A stretch of DNA of 35,978 bases, taken from contig CAOJBM010000008.1 of assembly GCA_948329525.1 (NCBI GenBank), positions 1 through 35,978 of the forward strand. Reading direction: 5' to 3'. Origin of the DNA: an uncultured Mycoplasmatota bacterium. GTDB taxonomy: Bacteria; Bacillota_I; Bacilli_A; RF39; UBA660. The position numbers were made by a program, and so were the translations under genes. The notes beneath the pieces were generated by a model. That model made no database searches. It had not been told where the DNA came from and was given only the letters and a program-made list of their open reading frames with translations. Of the stretch, positions 1 through 35,978 are shown one piece after another. How positions within the stretch are numbered: position 1 is the first letter of the stretch; every line of letters begins with the position of its first letter.

Positions 1-97
1 TAAATTTCACCACTTTTTTCGTGTATTTATTTTAATAAGCTGTGAATAGTAACAAATATTGATTCCATAGTTTTAAATCTTTATTAGAAGGTAAAGG

Positions 98-309
98 ATG
101 GAAATATTTGATTGTAAAGTTCAGAAGATGTAGATTCAATATATTTAGAATCAGCTCGTAAACTAGAAAAAATAATTGCTGAAAATGGACACTACTTAGT
201 CTTTGTATCTTCTGATAAAGGAATGATGGGTGAATTATTTAAGGGTGTAAAAGAAAATGGATGAAAGGTTATATCTGTCTTTTCAAAACAATATAGTAGA
301 TTTCTATAA
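98..309 (+). pseudogene. Decayed LOG-family (cytokinin-activating phosphoribohydrolase-like) gene fragment
   Basis: A start codon at 98 opens a short frame that breaks near 120. From 121 a second frame reads SEDVDSIYLESARKLEKIIA, then NGHYLVFVSSDKGMMGELFK, then an in-frame TGA at 262-264, then KVISVFSKQYSRFL to a TAA at 307. The order 'ESARKLGxxLAxxGHxLVxGGxxxGLMGxxxxxxxxxGGxVIGV' is the N-terminal half of LOG/TIGR00730 proteins. The usual Gly-Gly nucleotide loop is replaced by Ser-Ser, and the PGGxGTxxE half is absent. At least one frameshift, one stop and a large 3' deletion make this a dead remnant. No neighbour suggests a continuing role. Confidence 0.6.
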
Positions 310-390
310 AGGAATAATACCACCAATATAATTTTATCATCTATTTTTAATATTTTTACAAATTAGTTACCTAAATAGTATCTAAAAATA

Positions 391-415
391 TAAAAAACTC
401 CTATTTTATAGGAGT
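391..415 (-). terminator. Rho-independent terminator of the tRNA-like unit
   Basis: ACTCCTA (397-403) and TAGGAGT (409-415) form a perfect 7-bp stem with a 5-nt loop. On the minus strand it is followed by six T residues (392-397) and more AT, so it ends minus-strand transcripts. It lies 11 nt beyond the encoded CCA of the tRNA-like gene, a typical tRNA terminator distance. GGAGTAAA (411-418) could alternatively pair with TTTACTCC (588-595). Confidence 0.75.
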
Positions 416-426
416 AAATTACACAT

Positions 427-502
427 TGGTGCCGATTGACTGAGTTTAACAAGTCACCTGATGTAAACAACACATCCGTTCTAACGTTATTACTAAATCG
501 GC
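427..502 (-). tRNA. Degenerate tRNA-Thr-like gene, UGU anticodon, encoded CCA
   Basis: Read on the minus strand from 502 this is exactly 76 nt. It has a perfect 7-bp acceptor stem (GCCGATT/AATCGGC), discriminator A73 and encoded CCA. It also has U8, a G10-C25 pair, A15, G18, A21, a perfect 5-bp anticodon stem with a 7-nt loop, U33, anticodon UGU, variable loop AGGTG, the G53-C61 pair, U54, U55 and A58. G1-C72 and C2-G71 match Firmicute tRNA-Thr, and the start (GCCG), TTAG at 7-10 and AGGT at 44-47 resemble it directly. Defects: D-stem pairs 12:23 and 13:22 are mismatched, G19 and C56 are lost, T-stem pairs 49:65 and 50:64 are mismatched with a wobble at 51:63, and position 37 is U. It has its own promoter and terminator. 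It may be a tRNA pseudogene, a non-ribosomal tRNA or a mimic. Confidence 0.55.
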
Positions 503-507
503 ATTTG

Positions 508-580
508 TAAGGAATTAATAATTCCTAATTAATAGTACCATAATAACAAGTATTTGGCAAATATTATTATTAATTCCTTA
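508..580. repeat. 15-bp perfect inverted repeat bracketing a promoter
   Basis: TAAGGAATTAATAAT (508-522) is the exact reverse complement of 566-580. The 43-bp interior holds both the -35 and the -10 of the tRNA-like unit's promoter. The arrangement could be an operator pair, a transcript hairpin or an invertible segment. The sequence alone does not distinguish these. Confidence 0.6.
532..560 (-). promoter_or_regulatory. Promoter of the tRNA-like unit
   Basis: On the minus strand, TTGCCA (-35, plus coordinates 560-555) is followed by exactly 17 nt and TACTAT (-10, 537-532). TG one base before the -10 makes it an extended -10. The start would fall near 525, giving a leader of about 23 nt before the tRNA-like body at 502. 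A GGAATT/AATTCC hairpin lies in that leader. Confidence 0.6.
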
Positions 581-616
581 GTAGTAGTTTACTCCATAAT
601 TTCAAATATATACATC

Positions 617-1822
617 TTATTTCAAATATTTTATAATAAATTTTGTGCCAATTTTTTCCTGTGACTTTGCCACAATATAACCATTATCTTTCTCAATAAT
701 AACTTTCGCTAAAGAAAGACCAATTCCAATACTATTACTACTTGAATTAATTCCTTTATAAAACCTATCAAAAATATGCTTAATATCTTCTTTATTTATC
801 CCACAACCAAAATCCTCAATAATAATTTTCGTAAATAAAGAATTCTCCTCGTAACTTATATTTATCTTTTGCCCATCACTCGAGTGTTCCACACAATTTT
901 TAACTATATTCGTTAATGCTTCTATCTGCCATCTTTTATCACAAACTAGATAAGTACTTTTACTATCATTAATTAAAACTTCCATATTTTTCAAATCACA
1001 TAAAACTGAAACATTTTCGACTACTTCATCCAAAATATCTTTAACTGACACTTTCTTCTTTTCAAAAGTAATTGCATCAGCATCAAACCTTGACAGCTTC
1101 AAAAGTTCTAAAATCAAAAAATTTATTTTGCTCGTTTTATGATATATGTCTTTAATAAACTCTTTCTTTTTTTCTTCGCTCATTTTTTCACTATCTAACA
1201 AGTTTTCTAGCATTATATTAACTGAAGTAAGAGGAGTTTTCAACTGATGGGAAATATCACTTAATGAATCTTTTAAAATAGTTTTATCTTTTAGCAAGTT
1301 ATTATTCTGTTCATTAAGAACTAAAGCCGTTTTATATAATTCATTTTGAAGGCAAGAAATTTCTCCTTCTTCATTTTTATCAATCTCTAAAGAATAATCA
1401 CGTTTATTTATTTTTTGAATCATTTTCGTTATATTTTTAAGTTTCTTCTCTTCCCTCTGATGGTAAAGAATTACTAATAAAACTATTCCTAATAAATATC
1501 CTAACCCTAAAACAAAAATCATTATATACTCTTTATTTTTTATAATTTTATTTGCTAAAACAATTTCCGTATCAAAGGTATTTATCCCATAACGAGCCAA
1601 GAAATTGGAAGAAAGTTCTTCTTTACTATTCACAATTTTAATAATTTCTTCTTCACTTAAAGAATTGTTATTACTAATTTCATTTAAAATTAATGACAAA
1701 GTACCATTTATATTTTTTGTATATCTTTTATCAAAATAATTAATAGTCAAGCCAAGAAAAAGAACTAATAAAAGCGTCAAAAAGCAAAATAAAATAATAA
1801 ATTTCTTCATATTCTTATTCAT
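617..1822 (-). CDS. Two-component sensor histidine kinase
   Basis: Membrane histidine kinase of about 401 residues. TM1 is at about 9-29, an extracellular loop of about 70 residues follows, TM2 is at about 99-120, and a basic linker with possible short HAMP/coiled coil leads to HisKA with DISHQLKTPLT (His192). The HATPase domain has the N box (KNCVEHSS, about 309), G1 (DFGCGI, about 337) and G2 (GIGLSLA, about 366). The small sensor loop resembles cell-envelope or antimicrobial-sensing kinases, but no cognate transporter lies beside it. I chose the ATG at 1822 because AGGA sits 9 nt upstream; the upstream in-frame codon at 1843 has no better site. It overlaps the end of the response regulator by 8 bp (ATGAATAA), so translation is coupled. 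The signal sensed is unknown. Confidence 0.92.
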   Translation of the reverse strand: MNKNMKKFIILFCFLTLLLVLFLGLTINYFDKRYTKNINGTLSLILNEISNNNSLSEEEIIKIVNSKEELSSNFLARYGINTFDTEIVLANKIIKNKEYIMIFVLGLGYLLGIVLLVILYHQREEKKLKNITKMIQKINKRDYSLEIDKNEEGEISCLQNELYKTALVLNEQNNNLLKDKTILKDSLSDISHQLKTPLTSVNIMLENLLDSEKMSEEKKKEFIKDIYHKTSKINFLILELLKLSRFDADAITFEKKKVSVKDILDEVVENVSVLCDLKNMEVLINDSKSTYLVCDKRWQIEALTNIVKNCVEHSSDGQKINISYEENSLFTKIIIEDFGCGINKEDIKHIFDRFYKGINSSSNSIGIGLSLAKVIIEKDNGYIVAKSQEKIGTKFIIKYLK

Positions 1823-2462
1823 CTTTGTCAATCCTATAACCAATGCCTTTTATCGTTTTAATTATATCACTATCAAGTTTTTCTCTTAATCTTTTTAGAT
1901 AAACTGTCACAGTATTATCATTAACATCATTACCTGTCCAACTCCAAATATTATCAATAATTACACTTCTTGTTACAACTTTATTAATCTTACTAAATAA
2001 TAATGCCAAAATCTTAATCTCCAAAGCGCTTAACTTAATAACTTCCCCATTTTTATAAACTTCCATTTTATCTGAATCAAAAGTAACATCTTTAACTTTA
2101 ATTAAATTTTCTTTCTTATTCCGATTAATAATCTTATTAATTCTAACTAACAACTCTTTGGAAGAAAAAGGTTTTGTTATATAGTCTTCAGCACCTAAAA
2201 CTAATCCTTTAACAACACTTTCTTCTTCATCTTTAGCTGTTAAAAAAATCGTGGGAATATTATTTCCATATAACTCATAAAAAGAAAATCCATTACCATC
2301 TGGCAAATAAACATCTAAAATCATTAAATCAAATTTCTCTTTAATTAACTCTTTAGCTTCTTTTATCTTCGATGTTGTAATTACTTTATAATTATTATTC
2401 TCTAAAAAGTATTTCAAAGCTTTAGCAATATTCTCATCATCTTCAACTAATAATATTTTCAT
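1815..2462 (-). CDS. OmpR/PhoB-family response regulator
   Basis: DNA-binding response regulator of 215 residues. The receiver domain (1-115) has the acidic pair D8/D9, phosphoacceptor Asp50 in LMILDVYLP, the switch Thr in FLTAKDE and the conserved Lys in ITKPFSSKE. The C-terminal winged helix (about 122-213) has KLSALEIKILALL, the recognition helix NTVTVYLKRLREKL and the wing TIKGIGYRI. It is first in a two-gene operon with the histidine kinase. The ATG at 2462 follows GGAG by 8 nt. It presumably activates its own or nearby promoters; the targets cannot be read from the sequence. Confidence 0.95.
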   Translation of the reverse strand: MKILLVEDDENIAKALKYFLENNNYKVITTSKIKEAKELIKEKFDLMILDVYLPDGNGFSFYELYGNNIPTIFLTAKDEEESVVKGLVLGAEDYITKPFSSKELLVRINKIINRNKKENLIKVKDVTFDSDKMEVYKNGEVIKLSALEIKILALLFSKINKVVTRSVIIDNIWSWTGNDVNDNTVTVYLKRLREKLDSDIIKTIKGIGYRIDKDE

Positions 2463-2505
2463 AAACTTTTCTCCATTACAATAAAAATAATTTTCTATAA
2501 TTCAT

Positions 2506-2514
2506 ATTATACCA
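2506..2514 (-). promoter_or_regulatory. Extended -10 promoter of the two-component operon
   Basis: On the minus strand TGG-TATAAT lies about 43 nt upstream of the response-regulator ATG. No good -35 is visible, which is tolerated with an extended -10. Confidence 0.55.
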
Positions 2515-2584
2515 TTAATCTTTACATAATATATTTTATTTATTAAGATGAAATTAAAAAATTTTAATATAGGTGAAAACTAAA

Positions 2585-3022
2585 CTACTTCTGTGTTCTC
2601 ACATTATAAATAATTAAATAAATTATCCATATAGTCAAAATGATCATCATTATAATTAAAAGCATAGGAGAAATATCTTCAATATACAAAAATATATAAA
2701 TAGTAGCTAATCCAAAAATAAAAATAGTGAAATAATCAATAACTTTCTTTACAACTGAATATATAGTTCCAAACTTTTTTTCTAAAGCTTTCTTTTCTTT
2801 TTTAGGCATTTTTTTCTCTTTAATAGAAATTAATTTAAAATTTAATAAAAATTTAAGTACTTGTATAGCAAAATAAAACAAAGAGAAAAATAAAAATGTT
2901 ACAAACACAAACTCATTAGAAGATTGGAACATCATTCCTATTAAACAAACCCATAAAAATAGAACAAAATAAATATTAACAATATTTGCTGTAGTTTTAC
3001 TATCTAATTTAATTTCAAACAT
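2585..3022 (-). CDS. Four-helix membrane protein, unknown function
   Basis: I do not recognise this 145-residue protein. It shows four hydrophobic segments in two pairs (about 15-34, 37-59, 98-118 and 119-140). A very basic loop lies between the pairs (KEKKMPKKEKKALEKKFG), which would be cytoplasmic. The ATG at 3022 is chosen because AGGGGTG lies 5 nt upstream; an upstream in-frame start at 3052 would add ten polar residues and has no ribosome site. It precedes the two-component operon on the same strand, but 123 nt and a separate promoter lie between, so a functional link is only possible. Confidence 0.75.
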   Translation of the reverse strand: MFEIKLDSKTTANIVNIYFVLFLWVCLIGMMFQSSNEFVFVTFLFFSLFYFAIQVLKFLLNFKLISIKEKKMPKKEKKALEKKFGTIYSVVKKVIDYFTIFIFGLATIYIFLYIEDISPMLLIIMMIILTIWIIYLIIYNVRTQK

Positions 3023-3202
3023 TATTTCACCCCTATTCCTCAAACTTGCCATATACTATAACACATTTTCAAAATAAATAAAGTATTTTTTTTATTTCTT
3101 TAAAATAATTTATGCAAAATAAACAATATATTTACATTTATTAACTTTATTTATTTGTTTTATTAGATTTCCTATATTAAAATTATAATAGGAGGTATTA
3201 TT

Positions 3203-4135
3203 ATGGATAGTTACATAAAAGACGTAATTGATAGAGAGTTTAAAGATCAGTATGTAAAAAAGGCTTTATATTTAATAATTCCTAATCTTATTACTTATTA
3301 TGGAGAAAAGTATTTAAATACTATTTTTGATGCTATTAAAAATATTACTATATATGTTTGTCCTGCTAATTATCCTTTTAATCATTTTATAAGTAATAAA
3401 ATAAGCATTAATTTAGATAGTCATTATAGCAAAGTTTTTAATTCTAATCTTAATAATCGACAAGGACTTATTTATGAAGAACATCCTCGAGTAATAATAG
3501 ATGAAGATACCAAAGAATATAGGAATATTGGAACAGAAAGAAAAATTATTTTTATTAAAGAGCAAAATACAATAATAGCTAAAAATAAACAAGAAGAATT
3601 AAAATGTGCTACAATTATAAGAGGGTTAGTAAGTTTGATTAAAGCTCATAATTTCAACAACACTATTAGAAATGATACTAAAAGAACAAGATTTGGGTTA
3701 CACCAAACAATATATAAGTTAACTACTGAAAATAATAAAGTAGAAACGACCTATTTAAGTGAAACTGGTTTTGGTCTTTATAACGGAATTTTAGAGTATG
3801 ATACTGAAGAAATTTTCAAGCAAATCTATGGTTATCCTTTAAAAGAAAACTTTTACCCTCTAGAAAAATACATTGTGGAAAAGTTATTTGCAAGCGATGC
3901 TTTAGAAAACCTTTTTCATGAAGCAGAAATAACAGGTAACATATTCTTATTAAGAAATTGTTATGATAAAATATACTACGATGGAGCATTTGATAAATTA
4001 ATTGGGCTTACAGATACAATTAATAATTCTGATTACAGAAAAACACAACAAAATTATGATGAAGCTGTTGAAGAAATTAATAAATATTTTAATTCAATTA
4101 TGAAAAAAAATCCTAGTCTTAAATATGCCGCTTAA
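3203..4135 (+). CDS. Hypothetical protein, 310 residues
   Basis: Unrecognised soluble protein. It starts at an ATG with AGGAGG 7 nt upstream and has no signal peptide or membrane segment. Mixed alpha/beta composition is suggested: a helical first 60 residues, a strand-rich middle (about 65-130 and 165-215) and a helical, charged C-terminus ending in KKNPSLKYAA. A short motif-like turn, LSETGFGLYNG, lies near residue 186. It opens a run of co-directional uncharacterised genes (3203-8358), with 101 nt to the next gene. The length and clean start support a real gene. Base use is like its neighbours. Confidence 0.8.
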   Translation: MDSYIKDVIDREFKDQYVKKALYLIIPNLITYYGEKYLNTIFDAIKNITIYVCPANYPFNHFISNKISINLDSHYSKVFNSNLNNRQGLIYEEHPRVIIDEDTKEYRNIGTERKIIFIKEQNTIIAKNKQEELKCATIIRGLVSLIKAHNFNNTIRNDTKRTRFGLHQTIYKLTTENNKVETTYLSETGFGLYNGILEYDTEEIFKQIYGYPLKENFYPLEKYIVEKLFASDALENLFHEAEITGNIFLLRNCYDKIYYDGAFDKLIGLTDTINNSDYRKTQQNYDEAVEEINKYFNSIMKKNPSLKYAA

Positions 4136-4236
4136 AATATGATATATAATACCTTAGCATTTTTTAATAAAAAGTTAAATATAGAGTTTTAATAATAGCA
4201 GTAAACTTATTATAAATTTATAGAGAGGATATTAAA

Positions 4237-4656
4237 ATGAATAGTACTAAAGTTACAATTAGCAGTAATATTTTAGAAGTAGAAAAAAAACCTGGTAATA
4301 TTATTCGTAATGAAATAATTATTACTATAAACAATGAATATAGCTATTACACAATATACCGAAGAAGTTTTCTTAATAGTGATTTAAAAGAAGTATCTAT
4401 TGAATTACCAACTGATATCAAGACAGATGCATTAATAGATATTTTAAATGAAGTACATAGTAATGAAAACTTTTTAAGAAAAGAGTGGAACAAAGAGAAA
4501 TTTACTAACTCTATAACAATAGATTGGGAAGAAGAGTTATATAGTTATGATGTTCCAATGAATAGTAAAATAGGTAAAGAAATAATTAAACTTACTAACT
4601 TAATAGATTACTTAAATTATTCTAATGAAAAAATTATAAGCTTTATAAAGATTTAA
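4237..4656 (+). CDS. Hypothetical protein, 139 residues
   Basis: Small soluble protein I do not recognise, starting at an ATG behind GAGAGGAT. The N-terminal half looks like paired beta strands (KVTISSNILEV, NEIIITINNEYSYYTIYRR) and the C-terminal part is helical. No catalytic motif is evident. It sits between the 310-residue gene and the GH10-like gene. Its stop codon lies inside a terminator stem (4639-4660), so its transcript ends here and the next gene has its own promoter. Confidence 0.75.
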   Translation: MNSTKVTISSNILEVEKKPGNIIRNEIIITINNEYSYYTIYRRSFLNSDLKEVSIELPTDIKTDALIDILNEVHSNENFLRKEWNKEKFTNSITIDWEEELYSYDVPMNSKIGKEIIKLTNLIDYLNYSNEKIISFIKI

Positions 4657-4666
4657 AGCTTTTTTT
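4639..4666 (+). terminator. Rho-independent terminator after the 139-residue gene
   Basis: AGCTTTA (4639-4645) pairs with TAAAGCT (4654-4660), followed by a T run (4660-4666). It overlaps the end of the coding sequence. Confidence 0.6.
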
Positions 4667-4667
4667 G

Positions 4668-4676
4668 TGTTATAAT
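4668..4676 (+). promoter_or_regulatory. Extended -10 promoter for the GH10-like gene
   Basis: TGT-TATAAT lies directly behind the terminator. The start would be near 4683, leaving a leader of under 20 nt that consists almost only of the AGGAGG site. Confidence 0.55.
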
Positions 4677-4700
4677 TTAAATAATAGGAGGTAAAAGATA

Positions 4701-7295
4701 ATGACGCAAAATGAATTATTTCTTTTTAACTATCTTAAAGAAGAAATTTTAAAGTATAGTTCTATCCTACCTTCCAATCATGAAAATCAAAAATATTTTA
4801 ATGCAATTTATAAAGAAAACTTATCTTTAGACGACAATTTAACAAGAGTTTGGAGTTTTGTTAAAGATAATTTTTCTAAACATATGGGTAGTACTCTTCT
4901 TAAATTACCATTTAAAATTAAAACTATTGAACTAAATATGCAACAAATAGATTTACTTAATATTGTTAGTGCTAAAAATATGGTTGAGTTAAAAAACATA
5001 TTAAAATCTATTGAAAATGTAAAAATTAATCCTAATAACTTTAGTATCGATTATAAAAAAATGATTCCTAATGACTTTGATAGAATTAAGAAGCAATGCT
5101 TTAAAATGTATAAAAATTCCTTAATAAACCCAGATACTAGAGATTTAAAAAATAAATTAATCAATAAAAGAATAGATTATATAGCTACTAAAGCTCATTT
5201 TAAAGTTAGTGAACAAAGTACCTTAAGAGAGATTATTAAATTTACTGATAATTTGGATAATGTACCAATACTTCTTAGTAAAAAATTTGGAAAGAAAAAA
5301 ACAAGTGAGTTATTAAGTTTATTAAAATCTTTTACTCCTCTTGCAGAAAAAGGATTACTTGATAGTACTTATGAAGATTTTCTTTATTTTAATTCCTTAT
5401 TACATCAATTTAATAGTGTTACATTTCATAAAGAATTTAGTTATGAAAAAATAGTTAATGCTGATAACACTCTTTATTTTAGAGGGATAGATAAATGTTT
5501 AGAATTTGCTAAAAAACACAATCTTAGTGTTAAAATTCCTTCATTAATTGCATACAAAAGCTTTAATAGTTCTTTATATAGTGCTAACAAGTCTGTAATA
5601 TTTGATAAATTAAAATTATATATTGTTTCTTTAACCAAATATTTAGAAAAATATAATAAAGAAAATGGGTTAATTATAACTACAATAACTTTATTTGATG
5701 AAGTATTAGAGTCAGAAATACCTTTTAGAGTACGAAATCTTTGTGAAAACAAAGAAGATAAAGGGTGGTTTAACAAATTAGATTTGAATCAATTATTAAA
5801 TCTTGTTTCTATAATAAAAACAAATATGCATAATGTAAAATGTCTTTATAGTGATACTTGTTTAGAAGATAAAAATAAAAGAATAGCTCTTTTTAAACTT
5901 TTAAATAATATTAATAGTATTAAACCAAATTTAATTGATGGTATTGGCTATAAAATGTATATTGATGAAAAAATTAATTATTTAGAACTACAAGATACAA
6001 TTAAAGATTTAAATTTAATAGGTTATCCAATTTATATTGAAGAATTTGATTTATCTTTAACAAATAATTTTGTGGATAGTCATACTATAGAAGAATGTAT
6101 AACTATGAAAGAAGATATAATGAAAAATATTCAAAATACTTTCCATAATTTTATGAATATTATTGAAAGTTTTTCTATTTTAAATATTAATAGTAATAGC
6201 GCTACAAAAACTTTAGATGAACATTCATTAAATGGTTTTTTTAGTAATCATTATACAGATTTAAGCAATACTTTCTTTGAAGATGATAAATGTGTTTATG
6301 ATTATTATATCTTATTAAATGATAACTTAGAGGAAAATAAAAATTTAATTGAAAAAGCTATCAATAAAGGATATAAATATTTAGGATTTGTTAAAAAAGC
6401 AAATATTAAAAGATATACTATTGAAAAAAACTTACTAAATTATGATGAAATTAATGACTATCTTAAAATTATTAAAAGTCTTAGAAGTGAATACAATGAA
6501 ATTAAGATTTATAGTGGTTTAATAGTAGAATATGATAAGGAAAGTGAAGCTACTTTATTAAACTATCAGAATAAAGTTGATTACCTTATTTTAGAACAAT
6601 CAAGTAAAGATAATTATTTTAAAAATCTTCTTGCTGCCATAAATAGTGGTTTGTTTAATATTGTTTCTGAATTAAAACCAGATAATCTTAGTAACGAAGA
6701 GAAAGAAACTATTTGTAAAAATATCAGTAATTTACAAATTCCTCTTGGAATAGTTTTAAACAATCAAATTAACGATTATAACTTTTATCAAAGAGCTATT
6801 TCTTTGGGTTGTCAAATAATGTTTGAAAATACTTTTAAAACACCAATTTTATTTGATAAAAATGATGAGTTACTAAGTAAATTGAAAAATGAATTACAAT
6901 TAAAATCATCTAACCTAGTTAGTAATAATTATGATTTAAAATTAGTTTTGAAAAAAAATAAAGTATTAGAAACATTACTCAATAAGACCAAAGAAGCGGT
7001 CAAAAGTGATGAATTTTATATTGTTAATACTTTGTTAAATGAAAATAGTATTGATTCCTTAAATAAAGAAAATACAACTAAAGAATATAGTAATTTATTA
7101 TCCTACACTAAAAATCTTAAAATTCAAACAATTAATAAAGAAGAAATATTAAATGAAGTTGAAAAGAAATATAATCCTAGACAAATCATAAGAAGAAAGA
7201 AAATGGGTTATACTTATACTTTTTATATCGTTTTAATAACTGGTGTATTAATCGCTATAACTAGTGGTGTTGCTTTTGTATTATTGTTAAAATGA
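4701..7295 (+). CDS. Tail-anchored GH10-like and degenerate PHP-like fusion protein
   Basis: 864 residues, no signal peptide, one C-terminal membrane helix (about 840-863) preceded by RRKK, so probably cytoplasmic and tail-anchored. Residues about 235-510 follow the order of a GH10 xylanase barrel: QFNSVTFHKEF (like FNSVTxENEMKW), GIDKCLEFAKKHNLSVK, ITLFDEVLES (like WDVVNE, Glu334), VKCLYSD (like LYINDYN), LIDGIGYKMYID and IYIEEFD (like TELD, Glu448). Both catalytic glutamates are kept, but the His/Trp of the sugar-binding loops and the Asn before Glu334 are lost. Residues about 533-720 follow a histidinol-phosphatase-type PHP domain (IEKAINKGYKYLGF, LRSEYNEIKIYSGLIVEY, VDYLILEQS, AAINSGLFNIV), but every expected metal-binding His is replaced. 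The first 230 residues are unassigned and helical. The last gene-end bases overlap the DUF4186 start (ATGA). These assignments are by eye and remote; function unknown. Confidence 0.7.
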   Translation: MTQNELFLFNYLKEEILKYSSILPSNHENQKYFNAIYKENLSLDDNLTRVWSFVKDNFSKHMGSTLLKLPFKIKTIELNMQQIDLLNIVSAKNMVELKNILKSIENVKINPNNFSIDYKKMIPNDFDRIKKQCFKMYKNSLINPDTRDLKNKLINKRIDYIATKAHFKVSEQSTLREIIKFTDNLDNVPILLSKKFGKKKTSELLSLLKSFTPLAEKGLLDSTYEDFLYFNSLLHQFNSVTFHKEFSYEKIVNADNTLYFRGIDKCLEFAKKHNLSVKIPSLIAYKSFNSSLYSANKSVIFDKLKLYIVSLTKYLEKYNKENGLIITTITLFDEVLESEIPFRVRNLCENKEDKGWFNKLDLNQLLNLVSIIKTNMHNVKCLYSDTCLEDKNKRIALFKLLNNINSIKPNLIDGIGYKMYIDEKINYLELQDTIKDLNLIGYPIYIEEFDLSLTNNFVDSHTIEECITMKEDIMKNIQNTFHNFMNIIESFSILNINSNSATKTLDEHSLNGFFSNHYTDLSNTFFEDDKCVYDYYILLNDNLEENKNLIEKAINKGYKYLGFVKKANIKRYTIEKNLLNYDEINDYLKIIKSLRSEYNEIKIYSGLIVEYDKESEATLLNYQNKVDYLILEQSSKDNYFKNLLAAINSGLFNIVSELKPDNLSNEEKETICKNISNLQIPLGIVLNNQINDYNFYQRAISLGCQIMFENTFKTPILFDKNDELLSKLKNELQLKSSNLVSNNYDLKLVLKKNKVLETLLNKTKEAVKSDEFYIVNTLLNENSIDSLNKENTTKEYSNLLSYTKNLKIQTINKEEILNEVEKKYNPRQIIRRKKMGYTYTFYIVLITGVLIAITSGVAFVLLLK

Positions 7296-7651
7296 TAGAA
7301 AATCTGTTTGAAAGACTTGCTAAGTCAAAATTTCGAAGTAGCTTTAAATTAAGTGAAAAAGACTTAGATTACATAGCGAATAAAGGACTTCTAAAAATTG
7401 AGGAACATGCTTATGACTTTGTGAGAAAAAGACTAGCACCGAAAGTAATTTTAAATGATGGTAAACAAACTCCGATGAGAGGGCATCCAGTTTTTGTAGC
7501 ACAGCATGCTACAGCTTGTTGTTGTAGAAGTTGTTTATATAAGTGGCATAAAATTCCTATGAGTAAGGAATTAAGTAAAGAAGAAATAGATTATATTATT
7601 AAAGTAATTATGACTTGGATTAAAGAAGAATATAGTAAAAATAAAATATAG
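7292..7651 (+). CDS. DUF4186 family protein
   Basis: 119 residues matching the DUF4186 pattern: an N-terminal LFERLAKSKFRSSFKLSEKD, then FVRKRLAP, GKQTPMRGHPVF, AQHATACCCRSCLYKWHKI and a helical tail. The family is small and cytoplasmic with a Cys/His cluster (CCCxxC plus H) that may bind metal; its biochemical role is not known to me. The start overlaps the stop of the preceding gene as ATGA, and no separate ribosome site is visible, so translation is likely by reinitiation or coupling. It ends in a terminator that includes its stop codon. Confidence 0.88.
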   Translation: MIENLFERLAKSKFRSSFKLSEKDLDYIANKGLLKIEEHAYDFVRKRLAPKVILNDGKQTPMRGHPVFVAQHATACCCRSCLYKWHKIPMSKELSKEEIDYIIKVIMTWIKEEYSKNKI

Positions 7652-7675
7652 AATATCGTAGTTCTATATTTTTTT
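7647..7675 (+). terminator. Rho-independent terminator after the DUF4186 gene
   Basis: TATAGAA (7647-7653) pairs with TTCTATA (7662-7668) over an 8-nt loop, then T7. The stop codon is part of the stem. Confidence 0.75.
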
Positions 7676-7837
7676 ATCTATTATATTTTCTAAAAGATAG
7701 TTATCTAAATTGAAATTAATACTTTCATTAGTAAAAGAATTTAAATAATTATTTTTTTCATTAATATATAATATGTGTTTCTTAGTATGCAAATTTTTAT
7801 AAAAAGTTAAGCATAATTTTATTTGCAATATTAATCT
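7664..7837 (-). pseudogene. Possible gene remnant on the opposite strand
   Basis: A 57-codon stop-free frame runs on the minus strand of an otherwise empty gap. It reads KKHILYINEKNNYLNSF and ends FNLDNYLLENIIDKKI. No ATG or ribosome site opens it and a TAG lies just upstream. In DNA this AT-rich an open frame of this length is uncommon, and the composition looks protein-like, so it may be the tail of a lost gene. Chance is not excluded. I see nothing else in 7676-7875 apart from the RBS-like GAAGTGG before the next gene. Confidence 0.25.
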
Positions 7838-7875
7838 CTATATAATATAATAAAAAACTAGTTAGAAGTGGTACT

Positions 7876-8358
7876 ATGGATAGTAATAAACTAGAAATAA
7901 GTTATAGTAATGGTATTGAAAAAAACATCATTATTGAAATGTGTACAGATGCTTTAGGTCAAGAATTTTTAATTATTTACTATAGTAATTTAGAAGGAAA
8001 CTATAGTAGAGGATTTGAAATAGATGAAAAATATGAAGTAAGTGATTTTGCTTTTGATATAACAAATGGATTGCAAAAGAATTTAATAAATAAAGATATG
8101 CTTTTTAAAAATTATATAACAGGTATTGTTTCAAACGAACCCATTTATCCCTCTATTTATTTAGGGACAAAATCGGCGAGTGGAAAAGATTTTAATGTTT
8201 CTTTAGCAAATACGATAAAATTAATAGAAAGTTTAGGACTACCCTATTTTTTAGCAAAAGATGGGCAAATAAGTAGTAAAAGAAACGAAAGAGTAGAAGA
8301 TTATATTAGAGAAGCTGATGAACTTTATTTTGCTCAAGAAAAATTAAATAAATCTTGA
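7876..8358 (+). CDS. Hypothetical protein, 160 residues
   Basis: Soluble protein of unknown family. It starts at an ATG behind AGAAGTGG. The N-terminal half has alternating strands (NKLEISYSNG, KNIIIEMCTDALGQEFLIIYYSN) suggesting an antiparallel sheet. A helical region (TIKLIESLGLPYFLAKDG) and an acidic, helical tail follow. No signal peptide or known active-site motif is visible. It has its own gap upstream and a bidirectional terminator downstream, so it is probably a single-gene transcript. Confidence 0.75.
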   Translation: MDSNKLEISYSNGIEKNIIIEMCTDALGQEFLIIYYSNLEGNYSRGFEIDEKYEVSDFAFDITNGLQKNLINKDMLFKNYITGIVSNEPIYPSIYLGTKSASGKDFNVSLANTIKLIESLGLPYFLAKDGQISSKRNERVEDYIREADELYFAQEKLNKS

Positions 8359-8374
8359 GTTAAAGAAATTAAAA

Positions 8375-8412
8375 AGAACTAGCAAATTATTTTCTAATTT
8401 GTTGGTAGTTCT
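8375..8412. terminator. Bidirectional terminator between convergent genes
   Basis: AGAACTA (8375-8381) pairs with TAGTTCT (8406-8412) around a second CAAATTA/TAATTTG stem. A-rich on the left and T-rich on the right, it can serve the 160-residue gene and the GH25 gene from the other side. Confidence 0.6.
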
Positions 8413-8451
8413 AAATTATCATATATAAATATACAATTTTTTATAAGTGTA

Positions 8452-9339
8452 TTATATACCTTTAAATAATTTTATTATAAATCTTATAAGACGAATTAAA
8501 AAATTAGATGATGGTACTTGTTTATCTGTTAAATCTTCTTCTTTAATATAGCCATTTTTAACTTTATAAGGTGCTTTTATTCCGTTTTTATTATTAGTAT
8601 CTTTTATAGTAACCTTTTTATTTCTGTACACTCTCTTTATTTTTGTTCCATCTTCATCTTTATATAAAGGTCCGTTTAAATAGGCGGTATCACCTTTTTT
8701 GTATTTTAAATTTTCCTTTGGCTCTTCTAAATGATTTAAACCTTTTTTTCTTATTATTTCTGGATAATCATAAAATGCTTTATCTCCATCTACTCGAGTT
8801 TCAATTCCAGGGATTCGATCATTATCTGTGTATTGCCATAGACCGCTACTATAACGATAAGAAAAATCTGGTCCCCACTCTGCTACCCATTTATCATATT
8901 TGTTAAGTTGTTCATCATTTAAGATACCATTTAATGTATTTAAACTTGCATAAATCCCTACGTAGTATCCTGCACTTTCAATAAGTTCACAATAACGTTT
9001 AACAATAGAAACAAGTTGTTCTTTTGGTAACGATAATTGACCTCTTTCTTCAACATCTAAGAAGACTGGATATTCTAATTGTTTATCTTTAATTAAACGA
9101 AGAGTATGTGCTGCTTCACTTTCAGCCATTGATAAACTAGTAGCATAACTAAATAAATAAACACCATATGGTATAAAAAGCCTTTCGCATTCTGTAGCAT
9201 TTTGATTAAATTTTGAATCATCTTGACTAACTAGATTATTTCCAAAACCACAACGAATAATAGCAAAATCAATATAATTTTTAGCTTCTTCCCAATTTAT
9301 ATTTCCTTGATAACTAGAAACATCAATTCCTTTTCTCAA
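8452..9339 (-). CDS. GH25 family lysozyme-like muramidase with SH3-like tail
   Basis: 295-residue glycoside hydrolase family 25 protein, expected to cut the MurNAc-GlcNAc bond of peptidoglycan. GIDVSSYQG holds Asp6, YPVFLDVEE holds Asp95 and Glu97, and GIYASLN, WVAEWG and LWQYTD are family motifs (residues 1-200). Residues about 212-270 look like an SH3-type wall-binding domain (YKKGDTAYLNGPLYKDEDG). The last 16 residues, FLIRLIRFIIKLFKGI, form a cationic amphipathic or membrane-active helix. There is no signal peptide, and no holin or phage gene nearby. The start codon is TTG at 9339 behind GGAGG with short spacing; upstream in-frame stops exclude a longer form. It could be a lone domesticated endolysin. 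Confidence 0.9.
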   Translation of the reverse strand: MRKGIDVSSYQGNINWEEAKNYIDFAIIRCGFGNNLVSQDDSKFNQNATECERLFIPYGVYLFSYATSLSMAESEAAHTLRLIKDKQLEYPVFLDVEERGQLSLPKEQLVSIVKRYCELIESAGYYVGIYASLNTLNGILNDEQLNKYDKWVAEWGPDFSYRYSSGLWQYTDNDRIPGIETRVDGDKAFYDYPEIIRKKGLNHLEEPKENLKYKKGDTAYLNGPLYKDEDGTKIKRVYRNKKVTIKDTNNKNGIKAPYKVKNGYIKEEDLTDKQVPSSNFLIRLIRFIIKLFKGI

Positions 9340-9415
9340 ATTCCTCCAACTCCTTTATCATAAAATATGAATGTTTCTAATTGCTTGTGTGTTTTTTTGT
9401 CATCATTTGTATATT

Positions 9416-9436
9416 AAAAAAAGACAAAAGTCTTTT
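9416..9436 (-). terminator. Terminator after the cupin gene
   Basis: On the minus strand AAAAGAC, TTTT loop, GTCTTTT (9436-9419) is followed by further T residues. It separates the pfk-cupin transcript from the GH25 gene. Confidence 0.65.
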
Positions 9437-9459
9437 CACTTTTACCATATTTTATTTTT

Positions 9460-9798
9460 CTATCTATGAATTCTAATAAAAATATATTCTGATTCTACTT
9501 CACCATTATTAAATATTTCATGATATACATTTGCTGGATACATAAACACATCTCCAACATTATATGGATATTCTCCATCTTCATCTTTTACGATTCCTGT
9601 ACCTTTTAACACATACATTATTTCATCAATGCCTTCATGATTATGCCAAGCATATTTATTACCTATAGGTAACCATCCATAAGTCATTCCTTGAACTCTT
9701 CCAAATTCATTATCAGCTATATATAATTTTCTACTGCCACTCCCCCCATGAGCTTCTTCTTTTGCTACTTCGTTATTAGACTTTTTTATTATTTTCAT
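9460..9798 (-). CDS. Small cupin-domain protein
   Basis: 112-residue single-domain cupin (beta-barrel). The first cupin motif is seen in KYAWHNHEGIDEIMYVLKGTG, whose two His and following Glu are the usual metal ligands. The second motif is seen in DVFMYPANVYHEIFNNGE with the final His. It is likely a metal-binding small-molecule isomerase, dioxygenase or sensor; the substrate cannot be read. The ATG at 9798 is preferred because AGGAGG lies 9 nt upstream; a TTG at 9804 is too close to that site. It follows the phosphofructokinase gene by 24 nt on the same strand and so is cotranscribed with it, suggesting a role near sugar phosphates. Confidence 0.88.
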   Translation of the reverse strand: MKIIKKSNNEVAKEEAHGGSGSRKLYIADNEFGRVQGMTYGWLPIGNKYAWHNHEGIDEIMYVLKGTGIVKDEDGEYPYNVGDVFMYPANVYHEIFNNGEVESEYIFIRIHR

Positions 9799-9822
9799 TT
9801 TCAATATCCTCCTATTTATGAT

Positions 9823-11046
9823 TTATTTTCTAATTAAATGAGCAGGCAATCCATCTTTATAAATTGGTTCTAACTCACCCATAATTAATGGTCTTGCATA
9901 ATTAATAAATTCTTCTTTTAAAGTATTATTTTCTTTGTCTATCCACTCAAGTGGTACTTTCTTTTCGACATTAGCAATGGCATCAATTTCATAGATATTA
10001 GTTCTACTTTGATAAGTACTTCCCTCTACTCGCTCAATTATAACCATTTTTCCAGTTGTACCATTATTTGCTTCTTCTACTGCACACTTTCCAACCTCTA
10101 TCGCTTCATTAATATCAGTTAAAGATGCAATATGAGTAGCTGCTCTTTGTAATGTTGAGAACTCAATTGCTCTTGTTTTTAAACCTGTTTTTGCTGCTAC
10201 TAAATTAGCTAAAGTAGAAGCGCACCCTGATAATTGCTTATGCCCAAAAGCATCTACTGACCTATCACTATCACTTAATTCACAAACAAATTTGCCATCA
10301 CTAGTTTGAACACCTTCAGAAACTGCTATTACTATAGAACTTTTTGTCTTAGCAAGTTTTTCGATATTTTGAATAAACTTATCTATATCAAAAGTAACTT
10401 CTGGCAAATAAATGGCATCTACTCCCTTACAATCATCAGTTTTTGCTAAAGCTGCGGCAGCTGTTAACCACCCAGCATGACGTCCCATAATCTCCACAAT
10501 ACAAACTGTTGGTTTACTAACACCAAATGACTCATTATCTCTTATAATTTCCTTTAAACTTGTAGCAATATATTTAGCAGCTGACCCATATCCCGGACAA
10601 TGGTCAGTAATTGGCAAATCATTATCTATCGTTTTAGGTATTCCCATAAATACTTGTTTTTTATTATTTTCTTTAGCATAAGCTGATAACATTTTGATTG
10701 TATCCATGGAGTCATTTCCACCAATATAGAATAAGCCATCAATTTCATTTTTATCTAGTATTTCAAAGATTTTCTCATAAACATCTTTGGCTTCTTCTAT
10801 CTTTGGTAACTTATAACGACAAGACCCTAAGAAAGCTGATGGAGTTCTTTTTAATAACTCTATATTTTCTTCTTCACTTAGATAATCATCTAAATCAATT
10901 ATTTTTTCTTGTAAAAATCCTTCAATACCATGAACCATTCCATATACTTTAATTCCTAATTCTTTCGCTTTATTATAAACTCCAACAACGCTTGAGTTTA
11001 TTACTGCTGTTGGTCCTCCTGATTGACCTACTATTATTTTTTTCAT
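9823..11046 (-). CDS. pfp: 6-phosphofructokinase, PPi-type
   Basis: 407-residue phosphofructokinase that converts fructose 6-phosphate to fructose 1,6-bisphosphate in glycolysis. The phosphate-donor loop is GQSGGPTAVIN (7-17), the second site is GGNDSMDT (109-116) and the catalytic segment is PKTIDNDLPITDHC (137-150), followed by GYGSAAKY and MGRHAGWL. Asp112 where ATP enzymes carry Gly, and Lys138 in PKTIDND where ATP enzymes have PGTIDND, are the known marks of PPi-dependent enzymes. I therefore favour pyrophosphate as donor, which makes the step reversible. The ATG has AGGTG upstream. The cupin gene follows in the same operon. Confidence 0.9.
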   Translation of the reverse strand: MKKIIVGQSGGPTAVINSSVVGVYNKAKELGIKVYGMVHGIEGFLQEKIIDLDDYLSEEENIELLKRTPSAFLGSCRYKLPKIEEAKDVYEKIFEILDKNEIDGLFYIGGNDSMDTIKMLSAYAKENNKKQVFMGIPKTIDNDLPITDHCPGYGSAAKYIATSLKEIIRDNESFGVSKPTVCIVEIMGRHAGWLTAAAALAKTDDCKGVDAIYLPEVTFDIDKFIQNIEKLAKTKSSIVIAVSEGVQTSDGKFVCELSDSDRSVDAFGHKQLSGCASTLANLVAAKTGLKTRAIEFSTLQRAATHIASLTDINEAIEVGKCAVEEANNGTTGKMVIIERVEGSTYQSRTNIYEIDAIANVEKKVPLEWIDKENNTLKEEFINYARPLIMGELEPIYKDGLPAHLIRK

Positions 11047-11146
11047 TTAAAACACCTCATCTAAATTATATCACACAAGTTATAAGTATTTACTTTATTT
11101 TTGAATTATTTAATGGTAATATAACTTTTAAGAAAAGAGGACAAAA

Positions 11147-12640
11147 ATGGAAAAATTTATTAATAATAAAATGAATACACTTCTTGTATCTGAGAAAGAT
11201 AGTGATTATGAAACACTAGTAAAATATGGTTTTGAAAATGTCACATATTTTAAAAGTCCTATCATTGCCCTAGAATATTTCTGGGAACACCCAGAAATGA
11301 AAGAACAATATGAACTTATAATATGTAGTGATACTATGGCTGATAAAACTTGTTTTGAATACCCTCGATTTACTCATAAAATTACAGATTTATTTAAAAA
11401 ACCAGATTGCCACATTTTTTATAAATGGGATTATGATGCTTGGTTTGAATATATAGGAGAAATGTGCTTAAAAAGAAATTTTTTGTACACTTTAGAAGAT
11501 ATTTTAGATAAGTATTTTGATGAAACGAAAACCAAAGAAAGTAATAAAAAATTTAAGCAAGCTGTTTTAAAAGAAAAAGGAATGACTCTACCTAAGAAAA
11601 TCGAAAATATTAAAGTCTTATTTTTGCAAGGTGGTTATAGTTATCGACCAGAAACTAATGCTCAAGTTTTGAATGATATTGGAATTAAAACTTTTGCTTT
11701 AACAGATGATTGTAATCCAGGACTTCAAAGAAATGCCATTCCTTATCTAGGCTATTACGATATTATAATTGCAGATATGATTTATTCAAGAGAATTATTT
11801 AATTTAGAAAAGGAAGTTTTAGAACAGAATAAACATCGAGATAATGGTCTTACAATGCTTGTTTGTAATAATGTTGATGGTTACGGTGAAAATTTTCATG
11901 TAGCATTTGAATGTTCTTTTGTTTCTAATAATCACGATAATCTTCCTAAAAAGGAAAAAAATTATTTTAATATATTCTCTCAAAATGAGGAATATACTCC
12001 AAACGAATATTTTTTAAGAACAGTTATTAGAAGATATATTGATGAATTAAATAAAATTAATGATGTTCAAATTGATACTACTAATCTTCCTAGTGTCGAA
12101 GATATGATAGAAAGAAGAAAAATTGAGGCTGAAGAACGTGAAAGAAAGTTTTGGGAAGCAGAAAAACAAAAAGAAGAAGAGGAAAAACCTTTAAGAACTA
12201 TTGAACACATTAGAACTTATGCGAAAAAATACTTAAATTTAAGAAGAAAAGGAATTTATTTACCTTTAGAAGGACTTGAAATTACTGAAAAAAATAATTA
12301 TATTACAGTTTATTTTACTATTCAAAATAAAAAGATGTGTGCTATTAGTTTCTCTAAAAACGTTTCTTCCTATGACGACACAATAAAACTTTTTGCCATA
12401 CAGACTATTTCTAAAAAAGGAAACTTAAGTGACCCTACAGAACTTGCTGTTTATTTAAGTGATTGGGACAATAATTCTGAAATACCTCGAAAACCTACCG
12501 ATGAGGAATGGTCAAAAATCGAAGGAATTAAAAAAAGAGTTGATAAAATATTAGTACCTCTTGTTGACGAAAGTATGAAAAATTATAATAACGGTAAACC
12601 TAAGTCTTATCGTAAAAGAAAAAAGTATTACCAAAAATAA
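11147..12640 (+). CDS. Hypothetical protein with two Rossmann-like regions, 497 residues
   Basis: Unrecognised cytoplasmic protein. Residues about 10-65 (TLLVSEKDSDYETLVKYGF, later ELIICSDTMAD) look like an alpha/beta receiver-type fold without a usable phosphoacceptor pattern. Residues about 155-275 form a second alpha/beta unit (IENIKVLFLQGGYSYRPETN, DDCNPGL, YYDIIIADMIYS). A charged helical stretch (about 318-350, rich in E, K and R) links to a C-terminal strand-rich region (370-440). The tail is very basic (KSYRKRKKYYQK) and could touch nucleic acid. It starts at an ATG behind GAGGAC, diverges from pfp, and stops inside a bidirectional terminator. No function is claimed. Confidence 0.82.
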   Translation: MEKFINNKMNTLLVSEKDSDYETLVKYGFENVTYFKSPIIALEYFWEHPEMKEQYELIICSDTMADKTCFEYPRFTHKITDLFKKPDCHIFYKWDYDAWFEYIGEMCLKRNFLYTLEDILDKYFDETKTKESNKKFKQAVLKEKGMTLPKKIENIKVLFLQGGYSYRPETNAQVLNDIGIKTFALTDDCNPGLQRNAIPYLGYYDIIIADMIYSRELFNLEKEVLEQNKHRDNGLTMLVCNNVDGYGENFHVAFECSFVSNNHDNLPKKEKNYFNIFSQNEEYTPNEYFLRTVIRRYIDELNKINDVQIDTTNLPSVEDMIERRKIEAEERERKFWEAEKQKEEEEKPLRTIEHIRTYAKKYLNLRRKGIYLPLEGLEITEKNNYITVYFTIQNKKMCAISFSKNVSSYDDTIKLFAIQTISKKGNLSDPTELAVYLSDWDNNSEIPRKPTDEEWSKIEGIKKRVDKILVPLVDESMKNYNNGKPKSYRKRKKYYQK

Positions 12641-12649
12641 TACTTTTTT
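12619..12649. terminator. Bidirectional terminator
   Basis: AAAAGTATTA (12621-12630) pairs with TAATACTTTT (12638-12647), extended by further A/T pairs, with A and T tracts on the two sides. The stop of the upstream gene is within the stem. Confidence 0.7.
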
Positions 12650-12671
12650 AAATTAGTTAATAAAAATAAAA

Positions 12672-13292
12672 TTACTTCGCATACTTATCATTATTAACAA
12701 TTTCTAATTGCTTTTTTAAATCATTATTTTCTTGTTTTAATTGGTATACTTGATTAATCAAATAATACATTTCTTTCATCATAGGCGTTCCACAAGTCCC
12801 TTGATAACCAAACTGTATTAATTGTTCAATAGAAGCTACGGAGACACGTTCTGGATGGTCGATAATAAATTGTAATATTGCCCACTCTGTTAAAATTTGT
12901 TCTATCCCCTTTTTTGATTCTTGTAAATGAAATTCCGCTTGGTCAAGACCTGTTCGTGCTTCTAATATTCCTTCTCTAAGATGTTCTTTTCCCTTTTCCA
13001 TTCTAGGATATTCATTCTTATTAACGTACTGCCTTAATCTTGCAACCACAGGAGTGTCTTGAACATAATGTTTAATATAGAATTGAAGGCGGTCACGATT
13101 TGGAAAATTAGATATATCAATATTGCTAGCTTTCAATTGCTCTTCTGCCATTTTAATCGTCTCTTCCCCTGCATTATCCTTAATCGCAAAAATTAAAGAA
13201 TTATAATTACTCAAAATTGTGTTAAACGTTTCTTGTAAAACATTTAGTACTACTTTAATCTCAAATGTTTGAATTTTCCCTTTCACTTCCAT
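12672..13292 (-). CDS. Hypothetical coiled-coil protein
   Basis: 206-residue soluble, almost entirely helical protein that I do not recognise. A cluster of motif-like features lies in the middle (RDRLQFYIKHYVQDTPVVARLRQYV, then a PERVSVASIEQLIQFGYQG segment that resembles a helix-turn-helix). The last 30 residues (YQLKQENNDLKKQLEIVNN) are a short leucine-zipper coiled coil, so it probably dimerises. I placed the start at the ATG at 13292 because AGGATGTG precedes it by 5 nt; an in-frame start at 13310 would add six residues without a site. Downstream it converges on the 497-residue gene. Confidence 0.75.
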   Translation of the reverse strand: MEVKGKIQTFEIKVVLNVLQETFNTILSNYNSLIFAIKDNAGEETIKMAEEQLKASNIDISNFPNRDRLQFYIKHYVQDTPVVARLRQYVNKNEYPRMEKGKEHLREGILEARTGLDQAEFHLQESKKGIEQILTEWAILQFIIDHPERVSVASIEQLIQFGYQGTCGTPMMKEMYYLINQVYQLKQENNDLKKQLEIVNNDKYAK

Positions 13293-13386
13293 AAAATCAC
13301 ATCCTGGCATTATAATAACATATATTTAAAATATTAGTATTAATTGTTGATAAAAGTATATATAATTATGCAAAAGAAAAAAGTAT

Positions 13387-14331
13387 TCAAAACAAATTCT
13401 TAAATACATTTAGTAAGTTTTTTATAGCATCTTTTACTTCTTCAATTGTTAATATACTTTTATCATCTAGAACATATATTTTTTGCATTTTATTATAAGC
13501 ATTAATTAAATCATTATTAAATTCTAATTTCATATATTCAAAATCTACTATCTTTTTATTTTCTTCTATTCCACCTAATCTAGATTTTTCTTCTCTTCTC
13601 TTATATTCAACTAATTTCTTTAACTCTTTCTTATTCTTTAGCAAGTTTTTTATATTATCATTTTTCATCATAATACAAATATCATATAAATGTTTAGATA
13701 CATCTCCATACATTTCTCTTTTATAATAAAATTCTGCTGCAAATATCTTATCGACAAAAATTCTTTCTAGTTTAATAATTTCTATCTCAAACTCAGATAT
13801 ATTATATTTTTCTTTTAAAATAGATTTTTCTTCATCTTTGGCATACTTATATATAATCGGTTCTATAACATAAGTAGCTATTGGTTCAGATACTGTAAAT
13901 GAAGTTGATTCTATTTGTATTCTTTCTGATTTAAAAAGTTCATTTAAGCTAAATAAAGAATCATATTTATAAAATGCTGTAACACTACCTTTTTTATCAA
14001 TAGTTTCTTCACTTACTAACTCTAAATCCTCAATATTATACCCAAGTGCTGATTTTTTTAGTCTTGTCTTATTACTATTATTTGACTCATTATTATTTAC
14101 TTTAACAGTTAAATCAATATCTTCAGAAAATCTATTCATATGATTTAATATTTTATAAACTGCTGTACCACCTTTAAAATAAGCTTGTAATTCCTTTTGT
14201 TTAAATGCCAATTCTTTTAAAACAAGACATACATAATAATCTTTTTCTAAAATATCACTTCTAATACCTGTTCTAGCATTGATATTTAATATTAGTTCTT
14301 CCAATACCTCCTTACTCACTTTCTTCGCCAC
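13387..14331 (-). CDS. AbiEii-type nucleotidyltransferase toxin (pair 1)
   Basis: 314-residue nucleotidyltransferase of the AbiEii/AbiGii family, the toxin of type IV toxin-antitoxin pairs that act in abortive phage infection. The polymerase-beta-type signature is present as EKDYYVCLVLKE (29-40), YFKGGTAVYK (51-60) and RFSEDIDLTV (67-76), giving the Gly-Gly turn and the Asp71-x-Asp73 metal site. The rest is helical, with the usual VEPIIYKYAK and KIFAAEFYYKRE segments. It overlaps the antitoxin gene by 20 bp and is second in the operon. Known members transfer nucleotides to tRNA or other targets; the target here is unknown. Confidence 0.9.
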   Translation of the reverse strand: MAKKVSKEVLEELILNINARTGIRSDILEKDYYVCLVLKELAFKQKELQAYFKGGTAVYKILNHMNRFSEDIDLTVKVNNNESNNSNKTRLKKSALGYNIEDLELVSEETIDKKGSVTAFYKYDSLFSLNELFKSERIQIESTSFTVSEPIATYVIEPIIYKYAKDEEKSILKEKYNISEFEIEIIKLERIFVDKIFAAEFYYKREMYGDVSKHLYDICIMMKNDNIKNLLKNKKELKKLVEYKRREEKSRLGGIEENKKIVDFEYMKLEFNNDLINAYNKMQKIYVLDDKSILTIEEVKDAIKNLLNVFKNLF

Positions 14332-14965
14332 CTAACTCATATAATTTTTTTATTGGTTTTAAATTATTTATTTTATTAGCATATTCAAATATTTTTTCCA
14401 TCTCTAATTCATTATCTTTAATAAATTTATAAATAATTTCTTTTTCATTATTCGTTTCTATTTTAATATTATCTTTATTAATTAATACATCAAAAAGCTG
14501 AAGATACTTATAGTTATCTTCATTAATTTGTAATTTAGGTCTTCTAATAGTAACTCCAAGATTTTTATTTTTATAATCATTAGCATTAGGACACTCATTA
14601 GTAACAATTAACAACTCTTTAGGTATTTGTGTAGTTAAACCTATTTTATTAAATAAATAAGCCCCTGAAATATATCCTTTTATATCATTTTTATTATGCA
14701 TATACTTTTTATCAATAACTTTATTGATATTTAAAGTTTTTTTACCAAAAGTACCTTTTAATGGTTTATAATAAATTCCTTTGACAAATTGGGCAAGTTT
14801 ATTTTCTTTTACTAACCTATTAATATATACGTAGATATTTTTAAATACATTATCAAAATTATCTTGAATATAATTTTTAAAATATTCTTTTATTTCTTCA
14901 ATAAATATTGGTTCATCAAAAGGATACTCATCTATATATTTAACTAAAATATCATTATAATTCAC
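14312..14965 (-). CDS. AbiEi-type antitoxin / DUF6088-like regulator (pair 1)
   Basis: Partner of the adjacent AbiEii gene, 218 residues. The N-terminal 70 residues form a winged helix (IKEYFKNYI, VYINRLVKENKLAQFVKGIYYKP), the DNA-binding part that normally autoregulates the operon. The remainder (SGAYLFNKIGLTTQIPKELLIVTN and a YKYLQLFDVL segment) matches the DUF6088/AbiEi antitoxin fold. I chose the GTG at 14965, which has AGGTGGTG 6 nt upstream; the GTG at 14977 lies inside that ribosome site. It is first in the operon, overlapping the toxin by 20 bp. Confidence 0.85.
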   Translation of the reverse strand: MNYNDILVKYIDEYPFDEPIFIEEIKEYFKNYIQDNFDNVFKNIYVYINRLVKENKLAQFVKGIYYKPLKGTFGKKTLNINKVIDKKYMHNKNDIKGYISGAYLFNKIGLTTQIPKELLIVTNECPNANDYKNKNLGVTIRRPKLQINEDNYKYLQLFDVLINKDNIKIETNNEKEIIYKFIKDNELEMEKIFEYANKINNLKPIKKLYELGGEESE

Positions 14966-15067
14966 ATATATCACCACCTAAATATAGTATTGTTATTATT
15001 TAATTAAAATATATACAATAATTCATTTATTAACAACATTATATGTTATTTTTGATTATATGTCAAT

Positions 15068-15139
15068 TTAATAAATTTTACCATTTTGAGTAAAAGATAT
15101 ATTATCTAAAAAATTTGCAAATATAATCTCTTGTTTCAT
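15068..15139 (-). CDS. Possible 23-codon small ORF or truncated gene start
   Basis: Just 6 nt past the SDR stop, ATG opens a frame reading MKQEIIFANFLDNISFTQNG and stopping three residues later. The composition is protein-like, but no ribosome site is visible. It may be the start of a lost fourth gene of the operon or chance. Confidence 0.2.
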   Translation of the reverse strand: MKQEIIFANFLDNISFTQNGKIY

Positions 15140-15145
15140 AGTATT

Positions 15146-15838
15146 TTAAGAATTTCGCTCTATTATTAAATCACTTACTGTCAAATTAATATCATTAAAA
15201 ACGTTTGAAATTATAATTTCTGCTACATCTTCGGCTTTCATAAAAGTATTTGCTTTATCTTCACTTACATAATCTCTAGAATTATTCCAAAAGTTAGTAT
15301 TCATACCACCTGGATAAACTCCAATAACTTTAACCGAAGTATTTTTATAAGCGACTTTTAAACTCTCTGTATAACCTCGTTCTCCCCACTTAACAGCACA
15401 ATATAAAGCTTCATTCTTAGCACCTTTTAAAGCAGCTGATGACATGATATTAATAATCTTTAAATCTTCTTCTTTTTTCATTTTTAAAACATTTGTTGTT
15501 AAAGATATCATCCCCTCTAAACCTTCTAAAGCTATGGAAATATCCTTTTTTTCATACATTGTTGGTTCTTTAAAAATTGCTGTTTGGGCATTATTTATTA
15601 AGTACTTTATATCTCCTAAATTAGAAATATCTTCAACAGTCTTTTTAATAAATTCTTCATCAGTAATGTTTCCTATAAATCCTTGATGATTATCTGGATA
15701 CATTTTATTTAATTCTTCTAATTTCTCTTTATTTCTTGCAATATTACAAACATAATAGCCTTTTTCAATTAACTTTTCTACTAAGCAAAGCCCTAATCCA
15801 CTTGTTCCGCCAGTTATTACAACAATTTCCTTATTCAT
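15146..15838 (-). CDS. SDR-family oxidoreductase
   Basis: 230-residue classical short-chain dehydrogenase. The cofactor loop is TGGTSGLG (9-16), NIARNKEKL follows strand 2 (favouring NADPH), the NAG-like motif is reduced to LINNAQ, the catalytic Ser is in NIMSSAA, and the YxxxK motif is YCAVK, followed by VYPGGMNT. Substrate unknown. It is last in the dehydrogenase, Ppx-like, SDR operon, 12 nt after the preceding stop and with a GGAGG-type site in the gap. Confidence 0.92.
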   Translation of the reverse strand: MNKEIVVITGGTSGLGLCLVEKLIEKGYYVCNIARNKEKLEELNKMYPDNHQGFIGNITDEEFIKKTVEDISNLGDIKYLINNAQTAIFKEPTMYEKKDISIALEGLEGMISLTTNVLKMKKEEDLKIINIMSSAALKGAKNEALYCAVKWGERGYTESLKVAYKNTSVKVIGVYPGGMNTNFWNNSRDYVSEDKANTFMKAEDVAEIIISNVFNDINLTVSDLIIERNS

Positions 15839-15850
15839 CTTTTTTACCTC

Positions 15851-16747
15851 CTAAAAATCTATTTCATTATTTTTAATTTTTTCTACTATGCCATAAACCA
15901 TACTAATTCTTGTAGGAATAATATATTTTACTTCCAAGATATCAACAAGAGATTTAACACACAAACGCATTCTTGCACCTCGCCACCAACCATCATTATT
16001 AGTCCTTTGACAGACACTTTCTAAAGACACTTTATAAAAGAAATTTCTATCTAATTTATCCATAGTTAGAACATCTAAACAATATGGTTGTAAATCATTT
16101 TCATAAAACTTATTTTTAACAATAGGATAGTTCAATTCTTCATAATAATATATATAATCACCACCAGCTAAAATAAGTAAATCGGCTTTATTTTGAGGTT
16201 TATTAACGAATTTTTTTGTTTCTTCAACCATCGTCTCATAGTCACTTGTAGCATAATCAGTTCTTAAATCAGGAAACATATCTGTTGTATCCATCGCTCC
16301 AAAACTAGAGTTAGCTTTTTCAATAATTTTCCCATTTTCCACAATTGATAGTTCTGTTGAACCGCCGCCACCAATCATAACAGCAATTTTTCCTTTATAA
16401 TCTATGTTAGCAATTGCTCCATAAACAGTAAATTCATTTTCTTGGTTACTTGTTACAATATGAAAATCTAAAGCTGTTTTTTCTTTAAATTCTTTTAGCC
16501 ACTCTTCTTTCTGGTCTATAGGCAAATTTCTAAAAATACTTGTCCCAAAAACAAAGATATTTTCTTCTTTAATATCATTTATAAATTCAAACAATAGATT
16601 TTTATCCTCTTCATTTATCTTATTTTCTTTTTTATAATGATTTTTAAACTCAATTGTTTTTAAAGATAGATTATTTACTTGACCATCATTGTACAAATAT
16701 GATTTAGTATTAGTACTTCCTATTTCTATTACTACAAACTTGTTCAT
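15851..16747 (-). CDS. Ppx/GppA-like phosphatase domain protein
   Basis: About 298 residues of the exopolyphosphatase/pppGpp phosphatase branch of the ASKHA superfamily. Visible motifs are VVIEIGSTNTKSYLY (phosphate 1), FGTSIFRNL, AVMIGGGGSTELSIVENG (phosphate 2) and SSFGAMDTTDMF. It is close to the single N-terminal two-lobe length and lacks the HD domain of full-length enzymes. The conserved Ser/Arg-Glu surroundings are only partly kept, so substrate (polyP, pppGpp or another) is uncertain. The start at 16747 has AGAGG upstream; an in-frame ATG at 16765 overlaps the upstream stop. It sits between the dehydrogenase and SDR genes in one operon. Confidence 0.85.
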   Translation of the reverse strand: MNKFVVIEIGSTNTKSYLYNDGQVNNLSLKTIEFKNHYKKENKINEEDKNLLFEFINDIKEENIFVFGTSIFRNLPIDQKEEWLKEFKEKTALDFHIVTSNQENEFTVYGAIANIDYKGKIAVMIGGGGSTELSIVENGKIIEKANSSFGAMDTTDMFPDLRTDYATSDYETMVEETKKFVNKPQNKADLLILAGGDYIYYYEELNYPIVKNKFYENDLQPYCLDVLTMDKLDRNFFYKVSLESVCQRTNNDGWWRGARMRLCVKSLVDILEVKYIIPTRISMVYGIVEKIKNNEIDF

Positions 16748-16761
16748 TTTTTTATTTCCTC

Positions 16762-17720
16762 TCATTTAGAAACTATACTATCACAAGGTTTACCCTCAAA
16801 TATTTGTTTAAGGTTATTAATACACATCTTTTCTACTCTTTCTGTTCCTTCATAAGCAAAATGAGCAGTATGTGGGGTTAATATAAAATTATCTAAAGCT
16901 AGTAGTTCTGCTTCTTTACTACTCAAATCAATAGGTTCTTGATAAAAACCATCAAAGGCACACCCAGCTATTTTCTTTTCGCTTAATATTTTATATAAAT
17001 CCTCATAATCAACAATCTCTGCTCTTGCCGTATTAATGAAATAAGCATTTGGTTTCATTAAAGAAAGCAATTCCTCCCCAATAAGATTAGTAGTACTTGC
17101 ATTAAGTGGTAATTGCAAAGATACAACATCTGACTCTTTAAATAATTCTTCTAAAGAAACTCTTTTGGCATTATACTTATTTTCTTCTTCATATTTAGGA
17201 ACAATATCATAATATAATATTTTCGTATTAAATCCTTTGTACAGTATGTCTGCTAAGTAAGTCCCAATATGTCCTAATCCAATTATTCCTATTGTCTTAT
17301 TCTTTAAATCAAAGAATTGTTTTTCTTCCCATACTCCATTTTTAGTTTCGTTATTAAATTCAATTATTTTTTGATTTAATGTGAAAATCAATCCTAAAGT
17401 AAATTCTGCTACGGAATAAGAATTAACTTTTGGAGTATTACAAACTATAATGTTATAATTTTTAGCCGCCTCTATATCTACACATTTTTGATAACCAATA
17501 CCAAAGAATTGAATTATTTTAAGATTTTTACATTCTTTTAAAATACTTTCATCATAGTACTCATTTCCATTTACAATGACCGCCTCACAATCTTTTAGTA
17601 GCTTTTTTAACTCTTCTTTAGATAAATCAGCTTTAGTGGGGATAATTTCTAACCCCCCATTTTTAATTCTTTAATTTTTTCTTCACTAAATGTTGAACCT
17701 GTAAATAATATTTTGTGCAT
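16762..17720 (-). pseudogene. D-2-hydroxyacid dehydrogenase, frameshifted in a G6 tract
   Basis: An ATG at 17720 with a GAGATG-type site opens a frame (MHKILFTGSTFSEEKI) that runs into TAG at 17651-17649 directly after a run of six G (minus strand, 17658-17653). One more G restores GLEIIPTKADLSKEEL, FFGIGYQKCVDIEAAKNY, VNSYSVAEFTLGLIF, the Rossmann motif GIIGLGHIGTYL, NTARAEIVD and the catalytic His in LTPHTAHFAYEG. The whole is about 319 residues, normal for NAD-dependent 2-hydroxyacid dehydrogenases (2-keto acid to 2-hydroxy acid). Apart from the single base the gene looks intact and under selection, so a sequencing error, recent mutation or slippage in the G tract are all possible. Without repair, only a C-terminal piece from an internal start (about 17391) could be made. 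First gene of the operon with the Ppx-like and SDR genes. Confidence 0.85.
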
Positions 17721-17791
17721 TTTATCATCTCTTTCTTTAAATTTATTTTTTTATTTAATTATAGCACTAATTTATACAATACTAAGCAAAC

Positions 17792-18991
17792 TTAACATGA
17801 ATCCTTCATAAGAAAATCAATTAAATTTAAATGTATTATACCATCTTTTGAATAATTTTCTTTGTCTAAGGAAATTACATATTTTGCATAATTATCAGTA
17901 ACTGGTTTAAATGCGTTAAATTCTCTTTCCCTAACTTTATCATTACTTAATTCATAAGTTACTTGGATATAATTTTTAATTCCATCTTTTATAGCAATAA
18001 AATCTATTTCCCCATTTTTTGTTTTGCCTATGTAAACATCATAATTACGTGAAATAAGTTCATTATAAACAATATTCTCAAGTAATATATAATTTTTAAA
18101 ACTATCACTATTATGCTTTATTCTAGCAATTCCTAAATCAGTCATATAATATTTATTTAATGTTTTTAAAACACCTTTCCCATGGACATCATATCTATAT
18201 ACTTTTCTAATAATTAATGCCTTACATAAAGCATCTATATATGTATATAATGTTTCTGAAGATATTTTTTTATATTCTTTCTCTAAATAATTCATAATAT
18301 TTTCTGCCGAAAATTCTCTACCAGTAGTTTCAATTAAATATTGCAAAATCATATCAAATAATATTGTATCTTGAAGATTTAACCTTTTAACAATGTCCCT
18401 TAGAATAATTGAATCAAAAACACTATAAAGGTAATTTTTAATATCAATTTCATTATTAAATTCACATCTGTTTGGGAGTCCTCCCCAATTTGCATAATCC
18501 CAAAAATTATTTAAATTATATGCATCTTTCTTAGTTAGCTCTATATATTCTTTATATGATAATGGATTAATATTAAACAAAACATATCTTCCTGATAATA
18601 CTGTTGATAACTCATCAGATAACATTTTACTATTTGAACCAGTAATAAATATACTAATATTTTTAACTGATGCTCTTAAGGAATTAACTACATCTTCAAA
18701 TCTGTCAACATTTTGAACTTCATCAAGAAATATATAATATATTTTTTTATCAATTATTTTTTCTTTTATATAAGAATTAAGTTTTTTATAATCTTTTAAA
18801 TCTTCAAACTCAATAAATTCAAAATTAATATATATTATATGGTCTTCTTTAACTTTTTTTTCTTTTATTTCATCAATTATTTGTTCAAGGATAACAGATT
18901 TACCACATCTTCTAATTCCCACCAATATTTTTACTAAATCAGAATCATAAAATCCTCTTATTTTAGACAAATAATTTTCTCGTATTAACAT
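17792..18991 (-). CDS. AAA+ ATPase with DUF4143 domain
   Basis: 399-residue ATPase of the archaeal-ATPase-like/DUF4143 group, common in accessory regions. Walker A is GIRRCGKSV (about 25-33), Walker B is YYIFLDEVQNVDRFED, and sensor-like IFITGSNSKML with LSGRY follow. The C-terminal part has SETLYTYIDALCKALIIRKV (winged helix) and an N-terminal-type nuclease-like core GEIDFIAI...YIQVTYEL, typical of the DUF4143 half. The cellular role of the family is unclear; links to DNA transactions or toxin-like modules have been proposed. ATG at 18991 is preferred because AAGGTG lies 6 nt upstream. Confidence 0.9.
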   Translation of the reverse strand: MLIRENYLSKIRGFYDSDLVKILVGIRRCGKSVILEQIIDEIKEKKVKEDHIIYINFEFIEFEDLKDYKKLNSYIKEKIIDKKIYYIFLDEVQNVDRFEDVVNSLRASVKNISIFITGSNSKMLSDELSTVLSGRYVLFNINPLSYKEYIELTKKDAYNLNNFWDYANWGGLPNRCEFNNEIDIKNYLYSVFDSIILRDIVKRLNLQDTILFDMILQYLIETTGREFSAENIMNYLEKEYKKISSETLYTYIDALCKALIIRKVYRYDVHGKGVLKTLNKYYMTDLGIARIKHNSDSFKNYILLENIVYNELISRNYDVYIGKTKNGEIDFIAIKDGIKNYIQVTYELSNDKVREREFNAFKPVTDNYAKYVISLDKENYSKDGIIHLNLIDFLMKDSC

Positions 18992-19189
18992 ATTTATCAC
19001 CTTTATTTATATTATACTTTATACATTTCAAAATGTAAAGTTATTTCTTTTAAACAAAATAATTTTAATTTTTTGATATTTTTTTCGATGAAACGAAATA
19101 ATTATTTTATCTCTTCTAATTTTACTTTTCTTTATTTAATTATAGCAAATAATAAAGAAATAAGTTACAATTATTTTAGGTGAATTTAA

Positions 19190-19663
19190 ATGGATTTTAG
19201 AATAATAAAAAATGAAAGTATTTTAGAATTATTAAAAGACTATAATTATCCCAATCAAGAATTAGGAGTTATAGCTCATATTAGAAACAATAATAACGAA
19301 ATACTCTTACAACAAAGAGGAAGTAAATCAAGAGATGAAAATTTTTTATTTGAAGATATTGGCGGTAAAATAGAAAAAGAAGATACTGATTTTAAAAGTG
19401 CTGTCATAAGAGAAATAAAAGAAGAAGCAGGAAATAATTTAAATATCAATATCGAAAATATTTTAGGAATATATCATCGAGAAAACAAAAACAAAAATTG
19501 GGTATTTATTGTTTTTTTCGTTAGATATATCAGTGGCGAATTTAAAATTATGGAAAAGGACAAATGTCTTGGGTATAAATTTTTTACTTATGATGAGTTG
19601 ATGAACTCAAAACTTGTTACAGAAAGTTGTAAATTTTTAACTAAACAAATTATCAAAATTTAA
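19190..19663 (+). CDS. Nudix hydrolase
   Basis: 157-residue Nudix-fold protein that would hydrolyse a nucleoside diphosphate-linked compound. The layout matches the fold: GVIAHIRNNNNEILLQQR, EDIGGKIEKEDTDFKSA and REIKEEAGN, then VFFVRYISGEF and FFTYDEL. The Nudix box contains one extra residue between GGKIEK and AxxREIKEEAG, so the first conserved Glu of the box is shifted or replaced; the catalytic REIKEE part is intact. ATG has AGGTG upstream. It is monocistronic. Confidence 0.88.
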   Translation: MDFRIIKNESILELLKDYNYPNQELGVIAHIRNNNNEILLQQRGSKSRDENFLFEDIGGKIEKEDTDFKSAVIREIKEEAGNNLNINIENILGIYHRENKNKNWVFIVFFVRYISGEFKIMEKDKCLGYKFFTYDELMNSKLVTESCKFLTKQIIKI

Positions 19664-19749
19664 AACCTTTTTCAAACTTTAACATATTTTTTATGCAAAA
19701 CTTCAAAATCCGTTACAAATATAATTACTGGGTTTTGTAATACTTCATA

Positions 19750-19784
19750 AAATATCGTAGAATGGATGTGATTCTATGATATTT
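19750..19784 (+). promoter_or_regulatory. Translation-masking hairpin at the DUF4474 start
   Basis: AAATATCGTAGAAT (19750-19763) pairs over 14 bp with ATTCTATGATATTT (19771-19784), with one G-U and a 7-nt loop GGATGTG that is the ribosome site. The ATG start (19776-19778) lies within the 3' arm. The structure would hide the start codon unless melted, as in RNA thermometers or protein-controlled leaders. Confidence 0.6.
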
Positions 19785-20711
19785 ATATATTTTCTTTTTT
19801 TACCTATAATCTACCCTACCATTAAAATAATACTAGCTTTAATTGTTAAAAAATATGGTAAAGTTTCTTATGATGGATTTAATGCTTTAGGGTTTGCTTA
19901 TAATGAAAAGAAAGATATTTTTTATTCTACAAAAAATGCTTGGCAAAAAAACTTCGGATACAGTCACTCATATGATGTCATGGCCTCTATTGGAGCAATG
20001 ATTATCGATACAGAACCAATTAAATTTCATTATGACAATAAAAATTGGCTGATTACTTTTTGGAAAGGCCAATATGGGATGACTACTGGAGCAGAAATTG
20101 GTGTTTATTATACTAATGATAAAATAGTTAATAAAAATACTTTATACATGCCAGTAAATGAAGAAGATATGCTAGACATGGCATTTACTCTCTATCGCAA
20201 AAAAGAATTAATTACAGAAGCTAGAGCAAAACACTGGTGGTTAGCAGTCTTTAAACTTGGAATGTTTAGTAAACCAAAACATTTAGTAATGGATGCTGAA
20301 ATCACTTTTAATAATCATGAACAATTACAAGCTTTCCTTTCCTCTTTTAAAAAATTAAGACACAGAAAAAAGAATTATTATATTATTGATAACACTTTCT
20401 ATTTTCATTATAAAAAACCTAAAACAAGAAAAGTTTGGACAAGATTTTTTCTCTTTGAAACTATAATGCAGTATTATAATAAAAGAAATGTTAAACTCTA
20501 TAATAAATATTTAAGTGATACAATCGATAATGATGGCATAAATGATTCTAAAAATAACCAACAAATCTTAGTAAATAATTTCATTCCTCCTATTTTGAAA
20601 AATATAACTAAGACGAAAAAACTTCAAAAAGAAGTTCAAAGTCAAAATATCGTAATACTTCAAGATGATGTATTTTATAAGCAAGGAGTTAAAAATGAAG
20701 AAGTTAGATAA
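19776..20711 (+). CDS. DUF4474 domain membrane-anchored protein
   Basis: 311 residues. The first 24 residues form an uncleaved signal-anchor (FIYFLFLPIIYPTIKIILAL). The DUF4474 region (about 35-180) is recognisable from GFAYNEKKDIFYSTKNAWQ, GYSHSYDVMA, MIIDTEPIKFHYDNKNWLIT and WKGQYGMTTGAEIGVYY. Residues 180-250 are basic and rich in aromatic residues, and the tail is hydrophilic. The domain's function is unknown. Its start codon is inside a strong hairpin. It overlaps the downstream metallophosphoesterase gene by 17 bp, so the two form an operon. Confidence 0.85.
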   Translation: MIFIYFLFLPIIYPTIKIILALIVKKYGKVSYDGFNALGFAYNEKKDIFYSTKNAWQKNFGYSHSYDVMASIGAMIIDTEPIKFHYDNKNWLITFWKGQYGMTTGAEIGVYYTNDKIVNKNTLYMPVNEEDMLDMAFTLYRKKELITEARAKHWWLAVFKLGMFSKPKHLVMDAEITFNNHEQLQAFLSSFKKLRHRKKNYYIIDNTFYFHYKKPKTRKVWTRFFLFETIMQYYNKRNVKLYNKYLSDTIDNDGINDSKNNQQILVNNFIPPILKNITKTKKLQKEVQSQNIVILQDDVFYKQGVKNEEVR

Positions 20712-21561
20712 ACTCCTTAAAAGGGCAAAAGTTGTTCCTGTTAAAAATAGTACAAAAATGGTTATAATGAGTGATATTCATCGAGGAATAAATAATGTTA
20801 ATGATAATTTTCACAAAAATAAGTTACTCTATGAAAAAGCTTTGAAGCATTATTATAAAAAGAGATTTACTTATGTAGAATTAGGTGATGGAGATGATAT
20901 GTGGGAAGTAAGTAATTATCACCAAATTATTACAACCTATCTTGATACTTTTAAGATTCTTAAAAAGTTTTATCTAAGTAATCGCCTTTTAATGATTTAT
21001 GGAAATCACGACATTTGTAAAAGAAACAAGAGAGTTTTAGAAAAATATTTTTATTCCTATCATGATAAGAAAAAGATGAAAAATGAAAAATTGTTAAATA
21101 ATTTAGATGTTTATGAATCGATTATTTTAGACTATCGAGGTATGGAGATATTGATGTTACATGGTCATCAAGTTGATTTTTTAAATAGTAATATTTGGAG
21201 AATATCAAGGTTTTTAGTGAGATACGTTTGGAAGAAACTTGAGACTATCGGTTTTAGGGCACCAATTACTTTAGCTAAAAACTATGAAATACCAAATAAA
21301 AAAGAAAAGAAATTAATTGGCTTTAGTAACAAGAAAAAACTGATGATAATAGCAGGTCATACTCATAAGGCTATATTTCCGACTAATAATGCTTCCTTAT
21401 ACTTTAATGATGGTTCATGTATTCATAAAGATGGCTTAACCTGTTTAGAAATTAAAAATGGTAAAATAAGTCTGATAAAATGGTTTTATAAGGCAAAGAA
21501 AAATAAAATATTATTTAAAAGAAAAATACTTAATGAAAGGAAATTGTGTAAAATAACATAA
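20695..21561 (+). CDS. Calcineurin-like metallophosphoesterase
   Basis: 288-residue metal-dependent phosphoesterase. The full metal-ligand series is present: MSDIHRG (Asp, His), LGDGDDMWE (Asp), IYGNHDI (Asn-His-Asp), LMLHGHQVDF (His) and IAGHTHKA (His-His). The insert between GNHD and LHGHQ resembles the YkuE/LpxH-type branch, but lipid A is not expected here, so the substrate is open. Start chosen at the ATG at 20695 (AAGGAG 6 nt upstream) rather than the in-frame ATG at 20665. It overlaps the end of the DUF4474 gene. Its C-terminus is strongly basic. Confidence 0.9.
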   Translation: MKKLDKLLKRAKVVPVKNSTKMVIMSDIHRGINNVNDNFHKNKLLYEKALKHYYKKRFTYVELGDGDDMWEVSNYHQIITTYLDTFKILKKFYLSNRLLMIYGNHDICKRNKRVLEKYFYSYHDKKKMKNEKLLNNLDVYESIILDYRGMEILMLHGHQVDFLNSNIWRISRFLVRYVWKKLETIGFRAPITLAKNYEIPNKKEKKLIGFSNKKKLMIIAGHTHKAIFPTNNASLYFNDGSCIHKDGLTCLEIKNGKISLIKWFYKAKKNKILFKRKILNERKLCKIT

Positions 21562-21579
21562 AAAAGAGCTCCCTTGCTC
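21560..21579 (-). terminator. Terminator after the MBL-fold gene
   Basis: On the minus strand GAGC, AAGGGA loop, GCTC then T6. The convergent metallophosphoesterase gene ends beside it. Confidence 0.5.
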
Positions 21580-21582
21580 AAT

Positions 21583-22230
21583 TTAAATTTCTATTATTTC
21601 TTCAATTTCTAACACTTTGTAGTTGATATCAAATTCTTTAAACTTCTCTTTCATATATTCTACATCAGTTGGATACTTTTCATTATCCATGTGAATTGGT
21701 AACACTAAATTAGCCCCTACTTCTTTACTAAATAAAGCAGCTTCATAAGCGGACATCGTAAGTCCATACCCAGTTACAGGAAGTGCTATAATATCTGCTT
21801 TGTAATCGTTTTTAAAACAAATTGTATCACTTGTAATATATAATCTATGTTCTTTATCATCTATAATATAACCAACATTTTCAAATACTTGACCTCCATT
21901 TTTTAAATTTGGATTATAACCATGTACAGCTTTAACTACTTCTATTTTTATATCATCAAATTCTAAAACATCATTTTCGGATACGATATTAAATTTTATA
22001 TTTGGGTATGTATCTTGAACTTCTAAAGTTGAATAAATCGGAATATTAATATTTTCTAGAACATCACTTTTAGTATGGTCTCCATGCTTATGCGTAATGA
22101 GTATTAGGGAGGCCTTTTTCCATTCTTCTAAAAATTTATCTTGGTATTTTAAACTCCCAACATCAACTAAAATGCTCTTATTTTTTGTCTCTACCATTAA
22201 ACATGATTGAGGATATTTTGTTATTTTCAT
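21583..22230 (-). CDS. MBL-fold metallohydrolase (UlaG/YtkL-like)
   Basis: 215-residue metallo-beta-lactamase-fold hydrolase. The metal site is HKHGDHTKS (about 47-55), with VVKAVHGYN, ITSDTICF (Asp) and LPIHMDNEKYPTD (C-terminal His). The short form with N-terminal QSCLMVETKNKSILVD resembles the YtkL/UlaG-like branch, whose substrates are diverse or unknown. ATG behind AAAGGAGAA. It is a monocistronic minus-strand gene between two plus-strand genes. Confidence 0.9.
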   Translation of the reverse strand: MKITKYPQSCLMVETKNKSILVDVGSLKYQDKFLEEWKKASLILITHKHGDHTKSDVLENINIPIYSTLEVQDTYPNIKFNIVSENDVLEFDDIKIEVVKAVHGYNPNLKNGGQVFENVGYIIDDKEHRLYITSDTICFKNDYKADIIALPVTGYGLTMSAYEAALFSKEVGANLVLPIHMDNEKYPTDVEYMKEKFKEFDINYKVLEIEEIIEI

Positions 22231-22335
22231 ATCTTTTCTCCTTTAGTTCATTTTATCATATCTTAAAAACAATTGGAAAAAATTATAACTATATAAATAA
22301 AGTATGCCAAAATAAGAAAAAGGAAGTGTTTATGA

Positions 22336-22641
22336 ATGAAAATAATAACAGTATGTGGAAGTTTAAGATTTTATAAGGAAATGATGATAATTACAGAAAA
22401 AATGGAATTAGAAGGTAATTGTATGTTAGTTCCTATTTATAATCCAGAGATGCCTAATAAAGATGACTTTACTGAAGAAGTATTAATGCTTGATAAAATG
22501 CATAAAGAAAGAATAAAGTTAGCCGATGCTATTTTAGTTGTTAATGTTGATGGTTATATTGGAAGCAGTACAACAAAAGAAATTGAATTTGCTAAGTCTT
22601 TGAATAAAGAAATTATCTATTATACTGATTTATTAAAATAA
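22336..22641 (+). CDS. Nucleoside 2-deoxyribosyltransferase-like / DUF4406-like protein
   Basis: 101-residue protein with the compact alpha/beta pattern of the nucleoside 2-deoxyribosyltransferase clan: VCGSLRFYKEM at the N-terminus, an MHKERIKLADAILVVNVDGYIG middle and SSTTKEIEFAKSLNKEIIY at the end. These correspond to the GS(I/L)R, D-x-V-x-V and S-x-x-E-x-x-x-A elements. Small members may act on nucleotides or simply bind them. AAGGAAG precedes the ATG by about 10 nt; a competing ATG at 22332 is in the wrong frame for the domain. A short in-frame-looking leftover (TVEKVEDFK, near 22657) follows the stop. Confidence 0.82.
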   Translation: MKIITVCGSLRFYKEMMIITEKMELEGNCMLVPIYNPEMPNKDDFTEEVLMLDKMHKERIKLADAILVVNVDGYIGSSTTKEIEFAKSLNKEIIYYTDLLK

Positions 22642-22722
22642 AGGAGCGATTGTTGTTACAGTAGAAAAAGTTGAAGATTTTAAATAATTAAAAAAATAAA
22701 AGTTTTTACTTAATAAGAGTTG

Positions 22723-22764
22723 GGCAAAAAATTAATTTTAAACAAAAGATTTTTTGTCTTTTTT
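22723..22764 (+). terminator. Rho-independent terminator
   Basis: GGCAAAAAAT (22723-22732) pairs with ATTTTTTGTC (22749-22758) with one G-U, followed by T6. It ends the DUF4406-like transcript before the SDR gene. Confidence 0.6.
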
Positions 22765-22823
22765 ATGTGATTTAAATCCCCTATTTAGACACTTGTCATA
22801 TATAATATATAGGAGGTTTTTTA

Positions 22824-23744
22824 ATGAACTATGATTATAAATATGGAAATAAATATTATAATTACTATGGTAATATTGGTATTCAAAGTACTAAATATCA
22901 AATAGTTGCACCTGAACAAGCACAAGATGTTCAACCAGGATTAGAATATTTAATGGACCCTAGACCAATATTCGATAATCCAAATTATACAGGTAGTGGT
23001 AAATTAAAAGATAAAGTAGCAATTATAACAGGTGGTGATAGTGGCCTTGGTAGAGCTGCTGCGATTGCCTTCATAAAAGAAGGAGCTAAAGTAGTTATTC
23101 CATATTATAATGAACATATTGATGCGAAAGAGACTAAAGATTATATTGAAAGTTTAGGTGGAGAATGTCTTTTACTAGCAGGAGATATCACTGATAAAAA
23201 TTTCTGTAAAAAGATTGTGCAAACAACATTAGAAAAATTTGGGAAGATTAATATATTGGTAAATAATGCTGGAGTGCAATATCAACAAGATGAGTTAGAA
23301 AGCATTAGTGATGAACAATTTGATAGAACTATGCAAGTTAATGTTTATGGAATGTTTTATTTAACAAAAGAAGTCTTACCTTATTTAAACTCAGGTGACT
23401 CAATTATCAATTTATCTTCGATTACAGTTTTTTATGGCGAACCACAATTAATTGACTATGTTACAACTAAAGGAGCAATTGTGGGATTTACGAGGTCTCT
23501 TGCAAGAAATTTGGCTTTGAAAAATATTCGAGTAAATGCTATCGCTCCAGGATATTTTTGGACACCTTTACAACCTGCTTGTTGGGTTAAAGAAAAAATA
23601 CCGTCTTTAGGTGCTGAAGCAGCCATGGCAAGATGTGCAATGCCTTATGAACTTGCTCCAACTTTTGTTTTTCTAGCATCAGATGATTCTAGTTATGTAA
23701 CTGGACAAGTTATTCATAATAATGGCGGTCAAGTAATGGGTTAA
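22824..23744 (+). CDS. SDR-family oxidoreductase (YhxC/YhdF-like)
   Basis: 306-residue short-chain dehydrogenase with an N-terminal extension, like the Bacillus YhxC/YhdF/YdaD group. Residues 1-50 are Tyr/Asn-rich, then the group's PGLEYLMDPRPIFDNPNYTG. The core has ITGGDSGLGRAAA, GDITD, LVNNAGVQY, INLSSI (Ser), YVTTK (Tyr/Lys) and APGYFWTPLQPA. These enzymes are often linked to general stress and use NAD(P). AGGAGG precedes the ATG by 8 nt. It ends in a shared terminator with the convergent TatD gene. Confidence 0.93.
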   Translation: MNYDYKYGNKYYNYYGNIGIQSTKYQIVAPEQAQDVQPGLEYLMDPRPIFDNPNYTGSGKLKDKVAIITGGDSGLGRAAAIAFIKEGAKVVIPYYNEHIDAKETKDYIESLGGECLLLAGDITDKNFCKKIVQTTLEKFGKINILVNNAGVQYQQDELESISDEQFDRTMQVNVYGMFYLTKEVLPYLNSGDSIINLSSITVFYGEPQLIDYVTTKGAIVGFTRSLARNLALKNIRVNAIAPGYFWTPLQPACWVKEKIPSLGAEAAMARCAMPYELAPTFVFLASDDSSYVTGQVIHNNGGQVMG

Positions 23745-23746
23745 GA

Positions 23747-23775
23747 AAAAATCTTATCGTTATGGTAAGATTTTT
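23747..23775. terminator. Bidirectional terminator
   Basis: AAAAATCTTA (23747-23756) pairs with TAAGATTTTT (23766-23775), loop TCGTTATGG, with A and T tracts. The TatD stop is partly inside it. Confidence 0.75.
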
Positions 23776-24535
23776 ATAGTTTTGGAAATAGTCTTTGGGC
23801 ATTTTCATTTAAGATTTTCATCATTGCTAATTTTTTTGTATTTCTAAGTTCACAAATTCTTTCAAAAGTAGCCTTTCCAGTTTCATTTGGAGTATTGGTT
23901 AAAAAAAGATAATCAGTTTCAATAAGAAAATTATCTATAGGGATAGTTTTAACAACTTCCAAAGATTTTTTAGCATTTGGTTTCGTAATATTACCTCCAA
24001 CTGAAATATATCCTCCTATTTTTATTATCTCATGTAATATTTCTAAATCAGGTTGGAAACAGTGAAAGACAAAACCATATTTTGATGGATATTTTTTGAT
24101 TATTTCTAAACAAAGTTTGTTAGCATTTATATTACTTCCTTTAGTAGTATTAGCATGGATTATTAAGGGTAATTTTAGTTTGTTGGCTAAAGCTATACTT
24201 TCTAGTAATTTCTCTATTTGATGTGAAATATCTTGACTTGTATCAAGCCCTGTCTCCCCTACTGCAACTATTTTTGTATTATCATATTTAAAATAAATTT
24301 CTTCTAATTTAGATATTTCTCCATTATAAAGCGGATGTACTCCTATGGCAGAGTAGAATTTAGGATTATTAAGACTAATTTGTACTGCCTCTTCACTTGT
24401 TCTATTATCTAAACCTATATTAATTATTTTAGATACATCAAGATTATTATTTGCAATTTTTATTTGATCCTCTAAATTTTCCATAACTACACTATTATAA
24501 TGGGTATGAGTATCAATTAAACTTATTTCATTCAT
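23774..24535 (-). CDS. TatD-family metal-dependent hydrolase
   Basis: 253-residue TIM-barrel hydrolase of the TatD DNase family. Metal-site motifs are DTHTHYN, AIGVHPLY, VAVGETGLD, LIIHANT, FVFHCFQPD and LIETDYLFL. Compared with typical TatD, the RxA after the conserved His and the HCFSG loop are altered (HANTTKG, HCFQPD), so this is a divergent branch rather than a core TatD. Its role may be DNA repair or phosphodiester cleavage. AAGGAATG precedes the ATG. It is transcribed alone on the minus strand. Confidence 0.9.
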   Translation of the reverse strand: MNEISLIDTHTHYNSVVMENLEDQIKIANNNLDVSKIINIGLDNRTSEEAVQISLNNPKFYSAIGVHPLYNGEISKLEEIYFKYDNTKIVAVGETGLDTSQDISHQIEKLLESIALANKLKLPLIIHANTTKGSNINANKLCLEIIKKYPSKYGFVFHCFQPDLEILHEIIKIGGYISVGGNITKPNAKKSLEVVKTIPIDNFLIETDYLFLTNTPNETGKATFERICELRNTKKLAMMKILNENAQRLFPKL

Positions 24536-24892
24536 AAAATCATTCCTTAAAATAACTTGTTACTAAATAATATTTTCTGTTAATCTTCAGTCTAATCAAA
24601 AAATAAACTAGTTGATTAAGAATATCTCTCTTCTTATTTTTGTTTGGCTATTTCAATTATACATTACTTTTATTTACAAATCATTATTTTTAACATAACA
24701 ATTTTAAAAAATACTGCCTATTCTTAAATTTTATTAACAATTACTTAAAAACGTTACGTAAAAAATTATATAGAAGAAATTATATTAAAGATGAGGGTTT
24801 CAACATTTTTAAAATCAAAAGAATAACGAGTAAGTTTCCTAATTTTTCACCCACATAGCGTGCGTTCCTATTTTGAAATAACGAAAAAAGTC
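24536..24892. other. Non-coding stretch with a possible decayed coding remnant
   Basis: No intact gene is seen. From about 24794 a plus-strand frame reads MRVSTFLKSKE, a stop, then RVSFLIFHPHSVRSYFEITKK up to the terminator of the neighbouring RNA element. This is protein-like and stop-interrupted, and may be the tail of a lost transposase or other gene. The rest (24536-24780) is AT-rich with no motif I can support. Confidence 0.3.
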
Positions 24893-24895
24893 CAT

Positions 24896-24987
24896 AAAAA
24901 AAACTCACATCACAAATTTAGTGTGTGAGTTTAAGCCTCAATGGGCTATCTACTCTCATTAACGAAAGGACGTATTATCTTCCGTTA
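24896..24987 (-). ncRNA. Structured 3' RNA element A with terminator
   Basis: On the minus strand, after the 86-residue gene, a 9-bp hairpin (24987-24979 with 24968-24960) is followed by CCATTGAGG (24944-24936). A terminator stem AAACTCACA/TGTGAGTTT comes next (24932-24924 with 24909-24901), then T8. A second copy of this arrangement occurs at 31915-31996 with compensatory changes in the terminator stem (CAC/GTG here, CGC/GCG there). It could be an elaborate 3' UTR or a processed small RNA. Confidence 0.5.
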
Positions 24988-25040
24988 CTAGTAATATTTT
25001 AAGGAATAGATTTTGTTGATTTTATAATCTTGTACATAAA

Positions 25041-25301
25041 TTAGTTATTTATTTTAGATAGTAATTTATGTAGTTCATTTAATTCTTCTAAAGAAAAACA
25101 AGATAAAAATTCATCGGGATTTAAATCTCTATTATGATGTAATAAATGACCACATTTTTTTAAATCATTAATAACTTGTTCATTAAGTGATTTTGGCTCA
25201 CTATTTTTGTCTTGATTACTAAAATAATCTTTTCCTCGTCCACAACCTAAATTATCTTTTTGACAATGATTTGGACAACAAGGACAATTTTCTTGATTCA
25301 T
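25041..25301 (-). CDS. Small Cys-rich N-terminal protein, 86 residues
   Basis: Soluble small protein with an N-terminal cysteine cluster (CPCCPNHCQKDNLGCGRG), likely a metal site, then a polar linker and a helical half (NDLKKCGHLLHHNRDLNPDEFLSCF). Similar Cys-rich small proteins with 'CPNHC..L.CGRG' occur in Firmicutes beside transporters or MarR regulators, but I cannot name a function. AAAGGA precedes the ATG. It follows the MATE-fusion gene by 56 nt on the same strand, so a common transcript is likely. Confidence 0.8.
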   Translation of the reverse strand: MNQENCPCCPNHCQKDNLGCGRGKDYFSNQDKNSEPKSLNEQVINDLKKCGHLLHHNRDLNPDEFLSCFSLEELNELHKLLSKINN

Positions 25302-25357
25302 AATGTTTTTCCTTTCTTAAAACTATATTATGGTAAGCTACCATAAAACTTACAAAT

Positions 25358-27325
25358 TTATTTCTTATTTTTAACAAAGTCGCATATTATCTCTGCTGTT
25401 ATATCAGCTCCAATAGATGAATCGATACATAAATCATAATTATTTACATCACCAAATGTATTATTGGAAATAAGTTTATAATAACTAGCACGATTTTTAT
25501 CTGATTTATTAATATTCTTTTTAGCTTCACTCTCACTATCTCCATACATTTCCATAACACTTTTGATTCGATATTCTTCTTTTGCATAGATAAATATTCT
25601 AATAACTTTTTTATTATCTTTTAAAACATAATCTGCTGCTCGACCAACTATTACACAAGAACCTTTGGAAGCAATTTTTTTGATTACTTTTTCTTGAGCT
25701 TCTATTGCATATTTAACTGGAGTAGTAGTTAAATATAAATCGTGCAAAATATTACTATTTTGGTTTAATTTTGAAATGAATTCTTTATCTAAACCGCTTT
25801 CTTGTGCTGCAATAGCAGTTAATTCTTTACAATAATAAGGAATACCCAATTTTTTAGCAACTTGTTCTCCAATATACTTTCCACGAGAACCATGTGTTCT
25901 ACTAATTGTTACAATTATACCATCTTCACTATCTAATATTTTAACATTATCACTTTTTATTATTTTTTCTTTACCTAATTTAATAAAGAATAAGATAAGT
26001 AAAATTATTGTAATGATAATACCAACTAAGTCTGCAATTGGAGCTGCATATAAGGCTCCTTCTACTCCTATAAATTTTGGTAAAATAATTACTAAAGGAA
26101 CAAATAAGACAATATCTCGAGATAGAGATATAACAGATGCTTTTACTGGGTTACCAACTGCTTGAAAGAAAATACTAGTAATTTTAATAGTACAAGTAAA
26201 TACAATAAAGAATAAGAATATTCTAAATGTCTTTATGGCAAATTCCATATATAAATCTGATTCAGTACCAAACATCTTAATAATAATACTTGGACATAAT
26301 TCAAATAAAAGCATAGATATTAACCCTACTATAATAGTAGAGACTAAAGCAAGTTTAAATGTTTTCTTAACTCTATCGTATTGTTTTGCCCCATAGTTAT
26401 AGCCAAGAATTGGTTGAGCTCCTAAAATAATTCCTACTGCTATATTAATAACAATCGTAAATACTTTCATACATATACCAATAACTGCAATTGGTATATC
26501 TGTTCCATATTTAGAGATAGCTCCATATTTTGCTAACATAATATTACATACTAAACTTATAACTACAATACTCATTTGAGTAATAAATGTTGATACTCCT
26601 AGTTTAATAACATTACTAAAAATACCAAAGTTTACTTTAAAACTAGACCATCCAAGTTTAAATGTCTTTGTTTTAGTAAAATAAATTATTGAAGCAATAA
26701 GTGATAACACTTGACCGATAACTGTTGCCCAAGCAGCACCTTTTATTCCCCACTTAAATACGAATATAAAAATAGGATCCAAAATTATATTTGTAATTGC
26801 TCCAATAAGAGTTGATGCCATTGAAATACCTGGACTACCATCTGCTCTTATAATTGCATTCATTCCATTAGCCATCATATAAGCTGGAATGAATATTAAG
26901 ATTATTCTAAAATAATCCTGTGCTATTGGTAACGTTACCTCACTAGCACCAAATAAGAATAATAACTTATCCATAAATAAGAAACCTAATAAGACAAATA
27001 GAATACTTATTATGAAATTAATTAAAATTCCATTACCAATTGCAGTATGAGCATTTTTGGTATCTTTTCTTCCTTGACATAGAGACAGATACGCAGCTGA
27101 GCCATCACCAATTGCCCATGCAAATGCAACAGAAATAATTGTAATTGGAAATACAACACTTGTAGCTGCATTTCCTAAATAGCCAAGTTCACTATTTCCA
27201 ATAAATATTTGATCCACAATATTATAAAGTGAACTAATAAGTAATGATAAAATACAAGGAATAGAAAACTTTAATAATAATTTCGAAACACTCTCTTTCC
27301 CTAGATATTTATTGTTACCTTCCAT
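25358..27325 (-). CDS. MATE efflux transporter fused to cytidylate-kinase-like domain
   Basis: 655 residues. Residues about 1-455 are a MATE transporter with twelve membrane helices (KFSIPCILSLLISSLYNIVDQIFIG at helix 1, PAYMMANGMNAIIRADGSP, GAQPILGYNYGA), which exports drugs or cations using an ion gradient. Residues about 468-655 are a complete cytidylate-kinase-like (AAK6) P-loop domain: SRTHGSRGKYIGEQVAKKLG (nucleotide loop), IPYYCKEL, KGSCVIVGRAADYVL, RIFIYAKEEYRI and a C-terminal YDLCIDSS. The kinase would lie in the cytoplasm after helix 12. No stop or frameshift separates the halves. ATG has AGGAGG 6 nt upstream. Transcription probably starts near 27413 and passes an attenuator-like hairpin. 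Substrate and the kinase's role are unknown. Confidence 0.9.
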   Translation of the reverse strand: MEGNNKYLGKESVSKLLLKFSIPCILSLLISSLYNIVDQIFIGNSELGYLGNAATSVVFPITIISVAFAWAIGDGSAAYLSLCQGRKDTKNAHTAIGNGILINFIISILFVLLGFLFMDKLLFLFGASEVTLPIAQDYFRIILIFIPAYMMANGMNAIIRADGSPGISMASTLIGAITNIILDPIFIFVFKWGIKGAAWATVIGQVLSLIASIIYFTKTKTFKLGWSSFKVNFGIFSNVIKLGVSTFITQMSIVVISLVCNIMLAKYGAISKYGTDIPIAVIGICMKVFTIVINIAVGIILGAQPILGYNYGAKQYDRVKKTFKLALVSTIIVGLISMLLFELCPSIIIKMFGTESDLYMEFAIKTFRIFLFFIVFTCTIKITSIFFQAVGNPVKASVISLSRDIVLFVPLVIILPKFIGVEGALYAAPIADLVGIIITIILLILFFIKLGKEKIIKSDNVKILDSEDGIIVTISRTHGSRGKYIGEQVAKKLGIPYYCKELTAIAAQESGLDKEFISKLNQNSNILHDLYLTTTPVKYAIEAQEKVIKKIASKGSCVIVGRAADYVLKDNKKVIRIFIYAKEEYRIKSVMEMYGDSESEAKKNINKSDKNRASYYKLISNNTFGDVNNYDLCIDSSIGADITAEIICDFVKNKK

Positions 27326-27448
27326 AAATTTCCTCCTTCTTATCTAACCCTCGTTGGGCATTAAAAAATGCGTAAAAACAATGTCTGTTTCTACGCATTC
27401 CAGCTGGGTCGACTTAATCATTTTATCACTTTTTTTATTTTTTCGTAA
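27326..27448 (-). promoter_or_regulatory. Promoter and short leader with attenuator hairpin for the MATE fusion gene
   Basis: Minus strand: TTACGA (27448-27443), 17 nt, then TGA-TAAAAT (extended -10, 27428-27420), start near 27413. The leader of about 88 nt contains GACCCAGCTGG, then AATGCGTA (27399-27392) paired with TACGCATT (27374-27367) and a T6 run, which is a terminator shape, then CCCAACGAGGG and the AGGAGG site. A terminator between promoter and gene suggests attenuation or a small riboswitch. The CCCAGCTGG and CCCAACGAGGG segments could form the alternative fold. No known class is recognised. Confidence 0.5.
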
Positions 27449-27476
27449 GTTTTTTTGTTACTATTTACGGATTTTC

Positions 27477-29164
27477 TGTAACAGTTCAGACTAGAGGATG
27501 AGAAAATCATCTTTTTTCTGTGGAAATGTTGTTCAAACAAAGAAGTTATCCACAAATTTGAGTAAACCTCTTGAAATAATTTAAAAATATGTAATACTTA
27601 TACTAATGAAAGGTGAAAATAAATGGGAGTACACAATAATTATTCCAATAGTATGTATAAACAACTAGAAGAAATGATGATTAAAATTGATAATCTCCTA
27701 GATGAAATAAAACGCCTTAGACTTGAACTCGAAATACAAAAATCATTAAATACAGAAAAGGACAAGCAATTAGAAGAATTAACAAACAAATTAAATCAAG
27801 CACTTGAAGAACTAGATAAAGAAAGAAGTAAAAATAACAAGAATTCTGGTAACTCGAGTAAGCCTTCATCTACCGACATTGCTCCAGTAAAAAAGAAAAG
27901 TCAGGAGCTAATCTATACAATTATCGAGTTAAAAGTGATAAAAAGAAAGGTGGTCAATTCGGTCATATTGGTTCTACATATACAAAAGAAAAATTAGAGA
28001 GTGAGATTAAAGAAAAGAATCTTAAAGTTGTTACAATAACTCATACAATACAGGGGAAAGAAAATCAAGAACCACTAGTAAAATATAGACTGGGTCTTAA
28101 AACAGCAGTAGTAGTCTATAAACATGTTTTTAAATTCTCATCTAAATCTGTTGAAACTTTACCTCGTGAATTTCAAACAGATGTAACCTATGATGTCTCT
28201 ATTAAAACAACGGCACTAAATCTAGACACTTTAAATGTAGTTAGTCTAGATAGACAAACTGACTTTTTCAGTGCAATAACAGATGATTTTTTACACATTG
28301 GAAAAGGAACACTTATGAACTTTAAAAAGGAGTTTAGTCTTAAAGCACAATCTACTTTAGAAAATATAGAGAACAACTTACATAATGGAAAAACAATATT
28401 TACAGATGAGACAAGTTCTAAAAATAATGGCCAAAAAATCTATACTAGAAACTATTCTAATCCAGATAATGTCTTATATAAAATGCATCCAAATAAGAGA
28501 CATGATCCTATTAAAGCTGACGGAATACTGACAAAATATTTAGGTGGAATAATGGGTGACCATGATACAACTCTCTACAAATATGGTACTAAACGATATG
28601 AGTGCAATATTCATGTAGGAAGATACCTGCAAGAAATAATAAAACTTGTTCCAGATGTAAAATGGGTTCATAATATGAAGACTTTGCTTTTTAAAATGAA
28701 AGCCACAAGAGAAGTTGCCATTGAATTTGGATGTACTCATTTTATCCAAGAAAAACTGAATGAGTACAACTTGGAATTTAATGAAGTACTTGAAAGTTCT
28801 TTATTAGAAGATAAGAACATAAAATCGAAAACTTTTAGAGGTAAGGCTGAAAAATTAAGACGTCGACTTTTGAAATATAAGATGAACCGTATTTACTTTA
28901 TCTATGATTTTGAAGTTCCTTTCGATAATAACTTAAGTGAGAGTGATATTAGAATATTTAAAATTAATACAAAAGTAAGTGGTGGTTTTAGAAGTTTAAA
29001 AGGTGCTCAATATTTTGCTGATGCTTTAAGTGTGATTAAAACTGCAAAGAAAAGAAAAATGAATCCTACTAAAGTCATAGAATCCATTTTTAACAATCAA
29101 GCATTATTCTCTTAACGATGAATATTTTCATTGTTCTTTTTCGTGGTTAGTCTGAACTGTTACA
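27477..29164 (+). mobile_element. Complete IS66-family insertion sequence
   Basis: 1688 bp bounded by 17-bp perfect inverted ends: TGTAACAGTTCAGACTA (27477-27493) and its reverse complement (29148-29164). It carries one transposase gene and no TnpA/TnpB accessory genes, as in the ISBst12-type single-ORF branch of IS66. No 8-bp target duplication is apparent (flanks ggattttc and atttgtcc), so it is old, or flank changes followed insertion. It lies upstream of the MATE fusion gene's promoter. Confidence 0.88.
27623..29115 (+). CDS. IS66-family transposase, two frames joined by -1 frameshift
   Basis: Frame 1 (27623-27895) gives the N-terminal leucine-zipper/DUF6444 part (KQLEELTNKLNQALEELDKE, NNKNSGNSSKPSSTD). 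The rest is one frame back, open from about 27895 to 29115 with no stop: SGANLYNYRVKSDKKKGGQF, zinc-binding-like region, then the DDE domain with TIFTDET, GDHDTTLYKYG, NLSESDIR and KVSGGFRSLKGA. At the join, A AAA AAG (27889-27895) is in exact zero-frame phase for -1 slippage, giving VKKEKSGAN. About 497 residues if joined. Either programmed frameshifting or a one-base loss in the A run fits; frame 1 otherwise continues to a stop at 27995-27997. AAAGGTGA precedes the ATG. Confidence 0.82.
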
Positions 29165-29303
29165 ATTTGTCCACAAAAATGTGTCTAAAAACTTGACATA
29201 AATCCACCTTCATGCATGTATGAATCTTAAAAAGTTTACATTACATCATTATGCCTAGAATAGAAATATCTTAGGCATTTATCTAATTCTTACTAAATTT
29301 ATT

Positions 29304-29342
29304 TAAAAAAAGACAAATAAGTAGATTTTTTACCCATTTGTC
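29304..29342 (-). terminator. Terminator after the kinase-like gene
   Basis: On the minus strand GACAAATGGGTA (29342-29331) pairs with the segment ending ATTTGTC (29324-29312) with G-U pairs, then T7. The remaining gap to 29165 holds a TTCATGCATGTATGAA palindrome (from 29209) and an ATGCCTA/TTAGGCAT hairpin (29251-29278) of unknown use. Confidence 0.7.
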
Positions 29343-29377
29343 AATAGTCCGAAAGACGTAAATTGTAAATGCTTCTT

Positions 29378-31759
29378 TTAACGTAGAAAATATTTTTTAT
29401 CTATTTCGATTTTTTTAGTGTAAGGTTTAATAGTTAATGATTTTAAAACTGGTGTGATATATTCGTTTTTAGTGGTTGGATCTAACAATAATGCAAAATA
29501 ATCTCTTAAATCTTTATATTCATTGGGAATAAGACTTACAATAAAAGATAAATTTTCTAGAGAGTTAACATCTTCTCTAATTTCATAATGAATCCCTATA
29601 TCAGTAAGCATTGATAAAGCCGTGATGGAGAAAGAGAACATATCACTTTCGGGCATATTGCATTTTTTTACTACATTTCGATAATATCTCATATATAAAG
29701 GAAATAAATCACATCTTAATCCACCAACCGAGGCATTATCAAAATCGGTTATTATCGCATTTTTACCTACAAAATTTGTTTCGTTTAAATCGCCTAAGCC
29801 TATACCACGATCGTGAACTTGTCTGATATTTTCCTCGGCTATTAATATCAAAGCGATACGTTCTTCTAATGATATATTAGACTGCCTTATTTTTTCAAAG
29901 TTGCCTAATTCATCATTCACTAATTCCATTGTATAACCAACAAATTCATCATCTCTAGTTATTAATTTAAGAGGAACACTAGCGGGTAAACCTTTAGCCA
30001 ATTCATATAATAGTTCTATTTTTTTTCTTTTTCTTTTTAAAGTCTTTTCTACTGGTTCGCCGTATAGTATTTCATTTCGATATTCGGCATTATAGCCAAA
30101 ATAATTACTTGGCATATAGTAACCAAATATTTTTGCTAGTTCGTCACCGCTAAGTTTGAATAAAACACCCTCTGTACCACTTGCGAAATGTGAAACACCC
30201 TCTGTACCACTTGTGAAACTTGGTTTATTGCCATACCAATTACCAAATTTATTTTCAAAACTTTTTCTTGAATAATTAATTGTGGGCATATCATTTAAAG
30301 GTTCAACGTCATTGTCGGGTGCAGATAATTCGGTATTAAAATCTTCAACCTTATATTCTTTTAACCCATGAACTTTATTATCTCTATAATCTTCTAGTTT
30401 TTTTATTTGTATTAAAACAATCCTTTTAACAAACTCATCTTCAATATTAGCATATTGCATTTTAGCAATTATTTTATTGAAAAAATCAGTTTTATTAAAC
30501 TCTACATCTTTTGATTGTGAAATATGATCGCAAACCGCTTTTGTCCAGTTTTCAATTTCACTTTTAACTTTTTGGTAAAAAAGATTATTTATTCTTTTGA
30601 ACAAAATATCGTAAATATCTAATATTGTATTATATTTTCCCTCTTTAACTAAATACTCAATAGTTTTGTAAAAATAGCAATACCAACTATACATACCCAA
30701 TTTTTCATATAAATATAAGGCTTTTTCTTCATCAGTTTTAATAAATTCATTTACCATATCGCCGTTGCTACCTTTTGCGGGTTGGGCATTACACTCATAG
30801 ACCAACCTTTTCATTGTAGCGGGGCATATATTTTTTAGTCTTTCTAAAGATAAGCCTTTGATATTATCTCTACTGATATTTCTATCTTTTTCATCCTCGA
30901 TTTCTTCAGGATAACGATAATCGTAATTAGCATAAGGATCAACGATAATCTCTTTATCATAATCAATATTGCCCGATGTTATTTCGTTATTAACTTTCAA
31001 TAATAATTTATTTAATGCTAGTTCATAAGCCATATAATGGCTTTTTATTTGATATTTATCACTTTTAAAATTGAATTTTAAATCTTCTTGGATTTTACTA
31101 GGTTGTAAAAACGTACTTAGTCTATCATTTTCGTAAAATTTAATATGATTTAAAAACTCTTTTAAAGGTTTATTAGCATTTCTAAAAGTATTAACTCGTT
31201 TATTAATGTAAAAAAATACTTCTGATTCCAAAAATCTCATAGGAGGATTTTTAGCATCGCTACTTTTATCAATAGACGGTGTAATACAAACATATATTAC
31301 ACCCTCATTAATTTTGATTATCTCACTAATCGAGATATAATCGCTATCTTGACTAGGAGTAATACTAATTATATTATCAAAATCATCATTAATCGTTTTA
31401 TTTCCTATATTTAAAGGCATTATAAGATAATTCTTATTTTGGTATCTATTTGTGTGTTCTGATAGAACAAAGATTTTGCCAGTACCTTGCTCGTTTTCTA
31501 AACTCTCTAATAACATAGTTTTTTTATCATCAGTAAAACCATAAAACCTAAAGTGATTACCGCTAATTAAATCAATTAAGAATTTTTTTATTCTATAATA
31601 TTGCCCGTTTCCATTTAAAAAATCTTCAATTTCTTTAGGAACTTCGATTTTTTCTTCTATTTGTACTACTTCTTCATTAGTTATAGTAGAAAAAGTTGTA
31701 TTAACTTTTCTTTGTATTAATAGGGTTTTCAAATCATGCAATAGTGAATTATATGACAT
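29378..31759 (-). CDS. Large protein with C-terminal protein-kinase-like domain
   Basis: 793 residues, soluble. The first 480 residues are unassigned, alpha/beta then helical. The C-terminal third (about 510-760) follows a protein kinase: Gly-rich loop SGTEGVLFKL, an alphaC-like KKIELLYELAK, hinge GYTMELV, catalytic loop VHDRGIGLGDLNETNF (Asp and Asn in HxDxxxxN order, but GD instead of RD), metal motif ITDFD in place of DFG, and ESDMFSFSITAL. Similar variants occur in YegI-like and helix-hairpin kinase families. The Gly-rich loop is duplicated in tandem. Start chosen at the ATG at 31759 (AAAGGAGG, 8 nt); upstream ATGs lack a site. It is adjacent to an OLD-family gene but separated by a terminator and its own promoter. 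Target unknown. Confidence 0.82.
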   Translation of the reverse strand: MSYNSLLHDLKTLLIQRKVNTTFSTITNEEVVQIEEKIEVPKEIEDFLNGNGQYYRIKKFLIDLISGNHFRFYGFTDDKKTMLLESLENEQGTGKIFVLSEHTNRYQNKNYLIMPLNIGNKTINDDFDNIISITPSQDSDYISISEIIKINEGVIYVCITPSIDKSSDAKNPPMRFLESEVFFYINKRVNTFRNANKPLKEFLNHIKFYENDRLSTFLQPSKIQEDLKFNFKSDKYQIKSHYMAYELALNKLLLKVNNEITSGNIDYDKEIIVDPYANYDYRYPEEIEDEKDRNISRDNIKGLSLERLKNICPATMKRLVYECNAQPAKGSNGDMVNEFIKTDEEKALYLYEKLGMYSWYCYFYKTIEYLVKEGKYNTILDIYDILFKRINNLFYQKVKSEIENWTKAVCDHISQSKDVEFNKTDFFNKIIAKMQYANIEDEFVKRIVLIQIKKLEDYRDNKVHGLKEYKVEDFNTELSAPDNDVEPLNDMPTINYSRKSFENKFGNWYGNKPSFTSGTEGVSHFASGTEGVLFKLSGDELAKIFGYYMPSNYFGYNAEYRNEILYGEPVEKTLKRKRKKIELLYELAKGLPASVPLKLITRDDEFVGYTMELVNDELGNFEKIRQSNISLEERIALILIAEENIRQVHDRGIGLGDLNETNFVGKNAIITDFDNASVGGLRCDLFPLYMRYYRNVVKKCNMPESDMFSFSITALSMLTDIGIHYEIREDVNSLENLSFIVSLIPNEYKDLRDYFALLLDPTTKNEYITPVLKSLTIKPYTKKIEIDKKYFLR
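30163..30222. repeat. 30-bp tandem duplication inside the kinase Gly-rich loop
   Basis: 30163-30192 and 30193-30222 match at about 27 of 30 positions, encoding FTSGTEGVSH and FASGTEGVLF. The duplication keeps frame and doubles the nucleotide-binding turn of the kinase-like domain. Confidence 0.85.
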
Positions 31760-31789
31760 ATAAAATCCTCCTTTCAAATATTGGTTGCT

Positions 31790-31818
31790 ATTATACATTA
31801 AAATCACTAAATTGTCAC
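31790..31818 (-). promoter_or_regulatory. Promoter of the kinase-like gene
   Basis: On the minus strand GTGACA (31818-31813), 17 nt, TATAAT (31795-31790), then a leader of about 24 nt with AAAGGAGG. This is one of the best sigma-A-like promoters in the window. Confidence 0.7.
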
Positions 31819-31914
31819 ATTTCAGTTCATAAAATGGTAGATACTCAACCTATATATTTTGGCACAATTAGCAAAATGGGAGATTAAAATAAAGGCATTA
31901 ATTTCATTTTATAG

Positions 31915-31996
31915 AAAAACTCGCTTTACTATTTCTAGTGTGCGAGTTTAAACCTCAATGGAGCGATTGTTTGTTAGGTTATGAACACTTAACAAA
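31915..31996 (-). ncRNA. Structured 3' RNA element B with terminator
   Basis: After the OLD-family gene on the minus strand: hairpin TTTGTTA/TAACAAA (31996-31990 with 31976-31970), CCATTGAGG (31961-31953), then terminator stem AAACTCGC/GCGAGTTT (31949-31942 with 31924-31917) and T5. Motif, spacing and CACACTA loop start are shared with the element at 24896-24987. It lies between the OLD stop and the kinase promoter. Confidence 0.5.
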
Positions 31997-32037
31997 CGAA
32001 GTTCTTAATAACTTGATGAATTAATTATAAACTAATT

Positions 32038-33918
32038 TTAAACATTAATCAATGTTTTTTCTTTTAGTTCATCGTTTGTTATTGAACAATTTGCATCTTC
32101 TTTTAAACTATTAAGTAAATTTGTAAAATTATCTAAAGTTTCTTGCTCAAATTCCATATTTCCATAATTGTCATAAATTTCTTTATAATAAATTGTACTT
32201 TTTTTGGGAATATATTTTTCTCTATCATTATGTGAAAACAAATCTTCTAATAAACAATCATCTGTATTTTCATTATTTAAGAAATATGTCTTTACTTTAT
32301 TAATGATGGTATTTGTATCATCACCTTCAGAAATAGCTGATATTACTTTTCTTCCTGCTTTATCGTTATCCACAAGTGTATATACATCATATCCTAAACC
32401 AAATAAGTAGCCAAACATGAACGACACTTTCTCACTACCATAGCAAGGTACAAAATGTGTATCAAGAAATTTTCTTGTTAATTTTAGTTTTTTTATGAAA
32501 GCAGTTAAAACGTATACATCCTGAATTCCTTCTACAACTATGATTTTACTTTTCTCATCAATAATAAGATTATTAGAAAAATTTAATTCTAATGAAGTAA
32601 GTAGTGGAGTAATTGCATCAACATCTTTTAAACCTTTTTTTTGAATTGCATATTCTCTTGCATCGTTATAAATATTAGTTTGATCATCTTTCTCAATAAT
32701 TCTTATTGAAAAAGTATTTTCACTATCAATCATATAAGGGCTATGTGTAGTATATATAATTTGCATATCTTTAAATTCTGTTTCAAAAATTCTATATAAT
32801 AAATCTTTTTGTGCACCAGCATGTAAATATAAATTTGGCTCATCAATTAATAAAATATGATTTTCATTATGGTTGTTTTCCTCTAAATAATCATATAAAG
32901 TTAAATATATAGATAAATACCATCTAAACCCATCACTTCTTTCACTTATATTTATTGCATTATTTTTGCTAGTTTTATCATTTGTTAAGAAATATATTTC
33001 ATTAGTTCCAGTGGAAATTCTTAACTTTAATTTAAAATCATTATCTGTTTGTTGAAACACTTCCCTAAATTTATTTGTAACTACATCAATGTACTGACTT
33101 TCAATATCAGAAATTAATACTTCATCTTTTTCTTTAACAGCTTCAATTAAATCATCTTCATCTATGTTGCCAATTCTCAAAATATTTTTAGCTTGAATAT
33201 TATTCTCTAAATCATCTAGAATTATTTTATCACTCAAGACATCTCTAAATGAGTTAAAATATATAAACTTATATTTTGGCAAAAGATTTATCCAATGGTT
33301 TTTAATAATTTCATTTGCTATATCAGTAAGAGTTATTTTTAGTTCTTCAGGAAATTCATTATTCTCTAAATTATCTAGAATATGTTTTTTTAGATTTTCT
33401 TCTGAATCTTCTTTTAATAAATCTTCAAAAAATTGAATTTGATTTTCATTTAATGTATTTTTATTGTTTTTTTGTATTTTCTTTATATCACTTAGTATTC
33501 TTTCAAAAAATATAGAAGTTTCGATATTTACTAAATTATTTTCTTTATCAATGTAATATAGTGAAAAATATTTTGTATTATCTTCATCTCTTACTGTTAT
33601 TGTAAAGTATAGATGCTTATATGTTTCTGGTAATTTATAAAAAAGATACTTTGCATCTTGCGAATATTTTTTATTGATTTCTTTAATTTGTGCTTGTGAA
33701 ATTCTAAATGTTCCTGTGATTTCGGAAGGCTTATTCCTTAAACTAGAGTTTTTTTCCTTTTTGGTTATTTTTTCTCCATTTAGTTTTCTAATTGCTTTTA
33801 ATATTGTTGACTTTCCAGATTCATTTTTTCCAATTATTGATGTTATCCCATTATTTATTTTAATAACTTCTTCATCTTTTATTGAAAGAAAATTTTTAAT
33901 TTTGACCTTAAGTAGCAT
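32038..33918 (-). CDS. OLD-family ATPase with TOPRIM nuclease domain
   Basis: 626-residue overcoming-lysogenization-defect family protein. The N-terminal ABC/SMC-type ATPase has Walker A GKNESGKST (about 30-38), a signature-like NISERSDGFRWYLSI, Walker B HILLIDEPNLYLH (about 354-366) and switch His in YTTHSPYM. The C-terminal TOPRIM domain has IIVVEGIQDVY (catalytic Glu about 463) and TLVDNDKAGRK (metal Asp pair about 516-518). OLD proteins are DNA nucleases used in phage exclusion; GajA of Gabija is one subtype, but no UvrD-like partner is present. ATG at 33918 has AGGAGTG 6 nt upstream; a GTG at 33927 lies in that site. It is divergent from the second AbiE pair and upstream of the kinase-like gene. 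Confidence 0.92.
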   Translation of the reverse strand: MLLKVKIKNFLSIKDEEVIKINNGITSIIGKNESGKSTILKAIRKLNGEKITKKEKNSSLRNKPSEITGTFRISQAQIKEINKKYSQDAKYLFYKLPETYKHLYFTITVRDEDNTKYFSLYYIDKENNLVNIETSIFFERILSDIKKIQKNNKNTLNENQIQFFEDLLKEDSEENLKKHILDNLENNEFPEELKITLTDIANEIIKNHWINLLPKYKFIYFNSFRDVLSDKIILDDLENNIQAKNILRIGNIDEDDLIEAVKEKDEVLISDIESQYIDVVTNKFREVFQQTDNDFKLKLRISTGTNEIYFLTNDKTSKNNAINISERSDGFRWYLSIYLTLYDYLEENNHNENHILLIDEPNLYLHAGAQKDLLYRIFETEFKDMQIIYTTHSPYMIDSENTFSIRIIEKDDQTNIYNDAREYAIQKKGLKDVDAITPLLTSLELNFSNNLIIDEKSKIIVVEGIQDVYVLTAFIKKLKLTRKFLDTHFVPCYGSEKVSFMFGYLFGLGYDVYTLVDNDKAGRKVISAISEGDDTNTIINKVKTYFLNNENTDDCLLEDLFSHNDREKYIPKKSTIYYKEIYDNYGNMEFEQETLDNFTNLLNSLKEDANCSITNDELKEKTLINV

Positions 33919-33939
33919 GTAACTCACTCCTTTTCATTT

Positions 33940-33948
33940 ATTTTACCA
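33940..33948 (-). promoter_or_regulatory. Extended -10 promoter of the OLD-family gene
   Basis: TGG-TAAAAT on the minus strand, about 22 nt before the ATG. It is divergent from the AbiE promoter 50 bp away. Confidence 0.45.
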
Positions 33949-33995
33949 TATTATTCCAAAAAAGAAAATATTTTTGCCACATTTTACTTAAAATA

Positions 33996-34004
33996 TGCTA
34001 TAAT
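33996..34004 (+). promoter_or_regulatory. Extended -10 promoter of AbiE pair 2
   Basis: TGC-TATAAT at 33996-34004. TTGCCA (33974-33979) could be a -35 with a long 19-nt spacer. The start would be near 34011, a few bases before the AAAGGGG site. Confidence 0.6.
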
Positions 34005-34027
34005 TTATGTAGAAAGGGGCAGTAGAA

Positions 34028-34621
34028 ATGAATAACGAAGAAAAAATTTTAAATGAAATGAAAAAAAATAATGGAATGATAACAACAAAAGAAGTAGAAC
34101 GAATGGGTATTGCTAGGAAAACTCTAACAAGAATGCTAGAAAAAGGTTTAATCGAAAGAGAAAATCAAGGATTATATGTTTTGCCAAATTCTTGGGGTGA
34201 TGAATATTATAATTTAATTTTTTCAAGTAAGAATGCTATATTTTCTCATGCTACTGCTCTTTTTCTACATGGATTGTCTGAAAGAGTTCCATTAATATAT
34301 GAAATTACAGTTGCGAATGGTTATAATGCAAGTTTAAAAAACAGAGAAAATGTTGAGTTATATTCTGTCACTAAAGAAATATTTGAGCTTGGAAAAACTG
34401 AAATTGAAAGTCCGCAAGGAAAAATTATTCCAGTTTATGATATAGAAAGATGTTTATGTGATGTTATAAAATATAAAGATAAGCAGGATATAGAAATCAT
34501 AAAATATGCTTTAAAGACCTATGTTAAATCATCAAAAAAAGATATTTATAAATTAATGGAATATGCTAAAAAATTAAAAGTGGAAGAGGAAATAAATTCA
34601 TATTTAGAGGTTCTATTATGA
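34028..34621 (+). CDS. AbiEi-type antitoxin (pair 2)
   Basis: 197-residue winged-helix protein of the type IV AbiEi antitoxin family. The N-terminal domain is ILNEMKKNNGMITTKEVERM, then GIARKTLTRMLEKGLIERE and a wing ending GLYVLP. It is followed by the AbiEi_4 core (IFSHATALFLHGLSERVP, then IPVYDIERCLCDVIKYKD and YALKTYVKS). It would bind and repress its own promoter and counter the toxin. The ATG follows AAAGGGG. Its stop overlaps the toxin's start as ATGA, so the two are translationally coupled. It is unrelated in sequence detail to the first AbiEi in the window. Confidence 0.92.
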   Translation: MNNEEKILNEMKKNNGMITTKEVERMGIARKTLTRMLEKGLIERENQGLYVLPNSWGDEYYNLIFSSKNAIFSHATALFLHGLSERVPLIYEITVANGYNASLKNRENVELYSVTKEIFELGKTEIESPQGKIIPVYDIERCLCDVIKYKDKQDIEIIKYALKTYVKSSKKDIYKLMEYAKKLKVEEEINSYLEVLL

Positions 34622-35472
34622 TGAATGCTGAAAGTTTAAAATATAGAATAAAAATAAAATCAAAAGAAACAGATGTATCTCCACAAGAATTAATGCAGAT
34701 GTATTTTTTTGAAAGATTACTATACAGAGTTTCGGTTAGTGAATACAAAGATAATTTTATTTTAAAAGGCGGACTTCTTTTAGCAGCTATTATTGGGGAT
34801 GATAGGAGAACCACTCAAGATATGGATACAATGTTAAAAGGAATTGAACTTTCTAGTAAAGAATTACTAAGAGTAATAAATAGTATTCTCTGTATAGATT
34901 GTAATGATAATATAAGTTTTAAAATTTCTAAAATTGAGGATATAAGGCTACAAGATATCTATGGAGGCTTAAAAGTATACTTAGAGGGAATTAAAGAAGG
35001 AATAAAAGTTAATCTTACCATTGATATAACGGTTGGTGATCCTATTACACCAAGAGAAATAACATTTAAATATAAAAGTATGTTTGATGATGAATATATC
35101 AAAATTATGGCTTTTACAAAAGAAACAATTATTGCAGAAAAATTTGAAACATTACTTGCGAATACAGTAGGAAATACTAGAGCAAAAGATTTTTATGATC
35201 TTTATATCTTACTAAGCGAATATTATAATGAATTAAATGAACAAAACTTAGTAGAAGCAATTAATAGAACTTTAAAAAGAAGAGATACTCTTCATTTATT
35301 AGGAGAAGTTAATAACTTGTTCGAAATTATAAAATCTAGTGAGAGATTAAGAAATAATTGGATTAAATACAAAAATAGATATCCATTTGCTAAAAATATA
35401 AATTATGATGATATAATGGAAAAACTTGAAGTAGTTATTAATTTATTAGAAAAAGAATCGGTATCTGTTTAG
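34618..35472 (+). CDS. AbiEii-type nucleotidyltransferase toxin (pair 2)
   Basis: 284-residue AbiEii/AbiGii nucleotidyltransferase. The signature is NFILKGGLLLAAIIG (46-60) and RRTTQDMDTMLKG (63-75), with the Gly-Gly turn and Asp68-x-Asp70. TKETIIAEKFETLLA and RAKDFYDLYILLSEYYN are the conserved C-terminal helices of the family. It would modify RNA or protein targets with nucleotides when the antitoxin is lost. ATG overlaps the antitoxin stop; GAGG lies upstream. Gene order antitoxin then toxin is as in pair 1. A further gene follows 18 nt later. Confidence 0.92.
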   Translation: MMNAESLKYRIKIKSKETDVSPQELMQMYFFERLLYRVSVSEYKDNFILKGGLLLAAIIGDDRRTTQDMDTMLKGIELSSKELLRVINSILCIDCNDNISFKISKIEDIRLQDIYGGLKVYLEGIKEGIKVNLTIDITVGDPITPREITFKYKSMFDDEYIKIMAFTKETIIAEKFETLLANTVGNTRAKDFYDLYILLSEYYNELNEQNLVEAINRTLKRRDTLHLLGEVNNLFEIIKSSERLRNNWIKYKNRYPFAKNINYDDIMEKLEVVINLLEKESVSV

Positions 35473-35490
35473 TATAAGAAGGTGAAATGG

Positions 35491-35949
35491 TTGAAAAATA
35501 GTGTAGAAACAATTAATGGAAATACATTTAAATGTTGCAGTCTATTGAAAGCTTATTTTGAAACTCAGAACAAGAATTTAGCAGTTGTAGAATTTCCTAG
35601 TTCAATTACATATGGAAGTCTAGAATGGTTAATATATGTATTTTATTCCTGCTTGCTTGATTATGGAATGCGTTCCAAAATTTATCATCAAAATCTTATC
35701 AATACATATTTTAAACATCCAGAAATATTTAATCCAAAATATGTAATTAATAATCAAAATAATGAACAATTATTATTAGATACCATAAAAAATAATATAC
35801 ATCCTAGATATCCTAACATTGCACTAAAAAAGTGGATATCAGTATCTAATGAGTTAGCAAAATATGATAATTTATTAGAAATTATTAAATCTTATAAAAA
35901 TTTTAATGAGTTAAGTATTTTTATTTGCTGTGTCCTAGATTTGAGTTGA
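35491..35949 (+). CDS. Hypothetical third gene of AbiE pair 2 operon
   Basis: 152-residue protein without a family I recognise. It is mainly helical, with SSITYGSLEWLIYVFYSCLL near the N-terminus and NELSIFICCVLDLS at the end. A weak likeness to the N-terminal helices of helix-hairpin-helix DNA glycosylases was considered but not supported by any active-site residue. TTG at 35491 is preferred as start (AAGGTG 6 nt upstream); GTG at 35482 lies in that ribosome site. It ends in TGA, after which the frame stays open to the window edge (WIKIIFSI), so the gene could be truncated by a recent stop. It is cotranscribed with the AbiE pair. Confidence 0.65.
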   Translation: MKNSVETINGNTFKCCSLLKAYFETQNKNLAVVEFPSSITYGSLEWLIYVFYSCLLDYGMRSKIYHQNLINTYFKHPEIFNPKYVINNQNNEQLLLDTIKNNIHPRYPNIALKKWISVSNELAKYDNLLEIIKSYKNFNELSIFICCVLDLS

Positions 35950-35978
35950 TGGATTAAAATTATATTCAGCATAAATTT

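Follow-up and report, generated by a model that had tools for sequence, protein, structure and literature searches.

A conserved, non-canonical threonine tRNA gene with a bulged T-stem and its association with a clade of FemX-type transferases in uncultured Bacilli

Introduction

In Staphylococcus aureus a dedicated tRNA-Gly with altered positions 18-19 feeds the FemXAB transferases (PMC4052509). The usual donors of Fem enzymes are glycine, alanine and serine, and the S. aureus tRNA-Gly is an example of dedication (PMC9976931), while it is unclear in most cases how charged tRNAs reach cell-wall enzymes instead of the ribosome (PMC4052509). In the literature searched we found no threonine tRNA reserved for Fem enzymes. 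Two other described systems are the Bacillus cereus tRNAOther, a pseudo-tRNA for which effects on T-boxes and the cell wall are described (PMC3399842), and the selC-type tRNA-Cys, whose T-stem has a bulge at 51a (PMC7609411).

Here we analyse a tRNA-like gene, the element, located in the first 35,978 bases (contig C8; the whole stretch is called the window) of the draft genome G000, a 1.79-Mb assembly that is 90% complete. The element resembles the staphylococcal tRNA-Gly as an extra isoacceptor beside ordinary ones, in having a candidate Fem-type partner and in its presumed escape from EF-Tu (PMC4052509). The resemblance at positions 18-19 is partial, with G18 kept and only G19 lost in the element. 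It differs in being a threonine tRNA and in having mostly lost C56. The T-stem of the staphylococcal tRNA-Gly contains the weak pairs A49-U65 and A51-U63, whereas that of the element is stable with an inserted U, its order being G-C, A-U or G-Y, C-G, U-A, bulge and G-C. The preliminary description had compared the two on the strength of a weak T-stem; since the stem of the element is fully paired around a bulged U, that comparison was abandoned and the staphylococcal parallel now rests on the loss of G19, the redundancy with ordinary tRNA-Thr and the co-inheritance with a Fem-type transferase.

With tRNAOther the element would share the state of a tRNA-like gene outside translation and a link to the cell wall (PMC3399842). 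The B. cereus gene differs in that it has a Trp anticodon, is poorly charged, occupies a genomic island site and is thought to act via gene regulation. We know of no Fem association of tRNAOther. The selC-type tRNA-Cys and a minor bacterial tRNA-Sec likewise have one unpaired T-stem nucleotide near position 51 (PMC7609411), although there the fold is of the 8/4 type and the bulged base is an A, as against 7/5 and a U in the element. As in ordinary bacterial tRNAs, there are a 7-bp acceptor stem, a 5-bp anticodon stem, a 7-nt anticodon loop with U33 and a CCA end; unlike them, the element is without the G18-G19/U55-C56 elbow contacts and is missed by ARAGORN and Rfam.

Results

The element and its signals in the window

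The 76-nt tRNA body, including an encoded CCA, lies at positions 427..502 on the minus strand, as indicated by the covariance models R1, R2 and R3 and by covariation; tRNA position p corresponds to window coordinate 503-p. The minus strand sequence from 502 to 427 is GCCGATTTAGTAATAACGTTAGAACGGATGTGTTGTTTACATCAGGTGACTTGTTAAACTCAGTCAATCGGCACCA. The tRNA-like gene with cloverleaf features proposed in the preliminary description was read again from the same residues: a 7-bp acceptor stem, a 5-bp anticodon stem, the anticodon UGU and the terminal CCA, together with U8, G18, U33, U37, G53-C61, U54-U55 and A58. The absence of C56 was likewise recovered in the window, while U37, although present, turned out not to be diagnostic as the relatives have U or A at this position.

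The anticodon (positions 34-36) lies at 467..469 on the minus strand and is replaced by CGU in two relatives (alignment A4). The D-arm, GUNNUARCGYUARAAC (478..493, minus), has two certain stem pairs, a retained G18 and a near-invariant loop in which G19 is replaced by U, or by C in one relative of the same alignment. The T-arm, GRCU-U-G-UUNAAYU-C-AGYC (438..455, minus), has five paired positions, has lost C56 and contains a bulged U at position 52 (window 451).

A sequence match to a sigma-70-type promoter, TTGCCA-N17-TG-TACTAT, was identified at 532..560 on the minus strand, with the -35 hexamer TTGCCA at 560-555 and an extended -10 box, TG-G-TACTAT, ending at 532; promoter-like matches as such were not more frequent than in shuffled sequences. 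An intrinsic terminator with an 8-bp stem, a 3-nt loop and a T-run is located at 397..415 on the minus strand, one terminator having been found against 0.1 expected by chance. Both signals, reported earlier as intact, are thus present (560-532 and 415-397). Between promoter and tRNA, folding predicted a 5' leader hairpin, GGAATTATTAATTCC (511..525, minus), and several relatives have short hairpins of differing sequence at the leader position, such as GTACTTGAAAAAGTAC.

A perfect 15-nt inverted repeat surrounds the promoter (window 508-522 and 566-580), with one arm overlapping the leader hairpin; it is possibly an operator, or a coincidence. The element is single copy in its own genome, and a mobile-element or repeat origin was rejected on that ground.

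ARAGORN called 0 tRNA genes on the window element, and Rfam at the gathering score called no tRNA; at a loose Rfam threshold a weak match to the SpF41 sRNA (E 1.1) appeared and was rejected as chance. Folding of the isolated window sequence indicated a mild stability (z -1.7) and a minimum-energy structure different from the cloverleaf, so that the case for the cloverleaf rests on comparison and covariation and not on folding. The minimum-energy structure of the copy in genome G175 is a cloverleaf containing exactly the bulged-U T-arm.

Covariation and the register of the T-arm

Alignment of the 11 distinct element sequences revealed that 99.5% of the helix cells of the cloverleaf were paired and that nine pairs had changed on both sides in a compensatory manner. 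None of 500 shuffles reached the observed pairing, and six slid versions of the structure also fell far short. The acceptor cells were 100% paired and those of the anticodon stem 98.2%, and covariation was found at acceptor pairs 5-7 and at all five pairs of the anticodon stem. Only two pairs of the D-stem are certain.

The preliminary description had placed mismatches at 49:65 and 50:64 of the T-stem, which proved to be a one-base register error: in that register the stem was 65% paired over eight sequences and pair 50:64 never formed. When positions 48-51 were paired with 62-65 and U52 was left as a bulge, giving G48-C65, 49-64, C50-G63, U51-A62, bulged U52 and G53-C61, the T-stem was 100% paired in the 11 sequences, with pair 49:64 being A-U in eight, G-U in two and G-C in one. 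Hardly any variation occurs in the D-loop (UARCGYUARAAC), the bulge and the T-loop, in contrast to the acceptor and anticodon stems, which drift through compensatory changes. None of the 11 sequences retains G19 (U, and C in one), and C56 is kept in only one.

Threonine identity and the ordinary tRNA-Thr genes

The determinants of bacterial tRNA-Thr are G1-C72, C2-G71, G4-C69, G5-C68 and G34-G35-U36 (PMC9976931). Among these, G1-C72, C2-G71, G4-C69, G35 and U36 were invariant in 11/11 elements, while G5-C68 and G34 were not kept, the anticodons of the elements being UGU or CGU. A normal tRNA-Thr(UGU), which the preliminary description had suggested looking for, was found elsewhere in the genome together with an ordinary tRNA-Thr(CGU). 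Neither tRNA-Thr(GGU) nor several other tRNAs were found in this assembly, and these absences are probably assembly gaps.

The tRNA-Thr(GGU) genes of the same family gave the best-scoring ordinary matches of the element models. They share a short variable loop with the element and often have the T-stem GACUG/CAGUC, which in several genomes equals the element stem minus the extra U; they differ in having a canonical elbow, a GGU anticodon and no bulge, and are recognised by ARAGORN. The T-arm of the element therefore looks like a tRNA-Thr(GGU) stem with one inserted U, and we infer from this resemblance that the element may descend from such a tRNA.

Distribution across genomes

A BLAST search with the unit retrieved a 92% identical copy from the same genus, alignable across the whole unit including promoter and terminator, and a copy of the body at 79% identity from another genus. 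A first covariance model was built from the window element and these two copies. Applied to 386 genomes of the family, it detected the element in eight, with scores of 81-108 bits, and ordinary tRNA-Thr did not exceed 59 bits, leaving a clean gap. Matches of 71-72% identity in genomes G008, G022 and G029 were ordinary tRNA-Thr(GGU) and were discarded. A scan of genus g33 detected the element in 8/15 genomes, which brought the total to 12 genomes and 11 distinct sequences in four genera (g1, g33, g8 and g13), the carriers being uncultured gut-type Bacilli. The odd T-arm is conserved among these relatives.

Since R3 was built with the window's genus left out, circularity was removed; under this model the window element scored 96.2 bits (E 3e-24) and ordinary tRNA-Thr 36-63 bits. 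When 84,980 species genomes were scanned by pattern, no others appeared outside the Bacilli apart from one chance archaeal match, which failed the covariance model and was rejected, as were 22 pattern matches in viral contigs, all of which failed it. Because filtering in the large scans was strict and few candidates were scored in each genome, divergent members may have escaped detection.

A simple scan detected promoter-like sites with a -10-like box and terminator-like sites at most of the other element loci. In G175 these signals were weak, and the element lies 10 nt after an ordinary tRNA-Thr(CGU). No gene neighbour of the element was common to different genera, while the element was often near tRNA-Thr(CGU) in g33 and g8. 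CCA is encoded in all copies but that of G001, which has CTA instead; this copy (L058 1501-1576, minus) ends in ACTA, so its CCA would have to be attached after processing.

Association with a FemX clade

Because a dedicated tRNA-Gly feeds FemXAB in S. aureus (PMC4052509), we asked whether Fem/MurM transferases follow the element. FemAB proteins were present in 23/23 genomes tested, and their presence alone was therefore rejected as a separator of carriers. The phylogenetic tree showed that each of the 12 carriers holds exactly one FemX from a single clade, G856 being the only non-carrier with such a protein among the 23 genomes. The clade was widened by searching the 386 genomes with one clade member and adding the matches, and the resulting 20 members (support 1.0 in FastTree, SH-aLRT 99 in IQ-TREE) came from the 12 carriers, G856, four g119 genomes and three g69 genomes. 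The carrier state required 3 changes on the FemX tree against 10.9 for shuffles. Among the 386 family genomes the tRNA was found in 8/15 with a clade FemX and in 0/371 others (Fisher p 6e-13, relatedness being ignored).

Five g33 genomes (G861-G865), in which tRNA-Thr(CGU) was found and tmRNA was found in most, gave no element, and their FemX grouped with g134 outside the clade; other FemAB paralogues placed at least G861, G862 and G865 inside g33. On these trees and searches, g33 is a case of coupled loss of two unlinked genes, the tRNA and the clade FemX. Similarly, G175 in g8 and G179 in g13 have both the tRNA and a clade FemX while their sampled relatives have neither. The link between tRNA and FemX is purely phylogenetic, with about three independent contrasts behind it.

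In G856 no match was found to the locus that holds tmRNA, tRNA-Thr(CGU) and the element in its near relatives, and the missing element is likely an assembly gap. The seven clade-FemX genomes of g119 and g69 gave no bulged tRNA under a lax search, so that this tRNA is no general requirement of the clade. The association is strictly one-way: the tRNA occurs only with the FemX clade, and the clade also occurs without the tRNA.

The clade FemX of the genome analysed here is encoded on contig C13 (1363-2562), and the element and femX are not adjacent. The clade FemX scored above the cut-off for PF02388, and both its sequence and its fold matched the PDB entries 6snr and 1lrz, with E values of 4e-26 against FemA and 2e-24 against S. 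aureus FemX. The helical arm of the clade proteins is several residues shorter than in all 24 outsiders. The helical arm of FemX has been proposed to contact the tRNA. The motif YT(G/F)xVNR has mostly Gly in the 20-member clade and Phe in 21/24 outsiders; the arm and motif differences lie at FemX alignment columns 271-299 and 353. The shortened arm and the Gly are possibly tied to the choice of donor.

One g119 genome with a FemX of the same clade, G241, has an odd tRNA-Thr(UGU) (L246 1501-1575, minus) without G18G19 (no GG in the D-loop), with the T-loop UGCAAUU and a weak, G-U-rich T-stem; its anticodon loop, AUUGUAU, occurs also in some elements. In this one genome it may replace the bulged tRNA.

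Discussion

With a probability of roughly two in three, we consider the element to be a dedicated non-ribosomal Thr-tRNA for Fem-type transfer, a counterpart of the cell-wall tRNA-Gly of staphylococci. In this reading we infer the charging, the escape from EF-Tu and the use by FemX, and likewise the acceptor. After transcription from its own promoter and processing, the tRNA would receive threonine from the ordinary ThrRS, since the identity pairs for threonine and G35-U36 are preserved. Its altered elbow (U19, no C56) and the bulge in its T-stem would bar it from EF-Tu and the ribosome, and one FemX-type transferase, that on C13, would take the Thr-tRNA and add threonine to a cell-wall precursor, which is probably the acceptor judging by the enzyme family. 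On balance we lean towards regarding the elements as an undescribed family of dedicated threonine tRNAs, with a bulged T-stem and a rewired elbow, that co-evolved with the FemX clade in uncultured Bacilli.

It is unlikely that the element is a translating, structurally odd tRNA-Thr(UGU/CGU) serving as an extra decoder of ACA and ACG that tolerates an unusual elbow. Its anticodon always reads threonine codons, the anticodon stem is well paired and every copy except one encodes CCA, the selC-type tRNA-Cys also has a bulge at 51a (PMC7609411), and the assembly gave no tRNA-Thr(GGU); against this, ordinary tRNA-Thr(UGU) and (CGU) are already present, an almost universal contact of the elbow disappears when G19 and C56 are both lost, relatives of the same genus manage without the element, and codon need leaves the link to one FemX clade unexplained. 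Rather improbable, too, is a tRNA-derived regulatory RNA, acting on the T-box of a threonine gene or as a ThrRS decoy, with the FemX link due to common descent. The T-box and cell-wall effects of B. cereus tRNAOther are a precedent (PMC3399842) and the element has its own promoter and terminator, but charging is suggested by an acceptor stem, a CCA end and a threonine identity that are all intact, and the coupled loss with FemX would be unexplained.

A dedicated non-ribosomal Thr-tRNA could also serve a different enzyme that depends on aminoacyl-tRNA and co-varies with the FemX clade, as a phylogenetic association cannot single out the enzyme; we regard this as very improbable given that dedicated tRNAs are classically used by Fem enzymes and that the FemX clade itself differs in its helical arm. 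The decaying pseudogene offered in the preliminary description next to a non-ribosomal tRNA can be set aside, for although ARAGORN and Rfam do not recognise the element and the G001 copy has CTA for CCA, the element is conserved, with near-invariant odd loops and compensatory changes in nine pairs, and most loci have sites resembling a promoter and a terminator, all of which supports the non-ribosomal option.

If the element is indeed a dedicated Thr-tRNA for Fem-type transfer, private cell-wall tRNAs would extend beyond glycine and the staphylococci, and a natural pair of tRNA and transferase would be kept and lost together in related species. The T-stem bulge and the broken elbow contact would be a candidate structural cause of diversion from the ribosome. 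As tRNA finders overlook such genes, dedicated tRNAs may outnumber the annotated ones; the GUGC-loop tRNA of G241 and other odd forms of tRNA-Thr perhaps have the same role in a sister genus.

The window further contains two AbiE-type toxin-antitoxin-like pairs, at 13387-14977 (minus) and 34028-35472 (plus), which comprise AbiEii with DUF6088 and AbiEi_4 with AbiEii. An OLD-like AAA ATPase with a TOPRIM domain, a candidate defence nuclease, lies at 32038-33927 (minus), and an IS66-type transposase sequence at 27623-29115 (plus) is split across two reading frames.
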